A stretch of DNA of 41,242 nt, taken from IMG/VR virus record IMGVR_UViG_3300021401_000020, positions 1-41,242 of that record, one strand, 5' to 3'. The notes below the pieces were generated by a model. That model was not told the DNA's origin. It was given only the letters and a program-made list of their open reading frames with translations, and searched no databases. The stretch is from a virus. Each line of letters starts with the position of its first letter. The first letter of the stretch is position 1. A program made the position numbers and the translations under genes. Positions 1-41,242 of this stretch are shown one piece after another.

Positions 1-150
1 TTCCTCGCGCGTCTCGTATCTGGAAGCCCCGCCGTAGCCTTCGTTGGCCCAATATACGGCCTCAGTGATCGTCTGCACCCAAGGCCCCTCGGTCATCGTC
101 ATAGGCGCTGTCTCGGCACGTTTTCGGTATGCCGCTTCAGTCTCTGTCAC
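1..150 (-). CDS. partial hypothetical protein, start only
   Basis: The first 50 codons of a leftward gene that runs off the window edge. I chose the GTG at 150 because it overlaps the stop of the preceding HAD-like gene as GTGA and has GAGCGG upstream. An ATG at 102 is the alternative start. The visible peptide ([13 protein letters not shown], then [21 protein letters not shown]) is mixed and soluble-looking, with no motif I recognise. It continues the left operon, so it should be co-transcribed with the genes to its right. No function can be given. Confidence 0.6.
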
Positions 151-596
151 TCGGCCGCTCCATCGGACTGTCCCCTGGACTGACCGGCGGACGAGGCATT
201 CCAAGGCTTGAATGCGCGCATCGCTTCCGGAGCCAGAGCTGGGTTATCCCAGCTTCCGTCGAACCGGATGCAGCGGTCATCAATGGTCAAGAGCGCGGCC
301 GGCTTCTCGTGGGCGAACTCGAATGTCAGGGGTTCGGTGGGATGGCGCTGTCCGCCAGCCTTGATCCATTCATTGCGCTTCTCGTGGAGCCATTGAGCCA
401 TTGCCAGGGTGCCCCCGTCATCCTTTGACCGGGACGAATAGATCACCAGCCTGAACTGGTCGCGCACACGCTCAACCCACTCGAAGAAGCCCCGCACGAC
501 CTCACCGTAGATGACTCCGTTCTGCCAGCCGCGATCGTAGTTATGGATCACGCCGTCGAAGTCGATGCAGACGGTCGGCTTGAACTGGTCTGGCAT
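147..596 (-). CDS. HAD-like phosphatase/hydrolase
   Basis: A 149-residue small HAD-superfamily protein. Motif I is CIDFDGV (Asp12 nucleophile, Asp14), a Ser-rich YSSRS stretch fits motif II, and a late TIDDR fits the acidic motif IV. HAD proteins hydrolyse phosphate esters, and small phage versions resemble nucleotidases or polynucleotide phosphatases; the substrate here is unknown. The length is typical of cap-less HADs. The ATG has AGGAAGAA directly upstream. It overlaps the next gene by GTGA, so it belongs to the left operon, whose other genes suggest nucleic-acid metabolism. Confidence 0.8.
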
Positions 597-753
597 TTCT
601 TCCTACCTGTCTCCGGTGTCTCACAAATCTAACCGATGCGTCGAAACGGTCGTATACTCCGGTGTATGTTGCGGGGCCGGATGCGAAACAGTATCTCATT
701 GATCCGGCACCGCTTTCTCGCGAACGATTGTCAAATCATCAGGCGCGGTAAAC

Positions 754-918
754 TCACCACTCCGCTCTCCCTCTGGCTTTCCAGGTCTCCCGCGGCGGTA
801 GTCCCATAGCCTTGACCCATGCTGGATCGAACACGTCGCCTGGGTCGCGGCCGTGCCACTGCACCCACCATCGGATGTGCCACCACGGCGGCCACCGCCA
901 CTCCGGCTTATCAGACAC
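754..918 (-). CDS. small tryptophan-rich hypothetical protein
   Basis: A 54-residue protein, very rich in Trp near its N-terminus (EWRWPPWWHIRWWVQWHG), ending in a basic tail (RETWKARGRAEW). The GTG at 918 is taken as start because it overlaps the end of the upstream PAPS-reductase-like gene by 8 bases, the usual arrangement in this operon. An in-frame ATG exists at 975 but would overlap far more. No known family is recognised. The Trp-rich face could bind a partner or a membrane, but that is a guess. Confidence 0.65.
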   Translation of the reverse strand: MSDKPEWRWPPWWHIRWWVQWHGRDPGDVFDPAWVKAMGLPPRETWKARGRAEW

Positions 919-1645
919 CGCACATCCCCTCGCACTCGTTTCCGAATAGGTCCGGCTGGTGGCTGTCATCGGCACCCAGATCCACGGCGTCGATCGGAAC
1001 CAGGGAGCGGTGCATGAACTGGCCGGTCGCTGCCAACTTGTTGGAGATCACGATTGTCTCGGCCCACTCCGGCTGCCGCCGCTTGTGCCGCCAGTCTTCG
1101 TCGGAAAGGAACGGACAGCCGTTGCACGCGCTGCGTGGTGCATCAACATTCCACCTGGCGAGCTTTGCGCGGCAGTCTGCCCGCGAGATGCGAAGCTCGA
1201 TTAAGGGCCATCGGTTCGTGATATATTTCACGTTGGACGGCTTCATCCGGTGCGCTTCGTCCGTCGTTATGCCCAGCCACATCTCGCAGCCGCCCTTGGG
1301 GGTCTTGCCGCCGAGGCGCTCCCGGATCAAGCGGCGTATCGGGTACAGTTTGTAGACCTTGGTGCATTGGCGTCGGCCGATGCCTCCCTCGACATACCAG
1401 GGGATAGGATCGTAACCGCCGGTTGCAATGCTTGCGCGTATGTCGCCCTTGGGCGAGCGCACCCGGAATACTGGGAAGGGCAGCATGGCCTCTAGACGAT
1501 CCAGGTGCTTGTAGACGGCTGCCGGCTCCCAGCCAGTGTCGGCGAACACAGCAAAGTCAGGGGCGGCGATCTCCCCGTGCGCAGACATCAACGCGAGCGT
1601 GCTGCTCTGGACGCCGGCACCGAGGCTGAGAACATGCAAAGTCAT
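911..1645 (-). CDS. PAPS-reductase / adenine-nucleotide alpha-hydrolase superfamily protein
   Basis: A 244-residue protein of the phage-type phosphoadenosine phosphosulfate reductase family. The nucleotide-binding PP-loop is HVLSLGAGVQSSTLAL near residues 4-20, followed by FADTGWEP. A Cys-containing QCTKVYKLYPIRRLI segment and CNGCPFLSDEDW follow in the order known for phage members. The superfamily activates or transfers sulfur or adenylate groups. Phage copies are often proposed to act in thiolation or nucleic-acid modification rather than sulfur assimilation. The ATG at 1645 is used; a TTG lies one codon upstream. No clear Shine-Dalgarno is seen, but TATAAC sits just upstream, so a short-leader transcript is possible. 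A second member of the superfamily lies at 11571-12365. Confidence 0.85.
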   Translation of the reverse strand: MTLHVLSLGAGVQSSTLALMSAHGEIAAPDFAVFADTGWEPAAVYKHLDRLEAMLPFPVFRVRSPKGDIRASIATGGYDPIPWYVEGGIGRRQCTKVYKLYPIRRLIRERLGGKTPKGGCEMWLGITTDEAHRMKPSNVKYITNRWPLIELRISRADCRAKLARWNVDAPRSACNGCPFLSDEDWRHKRRQPEWAETIVISNKLAATGQFMHRSLVPIDAVDLGADDSHQPDLFGNECEGMCGV

Positions 1646-1840
1646 CAAATGGTTATACCACGCGCGCCAGAATCATGACTTCACGCGACAGAGGCGTGGT
1701 AAACGGCATTCATCCGCATCCTGCGGTAGGGACGACGGTGCGGACATGCCAAGATCGCGCTGCGGCAGAGGCATTTTGTGCCTGTCTCATACAGTCCTCG
1801 CATCTGCAAACGGTCGTTTCTACGCACATGCGGCAATTAG

Positions 1841-2086
1841 TCATTGCGAACCACCAAGAAATTCCTCAACCGTCAGCTTGCGTCCGGTGCGCTTGATGTC
1901 CTGACGGAAACCCCGGCCTTGGCAACGCGGGCAGGGCATTAGCGGGCCTATATCGACCACTTCTAGAGACACTTCCTTCATGTCGTGAACGAAGCTCTGC
2001 CGGAGCCATTCGCTAGCGTGGGCCATGTCTGTGAAGACGTATCCATTCAGCTCTCCAGAGCACCCCAAGCGGATCGTCTCGGTCAT
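1841..2086 (-). CDS. small protein with a CxxCxGxG zinc knuckle
   Basis: An 81-residue protein. The C-terminal part carries CPRCQGRGF, one copy of the DnaJ-type zinc motif. Only one full Cys pair is visible, so metal binding may need dimerisation or may be lost. The N-terminal half (LGCSGELNGYVFTDMAHASEWLRQSF) looks like a compact alpha/beta domain. The ATG overlaps a TGA that lies in the -1 frame of the upstream gene, which bears on the frameshift described there. Function unknown. Confidence 0.7.
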   Translation of the reverse strand: MTETIRLGCSGELNGYVFTDMAHASEWLRQSFVHDMKEVSLEVVDIGPLMPCPRCQGRGFRQDIKRTGRKLTVEEFLGGSQ

Positions 2087-2294
2087 ATGCGGAACTCACT
2101 GTCAGGCGGCGGCCTCGGAATGTGGGCGACCGAGAGGTGCTTGCAGGTGACGCCCCGCACGTCGCGCAGCGAAAGCCGATCCATAGCGAGCCGCCGCTGT
2201 CATAGGTCGAGACGACCCTACCCAACTGCCAGTGCATCCGATGGGCCAAGCGATGCCGCCAGGCGGCCACAGCGCGCATCATGGCGGAGATCAC
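2013..2294 (-). CDS. zinc-ribbon-like small protein, probably frameshifted
   Basis: As read it is 93 residues and overlaps the next gene by 74 bases, which is unusual here. Up to SLWIGFRCATCG it looks natural. Past the run of four G at 2153-2156 (complement) the composition turns to Ser/Arg-rich. One frame over, the same DNA reads VTCKHLSVAHIPRPPPDSEFRI and stops at 2083. That completes a CxxC...CxH zinc motif and gives a standard ATGA overlap with the next gene. I therefore infer one base missing near 2153, by true mutation or sequence error. The N-terminal half is basic and helical. Function unknown. Confidence 0.6.
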   Translation of the reverse strand: MISAMMRAVAAWRHRLAHRMHWQLGRVVSTYDSGGSLWIGFRCATCGASPASTSRSPTFRGRRLTVSSAYDRDDPLGVLWRAEWIRLHRHGPR

Positions 2295-2500
2295 CCCTCC
2301 CCCTCCGCCGCGCGCTCGGCAGCCGGCGCCAATGCACCTTCAGCTTCAAGAGCTAGACGGCATCGATACTGGGCATCGGTGATACGCTTCATGTGGTGCT
2401 CCCCCATGCCAGTCAGTCCGAGACCGCGCACATCATCGTTCCAGTAACCATCGATGGCTTGATTAAGGGCGATGACAGCTTCTTGGAGCGGGGTGTTCAT
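2291..2500 (-). CDS. small acidic helical hypothetical protein
   Basis: A 69-residue protein, mostly predicted helix (LQEAVIALNQAIDGYW), with an Ala/Glu-rich tail (EAEGALAPAAERAAEGEG). It overlaps both neighbours by ATGA, so translation is coupled. It resembles the many small phage proteins that carry a short helical core and no catalytic residues. No family recognised. Confidence 0.7.
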   Translation of the reverse strand: MNTPLQEAVIALNQAIDGYWNDDVRGLGLTGMGEHHMKRITDAQYRCRLALEAEGALAPAAERAAEGEG

Positions 2501-2907
2501 GGCGCGTCTCCCTCGGCAGCCGGCGGCTCCGCGGCGCCGTTCGTTTGCCGCCTAAGAAAATCCGGTATTTTTATAGATCGGATATTCTCGATTACCGGAT
2601 TTGCGCTGCCCTCCACATCCACCACGCTGCCCGCGTCCCGCCAGTATAGCCCCGCGACGTTCATCTCCGGATGCACGTCTGCCGGCCGCATGATCTCCAT
2701 GCGCGGCCACTCGAACCGCCGGCATTGCACCACATCGCGGCCGGTCGGGGACGTGCTCGCCCACTCCACGTAACCGCCCGCGCGCATCTCGGCCTGGAAC
2801 CTGGCGTAGTCCTGATGGGCCTCGTGGCGAGCGTCGGCGGCACCGTCCGGGCGGCGCCGGAATGCGTCCAGTACGACGCGCCAGAGGCTGGGGCGCCCGT
2901 CACCCAT
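2497..2907 (-). CDS. hypothetical protein
   Basis: A 136-residue protein, using the ATG at 2907, which overlaps the upstream stop by 8 bases. Earlier in-frame starts would overlap more. The N-terminal third is basic (SLWRVVLDAFRRRPDG), the middle contains GGYVEWASTSPTGRDVVQCRRFEWPRMEIMRP, and the C-terminus is acidic. The mid-region looks like a folded alpha/beta domain. No catalytic motif or known family is recognised. Confidence 0.65.
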   Translation of the reverse strand: MGDGRPSLWRVVLDAFRRRPDGAADARHEAHQDYARFQAEMRAGGYVEWASTSPTGRDVVQCRRFEWPRMEIMRPADVHPEMNVAGLYWRDAGSVVDVEGSANPVIENIRSIKIPDFLRRQTNGAAEPPAAEGDAP

Positions 2908-3151
2908 CGCCGCTGGCCTCCGGCATCGCAGCAACGCACAGCCGCCCCCGCTTCACCGCCAGCACCACGCCGGCGTCGGCCATGGCGTGGCGCTGGTGAC
3001 GCCAAGCCGCGGGCCTGGAGCAGCCCAGGATGGCCGCCAGGCGCGTTATGCTGACGGCGGGGGCACCGATGCTCAGACGCGGCAGCATGGCCTTGGCGAG
3101 CGCGATGCGCGTCTTGGCGGCACGCATCTTCGGCGACTCAGACACCGGCAT
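2900..3151 (-). CDS. winged-helix/HTH-like small protein
   Basis: An 83-residue basic protein. The stretch SITRLAAILGCSRPAAWRHQRHAMADAGVV, followed by LAVKRGRLCV, has the spacing of a helix-turn-helix with a short beta wing, so DNA binding is likely. The ATG at 3151 overlaps the stop of the upstream annealase-like gene by 14 bases. Placed after a recombination gene in an early operon, it could be an accessory replication or regulatory factor. It lacks a catalytic domain. Confidence 0.6.
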   Translation of the reverse strand: MPVSESPKMRAAKTRIALAKAMLPRLSIGAPAVSITRLAAILGCSRPAAWRHQRHAMADAGVVLAVKRGRLCVAAMPEASGDG

Positions 3152-4271
3152 ACTGCTCACCCGCCACGCGCGGCCCGCCGTCCGGGTGGTCGCCTGGCCA
3201 CCCATCATTGCCTGTCACAGCATTCTCGGGGGCGTTCTCAATAGACGGCTCATCCTTCGGCGGTTCGGTGCGCGTCCAGGCTGCGCTTCGCTTCATCTCG
3301 ATCGTCTCGGCCAATGCCACCCGGTTGGCCTTGAACCAATCCAGCTTCTGCCGGGTCTTCTCGTCATCCATGAAGGCTAGATATTCGGCTCGGGTGGTGA
3401 TGGCCTCCAACTGCACGACAAGAGCCCTGTAGGCTTCGTCGGTGCGATTGGGAGCGCCATTGCCGTTCGCCGGCTTATCGGCGCCGGTTGTCTGCTGAAC
3501 CTCCGGCACGGCAAACCAATCGCCAACCAGCGACATCTCATCCTTCAGGCTCGTGTAAATCTTGCGAAGCTGGAGCACCTGGGCGGGGCGGATCGCTTCG
3601 GCGCGACATTGGCACCGTGTCTCGATCTGCTGCCGGGTGACACCGATGGCCTCGAACGCCGCGAGAACCTTCTTGATGCCATCGGGGGACACGTCGGCGC
3701 TTGCCGCCAGCGTCTGCTCACACTGCGTTTGCGCGGCCTCCGTCACGTCGCCTGGAATGACAGTGAGCAGCACAGCCCGCTTGCGGCGTTGGCCCATGTT
3801 GGCGATCAACTCGTAAATGTCGCGTTCGTCAGTCAGCCTGTAGCCGCCCTGCTTTGTGTCACGCCAGTGTCTCACTTGAAACTGGCGCTCGTCGTAGAAG
3901 CCGGTCTCCAGATCCCACGCGTACGCCACGCACTCGCTGTATCCATCTCCCCGGCTGATCTCCTTGATGCCGGAAGCGATGTTGCCCCAGCGACGCGCCA
4001 TGTTCTCGGCCAGGCGGATGGACGGACCAGAGATCGCGCTTCCTCCCTTGGCGTACTGGTAGAGCGAGCTTTCGGCCAGAGTGGTGCGCGTGCAGTCCTG
4101 CAAGATCGCGTCCATGCAGCGGATTGGATCGCGCGGATTGGAGCGCGCGATTATCATCCGGGCCTGGACTTCCGCGATGGCGCGCTGCTGTTCTACGCTG
4201 ACCAAGGCGCCGGGTGTGGCACGAGCAGCGCGATCGTCGGCGAACGGGTTGGCGACGGTGATGGCGTTCAT
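3138..4271 (-). CDS. RecT/annealase-like recombination protein (candidate)
   Basis: A 377-residue protein. The segment SAISGPSIRLAENMARRWGNIASGI, about a fifth of the way in, is the signature of a common phage family seen in early operons beside nucleases and Gp157-like proteins. I recall that family as single-strand annealing or RecT-like, without being able to verify it. Further marks are the basic IANMGQRRKRAVLLTVIPGDVTEAAQTQCEQTL stretch and AFEAIGVTRQQIETR...LRKIYTSLKDE. The last 70 residues are disordered and acidic. The ATG is preceded by AAGGAG at an 8-base spacing. The likely role is annealing or strand exchange in phage recombination. Confidence 0.6.
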   Translation of the reverse strand: MNAITVANPFADDRAARATPGALVSVEQQRAIAEVQARMIIARSNPRDPIRCMDAILQDCTRTTLAESSLYQYAKGGSAISGPSIRLAENMARRWGNIASGIKEISRGDGYSECVAYAWDLETGFYDERQFQVRHWRDTKQGGYRLTDERDIYELIANMGQRRKRAVLLTVIPGDVTEAAQTQCEQTLAASADVSPDGIKKVLAAFEAIGVTRQQIETRCQCRAEAIRPAQVLQLRKIYTSLKDEMSLVGDWFAVPEVQQTTGADKPANGNGAPNRTDEAYRALVVQLEAITTRAEYLAFMDDEKTRQKLDWFKANRVALAETIEMKRSAAWTRTEPPKDEPSIENAPENAVTGNDGWPGDHPDGGPRVAGEQYAGV

Positions 4272-4276
4272 AAGTC

Positions 4277-4768
4277 CTACTCCTTGCTGACGACCTTGAC
4301 GTTTAGGCGCATATCGTTCGGCACCACGATGCGCGCGCCGGGTATTTCGGATTTCTCCAGCGCAGCCTTCAGAGATTTACGGTCAAGCTCCGGCGGCTTC
4401 GTCACGAAGAAATGGCGCGGGATAATGGCCTCGTCGTCGATGCTCAAAAATGACGGCTTTTTGGACAGATAGGCCACGATAGCCCCGTCCGTCGCTTTCG
4501 TGCATCCAACCGAGTCCATCTGCTCAGCCAGCGCCGCGCGCATGTCCTTCACGGCCTGGTCGGCTGTATCGCGCAGATGCTCGGCCGCGAGGATGGTGGA
4601 CGCCATGGCAGCCATGGTCTCCACGATATCGGTGACGCCAGCGGCCTTCTTGTGCGAGCTGGCATAGTCAGCTCCGGCGCGATAGACAGGGGCGTAGGCG
4701 TCGGCCATGGCCTTGTGCAGCGTGTCGCGCGATTGCGTCTCATAGCCGCTGGGCGCGCGCTCGCTCAT
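4277..4768 (-). CDS. Gp157-like phage protein
   Basis: A 163-residue protein resembling the siphovirus Gp157 family. It has a helical N-terminal half with charged heptads (ADQAVKDMRAALAEQMDSVG). The later ISxDDEAIIPRHFFVTKPPELDRKSLKAALEKSEIPGARIV segment is the family's most conserved part. Gp157 proteins occur beside annealases and single-strand-binding genes; one member has been tied to phage resistance and nuclease modulation. The ATG at 4768 forms an ATGA overlap, and an in-frame start at 4792 is less economical. Its position next to the RecT-like gene fits a recombination module. Confidence 0.7.
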   Translation of the reverse strand: MSERAPSGYETQSRDTLHKAMADAYAPVYRAGADYASSHKKAAGVTDIVETMAAMASTILAAEHLRDTADQAVKDMRAALAEQMDSVGCTKATDGAIVAYLSKKPSFLSIDDEAIIPRHFFVTKPPELDRKSLKAALEKSEIPGARIVVPNDMRLNVKVVSKE

Positions 4769-4959
4769 CGCGCCGTCTCCTTCGCTGCCCACACAGGATC
4801 AGGTTCGCGGTTGCGGAGTTTCCACGCTTCGGCAATCACCGGGCCTACCTCAGAGACATCGAACAAGAACGTCAACTTTGGCATGTGGATGGTGACGGGG
4901 CTTTTGTCGGGCAACCGTCGCAGTGCCTCACACAAGTTCCACAGGTCCTCGTCTATCAT
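4765..4959 (-). CDS. small hypothetical protein
   Basis: A 64-residue acidic N-terminal, basic C-terminal protein (MIDEDLWNLCEALRRLPD, then VTIHMPKLTFLFDVSEVGPVIAEAWKLR). Alternating beta and helix suggest a compact alpha/beta fold. It overlaps both neighbours by 4 bases. No family is recognised. Confidence 0.7.
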   Translation of the reverse strand: MIDEDLWNLCEALRRLPDKSPVTIHMPKLTFLFDVSEVGPVIAEAWKLRNREPDPVWAAKETAR

Positions 4960-5258
4960 GGCGCCACGCCCTCCTGCTCGGCCGCCGCGATGGCAGCGCG
5001 GGCGTCAGGCAACGCGCGCTCCATGGCGTAAACGGTGCCCCATGTCTTATCGCCGTAGGCCGAGACCATCGCTTTGAGTGCAGCAAGCAGTTTTGGGCTC
5101 GCGGCTATCAGTCGTGCATTGGCCTCCATCTCTTGTTCGATCGAGCCAACGCTGTGATGCCAACAGGTAGCGATTTCGATCCAATCGCTCTCCACCATAC
5201 GCTGTCCGTGACGATCAAGGCGCCCGACTACCCATGGCCCTGGGGAATGCTTCGCCAT
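4956..5258 (-). CDS. phage protein with HSPGPW / EANARLIAASPKLL motifs
   Basis: A 100-residue protein of a very common phage family. It starts MAKHSPGPWVV, which is typical, and has the central EMEANARLIAASPKLLAALK motif. Homologues occur in many phage early regions, but their function is unknown. The ATG at 5258 overlaps the upstream TGA by one base; a GTG precedes it by one codon. The last third, an Ala-rich helix, ends in a short acidic tail. Confidence 0.8.
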   Translation of the reverse strand: MAKHSPGPWVVGRLDRHGQRMVESDWIEIATCWHHSVGSIEQEMEANARLIAASPKLLAALKAMVSAYGDKTWGTVYAMERALPDARAAIAAAEQEGVAP

Positions 5259-5518
5259 CACGCCGTCTCCTGCTCGGCCGCATCGGGGCGCAGGAACGAC
5301 GGCTGCGGCTTCTCGCCGTCCGCCGCGCTGCTGTTGCCTGTCGCGCGCTGACGGCGCTGCTTGGACACGCGCGAGCGACCGTCGGTCAGCACCTCGATCA
5401 TCTCGTCAACCTCGGATAAGCGCGTCTGGCGCTCGCGAATTTCAGCGAACAGCAAATCCCGACGCCGGAGGAGGTGTTCCAGCATCGGATCGGTGTCGTT
5501 CGGCTTGTTGTCGCTCAT
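5258..5518 (-). CDS. coiled-coil small protein
   Basis: An 86-residue protein. Residues about 12-50 (MLEHLLRRRDLLFAEIRERQTRLSEVDEMIEVL) form a clear amphipathic coiled coil. It is followed by a basic stretch (SRVSKQRRQRA) and a disordered tail. Such a layout fits an oligomerising nucleic-acid binder, but no known family is recognised. It overlaps the gene on either side. Confidence 0.7.
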   Translation of the reverse strand: MSDNKPNDTDPMLEHLLRRRDLLFAEIRERQTRLSEVDEMIEVLTDGRSRVSKQRRQRATGNSSAADGEKPQPSFLRPDAAEQETA

Positions 5519-5727
5519 CGTCCGTGGTGTCCCTTACAAATGCGCGCCAGTTCCGCGCGCGTTCTTTCTTCGACCCTGGCGGCATCCATCGCATCCCCGA
5601 TCAAGTCGTCCATCACCTCGCCCATGACCCGGAAATCGTGCGCGACCTCAATCAGTCGCTGCGCGTCATGCGGACGCGAAAGGAGAATTTCGTCCGCGAG
5701 CCAGCACAGAAAATCGGCATGGGTCAT
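5515..5727 (-). CDS. small helical hypothetical protein
   Basis: A 70-residue protein, helical throughout (ADFLCWLADEILLSRPHDAQRLIEVAHDF...MDDLIGDAMDAARVEERTRAELARICKGHHGR). ATGA overlaps at both ends place it in the coupled left operon. No catalytic or metal motif is complete. Unrecognised. Confidence 0.7.
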   Translation of the reverse strand: MTHADFLCWLADEILLSRPHDAQRLIEVAHDFRVMGEVMDDLIGDAMDAARVEERTRAELARICKGHHGR

Positions 5728-5927
5728 GGCACTACTCGCTCAATTGTCCTGCCGCATCGAACACATATGTCGCGCACGTAGGTTGTCTTGGTCAGTGCCT
5801 TTATGACCTCCGGCGCATCGCCAACTGTGCCTCCTTTGACCGACTGGAACTCTGGCGGCACGCTATCGTAACGCGGCTCAAATTTGCAGCCGAATGGGCG
5901 GCCTGTGCGCGGACAATCTGGCTGCAT
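5724..5927 (-). CDS. small Cys-containing hypothetical protein
   Basis: A 67-residue protein with CPRTGRPFGC near the N-terminus and CVRCGRTIERVV at the C-terminus. Together these could form a four-Cys zinc site that brings both ends together. The ATG at 5927 shares one base with the upstream TGA; a GTG one codon earlier is less likely. No family recognised. Confidence 0.7.
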   Translation of the reverse strand: MQPDCPRTGRPFGCKFEPRYDSVPPEFQSVKGGTVGDAPEVIKALTKTTYVRDICVRCGRTIERVVP

Positions 5928-6142
5928 CACGACAGCTTCGCCTCCACGATCGCGCGCTCGTCTTCCTCGATCTCGGCTGCCAGCGCGGCCAGCTTACGCC
6001 CCCAAGCGGGCATCGGCGCGCGGTAGATCGCGTCCAGCCGCTCGCGCATCGGCGCGTCGGCACGCCACCACAGGTCGTCAAGGCGGCGATCGATCGCGGC
6101 CAGTTCGCGCGCGACGGATGCGATCTCTGCGGCGCTACTCAT
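5927..6142 (-). CDS. small helical hypothetical protein
   Basis: A 71-residue protein with two charged amphipathic helices (AAEIASVARELAAIDRRLDDLWWRA and RKLAALAAEIEEDERAIVEAKLS), likely an antiparallel coiled coil. Its start overlaps the upstream stop by 8 bases. It has no active-site residues. Unrecognised. Confidence 0.7.
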   Translation of the reverse strand: MSSAAEIASVARELAAIDRRLDDLWWRADAPMRERLDAIYRAPMPAWGRKLAALAAEIEEDERAIVEAKLS

Positions 6143-6446
6143 GGCGGATGCCTAACGCAGCGCGGACGGTCTGCCAGATGGCACTATCTACTGACGGGTC
6201 CATGCCGTACGTGTCCCACACAAGTTGCAGCGCATCTCTCATTTCATCGAAGCCAATCGCCGCGACGATCTTGCGTGTGGCCTCAAACTCCATGCGCCTG
6301 ATCTCGACAGGACCGGGCCGCCTACGCTGTAGACACGCTCCCTCAATGGTCGCGTATTCAGAGGAGAACACGCCGCGCGCTCGATTCAGCGGCGTGTCCG
6401 ACCGCAGGGCCTCCATTACCTGTGCATTCGTCCACGGTTCAGTCAT
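6135..6446 (-). CDS. hypothetical protein
   Basis: A 103-residue protein using the ATG at 6446, which overlaps the upstream stop by 8 bases (MTEPWTNAQVMEALRSDTPLNRARG...). The central part is basic (CLQRRRPGPVEIRRMEFEATRKIVAAIGFDE). The C-terminal helix (MRDALQLVWDTYG) is amphipathic. No family recognised. Context is the early left operon. Confidence 0.65.
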   Translation of the reverse strand: MTEPWTNAQVMEALRSDTPLNRARGVFSSEYATIEGACLQRRRPGPVEIRRMEFEATRKIVAAIGFDEMRDALQLVWDTYGMDPSVDSAIWQTVRAALGIRHE

Positions 6447-6789
6447 GGCCGTCGTCCCCCTCAACCTGCTCCCAACTCGCCATCACCAGTTCCCACGCCG
6501 CGGCATCGAGCGCGTTGGTCAGCGCCAGCACCGTCTCGGCCGGGATGACGCCTGACTGCTCGTGGGTGTCCTCCCAGGTCTCGACGGCGATTTCCGCGTA
6601 ATGGGCGGCGTGCATGGCGATGGCGAGCGCGGTGGCGTTGCGATCGAGGTCCCCGATGAAGTCGCGAGCGATGACCGGGAGCGCCATCAGCGCATCCACG
6701 GTCGGGGGCGGCACCGTGGCTGGCGCTAGGCGCGCGAGGCGCTCGGGGAGGCGGAGAGCACGCCACACGTCGTCGAACGGGGGGGTCAT
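6439..6789 (-). CDS. helical acidic hypothetical protein
   Basis: A 116-residue protein with a basic, Pro-rich N-terminus (DDVWRALRLPERLARLAPATVPPP). A long acidic helical C-terminus follows (ALAIAMHAAHYAEIAVETWEDTHEQSG...AAWELVMASWEQVEGDDGHD). It overlaps both neighbours by a few bases. The profile resembles small phage inhibitors or adaptors, but nothing specific is recognised. Confidence 0.65.
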   Translation of the reverse strand: MTPPFDDVWRALRLPERLARLAPATVPPPTVDALMALPVIARDFIGDLDRNATALAIAMHAAHYAEIAVETWEDTHEQSGVIPAETVLALTNALDAAAWELVMASWEQVEGDDGHD

Positions 6790-6938
6790 TGCGCCGGCTG
6801 CCCGCGGCTACAGAACCGGCATCCGCCGAGCCAGTGCGCGCCCCTGGCCATTCCCAGACATGCGAGGCAGAGCGGCACCGCGACCGCGCGCATGTCCGCC
6901 GCAAGCCGCGCGCCCTCGCGGGCCAACGGGCTGTTCAA
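6786..6938 (-). CDS. small four-Cys protein, TTG start (uncertain)
   Basis: A possible 50-residue protein with CLACLGMARGAHWLGGCRFC, a plausible zinc knuckle. The TTG at 6938 overlaps the upstream stop (AGTTGA), like the other couplings here. The same frame stays open back to an ATG at 7472, which would give 229 residues. However, in 6935-7132 that frame has poor third-position GC whereas the 65-residue gene has good GC, so I prefer the short version. An ATG giving 35 residues is a second alternative. Confidence 0.45.
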   Translation of the reverse strand: MNSPLAREGARLAADMRAVAVPLCLACLGMARGAHWLGGCRFCSRGQPAQ

Positions 6939-7132
6939 CTCCGGGGGCGGGATCGAGGCGTCGTAGGCGGGGGCGGCAGCGCCGGCTCGATCAATGCCCT
7001 GATCGCCTCCAGCTCGATCCGGATCATCCGGGGCATTACCCGCCCGGATTGGAGTAATCCGGCCAGCCTCCGATCCACCTCCGTCAGCAATTCCGTCATC
7101 TGACGCCAGTTGCGCGGAGCACGAACCGGCAT
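6935..7132 (-). CDS. small helical basic protein, first clear gene of the left operon
   Basis: A 65-residue protein with an amphipathic helix pair (MTELLTEVDRRLAGLLQSGRVMPRMIRIELEAIRALIEPAL) and a Pro/Arg tail. Two adjacent ATGs exist. GGAGG lies only 2 bases before the first and 5 bases before the second, so I use the second, at 7132. Third positions are strongly G/C, which supports coding. It is the first well-supported gene downstream of the putative left promoter and may be an early regulator. No family recognised. Confidence 0.7.
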   Translation of the reverse strand: MPVRAPRNWRQMTELLTEVDRRLAGLLQSGRVMPRMIRIELEAIRALIEPALPPPPTTPRSRPRS

Positions 7133-7249
7133 CATTGCCTCCTATACGCGATAGATCAGACCCGATCATGTATCCGTGATTGATTGCAACCGAACGTAAC
7201 GGGTCATTGCGCTCCCCGCTGTGGATAAGCGATACTGATTTGATATCCC

Positions 7250-7289
7250 GCAATTTTTTGGTAAATTCACGCAAATTTTTTGCTGCGTG
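7250..7289. repeat. AT-rich direct and inverted repeat patch
   Basis: CGCAATTTTTTG (7250-7260 region) recurs as CGCAAATTTTTTG at 7270-7282, about 20 bases apart. The second copy sits inside an inverted repeat, CACGCA at 7268-7273 and TGCGTG at 7284-7289. A-tract-like runs in phase with helical turns suggest bent DNA. This could be a binding site for host factors, an origin element or a promoter upstream element. It is seen directly, but the role is inferred. Confidence 0.5.
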
Positions 7290-7480
7290 TCCGCATCGGT
7301 TTTCGACGCTATCTCGTGGCGGGGAATGTGGCGGGGGAGTTACAATCTGGCATCGTGCCGAAGCCGAGGCCGCAGCCGGAGCAGTCGCCGACGCCCACGC
7401 CAACGCTTCCGATGTAGAATCTGGGCCGTCAAAGCCAGCAGGGAGGTATTGGCCGTGGAAGGTGCGCTGCATCGTCGAAA

Positions 7481-7498
7481 CCTCCGTGTGAACGGAGG
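7481..7498 (-). promoter_or_regulatory. palindrome covering a Shine-Dalgarno sequence
   Basis: Arms CCTCCGT and ACGGAGG with a 4-base loop. On the minus-strand transcript the distal arm contains the GGAGG that precedes the ATG at 7472, so the hairpin would pair the ribosome-binding site with its own complement. It could regulate translation, or act as a DNA operator. It depends on the transcript starting upstream of 7498, which is unknown. Confidence 0.5.
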
Positions 7499-7500
7499 TC

Positions 7501-7529
7501 AGTTTGCAAGAATGCAAACGACAAGGCAA
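7501..7529 (-). promoter_or_regulatory. candidate leftward early promoter
   Basis: On the minus strand, TTGCCT (7529-7524) and CAAACT (7506-7501) are separated by 17 bases. Operator A lies across the -10 side. The match to consensus is moderate. Its position just upstream of the left operon and under an operator supports it. Confidence 0.35.
7502..7519. promoter_or_regulatory. operator A (GTTTGCA-N4-TGCAAAC)
   Basis: A perfect 7-base inverted repeat with a 4-base centre; its core TGCA-N4-TGCA is shared with sites at 7538, 8150 and 8207. It sits over the candidate left promoter, which fits repression by the adjacent CI-like protein. Confidence 0.6.
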
Positions 7530-7537
7530 GAGCTAAA

Positions 7538-7549
7538 AGCATTTCTGCA
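7538..7549. promoter_or_regulatory. operator D, imperfect (AGCA-N4-TGCA)
   Basis: One mismatch from the TGCA-N4-TGCA core. Its centre is 33 bases, about three helical turns, from operator A, the spacing expected for cooperative repressor dimers. Weaker than the other three. Confidence 0.4.
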
Positions 7550-7611
7550 CACGAATTCTGGCCACGGTCATGCCCCGCAGCCGCCGGCAAACGATATCGA
7601 CCCGTTTTGCG

Positions 7612-8145
7612 CTAAGGTTGGGCCGTGTCCCTGTTCAGATCGCTGTCCTCTGGATCGGCTAGAAGCTCTGGAAAGAGCGGCATCAGCCGAGAGATGGCGC
7701 GTGGGGCCAGACCATCAGGATCGCCCAGCAAGAGGAAGTCCGTAGTTACCCGCATCCTTTTGGCGAACGAAATAAAGGTGGCCGTCGAGGCACAGCGGCG
7801 GCCGGCAAAGATGTCTTCCATCTCCTCAATTGACCAGCCGCAAAGATCAGCCACCGCCTCGTCACTATAAGACGGCGCCATAGCCTGTCGCACAAGTCTC
7901 ATCCGGCGCCCGATGTTCACCAACAGGCGCTGATCCGGCAATCCTGATGGAAGCGATTTTCCGCTGGCCTCGGCCAATTTGCTGAGTGTGCGGTGAGACA
8001 GGATGTGCTTGACCGGCTTGTTCATAAAGCGGGTCAAGGTTGACGGCGCAACACCAGCCTGACGCGCGAGTGTGGTCAGATCGACGCCAGCCGCGTCAGC
8101 CATCTGGCTTACCAGCCGCCTGACCGCTTCCCGTTCACTGCCCAT
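7612..8145 (-). CDS. CI-like phage repressor with helix-turn-helix
   Basis: A 177-residue protein. The N-terminal HTH is clear (DAAGVDLTTLARQAGVAPSTLTRFMNKPVKHILSHRTLSKLAEASG). A second HTH-like region follows (YSDEAVADLCGWSIEEMEDIFAGRRCASTATFISFAKRMRVTTDFLLLGDPDG). No LexA/CI Ser-Lys peptidase motif is evident, so RecA-stimulated self-cleavage is doubtful. I chose the ATG at 8145 because earlier in-frame starts run through both operators of the divergent region. It is divergent from a Cro-like gene across those operators, the classic lysogeny switch. The poor Shine-Dalgarno (AGGAT, 2 bases away) suggests weak or short-leader translation. Confidence 0.8.
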   Translation of the reverse strand: MGSEREAVRRLVSQMADAAGVDLTTLARQAGVAPSTLTRFMNKPVKHILSHRTLSKLAEASGKSLPSGLPDQRLLVNIGRRMRLVRQAMAPSYSDEAVADLCGWSIEEMEDIFAGRRCASTATFISFAKRMRVTTDFLLLGDPDGLAPRAISRLMPLFPELLADPEDSDLNRDTAQP

Positions 8146-8149
8146 ATCC

Positions 8150-8165
8150 TGTGCAGATTTGCACA
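8150..8165. promoter_or_regulatory. operator B (TGTGCA-N4-TGCACA)
   Basis: A perfect 6-base inverted repeat directly upstream of the repressor start at 8145. It shares the TGCA-N4-TGCA core with the other sites. Bound protein here would block or autoregulate the repressor transcript. Confidence 0.6.
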
Positions 8166-8199
8166 CGGGCGCCGGAGTCTGCGAATTGAAAGATTGCGC

Positions 8200-8228
8200 T
8201 TGACCGAGTGCATTTGTGCAAATAGGCT
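8200..8228 (+). promoter_or_regulatory. candidate cro promoter
   Basis: TTGACC (8200-8205), a 17-base spacer and TAGGCT (8223-8228). Operator C lies inside the spacer. A start about 7 bases downstream falls almost on the ATG at 8237, so the mRNA would be leaderless or nearly so, which agrees with the weak Shine-Dalgarno. Confidence 0.5.
8207..8222. promoter_or_regulatory. operator C (TGCA-N4-TGCA core)
   Basis: Core TGCATTTGTGCA at 8209-8220, placed between the -35 and -10 of the candidate cro promoter, so bound repressor would exclude RNA polymerase. Confidence 0.6.
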
Positions 8229-8236
8229 CTGGGGTC

Positions 8237-8452
8237 ATGGACCCGCGCCCGATTTCCACCCCCTCAGACATCGAAGCCGCCGCCAAGAAGGCAGGTCTTT
8301 CGATGGCAGAGGTGTGCCGTAGGGCCGGCGTCGCTCAGTCCACGTTCAACCGCTGGAAGAACGGCACGACGCAGCCAACGCTGGGCATCTATCAACGGCT
8401 TTGCGGCGCGGTTGCCGCTCCCTGTCCGCCGCCAACGCAGGCCGCAGCCTGA
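8237..8452 (+). CDS. Cro-like HTH protein
   Basis: A 71-residue protein with one helix-turn-helix (SDIEAAAKKAGLSMAEVCRRAGVAQSTFNRWKNGTTQPTLGIYQRL), the length and fold expected of Cro-type regulators. The ATG at 8237 was chosen over an in-frame start at 8216, which lies in operator C. The C-terminus is Pro/Ala-rich. It is divergent from the CI-like gene and is the first gene of the right operon. It should compete with the repressor for the same TGCA-type operators. It could instead be a CII-like activator. Confidence 0.75.
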   Translation: MDPRPISTPSDIEAAAKKAGLSMAEVCRRAGVAQSTFNRWKNGTTQPTLGIYQRLCGAVAAPCPPPTQAAA

Positions 8453-9174
8453 TGCCGGTCGTCATTCCCGTGACGGGCGGTTATGTGGCCGTGATCGATG
8501 ACGCCGATGCTGAGTTGGTTTTGCGGCACAAGTGGCGGGCTGCCACCCACGGGCGGTACGCCCAGACCAATGTCGGCAAGAGGACGGTATTTATGCACCG
8601 CCTCATTATGGCGCCCCCTGAAGGCTTCGAGACCGATCACGTCGATGGCGACGGACTGAACAATAAACGGGACAATCTTCGCCTCGCAACGCGATCGCAA
8701 AATCGGGCAAACAATCATTCTCAAGTCCGTAATAAGCACGGCTTTCGCGGCGTGATTCAGACGGCCCGAGGTTATTTTTACGGTCGTGTAAACAAGTACG
8801 GGAAACAGCACTTCACGGCGTCGTTCAACACACCGGAGGCCGCATCGATTGCGAGGAACAGGCTGGCCATACAGCTTTATGGCGAGTTCGTGCCGCCTTC
8901 GGAGGCGCCTCAACCCGGAATTGTGCTGTGTGCGCGGCGCGGTTTCCCTGGTGTGGTTTCCAGTGGTGCCGGTCGTTTCTACGGCCGGGTACTTAAGAGC
9001 GGCCATCACCACTACACCGCTCTCTTCGACAACCCGGAAGATGCTGCGCTTGCCCGCTGTGTGTTGGTAGCGTCGCTAGCGTCCATGCTCGCCGAAAGTC
9101 CCGCTCCCGCCCCGCGCGCTGTGCAGCCGGACCTGCTGGCCGCGCTCGCCGCTGGCCAGGACGGTGCCGCATGA
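8452..9174 (+). CDS. HNH endonuclease with two AP2-like DNA-binding repeats
   Basis: A 240-residue protein. The HNH core is FMHRLIMAPPEGFETDHVDGDGLNNKRDNLRLATRSQNRANN, with the DHVDGDGLNNK and NLR...N elements of the HNH-3 type. Two AP2-like segments follow: GFRGVIQTARGYFYGRVNKYGKQHFTASFNTPEAASIARNRLAIQLYGEF and GFPGVVSSGAGRFYGRVLKSGHHHYTALFDNPEDAALARCVL. The family comprises free-standing homing-type nucleases that nick DNA, with AP2 giving recognition. Tandem AP2 is less common. The ATG shares a base with the cro stop. The C-terminal tail APAPRAVQPDLLAAL recurs in the next gene. Confidence 0.85.
   Translation: MPVVIPVTGGYVAVIDDADAELVLRHKWRAATHGRYAQTNVGKRTVFMHRLIMAPPEGFETDHVDGDGLNNKRDNLRLATRSQNRANNHSQVRNKHGFRGVIQTARGYFYGRVNKYGKQHFTASFNTPEAASIARNRLAIQLYGEFVPPSEAPQPGIVLCARRGFPGVVSSGAGRFYGRVLKSGHHHYTALFDNPEDAALARCVLVASLASMLAESPAPAPRAVQPDLLAALAAGQDGAA
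9109..9148. repeat. 40-bp direct repeat, copy 1
   Basis: Identical to 9333-9372 and in the same reading frame; it encodes the PRAVQPDLLAAL tail of the HNH protein. The repeat suggests that a gene was inserted or duplicated between the copies. Confidence 0.85.
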
Positions 9175-9398
9175 CCGCCGCGCGCCCCGACTACTGCGCC
9201 ATCCCGGACGAGGGCCAGCCCGGATCGGATGGGCCGTGTCCCGCATGTGGCGCCACGATATCGGGCGACGATCCGGTTCGTGGTGTGTGCCAGGCGCGTC
9301 ACAACGGGCCGCCTCCGCGTGCCCCTACTCCGGCCCCGCGCGCTGTGCAGCCGGACCTGCTGGCCGCGCTCGTGCCGACCGCTGAAGCCGCAGACTGA
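9171..9398 (+). CDS. small zinc-binding protein with duplicated tail
   Basis: A 75-residue protein. It begins MTAARPDYCAIPDEGQPGSDGPCPACGATISG and continues with CQARH, giving several Cys/His that could hold zinc. Its last 20 residues repeat the HNH protein's tail (APRAVQPDLLAAL). ATGA overlap with the HNH gene. The shared tail may be a docking peptide or just a duplication scar. No family recognised. Confidence 0.7.
   Translation: MTAARPDYCAIPDEGQPGSDGPCPACGATISGDDPVRGVCQARHNGPPPRAPTPAPRAVQPDLLAALVPTAEAAD
9333..9372. repeat. 40-bp direct repeat, copy 2
   Basis: Second copy of the 9109-9148 repeat, 224 bases downstream, in frame within the 75-residue gene. Confidence 0.85.
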
Positions 9399-9481
9399 CG
9401 CCAAGCCGTGCCTGTCACCCAAGGAACCGCACAACCAATGGAGCATCCCGCCGCCGCCAATTCCCCGATCGCCCCGCGGTA

Positions 9482-9802
9482 ATGCCGCGCAGGACCTGGG
9501 TTCGTGCTGGAAAGGCGGTGCGGACTGCCGGGGGCGGAACTGCGGGCGCGCGTGCGGAACGGTGCAATGCGGAATTGTCCGTACTTGCGGATGACGGCGG
9601 GCGCAGTACGACTGATGGCAGCCATGGGGCGGGTGTCTCCGTCCTGTCGGTTAGAGGTGCGCCGGTGGTTTCCAGACCGCCGGCCCCCTCGTTGGATCAG
9701 CCCTTAGTGGCATATACGCCACAGAGTCGCAATTCATCCCCGCGTGCGTCGTGGAACGGCACCGGATGGCCAACCCCGGAAGATTGGTGGGGTTCGGTAT
9801 GA
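9482..9802 (+). CDS. hypothetical protein (frame uncertain)
   Basis: A possible 106-residue protein. Support is the ATGA overlap with the confident next gene and a natural-looking C-terminus (ASWNGTGWPTPEDWWGSV). The N-terminal half is basic and Gly-rich. A competing frame at 9504-9707 is open for 67 residues. The ATG follows a short 14-codon frame ending in TAATG, whose own ATG has AAGGA upstream, so a tiny leader peptide may precede it. Unrecognised. Confidence 0.45.
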   Translation: MPRRTWVRAGKAVRTAGGGTAGARAERCNAELSVLADDGGRSTTDGSHGAGVSVLSVRGAPVVSRPPAPSLDQPLVAYTPQSRNSSPRASWNGTGWPTPEDWWGSV

Positions 9803-10086
9803 GCGAGCGCCACGCACCGCCATGTCCTGTCTGCGGCGATCCAAGCGCCTTCGTGCTCTGGATTGACGACGAGCCGCCCCCGACGTGCCCAAACGATCCG
9901 GCATGGCCGCAGCGCACGGTGATCGGCATCTGCCAACACCAAATCAGACGTGCGCGGCAAGCGGCCGAGTTGCGACGCCTGACGCCTGACGCATTCGACG
10001 CCGCGGGGACAATGATTCCATCCGAGTCTACGCGAGCGTGGCGGAACTACATCGAAGCCAATCCACGCAAAGCGGTGGTCGTCTGA
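9799..10086 (+). CDS. zinc-finger-like small protein
   Basis: A 95-residue protein with CPVCGDPSAFVLWIDDEPPPTCPNDPAWPQRTVIGICQHQ, four Cys/His groups likely to bind zinc, and a basic helix (IRRARQAAELRRL). ATGA with the preceding frame, TGATG with the next gene. It resembles small phage Cys-rich proteins of early operons. Function unknown. Confidence 0.7.
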   Translation: MSERHAPPCPVCGDPSAFVLWIDDEPPPTCPNDPAWPQRTVIGICQHQIRRARQAAELRRLTPDAFDAAGTMIPSESTRAWRNYIEANPRKAVVV

Positions 10087-10346
10087 TGCCCGCGCGCCCT
10101 TCCAGCCCGTCGCGTGACGAGTTGCTTGGTCTCTCCCCCGCCGAGAAGGCGCGGCGCTTCGATGCCATGGTGCGGGCCACGTTCTCCCACGTCGACGAGC
10201 GCGATCTGCTGGACGAGTTGCATCCGCGCAAGACGCTGGACATCAAGCGCCGGGTGGACGGTGTTGAGACGTGGTTCGAGGCCGATTGGCTGTCTCGGCT
10301 GCGCGATGAGCGGAATGGCGGCAACCGTTGGTGGCTCGCCCCATGA
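10086..10346 (+). CDS. small charged hypothetical protein
   Basis: An 86-residue protein rich in Arg/Asp/Glu (LSPAEKARRFDAMVRATFSHVDERDLLDELHPRKTLDIKRRVDG), helical then beta. The ATG shares a base with the upstream TGA; an in-frame start at 10038 would overlap the previous gene. No family recognised. Confidence 0.7.
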   Translation: MPARPSSPSRDELLGLSPAEKARRFDAMVRATFSHVDERDLLDELHPRKTLDIKRRVDGVETWFEADWLSRLRDERNGGNRWWLAP

Positions 10347-10552
10347 CCCCCGCGCGTCTGCATCCCCCCCGGATCAAGTCCGGGGGCGAACCGCCGCCGC
10401 TGGCTACCACGGACGAGTTCTGGTGTGGCGTCTGGTGGGTGCCCGACGAGGCGCGACCTGGACACCTCCGTTCCGCGACGCCGGGGGAATGTGTCACCGA
10501 GATCATGCGCCTCCGCGAGTTGGTGGCGACGCTGGAGGGGACGAAGCCATGA
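10343..10552 (+). CDS. small protein containing a palindromic insert
   Basis: A 69-residue protein. Residues about 7-15 (PRIKSGGEP) are encoded by a 21-base palindrome that also occurs, inverted, at 26946. The rest (TTDEFWCGVWWVPDEARPGHL...CVTEIMRLRELVATLEG) looks like a small folded domain with a C-terminal helix. ATGA overlaps at both ends. The insert near the N-terminus is probably tolerated as a loop. Function unknown. Confidence 0.7.
   Translation: MTPARLHPPRIKSGGEPPPLATTDEFWCGVWWVPDEARPGHLRSATPGECVTEIMRLRELVATLEGTKP
10366..10386. repeat. dispersed 21-bp palindrome, copy 1
   Basis: Arms CCCCCGGA and TCCGGGGG with loop TCAAG. The exact reverse complement occurs at 26946-26966. It lies inside a coding region and keeps the frame. 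The sequence is like a palindrome I recall as frequent in alphaproteobacterial chromosomes (not verified). Confidence 0.8.
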
Positions 10553-10797
10553 CTGCCCGCGGCAAGTGGCCTTGGACGGTGTGGACGCGAGACGGCGAGC
10601 GGTGCCGGCATTTCCGGACGTTCGCGGGCGCGGAGGCGTATGCACGCCGCTACGTCGAGGCGGCACTGCGCGACACCGGGGGCTGCCTGCCGGCAGAGAT
10701 CGACCGCGACCGCGTGCCAGTTGCCTGGGTGCGCGCGGACGGGTTGGAGCGCATCTGGACCGATATGGTGGCCGATGCGGCGGGACTGGTCGCATGA
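10549..10797 (+). CDS. small hypothetical protein
   Basis: An 82-residue protein (MTARGKWPWTVWTRDGERCRHFRTFAGAEAYARRYVEAALRDTGG...VAWVRADGLERIWTDMVADAAGL). Beta strands followed by helices suggest a compact alpha/beta fold, perhaps nucleic-acid binding given the basic first half. It overlaps both neighbours as ATGA. Unrecognised. Confidence 0.75.
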   Translation: MTARGKWPWTVWTRDGERCRHFRTFAGAEAYARRYVEAALRDTGGCLPAEIDRDRVPVAWVRADGLERIWTDMVADAAGLVA

Positions 10798-11090
10798 CTG
10801 GCCGCAGCACCAGCGACATTACGCCGGAGATGATCCCGCGGTTCCTCGCACTCCGGGAGGCCCACACCCCGGTGCGCGAGATCGCCCGCCTGCTGGGCGT
10901 CAGGCGCGGGAGCGTAGGCAGGACCGTGCGGCGGCTTGGATTGCAGCAGCAGTTGCGCAATCTGGGCGGCAAGATGCCGCTGCCGCCCACCACGACGGCA
11001 TCCGAGCGCATGGCGTCCGGTGTGGCGGCGCTGGAGGCCGGACACCCGCTGTCTTGGGGTGTGATAGCGACAGGAGCGTGGCCGAGATGA
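10794..11090 (+). CDS. HTH DNA-binding protein
   Basis: A 98-residue protein. Its N-terminal helix-turn-helix (MIPRFLALREAHTPVREIARLLGVRRGSVGRTVRRLGL) resembles the resolvase/transposase type. The remainder is linker-like (LPPTTTASERMASGVAALEAGHPLSWGVIATGAW). It is likely a small transcription factor or replication accessory of the right operon. It shares ATGA junctions with both neighbours, and the gene after it is also HTH-like. Confidence 0.7.
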   Translation: MTGRSTSDITPEMIPRFLALREAHTPVREIARLLGVRRGSVGRTVRRLGLQQQLRNLGGKMPLPPTTTASERMASGVAALEAGHPLSWGVIATGAWPR

Positions 11091-11398
11091 GCCCGCGCCC
11101 ATTCGGAACTGCGCTGCCGAAGTGGTGGACATCGCAGACCAGGCGACGTGCGCTCGCCATGTGGCGGGACGGCGCAACGATCGAGGATATCATGGCGACG
11201 TTCTGCCGATCGTATAGGTCGGTGGAGCAGATGCTTGCCGCGTATCGCGATGTCCCGAGGCCGTGTCCGCCGCTTGGTCCTGCATATGCCGAGTATCAGC
11301 GGCATCTCGCGCGGCACCAAATCGCGGTGCAGATCGCCGCGGTGAAGCGCGAGGCGCGGCGGACTGATGCCTACAAGGCAGGGAGGCTCGTTTGGTAG
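11087..11398 (+). CDS. HTH-like basic protein
   Basis: A 103-residue basic protein. RRRALAMWRDGATIEDIMATFCRSYRSVEQMLAAYRD has helix-turn-helix character (a GcrA-like or Myb-like three-helix pattern). A long C-terminal basic helix (YQRHLARHQIAVQIAAVKREARR) follows. GcrA-type regulators are common in alphaproteobacteria and their phages; the start WWTSQTRRRALAMWRDGATIEDIM is reminiscent, but I cannot confirm it. ATGA overlap with the previous HTH gene. Confidence 0.6.
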   Translation: MSPRPFGTALPKWWTSQTRRRALAMWRDGATIEDIMATFCRSYRSVEQMLAAYRDVPRPCPPLGPAYAEYQRHLARHQIAVQIAAVKREARRTDAYKAGRLVW

Positions 11399-11574
11399 AC
11401 AAGACGCAGCCGATCCTGTGCGGCGTGGCAGTGCAGCGGTATCCGTCGCACCCGCAGGACACCGCACGGGCTCTGGCGCTGGCCAAGGAGGCGCTGCGGG
11501 CAGAGATACTGCGGGCAAAACGTGAGGCAGCCACAGCACCTCCCTACAAGCCTCCGCACGAGGACGCGGCATGA
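11392..11574 (+). CDS. small basic protein, TTG start
   Basis: A 60-residue protein with a long Ala/Lys/Arg helix (TARALALAKEALRAEILRAKREAAT). The start is TTG at 11392, decided by GGGAGG 5 bases upstream; no ATG or GTG is suitably placed. It overlaps the preceding gene by 7 bases and the next by ATGA. Function unknown. Confidence 0.65.
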   Translation: MVDKTQPILCGVAVQRYPSHPQDTARALALAKEALRAEILRAKREAATAPPYKPPHEDAA

Positions 11575-12365
11575 CCGCCGCGGCGCTCGCCGGCGGGACA
11601 CGCATCGTGTCGTGGTTCTCCGCAGGGGACGCCAGCGCGGCCACGACCAAGCTCGTGTTGGCGCAATACGGCGCAACGCACGAGATCGCCATTGCGCGCT
11701 GCATGGTGCCGGAGGAGCATCCCGACAACGACCGTTTTGCCGCCGACTGCGCGGTGTGGTTCGGCCAGCCGGTAATTGAGTTGCGCAGCACGGAATACGC
11801 ATCATGCGAGGATGTGTGGACGCGCAAGCGTTACATGAGCGGCGTGGCCGGAGCGGCATGCACACTGGAAATGAAGAAGGCCGTCAGGTGGGCTTTCGAG
11901 CAGGCGTGGCAGCCTGATCTCCAGGCGTTCGGCTACACAGTGGACGAGCAGGATCGCGCCGATCGGTTCCGTGAGCAAAACCCGGATGTCCGGCTGGTCA
12001 CACCGCTGATCGAGGCGGGGCTGTCCAAAGAAGATTGCCATGCCCTTGTGCGTCGCGCCGGGATAAAACGATCGGCGATGTATGACTTGGGATTTCCGAA
12101 TGCCAACTGCATCGCATGCGTGAACATGCAGTCGCCGGCTGGTTGGAACCTGACGCGACGGCATTTCCCGGTTCAGTTTGCGGCAAGGGCGAAGCTGTCC
12201 CGTGAGCTTGGAGTGCGGCTGGTTAAGGGCACGACTGGAGACCGAGAGCGCCAGTTCCTTGACGAGTTAGACCCGCTAGCTGGACGAGGCGAGACAATCC
12301 CTTCGTCGGAATGCTCACTGCTGTGCTGGATTGCCGAGCAAAAGCTCGCGGAGCCACGGCCATGA
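11571..12365 (+). CDS. PAPS-reductase-superfamily protein, second copy in window
   Basis: A 264-residue phage-type member. The PP-loop is IVSWFSAGDASAATTKL (a degenerate SGGxxS). It is followed by PEEHPDNDRFAADCAVWFGQPVIEL, the KRYMSGVAGAACTLEMKKAVR basic/Cys segment, and GFPNANCIACVNMQSPAGW with paired Cys. The order matches a family seen beside nucleases in proteobacterial phages. It is not closely similar to the copy at 911. The likely chemistry is adenylation or sulfur transfer; substrate unknown. The N-terminus MTAAALAGGTR is shared with the next gene. Confidence 0.8.
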   Translation: MTAAALAGGTRIVSWFSAGDASAATTKLVLAQYGATHEIAIARCMVPEEHPDNDRFAADCAVWFGQPVIELRSTEYASCEDVWTRKRYMSGVAGAACTLEMKKAVRWAFEQAWQPDLQAFGYTVDEQDRADRFREQNPDVRLVTPLIEAGLSKEDCHALVRRAGIKRSAMYDLGFPNANCIACVNMQSPAGWNLTRRHFPVQFAARAKLSRELGVRLVKGTTGDRERQFLDELDPLAGRGETIPSSECSLLCWIAEQKLAEPRP

Positions 12366-12847
12366 CCGCAGCGCTCGCCGGCGGGACGCGGCGGAAGGCG
12401 GCGCCAGCGTTCCGGCTCACCCGCCCCGTGGTTCCGGAAGACGCGCTGCACGCCTCGACGGTTGACCTGTTGACGCGGCTCGTTCTGCCGCCGGCGGAGT
12501 GGGCATGCTATCCCGCTGGCCTCACCGAACTGACCGGCCAGCAGAAGGCGCGGCTCTACCGCATGGGCCTTAGGGTCGGCTGGCCGGATTTCCTGATCGC
12601 GTTCAACGGCATCCTTGGCGTCGAGCTAAAGACTGAGACGGGGCAACTCTCTCGATCACGCTGGGTCACGACGCGCGACCGGCGCGGCAACATCGTGAAG
12701 CGGTGGGTGGAGGGCCAACGGGACGTGCATCCGCGGCTAATCGCATCGGGCGGTTTCCAGCGCATTGCTGTTTGCCGCTCCGTCGAGGAGGTGGAAGCCG
12801 AGTTACTGGCGTTCGGCGTGCCGATGCGCGGCAGGGTGGCGGCATGA
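12362..12847 (+). CDS. VRR-NUC-type PD-(D/E)xK endonuclease
   Basis: A 161-residue protein with GWPDFLIAFNGILGVELKTETGQLSRSR, the Asp...Glu-x-Lys core of VRR-NUC nucleases, and C-terminal HPRLIASGGFQRIAVCRSVEEVEAEL, typical of the family. Phage VRR-NUC proteins cleave branched or modified DNA in replication and recombination. The ATG at 12362 overlaps the PAPS-reductase-like stop. The N-terminus (MTAALAGGTRRK) copies the start of the previous gene. Confidence in the fold is good; the substrate is unknown. Confidence 0.8.
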   Translation: MTAALAGGTRRKAAPAFRLTRPVVPEDALHASTVDLLTRLVLPPAEWACYPAGLTELTGQQKARLYRMGLRVGWPDFLIAFNGILGVELKTETGQLSRSRWVTTRDRRGNIVKRWVEGQRDVHPRLIASGGFQRIAVCRSVEEVEAELLAFGVPMRGRVAA

Positions 12848-12886
12848 CCGGGCCCGGCGCGCGCGGCGGCGGACGGAGAAGTTGGC

Positions 12887-12982
12887 ATGATCGACAACGG
12901 CAATCCGCTGGGGCCAGCCGCCTGGTGCTGCGCGGTGTGGTACGTCGGGTTCGTGTTCTGGGTGTCCGTCCTGCGGCTGTGA
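12887..12982 (+). CDS. 31-residue single-span membrane peptide
   Basis: MIDNGNPLGPAAWCCAVWYVGFVFWVSVLRL: a short polar head and a roughly 20-residue hydrophobic helix. The ATG has GGAGAAG upstream. It is too short for most gene finders. It lies before a terminator-like hairpin. A longer frame from 12844 to 13185 overlaps it but is Arg/Gly-rich and runs through the hairpin, so I prefer this peptide. It could be an inner-membrane effector, but that is inference. Confidence 0.5.
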   Translation: MIDNGNPLGPAAWCCAVWYVGFVFWVSVLRL

Positions 12983-13024
12983 GCGGCGGCGTTGCCGACT
13001 CAGTGCGCATGGGCTTTAATGCAG

Positions 13025-13062
13025 AAACCCCCGGCGATTGGGTCGCCAGGGGCTTCGTTTGG
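13025..13062 (+). terminator. terminator-like hairpin
   Basis: CCCC-C-GGCGA, loop TTGGG, TCGCC-A-GGGG, then TTCGTTTGGTT. The stem is about 9 pairs with one bulge on each side and a moderate T-rich tail. It lies between the small membrane peptide and the gene at 13146, so it may separate the early operon from the helicase part or act as an attenuator. Confidence 0.65.
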
Positions 13063-13145
13063 TTACGCCGTCTGGTCAACGGCATGGGGTGGGTCAACGC
13101 CCCCTATGTATCGCGGTTGGGCGGCCCTGACAAGAGGGGCTATCC

Positions 13146-13622
13146 ATGGCCGTTCCACTCCGCATATCCGCAGGCTACCGCGTGAGCGTCCGGTCACTCG
13201 GATCGGTCGTGCTTTTCACCGCGGAGCGGACCTATGCCGCCGCGTTGCGGAACTGGTCGCGCGAGGAAGCCAAGCGTCTCGCCATTCTGGTCGCCTGGTC
13301 GCGGTATTCCGAGGACGAGGCTGTGCGCGAACTAGCCGCGCATCTTCGTATGCAAGCTGAAAAGTCCGGCATAACCGGCGTTAACTGCAAGAAATTAGCC
13401 GTCTCAATGCTGGATGACGAGCTGCAAGTCATGGAAGTCCGCCATGATGCCGTCCTCCAGCGCATGATCGGCGCGGCAGAACAGGAATTTCGCATCAATC
13501 GACGCGCTGATCTGCAAGCCGCAATGGCCGCGGCTGATATCGCGGAGGCAGAAAACGTGCCTCCCGATCTGATCGACAGCGCGTTCCGGATTGCGCGCTG
13601 GCGTGCGCGGAAGGGGGCGTGA
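13146..13622 (+). CDS. helical hypothetical protein upstream of the ATPase gene
   Basis: A 158-residue protein. The N-terminus is beta-like (MAVPLRISAGYRVSVRSLGSVVLFTAE). It is followed by long helices (REEAKRLAILVAWSRYSEDEAVRELAAHLRMQAEKSG) and a charged C-terminus. GAGGGG lies 6 bases before the ATG. It is the first gene after the terminator and precedes the RepA-like ATPase, so a replication partner role is plausible. No family recognised. Confidence 0.7.
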   Translation: MAVPLRISAGYRVSVRSLGSVVLFTAERTYAAALRNWSREEAKRLAILVAWSRYSEDEAVRELAAHLRMQAEKSGITGVNCKKLAVSMLDDELQVMEVRHDAVLQRMIGAAEQEFRINRRADLQAAMAAADIAEAENVPPDLIDSAFRIARWRARKGA

Positions 13623-13626
13623 TGTC

Positions 13627-14826
13627 ATGGCGAGCATCCATACCGCCCGCGCGCATCTTATTGCCGGCCGACCAGCACCCAATGGTGACGATAACGCGAC
13701 ACCACCAAAACAACTCCATGAACACCTCGTCTATTTCGAGGACCTGGACGAGCCGGTACACCCAGACGACTTTGTGGAGGGTCTGTTGATCTCCCGCGGC
13801 ATGTCGGTCGTCTATGGTCAATCCAACTCGGGGAAGACGTTCTTCGCCACCGATCTGGCGCTGCATGTTGCCTGCGGCTGGCCGTGGAATGGCCGAGACA
13901 CAACCCGCGGCGCGGTTCTCTATTGTGCCCTGGAGGGCAGCCACGGCATCAAAAACCGGGTCAGCGCGTTCAAGCAGACCCACGGGCTCGGGGTACTGCC
14001 TTTCGCCATCCTGCCTGTCACCGTCGATATGCTGAACCCCAGCGGGGATATCGACGGCGTGCTGACGGCGATCAAGAAAATTAAGGAAAAGACGGGGTTA
14101 GGCGTGTCCATGACCGTGATGGACACACTATCGCGCGCCATGGCTGGGGGAAACGAAAATGCCCCCGATGACATGGGCGCGCTCGTGCAGAACGGAGCGC
14201 GGCTTCAGCAAGAGGGACTTACGCACGTCTGTTGGGTTCATCATTCTGGAAAGGATGAGGCCAAAGGCGCGCGCGGCCACTCGCTGCTGCGGGCCGCTAC
14301 CGACACGGAAATCGAGATCACCGCCTCGGGGCCGACACGGACAGCCCGTGTCACCAAACAACGGGACCTCGATTGCGAAGGCGAGTTCACCTTTAATCTC
14401 AAGGTGTTCAAGCTTGGAACTAACACGCGCGGGAAGCCTATCACATCCTGCACCGTGGACTACGGCGACAGTGCGGCTCTCGGGCGAGGGCATGCCGCGG
14501 GCGCGGCGTCCGCACGTCGTCACCTGACAGGTCACAACAAGCGGGCGCTTGAGGTCTTGATCGACCTGTGCGCCGTGTCAGGGCAGGCAGGGCACCCAGG
14601 TGTGCCTTCCGGTATCCAATCCGTGCCTGAAAAGTGGTGGCGGGATCGTTTCTATGACCGCTCTGCACCTGGAGACTCGGAAGATGCCAAGCAGAAAGCG
14701 TTCCGGCGGGCGTCGGTCGCTTTGATCAACGAGCATCTGGTCGGCATGGTAAATCGCCGGGTCTGGTCAGTTTCCTACACAAATGGGACCGGACATTGGT
14801 CCGGACAAAATACCGGACAAACGTAA
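13627..14826 (+). CDS. RepA-like AAA ATPase / replicative helicase
   Basis: A 399-residue RecA-fold ATPase of the AAA_25/RepA type. Walker A is GQSNSGKT (about residues 64-71) and Walker B-like MTVMDTL lies near residue 160. Later HHSGKDEAKGARGHSLLRAATDTEIEI matches the family's HxSGK and GS/LL region. The family includes plasmid RepA helicases and phage replication ATPases. The C-terminal third (KRALEVLIDLCAV...KWWRDRFYDRSAPGDSEDAKQKAFRRASVALI) looks like a winged-helix primer or DNA-binding module. The ATG at 13627 was chosen over 13591. The 3' end is a GGACA repeat array. Confidence 0.8.
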   Translation: MASIHTARAHLIAGRPAPNGDDNATPPKQLHEHLVYFEDLDEPVHPDDFVEGLLISRGMSVVYGQSNSGKTFFATDLALHVACGWPWNGRDTTRGAVLYCALEGSHGIKNRVSAFKQTHGLGVLPFAILPVTVDMLNPSGDIDGVLTAIKKIKEKTGLGVSMTVMDTLSRAMAGGNENAPDDMGALVQNGARLQQEGLTHVCWVHHSGKDEAKGARGHSLLRAATDTEIEITASGPTRTARVTKQRDLDCEGEFTFNLKVFKLGTNTRGKPITSCTVDYGDSAALGRGHAAGAASARRHLTGHNKRALEVLIDLCAVSGQAGHPGVPSGIQSVPEKWWRDRFYDRSAPGDSEDAKQKAFRRASVALINEHLVGMVNRRVWSVSYTNGTGHWSGQNTGQT

Positions 14827-14901
14827 TTTTCTTTCATGTCCGGATGTCCGGCGGAGCGGACAAAACGGACATTCTCCCTTTAGGGAATGTCCGTTGTCCG
14901 C
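14789..14901. repeat. GGACA/TGTCC array, iteron-like
   Basis: Nine GGACA or TGTCC motifs in about 110 bases. The first three CCGGACA copies are spaced exactly 12 bases (GGACA at 14791, 14803, 14815). Two TGTCCGG copies follow, then a hairpin. It spans the end of the RepA-like gene and the following gap. Candidate replication-origin iterons or operator; the function is inferred. Confidence 0.7.
14856..14901. promoter_or_regulatory. large inverted repeat in the GGACA array
   Basis: Left arm 14856-14874 and right arm 14885-14901 pair over 17 positions with a two-base AA bulge on the left; the loop is 10 bases. There is no T-run after it, so it is a poor terminator. It is a good candidate for a protein-binding or origin structure. 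Confidence 0.7.
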
Positions 14902-14945
14902 CGAGCATCCCCAAAGACCCGGCTCGTCCGGTGAACAGGAAAGCT

Positions 14946-15122
14946 ATGCCCGAAGCACCAGTCACGACCCAGCCCGACTACGCCGCCGCCATGGCTGCGA
15001 TCGAGGCCGCATACCCCGGCATCAACGACGACGGCACCTGCCGCCATGGCGATCGCTTCGACCGCTGCCCAACCTGCTCCCACGCCCCGTCACACCCGCT
15101 CCCGCAGGACAACGCACCGTGA
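14946..15122 (+). CDS. small zinc-binding protein
   Basis: A 58-residue protein ending CRHGDRFDRCPTCSHAPSH, with three Cys and several His (CxH...CPxCxH), a likely zinc site. AGGA lies upstream of the ATG. It follows the repeat array and is coupled to the next gene. No family recognised. Confidence 0.65.
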   Translation: MPEAPVTTQPDYAAAMAAIEAAYPGINDDGTCRHGDRFDRCPTCSHAPSHPLPQDNAP

Positions 15123-15229
15123 CCGACATCATCGCAGCCATCGCCGCTGGCCTCGCCATCGGATACCTCGCCATGGTCCCCCTCATCATCGTCGCCTGGG
15201 CCGTTACCCATCGGCGCTCCGCCCCATGA
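15119..15229 (+). CDS. 36-residue membrane peptide
   Basis: GTG start at 15119 overlapping the preceding TGA. The sequence TDIIAAIAAGLAIGYLAMVPLIIVAWAVTHRRSAP is one long hydrophobic span with a positive C-terminus, consistent with an inner-membrane peptide. Short phage membrane peptides often act as toxins, inhibitors or anchors; the role here is unknown. ATGA overlap with the next gene. Confidence 0.65.
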   Translation: MTDIIAAIAAGLAIGYLAMVPLIIVAWAVTHRRSAP

Positions 15230-15450
15230 CCCGCTCCAGCGAAATCGACCAACTGAGAGGCGAGATCGCGCGCCTCACCGAAGCTCTACAGGACACCCAC
15301 GAGCGCGCCGCTAGGGAGATCGTCTATCTTCGCCGCCGCGTGGAACCAATCACATTCCTGATCGACCGCGGAAACTACCTGGAGATGCTCCAACTCCTCC
15401 ATCCGCTCGATCAGAAGCGTGTCAGGGAAATGGTGATGAGGGACGCATGA
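15226..15450 (+). CDS. small coiled-coil protein
   Basis: A 74-residue protein; SEIDQLRGEIARLTEALQDTHERAAREIVYLRRRVEPI is a strong coiled coil, followed by a helical tail (LEMLQLLHPLDQKRVREMVMRDA). It overlaps a membrane peptide gene by 4 bases, so the two may form a coupled pair. Unrecognised. Confidence 0.7.
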   Translation: MTRSSEIDQLRGEIARLTEALQDTHERAAREIVYLRRRVEPITFLIDRGNYLEMLQLLHPLDQKRVREMVMRDA

Positions 15451-15497
15451 CACGCTCCTCCGCAATCCCAGCCGTCGCAGCCGCCATAGGCCGCTAG
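15447..15497 (+). CDS. 16-residue peptide, end of right operon (weak)
   Basis: ATG at 15447 overlapping the upstream TGA; it reads MTRSSAIPAVAAAIGR and stops. The coupling is the only support. It may be the remains of a longer gene lost at the convergent junction with the minus-strand cluster. Confidence 0.3.
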   Translation: MTRSSAIPAVAAAIGR

Positions 15498-15553
15498 CGC
15501 GCCTCCCAGGTCATCGCACCGCCGCCAGACCCCAAGCGCCGTCAGCGACGCCC

Positions 15554-15760
15554 CTACCCCAGCGGTGCGTCCCGCGTCTCGTCCAACCGCGCCGTCACCG
15601 CCGCGTGCTCCCGCAGCGCCAACCCAATCCGCTCCGGAACCGCCTTCACACCACGTCGCCACCGGCTCACGTTCTGCACACGGACGCCAAGGACGGAGGC
15701 GGCCGTCCCGTCCGACCAACCCAGGTCTTCCAGCAACCCATCGAACTCCTTCGCCGTCAT
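15554..15760 (-). CDS. small HTH protein
   Basis: A 68-residue protein (MTAKEFDGLLEDLGWSDGTAASVLGVRVQNVSRWRRGVKAVPERIGLALREHAAV). This is a helix-turn-helix of the type found in phage and bacterial small regulators (rank GWSDxxAAxxLGV..vsRWRxG), also seen as antitoxins. The ATG at 15760 is preferred over 15823 since it is preceded by, and overlaps, a small membrane gene. It is the last gene of the minus-strand cluster. It probably regulates something local; the target is unknown. Confidence 0.75.
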   Translation of the reverse strand: MTAKEFDGLLEDLGWSDGTAASVLGVRVQNVSRWRRGVKAVPERIGLALREHAAVTARLDETRDAPLG

Positions 15761-15828
15761 GGCACCCGCCTCCGCTCCGCAACCCGGAGCGCCAGCCAAA
15801 CCAGCGCCCCGATCACCGCCCAACTCAT
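15757..15828 (-). CDS. 23-residue membrane peptide
   Basis: MSWAVIGALVWLALRVAERRRVP: one short hydrophobic helix and a basic tail. GAGGG lies upstream of the ATG and its stop overlaps the HTH gene start. It is too short for routine detection. A small inner-membrane peptide, perhaps lysis-related by neighbourhood, but that is a guess. Confidence 0.5.
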   Translation of the reverse strand: MSWAVIGALVWLALRVAERRRVP

Positions 15829-15835
15829 GCCACCC

Positions 15836-16087
15836 TCACCGACGCGGCAACGCCTGTTGATACATCTGCTGGCTGCTCGGCACCCCACCCTCGATCCCAG
15901 GCGGCTGATACACCAGCGCACCCGTGCCAGGCGGCACCCACACCCCGCCACCAGCCGCCGGCGGGTAGTAGGCCGGGGGCGGCGACCCGTATCGCACGCC
16001 CGGTTGCCCGTATTGCTGCGCCGTCGCGTCACCAGCGCACAACGTCAGTGCCACTGCCACGATCGTCCCGATTGTCCTGTTACCCAT
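15836..16087 (-). CDS. secreted Pro/Gly/Tyr-rich protein
   Basis: An 83-residue protein with a Sec signal peptide (MGNRTIGTIVAVALTLCAGDATAQ, likely cut after ATA/AQ). A low-complexity mature part follows (YGQPGVRYGSPPPAYYPPAAGGGVWVPPGTG). The ATG at 16087 is chosen because GGAGG lies 8 bases upstream; the GTG at 16096 is an alternative. Exported from the host cytoplasm, it is possibly an accessory (cargo) protein. No enzyme motif. Confidence 0.7.
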   Translation of the reverse strand: MGNRTIGTIVAVALTLCAGDATAQQYGQPGVRYGSPPPAYYPPAAGGGVWVPPGTGALVYQPPGIEGGVPSSQQMYQQALPRR

Positions 16088-16092
16088 GTCAG

Positions 16093-16437
16093 TCACCTCC
16101 CCGCCGGAATTTCGAGATACCGCGCCACTGCCCGCGGGTCCGGTATCAAACTGCCGCGAAGTTCCGGCGGAACCTCAGACCGAGCCCCGCGAGCGATGTC
16201 CAGCGCTGCCGAAATCAACGGCCGAACCGCATTCAACGTGTCCCGCATCTCGGTGATGTCCCCCGCCATTCCCGTTTCGCCCAACGCGGTCAATCGACGT
16301 GCCACCGCTGGCAGGTCCAACACTGCGTTGCCAATTGACCCCGATACCCGTTCCAGCGCGTTGTGGACCACTTGCAACCGCATCAGCGTCGCAACGTGGA
16401 TATCCCGTTCCATGTCGATTTTTTCGGCGTCACTCAT
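16093..16437 (-). CDS. helical hypothetical protein
   Basis: A 114-residue protein with coiled-coil stretches (EKIDMERDIHVATLMRLQVVHNALERVSGSIGNAVLDLPAVARRLTALG). The start at 16437 is decided by GGAGG 8 bases upstream; 16452 is the other candidate. Its 3' end lies 5 bases from the secreted protein gene. Function unknown. Confidence 0.7.
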   Translation of the reverse strand: MSDAEKIDMERDIHVATLMRLQVVHNALERVSGSIGNAVLDLPAVARRLTALGETGMAGDITEMRDTLNAVRPLISAALDIARGARSEVPPELRGSLIPDPRAVARYLEIPAGR

Positions 16438-16501
16438 CGTCCAAGCCTCCATCGCTCATTCCCGCCAAGCCCATGCCCGGCAGGTATCCAGTTACCGCCA
16501 A
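16430..16501 (-). CDS. 23-residue peptide upstream of the coiled-coil gene (weak)
   Basis: TTG start at 16501, reading LAVTGYLPGMGLAGMSDGGLDDE, stopping at 16430 with an 8-base overlap (ATGAGTGA) onto the next gene. It looks protein-like, but the start codon is uncertain and no Shine-Dalgarno is seen. The rest of 16502-16614 shows nothing. Confidence 0.3.
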   Translation of the reverse strand: MAVTGYLPGMGLAGMSDGGLDDE

Positions 16502-16614
16502 ATATTGCAGGCTACACGCCGCCGGCAGGGTCGCCCGCTACCCCCCTACCGGCTCACCCCTCAGAACCGCCCCACGTCTTGTCGCTATGAGCGGAAACGG
16601 CCCTATCGTGGCCC

Positions 16615-16983
16615 TCAGTCCGCCGCCGCGTCGTAAGCCGTCACCTCGGGAACCAGCGTCAGGTGCGGAACCGGCCGCGCCGGTCCGCTGTACGTCAGCC
16701 ACCTCGACCGCGGCACCGGACCACGCTCGATCGGCTGCTCCCTCGGCCCATCCATGATCGGCACCACCCCAGGCGGCAATTCTCCCCCAGGCCAATACCG
16801 CGCCACAGGATACCGACGCTCCGGCACCTTCAGCCGCGTCCCCCGCGCCGTCGTGAACCCACGATATCGCGGCGGCAGGATCAACCACTGCCCCATGTCA
16901 GGCTCCAGGTCCCATCGCTCGCACACCGCATGAGCCCGCTGTTTCGCTACCTCCCCAGCCTCCCAGAACTCCAACCCGTCCAT
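16615..16983 (-). CDS. hypothetical protein with Trp/Pro-rich core
   Basis: A 122-residue protein (MDGLEFWEAGEVAKQRAHAVCERWDLEPDMGQWLILPPRYRGFTTARGTRLKVPERRYPVARYWPGGELPPGVV...). A helix is followed by a beta-rich Pro/Tyr/Arg region, as in small capsid-associated or host-interaction proteins. It overlaps the upstream gene by 37 bases. No family recognised. Confidence 0.7.
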   Translation of the reverse strand: MDGLEFWEAGEVAKQRAHAVCERWDLEPDMGQWLILPPRYRGFTTARGTRLKVPERRYPVARYWPGGELPPGVVPIMDGPREQPIERGPVPRSRWLTYSGPARPVPHLTLVPEVTAYDAAAD

Positions 16984-17171
16984 AACCGCACCCGGTAGAC
17001 CGCCAGCGCCGTCCCAGGCACCGCCGCTCGCCTGCCAGAAGCCCGTACAGCGGTCCCAGGCACCCGGACCAGTGAAGTACCCGGCAATGGGCTAGAGGCC
17101 GCCAGCGACCCTCTCAGGGCCGCCTCCAGGGCATCCCCGCTCAATCCCCACCACGCAACCGACCCGCTCAT
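16947..17171 (-). CDS. hypothetical small protein
   Basis: A 74-residue protein starting at the ATG at 17171 (MSGSVAWWGLSGDALEAALRGSLAASSPLPGTSLVRVPGTAV...). It overlaps the upstream stop as ATGA and the downstream gene by 37 bases. The last 20 residues lie in the shared region and are less protein-like, so the true end may be frameshifted. Function unknown. Confidence 0.5.
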   Translation of the reverse strand: MSGSVAWWGLSGDALEAALRGSLAASSPLPGTSLVRVPGTAVRASGRRAAVPGTALAVYRVRLWTGWSSGRLGR

Positions 17172-17374
17172 GGCACCAACTCCGACCGCGCCTTGGCATA
17201 CTTGCCGATCTCCGACCACCACCGGCTGCGTGTCGTGTGCCGCTTGTGGAAATCCACCAGATCGTTCTGCGTCGTGAACGCCAGCCGCATAAGCCGCAGC
17301 CACTGCGCCGCCGTGCCCGCGTCCGGCTCAATGCCCGGAAACATCGCGCGGAACTCCTCCAGTGCCGCCTTCAT
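17168..17374 (-). CDS. small helical protein
   Basis: A 68-residue protein (MKAALEEFRAMFPGIEPDAGTAAQWLRLMRLAFTTQNDLVDFHKRHTTRSRWWSEIGKYAKARSELVP), helical with a basic C-terminal half. It overlaps the ParB-like gene by ATGA at the start, so the two are probably translated together and may interact. Unrecognised. Confidence 0.75.
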   Translation of the reverse strand: MKAALEEFRAMFPGIEPDAGTAAQWLRLMRLAFTTQNDLVDFHKRHTTRSRWWSEIGKYAKARSELVP

Positions 17375-18231
17375 GCCACGTCTCCGGGGGAAACCAGGGA
17401 CCGCAACCGACCGATCGCCGGCAACACCACCCCCTCATAGTCCGCGCCACCATCCCAAGCCGCCAGGAACTCCCGGCACGCCCGCGCCAACTCCCCATGC
17501 GCCATCACCTCAGGCTCATGCCGCGGATGATACGGCGCAGTCTCAGGCACCGGCCGCGGCGCACGGCTCACCGGTGTCCCCGCCTTCACCGCCTTAATGA
17601 CGCCCGCCGTCGCCTTCCCCTTCGGCGAAGCCGCAACCGCCTTCTCCAGCACGGCAACCGCCCCCGCCTCCCCCTCAGACCGAACGAGGAGGACCGCTTC
17701 CCGAGCACTCACCGCACCGCCGGCCACAGCCTCCCGTATCGCGTCAGGACTGGCGGCAAGGTCCAACAAATTGGCCACATGCTGCCGCGTCCGACCAATC
17801 CGCGCCCCGATCTCCGTCTCCGTCCAGCCAAACGCCACCAACCGCTTGCACACCGCCGCCTGTTCCAACGCCGACAACGGCAGCCCGTTATTCGCCGTCA
17901 GCAACATCAGCGCACGCTCCGCCGCACTGGTTCCGCGCGCCTCCGGCAGACAGGGCAAACGCTTGATCTCACACCCCCGCGCTATCGACACACGCACCGC
18001 CGCCAATCGGCAATGCCCGTCAACCACTATCGCCCGATCTCCCGCCAGTCGCACAACCAACGGCTTGGATGACAGGAACCCGATCGCCGCAATACTGTCC
18101 GCCAGCGCGAGCACATGCGCCGCCAACTCCGGTGTATCGGTGCGGACGTTGAACGCCGGATCGATGTCCAGTGCCTCGACCGGCAGGTTGAACAGATCGC
18201 TTGTGCTGTCCGCCAAATCCTTCAGCCTCAT
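17371..18231 (-). CDS. ParB-like DNA-binding / nuclease-domain protein
   Basis: A 286-residue protein. The N-terminal ParB/Srx-like domain includes IDPAFNVRTDTP, LADSIAAIGFLSSKPLVVRL and AIVVDGHCRLAAVRVSI (the D/G-GHxR box). KorB-like HTH residues follow (VAFGWTETEIGARIGRTRQHVANLLDLAASPDAI). The C-terminal Ala/Lys region is less ordered. No ParA lies nearby in the window, so it is an orphan and more likely regulatory or nuclease-like than part of a partition system. The ATG at 18231 is the start; longer frames overlap the upstream gene. Confidence 0.8.
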   Translation of the reverse strand: MRLKDLADSTSDLFNLPVEALDIDPAFNVRTDTPELAAHVLALADSIAAIGFLSSKPLVVRLAGDRAIVVDGHCRLAAVRVSIARGCEIKRLPCLPEARGTSAAERALMLLTANNGLPLSALEQAAVCKRLVAFGWTETEIGARIGRTRQHVANLLDLAASPDAIREAVAGGAVSAREAVLLVRSEGEAGAVAVLEKAVAASPKGKATAGVIKAVKAGTPVSRAPRPVPETAPYHPRHEPEVMAHGELARACREFLAAWDGGADYEGVVLPAIGRLRSLVSPGDVA

Positions 18232-18602
18232 GGCACGTCCCCCGCATCCATCGCCACGGGACCGGGCACAACCGCGCCCGCCGGCAACCACGCAAAGCTG
18301 GTCCGCACTCCAACAAACCCGTCCGCACTCGGCACCACCGTGATCTGGCATCCGCACAGCATCAGCAACGCGCACAACGTCGCCGCGCCCTTCGCCATGA
18401 TCGCCGATGCACGCGCCAGCCCAGTGCGCAGATCGGTATGGGGGAAGCCGTCAATCGCCACCCGCAACCCTTTCGTGCGGCTGCGATGCACAAACACGAC
18501 ATGTCCCGCCTTCATCACGTCGCGCAGCAACGCCCGGTCAGCATTGTTCGCCAGCATGTCAATGCGACGATCCCACGTCATACGCTTGGATTGTATCAGC
18601 AT
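18228..18602 (-). CDS. hypothetical protein with an internal lipobox/membrane segment
   Basis: A 124-residue protein. The first 68 residues are soluble (MLIQSKRMTWDRRIDMLANNADRALLRDVMKAGHVVFVHRSRTKGLRVAIDGFPHTDLRTGLARAS). It then reads MAKGAATLCALLMLCGCQITVV, a perfect lipoprotein signal (LLMLC-G-C). GAGGGG lies 6 bases before the ATG at 18602. Either the protein is a membrane-anchored fusion, or a second product starts at the internal ATG at 18398 (56 residues). That internal ATG has no clear Shine-Dalgarno. Confidence 0.65.
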   Translation of the reverse strand: MLIQSKRMTWDRRIDMLANNADRALLRDVMKAGHVVFVHRSRTKGLRVAIDGFPHTDLRTGLARASAIMAKGAATLCALLMLCGCQITVVPSADGFVGVRTSFAWLPAGAVVPGPVAMDAGDVP

Positions 18603-18669
18603 GTTCAGCCCCTCGCTGTTCCCACCCCAGCACAACGCCAGGGCGGTTCGGTGTCCGCTCAGTCCGCCG

Positions 18670-19245
18670 CTACTCCCCGAAATAGAAACAGCCGCAATAC
18701 GCCAGCAACGTGTCCTGATCGATCCCGCTGTGCACCTCAGTCCACGGCGTAAACCAGTCCTGACACTCCATCCAAGCTCGCGTCGGTTCGCAATGCTCGC
18801 TCAACTCCCCCATGATCCTAACCGCCGGGCCGCCCGTGCATAACAGCACCTCGAATTGCTCCGCCTCCATCTTCTCTCCAGGCGAGCACCATCCCGAGCG
18901 CACTTGCACGCTTAATGCGTCCTCCTCGATCTCGCGCCGCGCCTCCTCGGAATCCGGCCGTAGCCCGTTATCATCGCAACACGCCAGCCATGCCGCGTCT
19001 TCGTCGTCGTGCGTCGTTCCATCGTCCACACGATCCTTGCCCCAGCACCAGCCCGAATTGCCCTCATCGTCGGTCGTCTCAGTAACCCGGAACCCCGCAT
19101 CCGTGGCCAGTTCCTTCGCCATCTCCGCATACGCATCGTCGTCATCAGCCGCGCGCAGCTTCGCTACCATCTCGGCAATGCTCGCATACTGCGCCATCGC
19201 CTGCGAACGTGCCGCAGCAATCTTGTCGTCGTCTGTATTGGCCAT
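18670..19245 (-). CDS. acidic hypothetical protein
   Basis: A 191-residue, very acidic protein (runs of DDDD, EEDA, DDEDAAW), with Cys/Trp/Tyr-rich patches near the C-terminus (QDWFTPWTEVHSGIDQDTLLAYCGCFYFGE). An AAAGG leader lies 9 bases before the ATG at 19245. Acidic phage proteins can mimic DNA or bind RNA polymerase, but no known motif supports that here. It belongs to a leader-sharing set of genes. Confidence 0.65.
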   Translation of the reverse strand: MANTDDDKIAAARSQAMAQYASIAEMVAKLRAADDDDAYAEMAKELATDAGFRVTETTDDEGNSGWCWGKDRVDDGTTHDDEDAAWLACCDDNGLRPDSEEARREIEEDALSVQVRSGWCSPGEKMEAEQFEVLLCTGGPAVRIMGELSEHCEPTRAWMECQDWFTPWTEVHSGIDQDTLLAYCGCFYFGE

Positions 19246-19322
19246 TGTCGCAAACCTTTCGCTTGCTATCGCAGCACCCCAACGGCACCGCGCCATTCCG
19301 TTACCCTATCAGTCGCGTAGTG

Positions 19323-19616
19323 TCAACATCCCCATGCACACCGCTTCATCCGGTTGCGCAGGCTGGCCACAGTATCCTTGCCAATCTTTCGCCCCAGCAT
19401 GATGTCCTGCATCGCCATCGACATAGGACCCGCAAGAAAGTCCCTGAAATCAACAGGCACCTTGCACAATGCCTCACGCATCACCTTAGGCCAGTCCGCC
19501 CAGTCGCACGCATCCGAACGCATCCAATCGGCCAAGGCATCAACGCCCGCATAACCCCGACGCTCCTCCAGCATCAGACGTAACTGATCAATGTTCGTCT
19601 GCATTACGTTCGCCAT
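19323..19616 (-). CDS. helical hypothetical protein
   Basis: A 97-residue protein (MANVMQTNIDQLRLMLEERRGYAGVDALADWMRSDACDWADWPKVMREALCKVPVDFRDFL...). The ATG at 19616 shares a base with the upstream TGA; the adjacent in-frame start at 19619 would also work. The ending IGKDTVASLRNRMKRCAWGC is basic. Function unknown. Confidence 0.7.
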   Translation of the reverse strand: MANVMQTNIDQLRLMLEERRGYAGVDALADWMRSDACDWADWPKVMREALCKVPVDFRDFLAGPMSMAMQDIMLGRKIGKDTVASLRNRMKRCAWGC

Positions 19617-19786
19617 CACACGTCACCCCTTGCGCGCCGTGCCGATTGCAGCAGCCGGTTCACTTCCAGCTCGATCGCAGCAACGCCGCTATCGTATTCC
19701 GCCTCAGTCATCCCGCTGCTCAGATATAGCTTGTCCAGTGCATCCATGCGCCGTTCCGCCCGACGCTCGATCTGGTCTTCGCTCAT
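19616..19786 (-). CDS. small coiled-coil protein
   Basis: A 56-residue protein (MSEDQIERRAERRMDALDKLYLSSGMTEAEYDSGVAAIELEVNRLLQSARRARGDV): two charged helices separated by a MTxxEY turn. It is a common small-phage-protein type. ATGA overlap upstream, TGATG downstream. No specific role. Confidence 0.75.
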   Translation of the reverse strand: MSEDQIERRAERRMDALDKLYLSSGMTEAEYDSGVAAIELEVNRLLQSARRARGDV

Positions 19787-20091
19787 CGCCCACATATCTC
19801 CCCGCCCTGATCTTCCCACCGCGCATCCAAACCATCGCCAGCGTAATCGTTCACCGCCGCATTCATCGCCGCGCGGATTACGCCAGTGCAGCGCGCGCTG
19901 TTCCCGTCCAATCCCCCCACATGCGCAATGGCACCCGTCACACGTCCCGCAATGGTGCCTACCGGGTAATACGTGGCAACCTCCCCTGCCTCAATCCGCG
20001 CCCCACAACACGCGCAATCCCCCGCATACTTCACCACCAGCGTCCGCGGTGTCGCACGCGCAACCCTATACCCGTTCCTACGATATCCCAT
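19783..20091 (-). CDS. Cys-rich zinc-binding small protein
   Basis: A 102-residue protein. KYAGDCACCGARIEAGEVATYYPVGTIAGRVTGAIAHVGGLDGNSARC contains a CxxC, a His and a Cys, the arrangement of a small zinc finger of the PARP/HNH-related kind. The C-terminus is acidic-helical. The start has a GAGGGG leader that recurs in the next gene upstream. Function unknown. Confidence 0.7.
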   Translation of the reverse strand: MGYRRNGYRVARATPRTLVVKYAGDCACCGARIEAGEVATYYPVGTIAGRVTGAIAHVGGLDGNSARCTGVIRAAMNAAVNDYAGDGLDARWEDQGGEICGR

Positions 20092-20093
20092 TG

Positions 20094-20113
20094 TCCTAAG
20101 CCCCTCGCTCAGT
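20094..20113 (-). repeat. repeated ribosome-binding leader, copy 1
   Basis: ACTGAGCGAGGGGCTTAGGA on the minus strand, just before the ATG at 20091; it differs from the copy at 20515 by one base. It contains the Shine-Dalgarno. Confidence 0.8.
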
Positions 20114-20163
20114 GTGGGGCGCCAGCCCAGCGCCGGCGCCCGTGTGTCGCTATTCCCGCACAG

Positions 20164-20514
20164 CTATGCCGCTATCGTTCCCATCGCTGCCATGTCACCG
20201 CGCAACGTGTCGCACTCATCCGCAAACACACTGCGCAAATACTCCTCCCCACTGTCACTCTCAACTGCCCACAATCCAGGCGATAGCAGCTCATACACGG
20301 TGTCATGGCCATTCCGAACGATCACGATATCGGCTCGTGCCTGGATGCCAATCAACGACCAGTCACCGCGTCGCCATGATGCAATCCGGTCCGCATCCTC
20401 ATCCGCGTCCATCCAGTCCAATGGACTCGCGTCGCAATCGTCGTGCTCGATCATGTGAAACGACACGTAGCAACCATCCGGCCGCACAGTGTCGAACATC
20501 CGATATTCGGTCAT
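20164..20514 (-). CDS. hypothetical protein
   Basis: A 116-residue acidic protein (MTEYRMFDTVRPDGCYVSFHMIEHDDCDASPLDWMDADEDADRIASWRRGDWSLIGIQARADIVIVRNGHDTVYELLSPGLWAVESDSGEEYLRSVFADECDTLRGD...). Beta-rich, like small phage domains of unknown function. The ATG at 20514 is supported by a GAGGGG leader 7 bases upstream. No catalytic residues recognised. Confidence 0.7.
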   Translation of the reverse strand: MTEYRMFDTVRPDGCYVSFHMIEHDDCDASPLDWMDADEDADRIASWRRGDWSLIGIQARADIVIVRNGHDTVYELLSPGLWAVESDSGEEYLRSVFADECDTLRGDMAAMGTIAA

Positions 20515-20534
20515 TCCCAAGCCCCTCGCTCAGT
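20515..20534 (-). repeat. repeated ribosome-binding leader, copy 2
   Basis: ACTGAGCGAGGGGCTTGGGA on the minus strand, 19 of 20 positions identical to 20094-20113. Partial versions precede genes starting at 18602, 19245 and 21177. Confidence 0.8.
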
Positions 20535-20634
20535 TCCGGTAGCGCCCAGCGCGCAACTACCCAATCGCCATACCTGGCCATTGTGCCCGCCATATCCATC
20601 AGGACATGGCGCGCAGCATGGTCAGATCATCACA

Positions 20635-21177
20635 TCACACGTATTCAGCCTGCCGCTTGTAACTCTCCGTCGCGCCTATCCCCTTGCACATACGCGCCGA
20701 ATTGTCGGGAGAACACTGCGAACGTAACTCCCATGTCGCGACCAGCTTGCGCAACGTTTCGTCACCACGAAACACATGCAACCGCAACGCATCCCCATGC
20801 AAGCCAGCCTTCGCCAAATACCCGTTGGAATGATAGTCGGGATAGAACTCGAACTTGATCGCATCGCCAGCCCGCAACGTGCCAAGCACACTCTCAGCAT
20901 GGCCGCCCTGTGACCAATACAGCCATAGCATCTCCCAGCATTGCACGCGCGTCACATCTTCCGGCTTATAGTCGAAGCCATAGACGCGAACCGGCGCCGC
21001 TATCGCATGATACTGGTCCGTGGCGAATGGATCACGTTCGCTCTTTACAGCGCGCTTGATAAGGAATGCTTCGCACTTGCTCGCATCGCTGCCATCAAAG
21101 CGCACAGTCAGAAAATCAGCCTTGCGCAACGCCGCAATGTCCAGCTTCGTCAAGATATATGGTTCAACGTATGCCAT
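20635..21177 (-). CDS. hypothetical alpha/beta protein, first of the minus cluster
   Basis: A 180-residue protein starting at the ATG at 21177 (MAYVEPYILTKLDIAALRKADFLTVRFDGSDASKCEAFLIKRAV...). It contains EDVTRVQCWEMLWLYWSQGGHAESVLGTLRAGDAIKFEFYPDYHSNGYLAKAGLHGDALRLHVFRGDETLRKLVATWELRS. Beta strands with charged loops suggest a compact fold. A GAGCGAAAGGCTCG leader precedes it. No family recognised. It is the head of the minus cluster, so its promoter should lie in 21178-21297. Confidence 0.65.
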   Translation of the reverse strand: MAYVEPYILTKLDIAALRKADFLTVRFDGSDASKCEAFLIKRAVKSERDPFATDQYHAIAAPVRVYGFDYKPEDVTRVQCWEMLWLYWSQGGHAESVLGTLRAGDAIKFEFYPDYHSNGYLAKAGLHGDALRLHVFRGDETLRKLVATWELRSQCSPDNSARMCKGIGATESYKRQAEYV

Positions 21178-21297
21178 GATGTTTCGAGCCTTTCGCTCCG
21201 ATCCGGCTCGCCCATCGCGCGCCGGTCTGATATGGTATACGCTGCCCAATGCCACATAGTCCATACACAAACAAATAAATCGTAAGGCGCGTAATCC

Positions 21298-21678
21298 TTG
21301 CCCCTAACTGAGTTCACAATCGACGCGCAACGCTATACCGCAATCAGTCGCGAGCAACGACCCACTGCAAACGGTCGACTCGTCACTGTCCAGGTATGGC
21401 AATCCATCTGTCCAGACTGCGGAAAGCCGTTTACCCAAGAGCAACGCCGCGCCTTCTCGCCAGAGCGCAACGCCTATCGCCGCTGCAAAGCTTGTAAGCG
21501 GGGGCCAGGTCGCCGAGTTTCACGTAACGCGCATCATGCAAGTCACTCAGCTTATCCCGTAGCTACCTATGGCGCAGTCCCAGACCCAACACTCGACAAC
21601 CTCATGGATGCTTCTGAGCGCCGATTGACACGCGTCGCACATCCCCAGCGTGGCTTGCCTGAGTCGTGGTCAGACTGA
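21298..21678 (+). CDS. zinc-ribbon protein, TTG start
   Basis: A 126-residue protein. ICPDCGKPFTQEQRRAFSPERNAYRRCKACKRGPGRR is a four-Cys zinc ribbon followed by a basic patch, likely nucleic-acid binding. TTG at 21298 follows AAGG at about 10 bases; the next candidate start is far inside the domain. It is the first gene of the long plus-strand unit, divergent from the minus cluster. Function unknown; a late regulator is possible. Confidence 0.6.
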   Translation: MPLTEFTIDAQRYTAISREQRPTANGRLVTVQVWQSICPDCGKPFTQEQRRAFSPERNAYRRCKACKRGPGRRVSRNAHHASHSAYPVATYGAVPDPTLDNLMDASERRLTRVAHPQRGLPESWSD

Positions 21679-21847
21679 TCGCCGCACCCCATCGCAAACT
21701 ACGCCGATCGCAGAATTCCGCGCTTTCACGCCCCATACAGGATCATGCAACATCCACAAACGGCCGTATGCTACAGTGGCCGACCTGGTATTATACAATG
21801 CAATCAACGATCTAGCCGCTTACCGTTCCGGTTCCGCGTCCATATGA
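21650..21847 (+). CDS. small hypothetical protein, GTG start
   Basis: Up to 65 residues from the GTG at 21650. The later part (AEFRAFTPHTGSCNIHKRPYATVADLVLYNAINDLAAYRSGSASI) looks like real protein, and its stop overlaps the next ATG as ATGA. It overlaps the zinc-ribbon gene by 29 bases, and the start is the weak point. No family recognised. Confidence 0.5.
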   Translation: MACLSRGQTDRRTPSQTTPIAEFRAFTPHTGSCNIHKRPYATVADLVLYNAINDLAAYRSGSASI

Positions 21848-21978
21848 CCATCCGTCTGCCGAGCCATGGACACCACGTCGAACTCACGCCGACCGACCGT
21901 CAATGGGACGCAGGCTTGGCCACCAGAGGAAGGCCCGGTCACTATTTCTTCCGGGTTTTGCGGGGGATTTCCGTGTGA
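21844..21978 (+). CDS. 44-residue hypothetical peptide
   Basis: MTIRLPSHGHHVELTPTDRQWDAGLATRGRPGHYFFRVLRGISV. Coupled to the preceding frame by ATGA. A second frame from 21866 overlaps it and joins the HNH gene, so only one of the two is likely translated. The mixed, basic C-terminus gives no clue. Confidence 0.45.
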   Translation: MTIRLPSHGHHVELTPTDRQWDAGLATRGRPGHYFFRVLRGISV

Positions 21979-22009
21979 TTACAAGCGTCTACCTGATGGG
22001 GAGGTGCCA

Positions 22010-22570
22010 ATGGTCAATTCACGTCGGAAGCGCACTGTGGGGCGAGGGGCGGAGTATTATGCGTATCTGCGGTCGCCTGAGTGGGCTGATGTGAAGCGAC
22101 GGTATCTGGCGTCGAAGCTGCCGAACTGGTGCTACGTGTGTGCCGATCTGTTGGTCAGAGGGACGTGTGAGTTCCACCACCGGACCTACCAGCGTCTGGG
22201 GAACGAGACGCTGTGGGACATCGTGCCGGTGTGTCGTGGGTGTCACGAGCGGGTCCACGACCGGATGAAGCGGAAGGTGGCTGGGCGTGCCGCGAATGGG
22301 TTGAACCGACCTACGGCCTGGCGAGAGAGCAAGTTACTGTGGCAGGCGACGGAACAAGAACGCGAGCATCGCTGGAAGCACGCGCCCGCTCCATCACCCG
22401 ACGAATTGGCCAGGACCCCGCACACCAGGCGCAACCTTGAACGATGGGGCGTTAGCTGGCCACCTAGAAAGCACTGGCAGAAAGTGCTGCTCCGGAAGTG
22501 GTCGAGAACGCCGAATCGGGGGACAGACGCGGTGGTTTCGCCGTCCGTAAGATCAATCGCGCAGAAGTGA
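22010..22570 (+). CDS. HNH endonuclease upstream of terminase
   Basis: A 186-residue protein. The HNH/zinc core is WCYVCADLLVRGTCEFHHRTYQRLGNETLWDIVPVCRGCHERVH (Cys pairs plus the FHHR and HERVH His residues). The C-terminus is basic. HNH proteins next to large terminases assist packaging-site cleavage in many phages. The ATG at 22010 has GGAGG 5 bases upstream; an in-frame ATG at 21866 would add 48 unremarkable residues. The typical location supports a packaging role. Confidence 0.8.
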   Translation: MVNSRRKRTVGRGAEYYAYLRSPEWADVKRRYLASKLPNWCYVCADLLVRGTCEFHHRTYQRLGNETLWDIVPVCRGCHERVHDRMKRKVAGRAANGLNRPTAWRESKLLWQATEQEREHRWKHAPAPSPDELARTPHTRRNLERWGVSWPPRKHWQKVLLRKWSRTPNRGTDAVVSPSVRSIAQK

Positions 22571-23064
22571 TAGTGGGGGAGGAGACGCACTTGCCCCGTT
22601 CTTGGGGCGATCGCGCTTAGGTAGCGCGCTGTGATCGAGGGGTTAGGGAGCGGGTCAGCCTGTACTCCAACCCTTGTGGGGTTCCTCGGCACTCTCGCCT
22701 TGTGGGGCGACTGGCGGGAAGCACGGGCCATCACAGCGACTGATCGTGCTCTTGACGGTTGCGGTGCTCGCAGAGCCGTCCCTGGTGGTTGCAGGTCTTC
22801 ACCGGGTTTCTCTCCGCAGCTTGCAGGCCAACAACCGTTCGGCGTGTCCGGGGCCTATGCTGCCCTTGGAGGAACGGGCCAAGGGCCAGGGGCCGCGTGT
22901 AACAAGCCCTGGTGCGCGGACTATTCCCGCAAACACAGCCACATAGAGCACGGTTTCCGTGCTAGGTGGCAAGGTGAATACGGTGCGGTTAGCGGGCAAT
23001 GGGATGCTCGGGCCAGCTCTAACGAGGCCACAGACCGAATTTTTGACGGTAACGGGATACCGCT
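22571..23064. other. gap without a confident gene
   Basis: About 490 G/C-rich bases. Overlapping plus frames exist (22631-23077, 22674-22946), but none has a convincing start or family. Two hairpins stand out: AACCC-TTGT-GGGGTT near 22666 and the perfect AGCACGG-TTT-CCGTGCT at 22947-22963. Neither has a T-run. It could be a late-operon leader, an ncRNA or a decayed gene. I see no tRNA. Confidence 0.4.
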
Positions 23065-23265
23065 ATGTGGACGTTGACGGTGCTGATCCGGGGTCGGGGG
23101 ACGACGATACCGCTGTATTTCGAGGCGGAGGGGGCGGCGAAGGCGGCCCAGGAGGCCATTTTGGCGCAGGAAATGGGCCAGTGCCGGGTGACGGACAGCG
23201 GGGGCCGGGTTCTGACGTTCGACCGGATGATGCTGGATGCGACGGTGCTGGAGGGGGATCAGTGA
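23065..23265 (+). CDS. small hypothetical protein
   Basis: A 66-residue protein (MWTLTVLIRGRGTTIPLYFEAEGAAKAAQEAILAQEMGQCRVTDSGGRVLTFDRMMLDATVLEGDQ): strand-strand-helix, then strands, like a small KTSC/DUF-type fold seen before phage terminases. Codon bias is strong. GTGA couples it to the next short frame. Confidence 0.75.
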   Translation: MWTLTVLIRGRGTTIPLYFEAEGAAKAAQEAILAQEMGQCRVTDSGGRVLTFDRMMLDATVLEGDQ

Positions 23266-23324
23266 TCAGGGGCGTACTGTACTATATGTGCTCTGTGGAG
23301 GAGATGGTTGATGGACCGATCTGA
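23262..23324 (+). CDS. 20-residue peptide (weak)
   Basis: GTG at 23262 overlaps the previous stop, with GAGGGGG just upstream; it reads VIRGVLYYMCSVEEMVDGPI. The only support is coupling and Shine-Dalgarno. It overlaps the next gene's start. Confidence 0.35.
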   Translation: MIRGVLYYMCSVEEMVDGPI

Positions 23325-23682
23325 TCCGGACTGGTCGCCGGGGATGGCTACCGACGATCGCAGCCTCACCGAACCATACGGCCCATTTGCCGCCGGCATG
23401 ATTGCCACTCTGCGCCGGGAGCTGGGGCGGGCGAACGAGATCATCGCTTCATGGCGGCGGGTGATCGAGGAGCTGCGGACGAAAGAGCACGGTCTGACGC
23501 AGACGATCGATGAGCAGCGCGCGCTGATCGCCGACCTTGAGCGCGACCGCGATGCGTGGCGCGACAAGGCGCAGCGGACAGCAGGTCCCGCATGCACAAC
23601 CGTCCATACAGCCGAGTGGCCACCGTTCCCCGCAAGCGCGCTGACCAAGGGTGACGGGATTTACCGTGGCGAGCTTGGATGA
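23311..23682 (+). CDS. coiled-coil protein
   Basis: A 123-residue protein with a long coiled coil (MIATLRRELGRANEIIASWRRVIEELRTKEHGLTQTIDEQRALIADLERDRDAWRDKAQR). GGAGGAG lies 7 bases before the ATG at 23311. It sits two genes before the terminase and could be a small terminase-like or accessory protein, but it has no HTH. Unrecognised. Confidence 0.7.
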   Translation: MDRSDPDWSPGMATDDRSLTEPYGPFAAGMIATLRRELGRANEIIASWRRVIEELRTKEHGLTQTIDEQRALIADLERDRDAWRDKAQRTAGPACTTVHTAEWPPFPASALTKGDGIYRGELG

Positions 23683-23861
23683 TCGACGCAGATCGCATCG
23701 TCGCGCCGTCCGACACCGCATGGCTCCAGGTGCCGCTTAGACTCGGCGGCAGCACCTCGCGGCTGCGGATGACGCTGGCAGAGGCGCGTGAATTGCGCGA
23801 CTGGCTGACGGCGAATGTTAGAGACGAGGACTTTGGTGGGTCGCCTGATAATGGCCGATGA
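23679..23861 (+). CDS. small hypothetical protein
   Basis: A 60-residue protein (MIDADRIVAPSDTAWLQVPLRLGGSTSRLRMTLAEARELRDWLTANVRDEDFGGSPDNGR). A beta hairpin followed by a helix with the LAEARELRDWLTA pattern, common in small phage proteins with a strand-helix fold. ATGA overlap. Role unknown. Confidence 0.75.
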   Translation: MIDADRIVAPSDTAWLQVPLRLGGSTSRLRMTLAEARELRDWLTANVRDEDFGGSPDNGR

Positions 23862-24216
23862 TGATGTCGTCTGGTTCCGATTGCTGCCCGCCCGCCAGGC
23901 GCGCATTCGCAAGCCGGCGGGCGACGAGTTCGAGTCTGCATGGCGGTTGATCGGGATGCACAATGCGGACAGGCGGCGGGTGCTGGTGTGGCGCGTGCCG
24001 GCGGATAATCCGGGCCGTTTCATGGTCCCCGATGGACTGATGCGGATACCGTTCCTGGTGTTCTCCGATGAGACGATTGAGGATCGGGATGATGTGATCC
24101 TGCCGATCCTGGACGGGATCATGCGGGATGCGGAGGCGGCTCGGCCTATGCCGGAGGACCCGGATGGGCGGTTTGTTATGACGGGGGACCGGCCGTTTCC
24201 TGGTTGGGTGAACTGA
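23851..24216 (+). CDS. hypothetical protein upstream of terminase
   Basis: A 121-residue protein starting at the ATG at 23851 (MADDDVVWFRLLPARQARIRKPAGDEFESAWRLIGMHNADRRRVLVWRVPADNPGRFMVPDGLMRIPFLVFSDETIEDRDDVILPILDGIMRDAEAARPMPED...). Mixed alpha/beta. It ends one base before the terminase GTG, a position often held by a small terminase subunit, but no such motif is visible. Unrecognised. Confidence 0.7.
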   Translation: MADDDVVWFRLLPARQARIRKPAGDEFESAWRLIGMHNADRRRVLVWRVPADNPGRFMVPDGLMRIPFLVFSDETIEDRDDVILPILDGIMRDAEAARPMPEDPDGRFVMTGDRPFPGWVN

Positions 24217-24217
24217 G

Positions 24218-26125
24218 GTGGCGAAGGCCGCAACCAAATGGCTGCCATTGTTCCGGACCTACATCAGTCACCTCCGGATCACCAGCAAGCACGCGGCTGA
24301 AGACCCTGATGGAGACGGCATTCCACTGAAACTATGGACCTCGCAGACGCGCGTACTTGAGGAGATATGCGATGGTTTGGAGAACGGCATCCACACGTTC
24401 TACGTGCTCAAAAGCCGGCAGCTTGGCGTTACTACTGTTACTCTAGCGATATTGTTGTTCTGGTTGGCTCTGCACCCCAATACCATCGCGTGCCAGGTGT
24501 CGGAGAGTGACAAGTCATCGGTGAAAAACCGAGCTACAATCTCAGCTTATCTCGCATCGCTCGAAGCCTTCATGGGCAAGAGCTTCGGGGTCATCAAGAA
24601 CAACAAGTACGGCATTACGTTCCGCAACAAGAGCCGGTTGGACTTCCTGGTGGCGGGAAAGAGCAAGACCAACTGGGGCGAGGGTGAGGGCTATCTTGCC
24701 GGTGTGCTGACCGAGGTCGCGGCGTATGGCAGAGAGGAAGGCATCGACAGCTTCCGACATGCTACCGCTCCCGAGAACCCACGCGCTTTATATATTTACG
24801 AAGGCACCGCAAAGGGTCCGAACCACTGGAAGGATATGTGGGAAGCAGCACTACAGGACGAGTACACCTCGCGCTGCATCTTCGTGGGCTGGTGGTCACA
24901 TGACTTGCAGAGGATCAAGGCAACTGACCGCCGGTTTGTGTCGTTTGGCATAGAGCAACCGACACCTCTGGAGCACGACTACATCGTGGCCGTTCGGCAC
25001 CAGTACGGTTACGAGGTCGATCGCGAGCAGTTGGCTTGGTATCGGTGGCAGGCGACACTGCCTAATTCTAACATCGCCGATCTTGATCAGAACCAGGCGT
25101 GGACGGCCCAGCAGTGTTTTGTCCAGTCCGGCATTAGCTTTTTCCAGACACGGTTGCTGGCAAAGCGGCGTGATGAGATACAGGACGCGCCAGCCAATAC
25201 GAGCATCGAGGACGGCGGGTTTGGTTACAAGGCTTACAACTTCTACCTCGGCGATGACTACCATCTGTCCAAGGTCGAGGAGATCATCTCGTTCATACCG
25301 CCGGAGCAGCGCAAGCTCCGCATTTGGGAAAAGCCGCACCCTGAGGGGTGGTATTCGATCGGCGTTGATCCTGCGTTCGGGCGAAATGACGTAGGAGATT
25401 TGCATGCTATTGAGGTGTGGCGGTGCTTCGCTGACCGCATGGTGCAGGTGGCGGAGTGGGCCGATAATGTGCCCGATACGCGGCATTGCGCATGGGTCAT
25501 GGCGTTCCTGGCGGGGCAATATCAGAACTGCCGGCTGAACGTGGACCTGACCGGCGGGCCGGGGGCGGCAGTGATGCAGGCGTTCCAGGACTTGCGCGAC
25601 CGCATGCGCAGCGAGCTTTATGCCGGCAAGGTCGAAGTGTTTGAGGACTTCCTGGCGGCTGCGAACTGGTATCTGTACCGGCGCATCGACAGTCCAGGGC
25701 CAGGGTATATGTACAACACCAAGGTGGGGCGCGATCTCAAGTTCCGCATGATGAACATGCTGCGGGATAGCTGGGTCACCAATCTGTTGGAGATCAGGTC
25801 GATACCGTTGCTGGATGAAATGGCCAACGTGCGACAGGCGAACAGTGATATAGCAGCAGAGATCGGGCCGAGTGGGACTGGCAAGAGCCGGGATGATCGG
25901 ACGTTCGCGCTGGCGCTCGCGCACCTCACATGGGCCGAGAACCTGCGGCCGGGACTGATCGCGCAGGGGATCACCTGGGAGGGCACCAAGGCCAAGGAGA
26001 AAGGCGAGATTTCACCATTGGCCGATCGGTTAAACAGGCGCGTGTACTCGCTGATGAAAGCGGCGGACGAGGCAATGGACCTGCCACCTCCGCGCACGTT
26101 CTTTGAACAGAGGGGCTTGAACTAG
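24218..26125 (+). CDS. large terminase subunit
   Basis: A 635-residue packaging motor and nuclease. The N-terminal ATPase has a deviant Walker A LKSRQLGVTT (about residues 64-73) and a Walker B-like LAGVLTEV (about 160-167). The C-terminal RNase-H-fold nuclease shows GVDPAFGRND (Asp about 384), NVDLTGG and a final DDRTFALALAHLTW. Length and order are typical. The GTG at 24218 follows the previous stop by one base with TGAGG nearby. It translocates DNA into the procapsid and cuts concatemers. No clear small terminase partner was found. Confidence 0.9.
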   Translation: MAKAATKWLPLFRTYISHLRITSKHAAEDPDGDGIPLKLWTSQTRVLEEICDGLENGIHTFYVLKSRQLGVTTVTLAILLFWLALHPNTIACQVSESDKSSVKNRATISAYLASLEAFMGKSFGVIKNNKYGITFRNKSRLDFLVAGKSKTNWGEGEGYLAGVLTEVAAYGREEGIDSFRHATAPENPRALYIYEGTAKGPNHWKDMWEAALQDEYTSRCIFVGWWSHDLQRIKATDRRFVSFGIEQPTPLEHDYIVAVRHQYGYEVDREQLAWYRWQATLPNSNIADLDQNQAWTAQQCFVQSGISFFQTRLLAKRRDEIQDAPANTSIEDGGFGYKAYNFYLGDDYHLSKVEEIISFIPPEQRKLRIWEKPHPEGWYSIGVDPAFGRNDVGDLHAIEVWRCFADRMVQVAEWADNVPDTRHCAWVMAFLAGQYQNCRLNVDLTGGPGAAVMQAFQDLRDRMRSELYAGKVEVFEDFLAAANWYLYRRIDSPGPGYMYNTKVGRDLKFRMMNMLRDSWVTNLLEIRSIPLLDEMANVRQANSDIAAEIGPSGTGKSRDDRTFALALAHLTWAENLRPGLIAQGITWEGTKAKEKGEISPLADRLNRRVYSLMKAADEAMDLPPPRTFFEQRGLN

Positions 26126-26127
26126 CC

Positions 26128-26376
26128 ATGCCGCTTGACCCTCAGTCGATCATATCAAACGAAATGACCGGTTCCTACAGTTTCGACTATAAGGTTCCCC
26201 ACAAGATCATATTCTATGGATCAGACAACCAACCAGCCGTAACACTGGACTTTGACGCCGACCCGCCGACAGTCACGCTGCGTCCTGGCATGACCGTCAC
26301 TGAAGCGGCCAAGATGTTCTGGAACAAGTCGGCGGAATTGATGGGGCAAAAACCACCGTTTCCAACGGACCCATAG
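26128..26376 (+). CDS. small hypothetical protein after terminase
   Basis: An 82-residue protein, beta-rich then helical (DYKVPHKIIFYGSDNQPAVTLDFDADPPTVTLRPGMTVTEAAKMFWNKSAELMG). It starts 2 bases after the terminase stop. Possible virion accessory. Unrecognised. Confidence 0.75.
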   Translation: MPLDPQSIISNEMTGSYSFDYKVPHKIIFYGSDNQPAVTLDFDADPPTVTLRPGMTVTEAAKMFWNKSAELMGQKPPFPTDP

Positions 26377-26381
26377 CAACC

Positions 26382-26624
26382 ATGATCGAGCGCCTGCCCT
26401 GTGGAACTATCAAGCCACCCTGGACCACACGGCCAGCCGATCGCTATCTGTCGCACCCCCATCTGAATATCGCCATCATCCAGACCTTGTTCGACCCCGA
26501 GTTCGTCTACGTGGTGACCGAGCAGGTGCTGCCCATATCCGTCCTCGATGCCGTCTCGATGGTTGTCCAGTGGCGGACAGAACACTTTGGAGCACCCGAT
26601 GAAGGAAAAGACGCCGCCGCCTGA
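26382..26624 (+). CDS. small hypothetical protein
   Basis: An 80-residue protein (MIERLPCGTIKPPWTTRPADRYLSHPHLNIAIIQTLFDPEFVYVVTEQVLPISVLDAVSMVVQWRTEHFGAPDEG...), alpha/beta with hydrophobic strands. It overlaps the next gene by 26 bases. Function unknown. Confidence 0.7.
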   Translation: MIERLPCGTIKPPWTTRPADRYLSHPHLNIAIIQTLFDPEFVYVVTEQVLPISVLDAVSMVVQWRTEHFGAPDEGKDAAA

Positions 26625-26811
26625 CGAAGCTGTATCGCTTCCTTTCGAGCCAACCCTGAAGATGTTGATCGCTGGGAAGTCGTCGCTGTTCTCTTGTGCT
26701 GAAGACCCCACCTTCGACGATGTTCGCAAGGTGTACGCTGCGGTCATAGCCGCATGGATGCAAGAAAGGAGGTCTTCCGTTGAAGGAACCGACACCGACG
26801 CGGCGGCTTGA
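26599..26811 (+). CDS. small hypothetical protein
   Basis: A 70-residue protein (MKEKTPPPDEAVSLPFEPTLKMLIAGKSSLFSCAEDPTFDDVRKVYAAVIAAWMQERRSSVEG...). The ATG at 26599 is chosen; the open frame before it only overlaps the previous gene. It overlaps the next TTG gene by 32 bases. No family recognised. Confidence 0.65.
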   Translation: MKEKTPPPDEAVSLPFEPTLKMLIAGKSSLFSCAEDPTFDDVRKVYAAVIAAWMQERRSSVEGTDTDAAA

Positions 26812-27238
26812 TCCGCGGGCCATGGCCGTCCAGGCACGGCAGGAGGCGCCGGAGCCGGTGCGAGGCCCCGTCGCCGAACCGCCCCGGTTTACCATGGTGG
26901 ACGACCGCGTGGACTCTGCGCCCGCTCCGGTTCTGGAGCGTGTGGCCCCCGGACTTGATCCGGGGGCTACCAGCGCCGCCGTGGCCGAAGCGTTTGCCGC
27001 GGTGGAGGAGAACCCGTGGCAGACCATGGACACCGCGCCCAAGGACGGCACGTTGATCGAGGTCCGCGATGGCGTCATGGCCGTGTGGCGGGTGACGAGG
27101 TTCAGAGACCCCATAGCCCGGAAGTGGAAGGTGCGGGCCTACTGGGCAGACCCAATCACGCGGGATGAGGTGCCCAATGTCGAGCAATGGCGCATGCTGC
27201 CCGGCTACGTGAACCCGTGGAACCCGGTGCCGGCATGA
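26780..27238 (+). CDS. DUF551-like small-phage protein with palindromic insert
   Basis: A 152-residue protein. The ending WQTMDTAPKDGTLIEVRDGVMAVWRVTRF...WKVRAYWADPITRDEVPNVEQWRMLP is the WxxMDTAPKDG family, common in phages and of unknown function. The N-terminal 75 residues are disordered and contain APGLDPGATS encoded by the 21-base palindrome. The start is TTG at 26780, decided by AAGGAGG 7 bases upstream; an ATG lies at 26822. The C-terminal domain is the certain part. Confidence 0.8.
   Translation: MKEPTPTRRLDPRAMAVQARQEAPEPVRGPVAEPPRFTMVDDRVDSAPAPVLERVAPGLDPGATSAAVAEAFAAVEENPWQTMDTAPKDGTLIEVRDGVMAVWRVTRFRDPIARKWKVRAYWADPITRDEVPNVEQWRMLPGYVNPWNPVPA
26946..26966. repeat. dispersed 21-bp palindrome, copy 2
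   Basis: Arms CCCCCGGA and TCCGGGGG with loop CTTGA: exactly the reverse complement of 10366-10386. It is in frame inside the disordered part of the 152-residue gene. Confidence 0.85.
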
Positions 27239-27360
27239 TGGCATGGCTTTGCAACTTCATGCCACACAACTGGCTGCATATAAGGTATGGGATATGGCAA
27301 TGCACGCGCTGCAAGGAACTGAGCGTCGGCCGAGATCCTGATTTGCAGTCCGATGACTGA
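27235..27360 (+). CDS. 41-residue Cys/Trp-rich protein
   Basis: MMAWLCNFMPHNWLHIRYGIWQCTRCKELSVGRDPDLQSDD. The CTRC knuckle and an earlier Cys/His set could bind zinc. ATGA overlap with the preceding gene and an 8-base overlap with the next. A second ATG one codon on is equally possible. Function unknown. Confidence 0.7.
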   Translation: MMAWLCNFMPHNWLHIRYGIWQCTRCKELSVGRDPDLQSDD

Positions 27361-27919
27361 TGACCGCACACGCTGGAAGCACTCGTTCAGATGCCGTAGC
27401 TGTGGTGGCCGCTTCAGCGTGCTGCGGCTCACCGCCGACCCCGACCGCGTGAAGCTGCCCCGCTGTCCCCGCAAAGGATGCACCGGCAAGGTCCGGCAGA
27501 GCTACGTCGAGGACAAGGGCTTTGATCCCGCAGACGGCATCGCCCCGGCGGTCGTCGGTGCCAACGTCCAGGTCCGAGCGTACGACACCGCGTTGGAGAT
27601 CGTGGCCCAAGACCACGCCATGACTGATATCAAGGATAGGTTGCGGCCAGGAGAGACAAGCGTCCCCTCGCTTGCGCCACACCTTCAGAAAATGGCCGAC
27701 AACTTCTGGGGCGGTCAGCGCAAGCAACCCGCAGTGCGCCGCGGCAAGGTGGATCTGAGTCCCGTGTTCGGCCAACGGGCGATCGACGCCCAAGGCGGCG
27801 TCCCCGCCGGCGCTCAGTTCTCGCTGGACCGCGGCAGCGCCATCGCGCCTATCCTTCAGCAACCAGGCAAAGCACCGGGGGATAGTCCGATCCCCAAGCA
27901 TCAGATCATCGCCGGGTAG
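27353..27919 (+). CDS. zinc-ribbon protein of the packaging module
   Basis: A 188-residue protein. The N-terminal zinc ribbon is FRCRSCGGRFSVLRL...RCPRKGCTGKVRQSYVEDKGFDP. The rest is polar and low in motif (RLRPGETSVPSLAPHLQKMADNFWGGQRKQPA). Similar zinc-ribbon proteins sit between terminase and portal in some podophages. It may bind DNA or the motor. The last 40 residues are Pro/Gly-rich. Confidence 0.75.
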   Translation: MTDDRTRWKHSFRCRSCGGRFSVLRLTADPDRVKLPRCPRKGCTGKVRQSYVEDKGFDPADGIAPAVVGANVQVRAYDTALEIVAQDHAMTDIKDRLRPGETSVPSLAPHLQKMADNFWGGQRKQPAVRRGKVDLSPVFGQRAIDAQGGVPAGAQFSLDRGSAIAPILQQPGKAPGDSPIPKHQIIAG

Positions 27920-28231
27920 CCGAGGAACGGAGTTGGTGCTATCCCAGGACTTGCAAGACGGCACGAACCGTCCTGCAAGCCCCGGTAGCTAGAAGCGGAT
28001 CATGAACAAGAGCCTGATCCGCTTCTTCCACCGGAAGACGACCAGGATAAACATCCTCGCGTCCTCCGTACCATCGACACCCTGAACGGGCGAACCTGCC
28101 CGCTCTCGCAGGCAATCGGTGGCACAGCAATTATAGCCAATTCTGCGTTGATCGGTAGATCGTAGCTTTTCAAGAGGATACGTGCCATTGTGGACCTCGG
28201 ACGTGAACTACAGGCACCCCGGAGGAACACC
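27920..28231 (+). other. gap with two hairpins and a startless reading frame
   Basis: Hairpin 1 pairs 27950-27961 with 27968-27979 (12 bases, one mismatch). Hairpin 2 is a perfect 12-base stem, 27991-28002 with 28015-28026, loop 12. Neither has a proper T-run. A plus frame at 27989-28165 reads protein-like (DDQDKHPRVLRTIDTLNGRTCPLSQAIGG...) but has no start codon, so it may be a broken gene. A minus frame from 28188 is also open. No gene is called. Confidence 0.5.
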
Positions 28232-28588
28232 ATGGCCGCCGTGACACTCGATCAGACCGTGCAGGACGAAATCGGCGCGATCAACATCGCCAACGACAAA
28301 CTAGCCGCCAGACTGACCGCTCTGGAGGAGGAGAACGCCGCGCTGAAAGCCGAGCTGAAGACGCCGGGTGCGCTGCTGAAGCCGACAACGCTGGATGCGA
28401 TCAAGGCCGCCCGCGCGCAGTCCGAAGCCAACGCCGCCAAAGCCGAGAAGATGGCCGCGCACCTGCCGGAGACCGAGAAGGTCGAGGCCGCACAGCGTCC
28501 GGCACCCCCGCCCCCGCCGGCGCCTCGGCCGGCACCCACGCCGCCAGCTCCGCAGCCGACACCAGCCGGCGCGATGGCGACCGCGTAG
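28232..28588 (+). CDS. coiled-coil, Pro-rich protein before portal
   Basis: A 118-residue protein. Residues 1-75 form a coiled coil (INIANDKLAARLTALEEENAALKAELK...IKAARAQSEANAAKAEKMAAHL). The end is a Pro/Ala tail (PAPPPPPAPRPAPTPPAPQPTPAG). GGAGG lies 6 bases before the ATG at 28232, a strong site. A possible portal- or scaffold-associated protein. No known family. Confidence 0.75.
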   Translation: MAAVTLDQTVQDEIGAINIANDKLAARLTALEEENAALKAELKTPGALLKPTTLDAIKAARAQSEANAAKAEKMAAHLPETEKVEAAQRPAPPPPPAPRPAPTPPAPQPTPAGAMATA

Positions 28589-28606
28589 CCATCCGGTTCC
28601 TGCCTT

Positions 28607-30376
28607 GTGCGTATTCCCTCGCGGCACCGCGGCCAATGGGCGGCCGAACTCATCCATGACTGCTCGGTGTCGCGGGCGCAGCGCATCCAGAGAGGCATAG
28701 CCTACAGGAACTTGTTTCTAACAGGGTCCGAGAATGGCGTTCCACAGACGTTTCTAAGAACGCACGACTTCATCCTCGATCTGCTTGCCGTCCTCTATTC
28801 GCCATCCGACCTGCGTTTCACGGTAGATTTCTTCGGCCAGGTCTCGCCCGTCGAGCGCGCGAAGGGCGTGGTCGCCGCCGCCATCCTCCATCAGCACATA
28901 GGGCAGGCGGAGATCGATGACGCCTGCGGTGAAGCCGCGCTGTGGTCGCTGATCAAGGGAAAGGCGATCCAGCAAATCGTTTGGTCCCGGCAGGGTCTGG
29001 AATCCTACCTGATCCAGCCGGAAGCCTTCGGCGTTTACAACGAGAGCATTTCGTCGCTGGAGCGACAAGAAGCGTTCGTCCATACCACTTTCCCGACCCG
29101 CTCCAAGTTCCGCCAGATGATCTACGGGCTGCCGGAGGCCCGTCAGAAGGAACTGATGGCCGCGTGCGATCGGTTGACCACGCGAGGGCGCGAAGGCGAC
29201 GACAGCACGAACGTGCTGAAGCAGATCATCGTCGGCGGGCTGTATCCATACGCCACGCAAGGCTCGCCGGCGGGGCAGTCGGGCGGTCAGATCACCCACC
29301 TGTTTGCGCCACAGGCCACCATGCCGCCAGCCGTTGTCGATAGCCTCGTTCCGATGGAAGAATTGTGGGTCTGGAATGAGGCCCAGGATGACTGGTGCAC
29401 GATCACCATGGTTGGCGAGGAGATCGTGTTCGGGGAGGACCAGCTTTTCAACGCCTTCAGCAGCCAATACCCGGTCAAGGACGAGAAGAACCCGCTGAAC
29501 GGCAAGCACGGCTTCATCGAGTTCTGCCCGATGCCGCTGGATCAGAACTTCTGGGGATTGTCGTTCGTCTATCTGGTCGCTTTGCTACAGCGTTCGATGA
29601 ATAACCGCATCGACGGGATCAACACTATGCTGCGCAAGGAGGAAGACCCGCCGCGGTTTGCCTCCGGCACAATGGGCATTAACCAGAACGCCTACGCGAA
29701 GCTGAACAAGCCGGGCGGATACTTCACGGACGGCTCTCCGAACGCGAAAATCCAGGATATCGTCAAGGAAATTCCCACCGATCTCTGGAAGTCGTTACAC
29801 GAGCTTAACCAGATGTTCGATCAGATCGCAGGCATGCCGCCGATGATGCGTGGCGAGGCCGAGGGCAGCGTGCGCAGCCAGGGGCAGAGCGATGCGATGA
29901 TCCGCATGGGCGGCGCGCGGCATAAGAACCCGGCGCTGAAGCTCGAACGCAGTGTGGAGCGAACCGGCGCGTTGTGCCTCGATATTCTGCGCGCGAAAAC
30001 CGTCGATATTCACACCGCATGGGTCAAACCAAACGTCAAAAGTCTGGAGATAGACGCGGAACCTGATCCGTCGCTTGAACCGCCCGCACCCGGCATGCAG
30101 CCGGTGTCATTCCAACTGCGGCATTTGAGTGAGCGTGCGCGAGTCACGGTTGATTCGCATAGCAGCAGCCCCGCGTTCAGGCACGAAAATAGGGCGCTTT
30201 TGTTTGCGTTGGCGAAGATCGGTGCGGCATCGCCGCAACAGGTCGTTGCAGGAACGCACCCGCCGAACGAAGATGCGATGATCGAGGATATCGAGGCCAA
30301 AACGATCGAGCAGGCGGCGTTCCTACAGGCGCACCCAGAACTGGCCGCCAAGGGCGGTGGGAAGACCAAGCACTAG
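28607..30376 (+). CDS. portal protein
   Basis: A 589-residue portal of a podovirus-like phage. Early residues (AQRIQRGIAYRNLFLTGSENGVPQTFLRTHDFILDLLAVLYSPSDLRF), the middle (HGFIEFCPMPLDQNFWGLSFVYLVALLQRSMNNRIDGINTML) and the later helix-rich GMPPMMRGEAEGSVRSQGQSDAM segment fit portal clip/stem/crown architecture. Its position between terminase and capsid and its length agree. The start is GTG at 28607, with no strong Shine-Dalgarno. It forms the dodecameric DNA gate to which the terminase and adaptor dock. Confidence 0.85.
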   Translation: MRIPSRHRGQWAAELIHDCSVSRAQRIQRGIAYRNLFLTGSENGVPQTFLRTHDFILDLLAVLYSPSDLRFTVDFFGQVSPVERAKGVVAAAILHQHIGQAEIDDACGEAALWSLIKGKAIQQIVWSRQGLESYLIQPEAFGVYNESISSLERQEAFVHTTFPTRSKFRQMIYGLPEARQKELMAACDRLTTRGREGDDSTNVLKQIIVGGLYPYATQGSPAGQSGGQITHLFAPQATMPPAVVDSLVPMEELWVWNEAQDDWCTITMVGEEIVFGEDQLFNAFSSQYPVKDEKNPLNGKHGFIEFCPMPLDQNFWGLSFVYLVALLQRSMNNRIDGINTMLRKEEDPPRFASGTMGINQNAYAKLNKPGGYFTDGSPNAKIQDIVKEIPTDLWKSLHELNQMFDQIAGMPPMMRGEAEGSVRSQGQSDAMIRMGGARHKNPALKLERSVERTGALCLDILRAKTVDIHTAWVKPNVKSLEIDAEPDPSLEPPAPGMQPVSFQLRHLSERARVTVDSHSSSPAFRHENRALLFALAKIGAASPQQVVAGTHPPNEDAMIEDIEAKTIEQAAFLQAHPELAAKGGGKTKH

Positions 30377-30417
30377 GCTCAACCCACCACCACCGTCGCC
30401 GTCGTAACGCGCGCTAT

Positions 30418-31062
30418 TCAGCCGGCGGGCGGCGTCGGCTGAGCGGTCTCGACCACGTTCGCGATGTCCAGACCGATCTGCGACGGCACGAATGCCGGTG
30501 CTACCTGATCAAACAGTTCCGCGTTATCCGCGGTGTTGCCGGCGCTGTCCGTGATCGCAATCCCGATACCCGTCAGCATGGGCGTGGTGACCGCCAGCCA
30601 GTTCACGCTGATCGTGGTCTGACCAGCGGCATTCTTGTCCACGACGGCCTGAAGGTGCGTGGTGTCGGAGCTGACCACGGTAAACACGTCGGCCGGATCG
30701 ACGGGAACCAGGGCGCCGGTTGGCGAAGTTTCAGTCACGACAAAATGTGCAACGACATTGGTTTTCAGAGGGTATGCGGCCATGACGGCTTCTCCTGTTT
30801 TGAGGTCGGTGAACGTGGGACGAAGCAGCACGATCTTGCCCGGCTGCGGTGGGGGTATGGTCTGTGAGAGAGCGGCCAATATCGCCGCCACGTCGGTCTG
30901 AAGGTTCGTCAGCGCCGCGGTGTTCGCGCGCAGTCCAGCCTGGAATTGGATGACTTCGCCCTGCAACTCGCCCTGATGACGCAGCACCCGATCAAGCAGG
31001 TCGTACAGCGTTGTGGGCGCCCGGTGGTAGTCCGGCCGGCGGTTGCTGGAATTGTCGGGCAT
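30418..31062 (-). CDS. counter-oriented protein with coiled coil and beta domain
   Basis: A 214-residue gene on the minus strand, alone in the plus-strand virion module. Residues 1-70 form a coiled coil (LYDLLDRVLRHQGELQGEVIQFQAGLRANTAALTNLQTDVAAILAALS). The rest looks like an Ig-like or beta-sandwich domain (GKIVLLRPTFTDLKTGEAVMAAYPLKTNVVAHFVVTETSPTG...TTISVNWLAV). It ends convergently 41 bases from the portal gene. Function unknown; decoration, fibre or cargo are possible. Its own promoter would be needed. Confidence 0.7.
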   Translation of the reverse strand: MPDNSSNRRPDYHRAPTTLYDLLDRVLRHQGELQGEVIQFQAGLRANTAALTNLQTDVAAILAALSQTIPPPQPGKIVLLRPTFTDLKTGEAVMAAYPLKTNVVAHFVVTETSPTGALVPVDPADVFTVVSSDTTHLQAVVDKNAAGQTTISVNWLAVTTPMLTGIGIAITDSAGNTADNAELFDQVAPAFVPSQIGLDIANVVETAQPTPPAG

Positions 31063-31091
31063 CTGACACCCAATATGGGGACTCCCAAGGA

Positions 31092-31131
31092 ACTATACGA
31101 CCGCTCCCGTAAAATCAATGGCTTGTTGACA
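31092..31131. promoter_or_regulatory. candidate divergent promoter pair
   Basis: On the minus strand, TTGATT and TATAGT are 15 bases apart, upstream of the counter-oriented gene. On the plus strand, a perfect TTGACA lies at 31126-31131, but the -10 (TTAGCG) is poor. Both are weak candidates. Confidence 0.3.
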
Positions 31132-31257
31132 TATGTGCAGATGAAGGATTAGCGTCGCCACAGTCTGGGTGTCCAGGCCGCGCGGTGGACTGCTCTCGCG
31201 CCCTCAGATGCTCGCTCCTGACGTTCAGGGGCGCGGATCGAAACAAGGAGACCAACG

Positions 31258-31302
31258 ATGGACGTACGTTATCGGCGCGGTCGGCGTAGGGGTCGCAAGT
31301 AA
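31258..31302 (+). CDS. 14-residue arginine-rich micro-protein
   Basis: MDVRYRRGRRRGRK: 7 Arg and 1 Lys in 14 residues. AAGGAG ends 8 bases before the ATG, an excellent site, so translation is plausible although the gene is far below usual size limits. Such protamine-like peptides can neutralise DNA or RNA or bind acidic proteins. It lies in the otherwise geneless stretch 31063-31386, before capsid genes. I know no described family. Confidence 0.5.
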   Translation: MDVRYRRGRRRGRK

Positions 31303-31386
31303 CCCTGATCCGGCTCTGAACAGGCACTGACGCGCGCCGCCCTCCTTGTTTCCCTGGTAGCGCGCGTCGGTCCCTACGGAGACCAC

Positions 31387-31839
31387 ATGGCCCTTGGGCC
31401 TATGCCCATGCCTCCCGGCGTTCCCGGCGGCGGACTGCCCCCAGGCGGTGCTCCCGGCGCAATGCCGCCCGGTATGCAGGCCCCGCCCGGCAATCTCGGC
31501 CCGGCCACCATCCCGCAGAACAACCCCGGCAACATCCTGCAAGCAATGCAGAAGTTGCAGGCCGCCACCAAGATGATCACCGAGGCGCTGCCGCAAATCC
31601 CCATGGGGACCGAACTGCACGGCGCTGTTCTCAAGATCGCCGCTGACCTCTCCAAGCACATCGGCGAGGCGCACGAGAACCACCAGAACCAGATTCAGAC
31701 GCTGCTGCAAGCCATCCAGTCGTCCAAGAACGATCAGCAGATGGGCATGCTCAACCGCGTTTCCCCGCCGCCCAATCAGCCGCCCGCCATGCCCGCCCCA
31801 GGCGGTGCTGGCGCACCGCCGCCCGCAATGGCGGCGTAA
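31387..31839 (+). CDS. Pro/Gly-rich helical virion-module protein
   Basis: A 150-residue protein. The first 40 residues are Pro/Gly/Met-rich (MPMPPGVPGGGLPPGGAPGAMPPG). A helical middle follows (LQAMQKLQAATKMITEALPQIPMGTELHGAVLKIAADLSKHIGEAHENHQNQIQTLLQAIQSS), and the tail is again Pro-rich. It precedes the capsid genes, so it is perhaps a scaffold- or ejection-associated protein. Good GGAGAC site. No family recognised. Confidence 0.7.
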   Translation: MALGPMPMPPGVPGGGLPPGGAPGAMPPGMQAPPGNLGPATIPQNNPGNILQAMQKLQAATKMITEALPQIPMGTELHGAVLKIAADLSKHIGEAHENHQNQIQTLLQAIQSSKNDQQMGMLNRVSPPPNQPPAMPAPGGAGAPPPAMAA

Positions 31840-31851
31840 CAGGAGACCCCC

Positions 31852-32049
31852 ATGGCCAACACCCAGAACAACCCGCCCGGCCCGTTCGCCCCGTATGACA
31901 ACACGATCAACGAAAGTGACAGTTTGATGAAGCGCGTGCCGTTTCCCAAGATGGACATCGGCGCGAACTCCACCGGCCTGCCGTCAGGGCTGATGAAGGA
32001 AGGCCCCGGCTCGATCTCCCACGTCGGCACCGGCGTAAAGAGCCGCTGA
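31852..32049 (+). CDS. small protein near capsid
   Basis: A 65-residue protein (MANTQNNPPGPFAPYDNTINESDSLMKRVPFPKMDIGANSTGLPSGLMKEGPGSISHVGTGVKSR), largely extended with Gly/Pro/Asn. AGGAGA lies before the ATG. A minor structural protein is likely by position. Unrecognised. Confidence 0.7.
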   Translation: MANTQNNPPGPFAPYDNTINESDSLMKRVPFPKMDIGANSTGLPSGLMKEGPGSISHVGTGVKSR

Positions 32050-32050
32050 C

Positions 32051-32656
32051 GTGTCGGATTCAGTCAGCGTTCCACGTGGCACGTATGATCTGCACGCCCG
32101 AACAGCCGCTCTGCTGGACCGCCTGCTGGGAGATCCCCGGACCGCGGAAGAAGCGGAGCGGCTGATCGCCACCGTCAACCCTGACGCCAAGTTTCCCCAT
32201 CGCGAACAGCGGGAAGCCCTGCTTGCTCCGGCCCTGAAGCGCCTGGACGAAGAATCCAAGAAGCGACAGGCGCTTGAGGAGAAGTGGGCGGATCGCGAGA
32301 AGACCGAGCGCGAGGCTGCGGAGAAGCAGCAGGAGAACGCCCTGGCCGCACGCCTCGATGCGGTGCGCGATCGCCGCGGCTTCTCCGAGGAAGCCATGCA
32401 GAAGCTGATGCAGCGCATGCGCGACCAGAACAACCCCGATGTCGATGCCGCCGCCGCGTGGGTTGCCGAACAGTCGCCGCGGCCCGGCCCGCAGGTCGGA
32501 CAGAACGATTTTCTCCCCCGCAGCGTCGATGTCTATGGCGCCAACTCTGGCGACAAGGCGTGGGAGGGGTTGCACAAGAATCCCGATGGTTGGCTCACAC
32601 AGGAACTCCGCAACATCGCGGTCGATCCTGAGTTCGCCAAGCTCGGTCAAGGTTAG
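32051..32656 (+). CDS. probable scaffolding protein
   Basis: A 201-residue acidic/basic coiled-coil protein immediately before the major capsid gene. Helices include REALLAPALKRLDEESKKRQALEEKWADREKTEREAAEKQQENALAARLDAVRDRRGFSEEAMQKLMQRMRDQ. The C-terminal 40 residues hold a compact, mostly helical segment that could bind coat protein. Position, composition and length fit a podovirus scaffold. The start is GTG at 32051, one base after the previous stop. No protease domain seen. Confidence 0.7.
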   Translation: MSDSVSVPRGTYDLHARTAALLDRLLGDPRTAEEAERLIATVNPDAKFPHREQREALLAPALKRLDEESKKRQALEEKWADREKTEREAAEKQQENALAARLDAVRDRRGFSEEAMQKLMQRMRDQNNPDVDAAAAWVAEQSPRPGPQVGQNDFLPRSVDVYGANSGDKAWEGLHKNPDGWLTQELRNIAVDPEFAKLGQG

Positions 32657-32673
32657 TAGAGGGCCAGTAATCC

Positions 32674-33768
32674 ATGTCCGGTTCAGTCACGCAATTCACC
32701 GGCCCGTCTTCTGGCGGTCTGGTTCCTGGTGGCCTCACCGGGCAGCAGCTTTCCTACATCACCCGACGCGCGATCATCCCGACCGTCTTCGTCCAGGTCT
32801 ATCAGGCGCATCCGCTGCTCTCGATGCTGCTGGCGAACACGCAGGCCGCCATGGGCGGCGTCGGGCAGATCACCTTCCCGGTCCAGGGCAGCTCGTTCGT
32901 CTCTTTCCAGTGGGGCGGGTTCGGCGGAGATTTCCAAATCCCGCAGGATCAGGTCGCGCTCAATCAGGCGCAGTTCAACCTCAAAGCCGGCATGGTGCCG
33001 ATCGGGTTCTTCGGCTTTGAGAGCATCATCCAGTCGAGCGAAGTGGTCATCCCAAAGCTCCGGGCGGTCACCTCTGACGCCGCCGTGGTGATGAAGCAGA
33101 GCCTCGCCACCGCGCTCTACCAGAACACCGGCAACAACCTGGCTTTGGACTCTCTGGTCGGTGCCTTCGACAACGGGACAAACGTTCCGTCCTATGGCGG
33201 CATCCCGCGGACCAACGGCTACTGGCAGGGCCAGTACTACCCAAACAGCGCCACCATCGTGAATCGCCTCGGCATCGCGCAGGCGCTGGTGAAGGTGCAG
33301 ACCGGAGCAGGCGGCGAGGCCCCGGATTTCGTGGTGATGAACCCGGTCAACTGGGCCACGCTCATGGCCGACTTCATGGGCGCGGAGGTGTTTCAGACCA
33401 CACCGCGATCGATCTATGGCCGGGATGCCGTGGTCAACGCCGGGTTCCGTGCGATCCGCGTTCTCGATACCCCGGTGTTCCCCGACCCGTTCTGCCCGGT
33501 CGGCGAGATGTACGCGATCAACTCGCGCTACCTCGCGATGTTCATGCACCCGAGCCTGCAAATGTACTTCACCGGGTTCGAGAGCATGATCCCGCAGGGG
33601 CAGTTGGCGTCCATCGGCGTGCTCGTGGCGGCACTGAATATGTGCTGCATGAAGCCGTCCTCGGGCGCCCACTTCACCGGGTTGCAGTCACCGGCCTGGT
33701 CGGGACCGCCATCGCCGCCGCCCGCACTCGCTTCGCAAACGGCTTTCGCCGGCCAGCCACTCGCGTAA
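32674..33768 (+). CDS. major capsid protein
   Basis: A 364-residue HK97-fold coat protein by position after a scaffold and by sequence character. Features are RRAIIPTVFVQVYQAHPLLSMLLANTQAAMGGVGQITFPVQGSSFVSFQWGGFGG near the N-terminus and GEAPDFVVMNPVNWATLMADFMGAEVFQTTPRSIYGRDAVVNAGFRAIRVLDTPVFPDP in the P/A-domain region. There is no delta-domain cleavage site I can point to. The C-terminal tail is Pro/Ala-rich. It should be the most abundant virion protein. Confidence 0.8.
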   Translation: MSGSVTQFTGPSSGGLVPGGLTGQQLSYITRRAIIPTVFVQVYQAHPLLSMLLANTQAAMGGVGQITFPVQGSSFVSFQWGGFGGDFQIPQDQVALNQAQFNLKAGMVPIGFFGFESIIQSSEVVIPKLRAVTSDAAVVMKQSLATALYQNTGNNLALDSLVGAFDNGTNVPSYGGIPRTNGYWQGQYYPNSATIVNRLGIAQALVKVQTGAGGEAPDFVVMNPVNWATLMADFMGAEVFQTTPRSIYGRDAVVNAGFRAIRVLDTPVFPDPFCPVGEMYAINSRYLAMFMHPSLQMYFTGFESMIPQGQLASIGVLVAALNMCCMKPSSGAHFTGLQSPAWSGPPSPPPALASQTAFAGQPLA

Positions 33769-33780
33769 GGGACACAGCAA

Positions 33781-34845
33781 ATGGTTTCTCGTTTTGGTGG
33801 TGTTGGCATTGCACTGCCGCTGAATCAGACCGGCACCAACGCCCTGGCATTGCCCGCCGGCGGCTCGTTCCTGGTCCCCCCCGGCTCGTTCAACCTGAAG
33901 CACGGCCTCGCATCGTCGGTGCAGACACTGGACCCGGTGCTGAACGTGTGGCGCCCGGCAGGGTCCGAGGCGCAGCAGTGGCAGCAGGTAGACAGCGACG
34001 GCGGGAACTACCGGGTCGCGAACACGACCGGTTGCCCTCTCGCCGCACTGCTGACCAACGCCGGCACTGGCTACACGTCGGCACCGGTGGTCGCCGCAAC
34101 GGCCGGCGCGTCCAAGTGGGTCGCCGTCATGGGGCAGGTGATCTCCACCACGATGACCGTGGTGCAGGGCGGCGCCAACTATGTCTATCCGCCGATCGTC
34201 ATCATCCAGGCGCCCCCGCCGGGCGGGATCCAGGCAACGGCCACTTCGGTGCTGACGGCTGGTGCCGTTTCGTCGCTGGTGGTGACCAACCAGGGCGGCG
34301 GGTATCTGACCGCACCGTTCGTCACCATCCTCAACGACCCGCGCGATATCACCGGCGGCGGTGCCGTGGTCACCACCACGCTGACCGGCGCGCAGACCGT
34401 CAACGGGGTCATCTGCATCGACCATGGCAATCCCGTCACCGCGCTGCCGTCGCTCACGTTTACCGGCGGCGGCGGAACGGGTGCGGTGGCCGTGCCGCTG
34501 ATGAACTGGGCGGTGCTGACCTATGCGGTGACCAGCGGTGGCACCGGGTTTACCGGCGCGGTGATCATCAACACGCTGGGCAACGGCGTGCCGACGACGG
34601 CCACGGCCTATGTCAATCCCGACACCCAGGCCAACTTCATCCGGTTCCGGCCTGCGACCATCCAGGGCGCTGCTTCGGCTGGCGTGATCGTCGCGGCCGG
34701 GCAAATCCTCATCGATCCAGGCTCCATCGGCGGCATCGCGTCAAACATCCAGATCGTCGCCACAGGCAGCATTCTCACCGCCGCCCCGACGCTGACGATC
34801 ACCGTGGGCGGCGTGACCGATTTCCTCTGGATGCAGATGGGTTAG
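33781..34845 (+). CDS. repeat-rich beta protein next to capsid
   Basis: A 354-residue, almost all-beta protein, with no long helix. Repeats of the form NAGTGYTSAPVV (about residue 94), GGANYVYPPIVI (132), QGGGYLTAPFV (173) and SGGTGFTGAVII (253) alternate with VTSxxVTN-type strands, suggesting a beta-solenoid or stacked beta rolls. The same repeat type fills the middle of the nozzle protein at 35631. Likely a head-decoration or tail/fibre-like structural protein. No enzyme motif. Confidence 0.75.
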   Translation: MVSRFGGVGIALPLNQTGTNALALPAGGSFLVPPGSFNLKHGLASSVQTLDPVLNVWRPAGSEAQQWQQVDSDGGNYRVANTTGCPLAALLTNAGTGYTSAPVVAATAGASKWVAVMGQVISTTMTVVQGGANYVYPPIVIIQAPPPGGIQATATSVLTAGAVSSLVVTNQGGGYLTAPFVTILNDPRDITGGGAVVTTTLTGAQTVNGVICIDHGNPVTALPSLTFTGGGGTGAVAVPLMNWAVLTYAVTSGGTGFTGAVIINTLGNGVPTTATAYVNPDTQANFIRFRPATIQGAASAGVIVAAGQILIDPGSIGGIASNIQIVATGSILTAAPTLTITVGGVTDFLWMQMG

Positions 34846-34868
34846 ACGTAGGCGCGGATTGAACCGGT

Positions 34869-35624
34869 GTGGCGCTGTCCGATTATCTCCAGGAAACCCG
34901 GAGCCTGATCCGCGACGCGCAAGGGCTGTTCGTCACTGACCAGAATCTGATCCAGCGCATCAACGAGGCGCGTGCCGACATCTCGTTGCTGACCTCGTGC
35001 ATCCGACGACTGATTACCGGCCAGCCGCCGTTCGGGGCACAGGCACAACCGGGCCTCGCGGTGGCCGGCGGTGCTATGCCGGGTTCCGATCCGAACAGCA
35101 CATTCGCGACAATCGCCGGCCAGGAACGCTACCCCTACATCGGTTTCGGCAACCTGTACCTGAACCAGCAGCACAAGGGCCTGCGCGGCATCTGCGACAC
35201 CATCTCGGTGTCCGTTTCGTGGGGCGGATCGGTGCGTCCGTCGCTCGATTGGATGCCGTTCGAGGACTTCCAGGCGTACTGCCGCTCGAATCAGGTGCTG
35301 GTGACCAACTATCCGATCGTCTGGAGCGTCTACAACGACGGCGAGGCGGGCGAAATCTACGTGTTTCCGGCGCCGCAGACCGCCAACGAGATGGAATGGG
35401 ACACGCTCTGCACCGCAGGACCGATCTACAAGGATGACGACTTCGACGCGGTGCCGCAGCCGTTCAAGTCGTGCGTGAAGTACTACGCCGCGGGCCGTGT
35501 GTTCGAGGACAGCGGTCGGTATGGCGCGGCGCAGCTTGCTTTCGCACGGTTTGAGAGCAGCGCGGAGTTAAGGCGAGGTGCGGTCGATCGAGGTAAAGTA
35601 CCGACCAGATATCCGGTGTGGTGA
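34869..35624 (+). CDS. head-to-tail adaptor-like protein
   Basis: A 251-residue protein. An N-terminal helical part (MALSDYLQETRSLIRDAQGLFVTDQNLIQRINEARADISLLTSCIRRLITG) resembles adaptor proteins of the P22 gp4/T7 gp11 kind, which follow capsid genes and begin with a helical portal-docking domain. The C-terminal half has beta strands (DWMPFEDFQAYCRSNQVLVTNYPIVWSVYNDGEAGEIYVFPAP), also typical. The GTG at 34869 starts it. It bridges portal and nozzle. Confidence 0.7.
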   Translation: MALSDYLQETRSLIRDAQGLFVTDQNLIQRINEARADISLLTSCIRRLITGQPPFGAQAQPGLAVAGGAMPGSDPNSTFATIAGQERYPYIGFGNLYLNQQHKGLRGICDTISVSVSWGGSVRPSLDWMPFEDFQAYCRSNQVLVTNYPIVWSVYNDGEAGEIYVFPAPQTANEMEWDTLCTAGPIYKDDDFDAVPQPFKSCVKYYAAGRVFEDSGRYGAAQLAFARFESSAELRRGAVDRGKVPTRYPVW

Positions 35625-35630
35625 TCGGCC

Positions 35631-37937
35631 ATGTCTGACACCACACGCGGCGTTGCAAAGCTCTCCCAGGCGGTCGGAAAGGCTTTAGGGCTGCCACAGG
35701 ACTTGCAGTTCTACTCTGCATTCCCGTTTGCGGGGATGAACCAGCAAGACGCGCGCACGGCGATTGAAGATTCTGAGTCGTACTGGTGTGAAAATCTAAT
35801 TTGGACCGGCCGAGCCAGCCTACGGTCTCTCTGGGACCGCGGAAACACGCTGTTCAGCGATCCGGGCGGTCGGCAAATCGTCTATTTCAAGTGGTACAAC
35901 ATCGGCGAGGATGATTTCTGCGCCGTGTTCTTCAACGACGGCACCGCATTGCAGGTCGCCTTTCCAAGCGGTGCGCAAACCGGCATTTCAGCGGTCCTCG
36001 GCACGTTCTACAACGGCGGACAACTGCCCGTCGCACAGCAGTCCGGCAACCTGTTCCTCCTGATCGCCAATAACCTGACCCCCAACGACTATTGGATATG
36101 GGATGGGCAGGTGCTGTACGGCGCCGGCACCCTCGGGCCGTTCCAGGTCGGCGATCTGACATCTTCCGGTCTCGGATACACGTCCGCACCTGCCGTCCGA
36201 TTCTTCGGCGGGTCGGGAACAGGCGCGACCGGAACCGCCACGGTGGTAAACGGCGCGGTGACCTCGGTGCAGGTTACCAACCCCGGCACGGGCTACGTGC
36301 CCGGCGATCAGGTTCAGATCGCGTTCTCCGGCGGCGGGTCGGACAGCAGTGCGTTGCTCCAGGCGGTGCTCACCGCGGGCACGGTGGATCATCTGGAACT
36401 GATCTCTGGCGGCACCGGCTACACATCGGCGCCCGCCATCGTGTTCAGCTCCGGAACGGCGGCTGCCACGGCCACGGTGACGGGTGGCGTGATCACCTCG
36501 ATCAACATCACCAACCACGGTGGCGGTTATACCTCCACGCCCACGGTCAGCTTCTCAGGAGGGGGCGGAACCGGTGCGTCCGCTGTTGCCGTGCTGTCCC
36601 CTGGATCGGTTGCTTCGGTGACCGTGGTGGACACCGGCACGGGGTTCTCGGGAACGCCGTTGCTGACGTTTACCGGCGGGGGCGGCGGAACTGGCGCTGC
36701 GGCAACCGCTAACCTAACGTTCGGTGGCATTACGTCCGTCACAGTGACGGCGGGCGGTAGCGGCTACACGTCTCCCCCGACCATCGTGGTCGGCACGGCG
36801 CTGAACAACGCGGCGGCAGGCGCAATTGACGTCATGCCGTTCGGCGTCTCCGGCACGACCTTGGAGACGTTCCTGAGCAGAGTCTGGATTGCGGTTCCTG
36901 CACAGATCGCGCCGCAGTCCACGGGCGGCACGTTTCAGGTGTCGGCTCCGGCGTCGTTGACCGACTTTGCGACCTCGGATGGCGGGTTACTCTTTCCTAA
37001 CTCGGACAGATTTCTTCGGAAGCATTATACGTCGTTGCGTCAGAACAACGGGTTCCTCTACCCGTTCGGTGATAGCTCGGTCTACGTTATCTCGAACGTG
37101 CAGACCAGCGGTTCCCCGCCGACCACGACTTTCCTGTTTCAGAATGCGTCGGCGCAAGCCGGAGCGGCGTGGCGCGACACCGTGGAGGACTTCGGCAAGG
37201 CGTTGCTGTTCGCAAACCAGACTGGCGTATTTGGTTTATTCGGCGGAGGTGCGTCGAAACTCTCTGACAAAATCAACAACATTTTCGACAGGGCGGTGTT
37301 TCCTCCTACTTCCGGTGCGCTCACACCATCAGGTGCGGCAGCCTCTGTTCACACGATCCCGGTCTACCTTCTGCTGTTGACCATCACCGACCCGTTTACA
37401 CACACGCCACGCAATGTCCTGGTTGGGTTCGACGAGAAACGCTGGTTCGTGGCCAGTCAATCCGCCTCCCTAAAGTTCATCGGGACACAGATGATAAACA
37501 GCGAAATGACAGCATGGGGAACCGATGGCGTGTCGCTGTTCCCCCTGTTTGGCTTGCCGTCCGCAAACCTGTCGAAACTGCTGGTGACGAAGTACTTTGG
37601 CGGCGAGCGAGAACTTCTGATAAAGGAACCGTTGGCGGTGTACTACCGCGCGACGGATAAGTCCTCGAATGCTGCTGGGGTAAACCTGACGGCGACGATG
37701 GAGGGAACCGGGTGGCAGACACAGGTCGGCCAGCCAGGGCAGCCACCAGCCGAGACGTTCGTCAACCCGATACAGCCTAACTTTGTGGCTCCTGACGGGA
37801 CAATGCCGAGTTGGGGTGGGCAGACGGCGGCAGTTCCAGGGTCCGCCATTGGGCTCACGCTGCAAAGTAACTCGCCGGACTTCGTGCTGTCCGGCGTTTC
37901 GATAGCGTATAGAGAAATCCAGGCACTGTTCGGATAG
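35631..37937 (+). CDS. tail nozzle-like protein with inserted repeat domain
   Basis: A 768-residue protein. The N-terminus (about 1-170: FPFAGMNQQDARTAIEDSESYWCENLIWTGRASLRSLWDRG...) and C-terminus (about 420-768: FLRKHYTSLRQNNGFLYPFGDSSVYVISNVQ...FIGTQMINSEMTAWGTDGVSLFPLFGL...) resemble podovirus tail hub/nozzle proteins (P22 gp10-like). Between them, about 175-390, lie Gly-rich repeats (GLGYTSAPAV, GGTGYTSAPAIV, GGGYTSTPTV, GTGFSGTPLL, GSGYTSPPTIV). The insert likely forms a surface beta structure. It directly follows the adaptor gene. Confidence 0.75.
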   Translation: MSDTTRGVAKLSQAVGKALGLPQDLQFYSAFPFAGMNQQDARTAIEDSESYWCENLIWTGRASLRSLWDRGNTLFSDPGGRQIVYFKWYNIGEDDFCAVFFNDGTALQVAFPSGAQTGISAVLGTFYNGGQLPVAQQSGNLFLLIANNLTPNDYWIWDGQVLYGAGTLGPFQVGDLTSSGLGYTSAPAVRFFGGSGTGATGTATVVNGAVTSVQVTNPGTGYVPGDQVQIAFSGGGSDSSALLQAVLTAGTVDHLELISGGTGYTSAPAIVFSSGTAAATATVTGGVITSINITNHGGGYTSTPTVSFSGGGGTGASAVAVLSPGSVASVTVVDTGTGFSGTPLLTFTGGGGGTGAAATANLTFGGITSVTVTAGGSGYTSPPTIVVGTALNNAAAGAIDVMPFGVSGTTLETFLSRVWIAVPAQIAPQSTGGTFQVSAPASLTDFATSDGGLLFPNSDRFLRKHYTSLRQNNGFLYPFGDSSVYVISNVQTSGSPPTTTFLFQNASAQAGAAWRDTVEDFGKALLFANQTGVFGLFGGGASKLSDKINNIFDRAVFPPTSGALTPSGAAASVHTIPVYLLLLTITDPFTHTPRNVLVGFDEKRWFVASQSASLKFIGTQMINSEMTAWGTDGVSLFPLFGLPSANLSKLLVTKYFGGERELLIKEPLAVYYRATDKSSNAAGVNLTATMEGTGWQTQVGQPGQPPAETFVNPIQPNFVAPDGTMPSWGGQTAAVPGSAIGLTLQSNSPDFVLSGVSIAYREIQALFG

Positions 37938-37946
37938 GAGAACAAC

Positions 37947-38207
37947 ATGGCACGCAGTAAATTCGTCCCGCTTGTAGCGCCCGGCGAGAACCCGCTAGGC
38001 ATGAGGGCGCAAACGCCGAACGGAACGGCTTCCGATTGTGGAGACGGGTGGAACACGGATTATCATTATGGGCCACCAGCGAACGGGGAGCGATGGACCA
38101 TGCCGCAACCCGAGTTCGACCAGTTCAGCGTGATGCCCGGAAACGGCGGATCAAAGAAGCCTGCGGGTCGGGGCGCAAACAAACGACTCAACCGCACTGG
38201 AGAGTAA
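37947..38207 (+). CDS. small virion-module protein
   Basis: An 86-residue protein (MARSKFVPLVAPGENPLGMRAQTPNGTASDCGDGWNTDYHYGPPANGERWTMPQPEFDQF...), polar with Gly/Asn/Pro turns and a basic tail. The AGGAGA site is good. Its position after the nozzle suggests a minor structural part. Unrecognised. Confidence 0.75.
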   Translation: MARSKFVPLVAPGENPLGMRAQTPNGTASDCGDGWNTDYHYGPPANGERWTMPQPEFDQFSVMPGNGGSKKPAGRGANKRLNRTGE

Positions 38208-38208
38208 A

Positions 38209-38541
38209 GTGCTCGCCGGTTTGTCCTCGACTCCCACCAGCGCATCGCAGTGGGCGACCTGGAGTTGGGACCACAAGGATCACCACACGCTGATCCAGCA
38301 GACCATCCTTACGCGCACGGGGACCAACTTGCAGATATTTCCACTCGACCCCATCCCCTTCGCCGAAATCCATCGTTGGCTGGAGTGGAACCAGCGTGCC
38401 CACAACGACATTAATGGTTCTTTAGGAACTCAATCGAGCGATCTGCAACAGGTGGACATCACCAACCCGCAGCAGTTGCAGGCGTGGATTTACCTGCATC
38501 GCCGCGAGCACGAATCCTGGTCCGCTTTCCTGAAGGTGTGA
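38209..38541 (+). CDS. small virion-module protein
   Basis: A 110-residue protein with a GTG start and GGAGAG upstream (VLAGLSSTPTSASQWATWSWDHKDHHTLIQQTILTRTGTNLQIFPLDPIPFAEIHRWLEWNQRAHNDINGSLG...). Helices with His/Trp. The N-terminal part recalls small tail/ejection-associated proteins. No motif assigned. Confidence 0.75.
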   Translation: MLAGLSSTPTSASQWATWSWDHKDHHTLIQQTILTRTGTNLQIFPLDPIPFAEIHRWLEWNQRAHNDINGSLGTQSSDLQQVDITNPQQLQAWIYLHRREHESWSAFLKV

Positions 38542-38544
38542 GGC

Positions 38545-39531
38545 ATGGCCCTTGATCCGAGGTATGTGCTTGCACAAGGGGCGCTAGGCTCAAGGGTTCC
38601 GCCAGACTCGATGATGGATAGCCCGCAGGTTCTAGTCCTGCCGGGCACAGGCAATGAGACTGATACGAAAATCCCCAGTGACCGAGATATGGGGACTGAT
38701 GCGCGTCTTGCCAAACAGCAGGAGCTATTGCGGCAGATGCAACACCTCTCCGCACAAATGGATAAGACGACGGACTTCGAGGAGAGCAAAAAGCTATTTA
38801 CTCAGTGGCTGGCTGTGGGGAAACAAATAGAAGACAATCACGATAGTTTTATGCAGTCGCATGTCGGAAAATTCTTAGACCAGCAGCTTGGGATTGCCAA
38901 AGATAAAGTCGGTGATGCCGATGCCATACAGCGAGCAATTCAGGATCGGCAGAACTCGACTCGTCAGCCGATTACACCTCCTGCTCCTGGAGGCGTGCCG
39001 ACCACAACGCCAGTCGCACCACCAACCAGCCAACTGATGTCCTCGCTCGGGCGTGGTGGCGACACCATGGTTGCCCATATCAATCCGCAGGAGGCCCGCC
39101 TGCTCGCTGCCGTGACAGGCGGCGGCGGCGTCAACCCTCAGACCGGCTTACGGGAGTTCGCGCCCATGTCAGCAACCATGCAGCCGACGCCATCGCCACC
39201 GACCGCAGCGCCCGTTGCCGGTGTGCCATCGCCGCAGCTTCAGGGCGCAGTGCAGGGAATGCAGCCGCCGGGCGCTGGTGGTCAGCAGACCGACGCGCAG
39301 CATTTGCAGGCGCTGGCGCGGTCAGTGTCGAACGTGATCCAGACCATCCTGAAGATGCCCGGCGTCGATCAGGCCAAGGTGCAGCAGGGCGCGCAGATGA
39401 TGGCGCAGGGCTGGCACCTGATCGGGGATGCGGTGCAGGCGGTGCAAGGGGGCGGTGCCACCGGCGGCGGTGTGCAACCCGGAACACCGCCAGCAGCACC
39501 GCCCCTGGGCGGCGGCCCGCCACCACCATGA
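38545..39531 (+). CDS. internal virion / ejection-type protein with HINPxEA motif
   Basis: A 328-residue protein. The motif GRGGDTMVAHINPQEARLLAAVTGGGGVNPQTGLREF (about 171-208) is recurrent in phage structural or ejection proteins. Before it is a coiled-coil region (RLAKQQELLRQMQHLSAQMDKTTDFEESKKLFTQW), after it a Gln/Pro/Gly-rich tail. It may travel inside the head and be ejected. Function is inferred from position and motif only. Confidence 0.7.
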   Translation: MALDPRYVLAQGALGSRVPPDSMMDSPQVLVLPGTGNETDTKIPSDRDMGTDARLAKQQELLRQMQHLSAQMDKTTDFEESKKLFTQWLAVGKQIEDNHDSFMQSHVGKFLDQQLGIAKDKVGDADAIQRAIQDRQNSTRQPITPPAPGGVPTTTPVAPPTSQLMSSLGRGGDTMVAHINPQEARLLAAVTGGGGVNPQTGLREFAPMSATMQPTPSPPTAAPVAGVPSPQLQGAVQGMQPPGAGGQQTDAQHLQALARSVSNVIQTILKMPGVDQAKVQQGAQMMAQGWHLIGDAVQAVQGGGATGGGVQPGTPPAAPPLGGGPPPP

Positions 39532-40622
39532 CACCGTTCGTCATACTGGCGCTACCGAGGTCGCGTACCGCCTGGTTGGCTAACTTCCTCTCCTACGACC
39601 GCTACACCTGCGGCCACGAGGAACTTCGTCATATGCGCAGCCTGGACGATGCGCGCATGTGGCTGTCGCAGAACTACACCGGGTCGGCGGAGACGGCCGC
39701 AGCGCCTTGGTGGCGGCTGATCCGGCACTACCGACCCGACATCCGAATCCTGATCGTCCGGCGTGCGGTGCCCGAGGTGGTGAACAGTCTGATGACGCTG
39801 AACATGCAGGGCGTGTGCGCGTTCGACCACACCATCCTCACCCGCAACATGCACAAGCTGGATCGCTACCTCGATCGCATCGAGGCCGCGATGCCAGCCA
39901 ACGTGCTGTCGGTGCGGTTCAGCGACCTCGCCAACCGCGAGACGTGCCGCCAGGTGTTCGAGCACTGCCTACCATACCGGTTTGATGTGGATTGGTGGGC
40001 GGACCACGCCGCGCGCAACCTGCAAGCCTCGATGCCGGCGCTGATGCGCTACTACCTCACCCACAAGGCGACCCTGGACGCCGCGGCAAGAAATTCCCGC
40101 CGGAAAATGCGGATCGTTCTCGGTGCGAGACGGTCTCTGCCGGTTGTGGCTGATGATGGCGTGGCGATCGGACAGGAGAACTTCGAGACCATGTGGCGCG
40201 ATGGTGGGGCGTTGTTCACCGAGCATTGCATCGCGGTCGGCGAGGCGCCGGATCAGTGGACGCGGAAGAACCTGCCGTTGCTGCGCAAGATGGACGACGA
40301 AGGCGTGGTGCAGTGGATCACCGCACGGCAGAACGGCCGCATGCTGGGGTATCTGGTCTCAGTGATCGGGCCATCGCTTGAAGCCGTTGATTTGCTGACG
40401 GCGACGCAGACGTTGTTCTTCGGCACGTCCGATGCGGCGGGGTTTCGGATCGGGCAGCGGTTGCAAAGCGCGGCAATCGAGGCGGCCGAGGCGCGGCACG
40501 TTGGCGAGGTCTATATGCGGGCTGGCGTTCGTGGTCAGGGCGCTCGGTTGGGGATCATGTACCGGCGCATGGGAGCCGAACCGTTCGGTGAACTCTACAA
40601 ACTCACTCTGAAAGCGGCGTAG
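39528..40622 (+). CDS. sulfotransferase-like / GNAT-like fusion in virion module
   Basis: A 364-residue protein. The N-terminal half resembles a sulfotransferase: FVILALPRSRTAWLANFLSYD gives the 5'-phosphosulfate P-loop (PRSRTAW), and IRILIVRRAVPEVVNSLM gives the 3'-phosphate box (RRxxxExxxSL). The C-terminal half (from about 220) resembles a GNAT acetyltransferase (VQWITARQNGRMLGYLVSVIGP...LFFGTSDAAGFRIGQRLQSAAIEAAEARHVGEVYMRAG...GIMYRRMGAEPFGELYKLTL). It sits among ejection genes, so it might modify host or virion components on entry. Substrates unknown. ATGA overlap with the preceding gene. Confidence 0.65.
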   Translation: MTPFVILALPRSRTAWLANFLSYDRYTCGHEELRHMRSLDDARMWLSQNYTGSAETAAAPWWRLIRHYRPDIRILIVRRAVPEVVNSLMTLNMQGVCAFDHTILTRNMHKLDRYLDRIEAAMPANVLSVRFSDLANRETCRQVFEHCLPYRFDVDWWADHAARNLQASMPALMRYYLTHKATLDAAARNSRRKMRIVLGARRSLPVVADDGVAIGQENFETMWRDGGALFTEHCIAVGEAPDQWTRKNLPLLRKMDDEGVVQWITARQNGRMLGYLVSVIGPSLEAVDLLTATQTLFFGTSDAAGFRIGQRLQSAAIEAAEARHVGEVYMRAGVRGQGARLGIMYRRMGAEPFGELYKLTLKAA

Positions 40623-40624
40623 TC

Positions 40625-41242
40625 ATGGGCCTGGGTGCAGCGGTTGTCACCGGCATTGCGGCGGTCAGCGAAGCGATCGGCGGGGTAGCCGCCTCGGTCA
40701 TTGGTGCGGGCGTAGTCGCAGACGCCATCGGAACAGGGGTGACCGGAGCACTGATCGGGGCCGGCGTTGGCGCGGTCGGTGGGGCCATTACCGGGCAGGG
40801 CGCGCTGAAGGGCGCCGAGTTCGGCGCGCTGACGGGCGGCACTGTGGGTGCAGTCGGTCCTGCGTTGGGTAGCGCGCTGGGAATCGGGACTGTCGGCGGT
40901 GACGCGCTGGCGGGCGCCGGCGCTGGCGCTCTCGGGGCTGGATTGACCGGCACCAATCCGTTGACCGGGGCGTTGGAGGCTGGCGCAGGTGGCGCTCTCG
41001 CTGGTGCTGCGGGCGCCCTGGCACCGCCTGGCACGTCCAGCGGATCGGCGGTCGAGGGCGCCACGTCGGGCGTCTCCCCGATCAGCGGCGGGCCTGGGCC
41101 GTCTGCTGCGGCTCTTGCAGCGCCGCCCGGCACTGCGCCGGACCTTCCCGTGCCGGCCCCTGATGCGGGCACCGGAGCGGGAACACCTGGGGCACCACTT
41201 CCGACCCCGCCGATACCGCCAGCAAGCGGCCCGCCTGCATTG
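40625..41242 (+). CDS. Gly/Ala-rich open-ended virion protein (partial)
   Basis: An open plus-strand frame of 206 codons that runs off the window end. It begins MGLGAAVVTGIAAVSEAIGGVAASVIGAGVVADAIG and repeats small residues (GALIGAGVGAVGGAITG), a glycine-zipper-like hydrophobic region, then turns Pro/Ala-rich. Glycine-zipper proteins can insert into membranes; in podophages large internal proteins of this kind form the ejection channel. The start lies two bases after the fusion gene stop, with no clear Shine-Dalgarno, so readthrough coupling is likely. Confidence 0.65.
   Translation, partial: MGLGAAVVTGIAAVSEAIGGVAASVIGAGVVADAIGTGVTGALIGAGVGAVGGAITGQGALKGAEFGALTGGTVGAVGPALGSALGIGTVGGDALAGAGAGALGAGLTGTNPLTGALEAGAGGALAGAAGALAPPGTSSGSAVEGATSGVSPISGGPGPSAAALAAPPGTAPDLPVPAPDAGTGAGTPGAPLPTPPIPPASGPPAL

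Follow-up and report, generated by a model that had tools for sequence, protein, structure and literature searches.

Candidate operators of a CI/Cro-type switch in a virus genome related to Acetobacteraceae phages

The window analysed here, 41,242 bases long, is an entire virus record. Divergent genes for a CI-like and a Cro-like HTH protein flank a short intergenic region, and palindromic sites of one type lie in this region and beyond the end of cI. The features of the control region are listed below.

7497 to 7530, minus strand: predicted PL, TTGCCT-N17-CAAACT, a consensus match only, with OL1 in its spacer
7502 to 7519, no strand: candidate OL1, GTTTGCA-AGAA-TGCAAAC, a perfect 7+7 inverted repeat, rank 1 of the record
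7522 to 7534, minus strand: 13-nt stretch, ACAAGGCAAGAGC on the plus strand, between OL1 and OL2, identical in the related virus L004
7536 to 7551, no strand: candidate OL2, AAAGCA-TTTC-TGCACA, TGCA core with one mismatch, rank 4
7612 to 8145, minus strand: CI-like repressor, 177 aa, N-terminal HTH_3 (residues 18-65) and second HTH_31 (78-133)
8150 to 8165, no strand: candidate OR site A, TGTGCA-GATT-TGCACA, rank 2, 4 nt upstream of the CI start codon
8185 to 8200, no strand: candidate OR site B, a weak operator, ATTGAA-AGAT-TGCGCT, at the PR -35, equivalent to the middle site of the relatives
8200 to 8228, plus strand: predicted PR, TTGACC-N17-TAGGCT, a consensus match, with site C in its spacer
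8207 to 8222, no strand: candidate OR site C, AGTGCA-TTTG-TGCAAA, within the PR spacer, rank 3
8237 to 8452, plus strand: Cro-like repressor, 71 aa, HTH_3

Candidate operators and predicted promoters

Exact TGCA-N4-TGCA cores are found at 7505 (TGCAAGAATGCA), 8152 (TGCAGATTTGCA) and 8209 (TGCATTTGTGCA), and AGCATTTCTGCA at 7538 has one mismatch and lies 33 bp from TGCAAGAATGCA. An earlier, sequence-only reading had given four such sites (7502, 7538, 8150 and 8207), two of them 33 bases apart, next to a 177-residue repressor and a 71-residue Cro. All four are present where it placed them, the spacing holds between 7505 and 7538, and the two proteins are CI (7612-8145, minus strand) and Cro (8237-8452, plus strand). 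The sites are the cores of a longer palindrome of 16-18 bp, of which 7502-7519 is the best example. The strict TGCA-N4-TGCA type of that reading has to be relaxed, however: the predicted operators are 16-bp palindromes, TNNGCA-N4-TGCNNA, with GCA-N4-TGC as the core of the family.

The intergenic region of the window contains two strong candidate operators and one weak one, and three are also present in relatives. The weak site (8185-8200, two core mismatches) had been overlooked. The earlier proposal of a two-operator switch is retained as a CI/Cro switch, and OR most likely has three sites rather than two. Beyond cI, operators of the same type are located at 7503 and 7536, at a leftward promoter that is a weak consensus match. 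Its likely -35 (TTGCCT) lies within the 13-nt stretch at 7522-7534, on the minus strand; its -10 (CAAACT) is poor, and the counterparts in the relatives L004, L070, L071 and phiKX1 are better. The sites overlap the predicted promoters, in line with the earlier assignment to the left promoter and the CI/Cro intergenic region.

The last right operator is within the predicted promoter spacer in the window and in eight relatives with the same PR layout. The ATG of cro is 8 nt past the predicted PR -10 in the window, and a start codon is 5-8 nt past the -10 in these relatives. Since the start codon follows the -10 by only 5-8 nt, the cro mRNA is probably leaderless. No convincing candidate for the cI promoter was found.

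A stem-loop (GACCUCCGUUCACACGGAGGUUU, 7478-7498, minus strand) is located at the predicted start of the leftward mRNA, and its 3' arm contains the Shine-Dalgarno sequence GGAGGU; stem-loops near the start are also predicted for the PL leaders of L004, L070, L071 and phiKX1. Behind this GGAGGU is a 228-aa ORF (6786-7472, minus strand), whose stop codon and the ATG of the following ORF (6789-6439) overlap. It has no PHROGs match, and its codon score is weak in the first half. A plus-strand ORF running through OL2 (7512-7745) was rejected as a gene (codon score -0.30).

Elsewhere in the window, a 45-bp direct repeat (9104-9148 and 9328-9372, 98% identical, 224 bp apart) is found in the ends of two neighbouring ORFs. 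A phosphoadenosine phosphosulfate reductase family protein (phrog_424) is encoded at 911-1648 on the minus strand, and the product of an ORF at 11571-12365 on the plus strand is similar to it by eye.

Related control regions and the question of chance

With the window CI as the query, no relative was found in viral_contigs or in the phage collection, and Cro was the more productive probe. The Cro search identified L004, a separate virus, the Cro of which is 63% identical over the best segment (57% overall) and the CI of which is 40% identical to the window CI in its N-terminus. In L004, the sites are located at 929 and 953, past the CI gene, and at 1554 and 1577, in the CI-Cro intergenic region. 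The second of its left sites shares the first-base mismatch of the window (AGCA), and both genomes have ACAAGGCAAGAGC between their left sites. A scan of the collection for the operator together with this conserved 13-mer gave L004 as the sole match again. Gluconobacter albidus and two Acetobacteraceae MAGs also have Cro homologues, a search of 299 Acetobacteraceae genomes yielded further family members, and there are weak plasmid matches (Pantoea). Going by homologues only, the host of the window phage is probably among the Acetobacteraceae.

Five of the related prophage control regions (L035, L040, L070, L071 and L072) each have three intergenic sites in a common layout: A is next to the start of CI, B has its end at the PR -35, and C is between the -35 and the -10. 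Left operator doublets at 24 bp spacing are also found in L071 and phiKX1. The operators were wrongly placed in an automatic alignment of the left regions, which therefore does not contribute to the results. The earlier idea of one repressor recognition sequence in left and right control regions is supported by homologous CI/Cro pairs, in which this palindrome occurs at both of these positions. The half-sites differ among the phages (TGCGCA, TGTGCA, TGAGCA, TTTGCA), even between two prophages in one Gluconobacter genome.

Solitary Cro homologues, with operator-like sites at their start, are located in two Acetobacteraceae MAGs (L030, 7900-8400, and L031, 5410-5910). These genomes have no match to the window CI, and the genes look like domesticated chromosomal genes. 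Upstream of a more distant Cro (45%), at about 690-720 of L029, the palindrome is GTTCA-TTTT-TGAAC instead, which suggests that operator specificity has shifted.

A weight matrix was built from 15 sites in the control regions of L035, L040, L070, L071 and L072, all Acetobacteraceae prophages; the window and L004 were both left out. L035 and L040 share one genome, and the set therefore amounts to four genomes' worth; in L070, the gene at the place of Cro is not recognisable as Cro. The 15 sites were chosen by eye, and the tests on the window and L004 are independent of that choice being complete. Among all positions of the 41 kb, this matrix ranks 7503, 8150, 8207 and 7536 as 1 to 4, and site B (8185) comes next, disregarding a frame that overlaps site C. 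At the lowest of the four scores, 0.22 matches are expected per 41 kb. This value is from 22 control phage loci, which are phages with the same recombination gene, mostly unrelated repressors, and in most cases no detectable CI/Cro homologue. None of 1000 column-shuffled matrices had its top four clustered as tightly. With a matrix derived from L004, the window sites rank 1, 2, 3 and 7 in 41 kb. In the reverse test, the window matrix places the L004 sites at ranks 1-4 in 11.8 kb.

TGCA-rich palindromes could also have been selected post hoc from chance occurrences. When one mismatch is tolerated, the record shows no enrichment of the bare 12-mer (17 found vs 22 expected), which would fit a chance origin. 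The exact motif has only one further copy in 41 kb, at 4091. With its flanks included (TTTGCA-N4-TGCAAA, up to 2 mismatches), it matches the whole record only at 7503, 8150 and 8207, so that the frequent random occurrence named earlier as evidence against the motif is not seen once the flanks are counted. Three copies were reached in 2 of 2000 dinucleotide shuffles (all 4-mers, gaps 0-10, two non-coding stretches). The operator signal is in the clustering and the flanks, not in the count of the bare 12-mer. The cross-genome tests recover the sites, by the matrix from other prophages and reciprocally with L004, and they thereby refute a chance origin, to which we assign a vanishingly small probability.

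The repressor and the proposed switch

No S24 peptidase match was found in the window CI or elsewhere in the record, and L004 and L044 are likewise without this domain. Peptidase_S24 is present in the CI of five relatives (L070, L071, L072, L032 and phiKX1). Residues 75-173 of the window CI resemble a stand-alone protein of ~130 aa from many Acetobacteraceae genomes (29-35% identity). An XRE-type HTH fold is predicted for the second domain (pLDDT 80.6, pTM 0.72), with C.AhdI as the best PDB match (Foldseek E 3e-4); the full-length CI model is weak in this half. The recognition helix of the second domain is acidic (SIEEMED vs DASTLNK in the relatives), and for this reason our guess is that a dimer role is likelier than DNA binding.

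The absence of S24 bars the term lambda-type cleavable repressor for this CI, not the term CI/Cro switch for the region. As CI has no S24 domain, its induction is probably not by RecA-stimulated self-cleavage. We tentatively consider a two-headed CI, possible but less likely than not, in which the N-terminal HTH keeps the operator specificity and a second HTH-type domain, related to a host chromosomal XRE protein, replaces S24. If true, the second domain would serve in dimerisation or connect the repressor to host regulation, and the phage would combine the usual operators with an inducer other than RecA-stimulated self-cleavage. The window shows how a repressor may swap its induction domain and yet keep its operators.

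The kinship of this domain with a host XRE protein makes cross-talk conceivable, and a host regulator, rather than the phage repressors, might recognise the sites. A shared regulator would not explain half-sites that vary by phage, even within one Gluconobacter genome, and phages that lack this CI/Cro seldom contain the motif; such a regulator is very improbable. It is also unlikely, if less so, that only Cro (or only CI) binds the sites while its partner acts on DNA elsewhere, in which case the common layout would mirror just one of the two regulators. The solitary Cro genes of L030 and L031, which keep operator-like sites without CI, would fit this arrangement, as would PY54, where Cro binds OR3 only (PMC4488713). 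However, every two-gene relative has the sites at both ends of cI, in PR and PL, CI and Cro have the recognition-helix motif ST-x-x-R in common, and a search of the switch region detected no second repeated palindrome.

We put the probability that the sites are operators of a lambda-type CI/Cro switch at about nine in ten. A CI dimer or a Cro dimer would sit on each 16-bp palindrome, with one recognition helix per half-site, at right sites A (8150), B (8185) and C (8207) between cI and cro and at left sites 7503 and 7536 on the far side of cI. By occupying C, together with B, CI would cover the cro promoter, the -35/-10 spacer of which contains C. With CI at the left pair, the leftward operon would be switched off; this operon includes a Mu Gam-like gene (4277-4792) as well as a probable recombination gene. 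The leftward genes include one for a 377-aa protein (3138-4271; phrog_3657, no function given), which we take to be a RecT-like annealing protein. Site A is 4 nt away from the start codon of CI, and Cro, or CI in excess, would turn cI down from there. On the lambda paradigm, CI would occlude PR and PL, and Cro at A would block cI transcription. We infer binding, an order of affinities, co-operativity or looping, and the sharing of sites by CI and Cro.

The predicted switch would decide between dormancy and growth of the window phage. In the record, which is possibly incomplete, there is no match for an integrase (tyrosine, PF00589; serine, PF00239) or an rve transposase (PF00665), and none for protelomerase (PF16684) or ParA (AAA_31). 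Because no integrase was found, we infer lysogeny, a part of the earlier reading, from CI/Cro alone, and this CI is without the usual self-cleavage domain. A ParB-like protein (phrog_1033) is encoded at 17371-18375 on the minus strand, without a detected ParA or integrase, and is a possible hint of a plasmid-like prophage.

Comparison with known phages

The operator arrangement is ordinary. The set recurs in related phages, and it follows the known lambda/N15 plan with a variant of the repressor. A limited literature search found no description of the operator code of Acetobacteraceae CI/Cro switches, and this family of sites appears to be undescribed. It offers an operator code, open to testing, for one set of phage and prophage switches of the Acetobacteraceae, and the natural variation in half-sites and recognition helices can be used to study shifts in specificity.

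As in lambda, cI and cro are divergent, one of the three palindromic operators that separate them overlaps PR, and a second operator group is located at PL beyond cI. The window differs from lambda in having two left sites instead of three, another operator sequence, a wider A-B spacing, a CI without the S24 domain and a probably leaderless cro, where lambda has a leaderless cI message from PRM.

The operator count equals that of N15, with three right and two left operators (PMC4488713), and in PY54, its sister phage, the cI and cro mRNAs are leaderless (PMC4488713). The likeness to N15 is one of layout. In contrast to N15, the window has no detected protelomerase or ParA, and its left sites have no visible control of a repA gene.

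The Gluconobacter albidus prophages (L032/L040 and L035) have three intergenic operators, a leaderless-type cro start, and a CI N-terminus and a Cro homologous to those of the window. Their half-sites, however, are mostly TGCGCA and their CI has the S24 domain; no clear left doublet was found in the 3 kb examined.

The Komagataeibacter phages phiKX1 and phiKX2 (LC644975 and LC644976), the latter compared by annotation and proteins only, also have a homologous CI N-terminus and Cro. They differ in the antirepressor gene that adjoins their CI. The operator of phiKX1 is GTGnA-N4-TnCAC, with a relaxed fourth base, and its CI has the S24 domain, whereas its left doublet, its three right sites and the positions of its operators in the PR and PL spacers are like those of the window.
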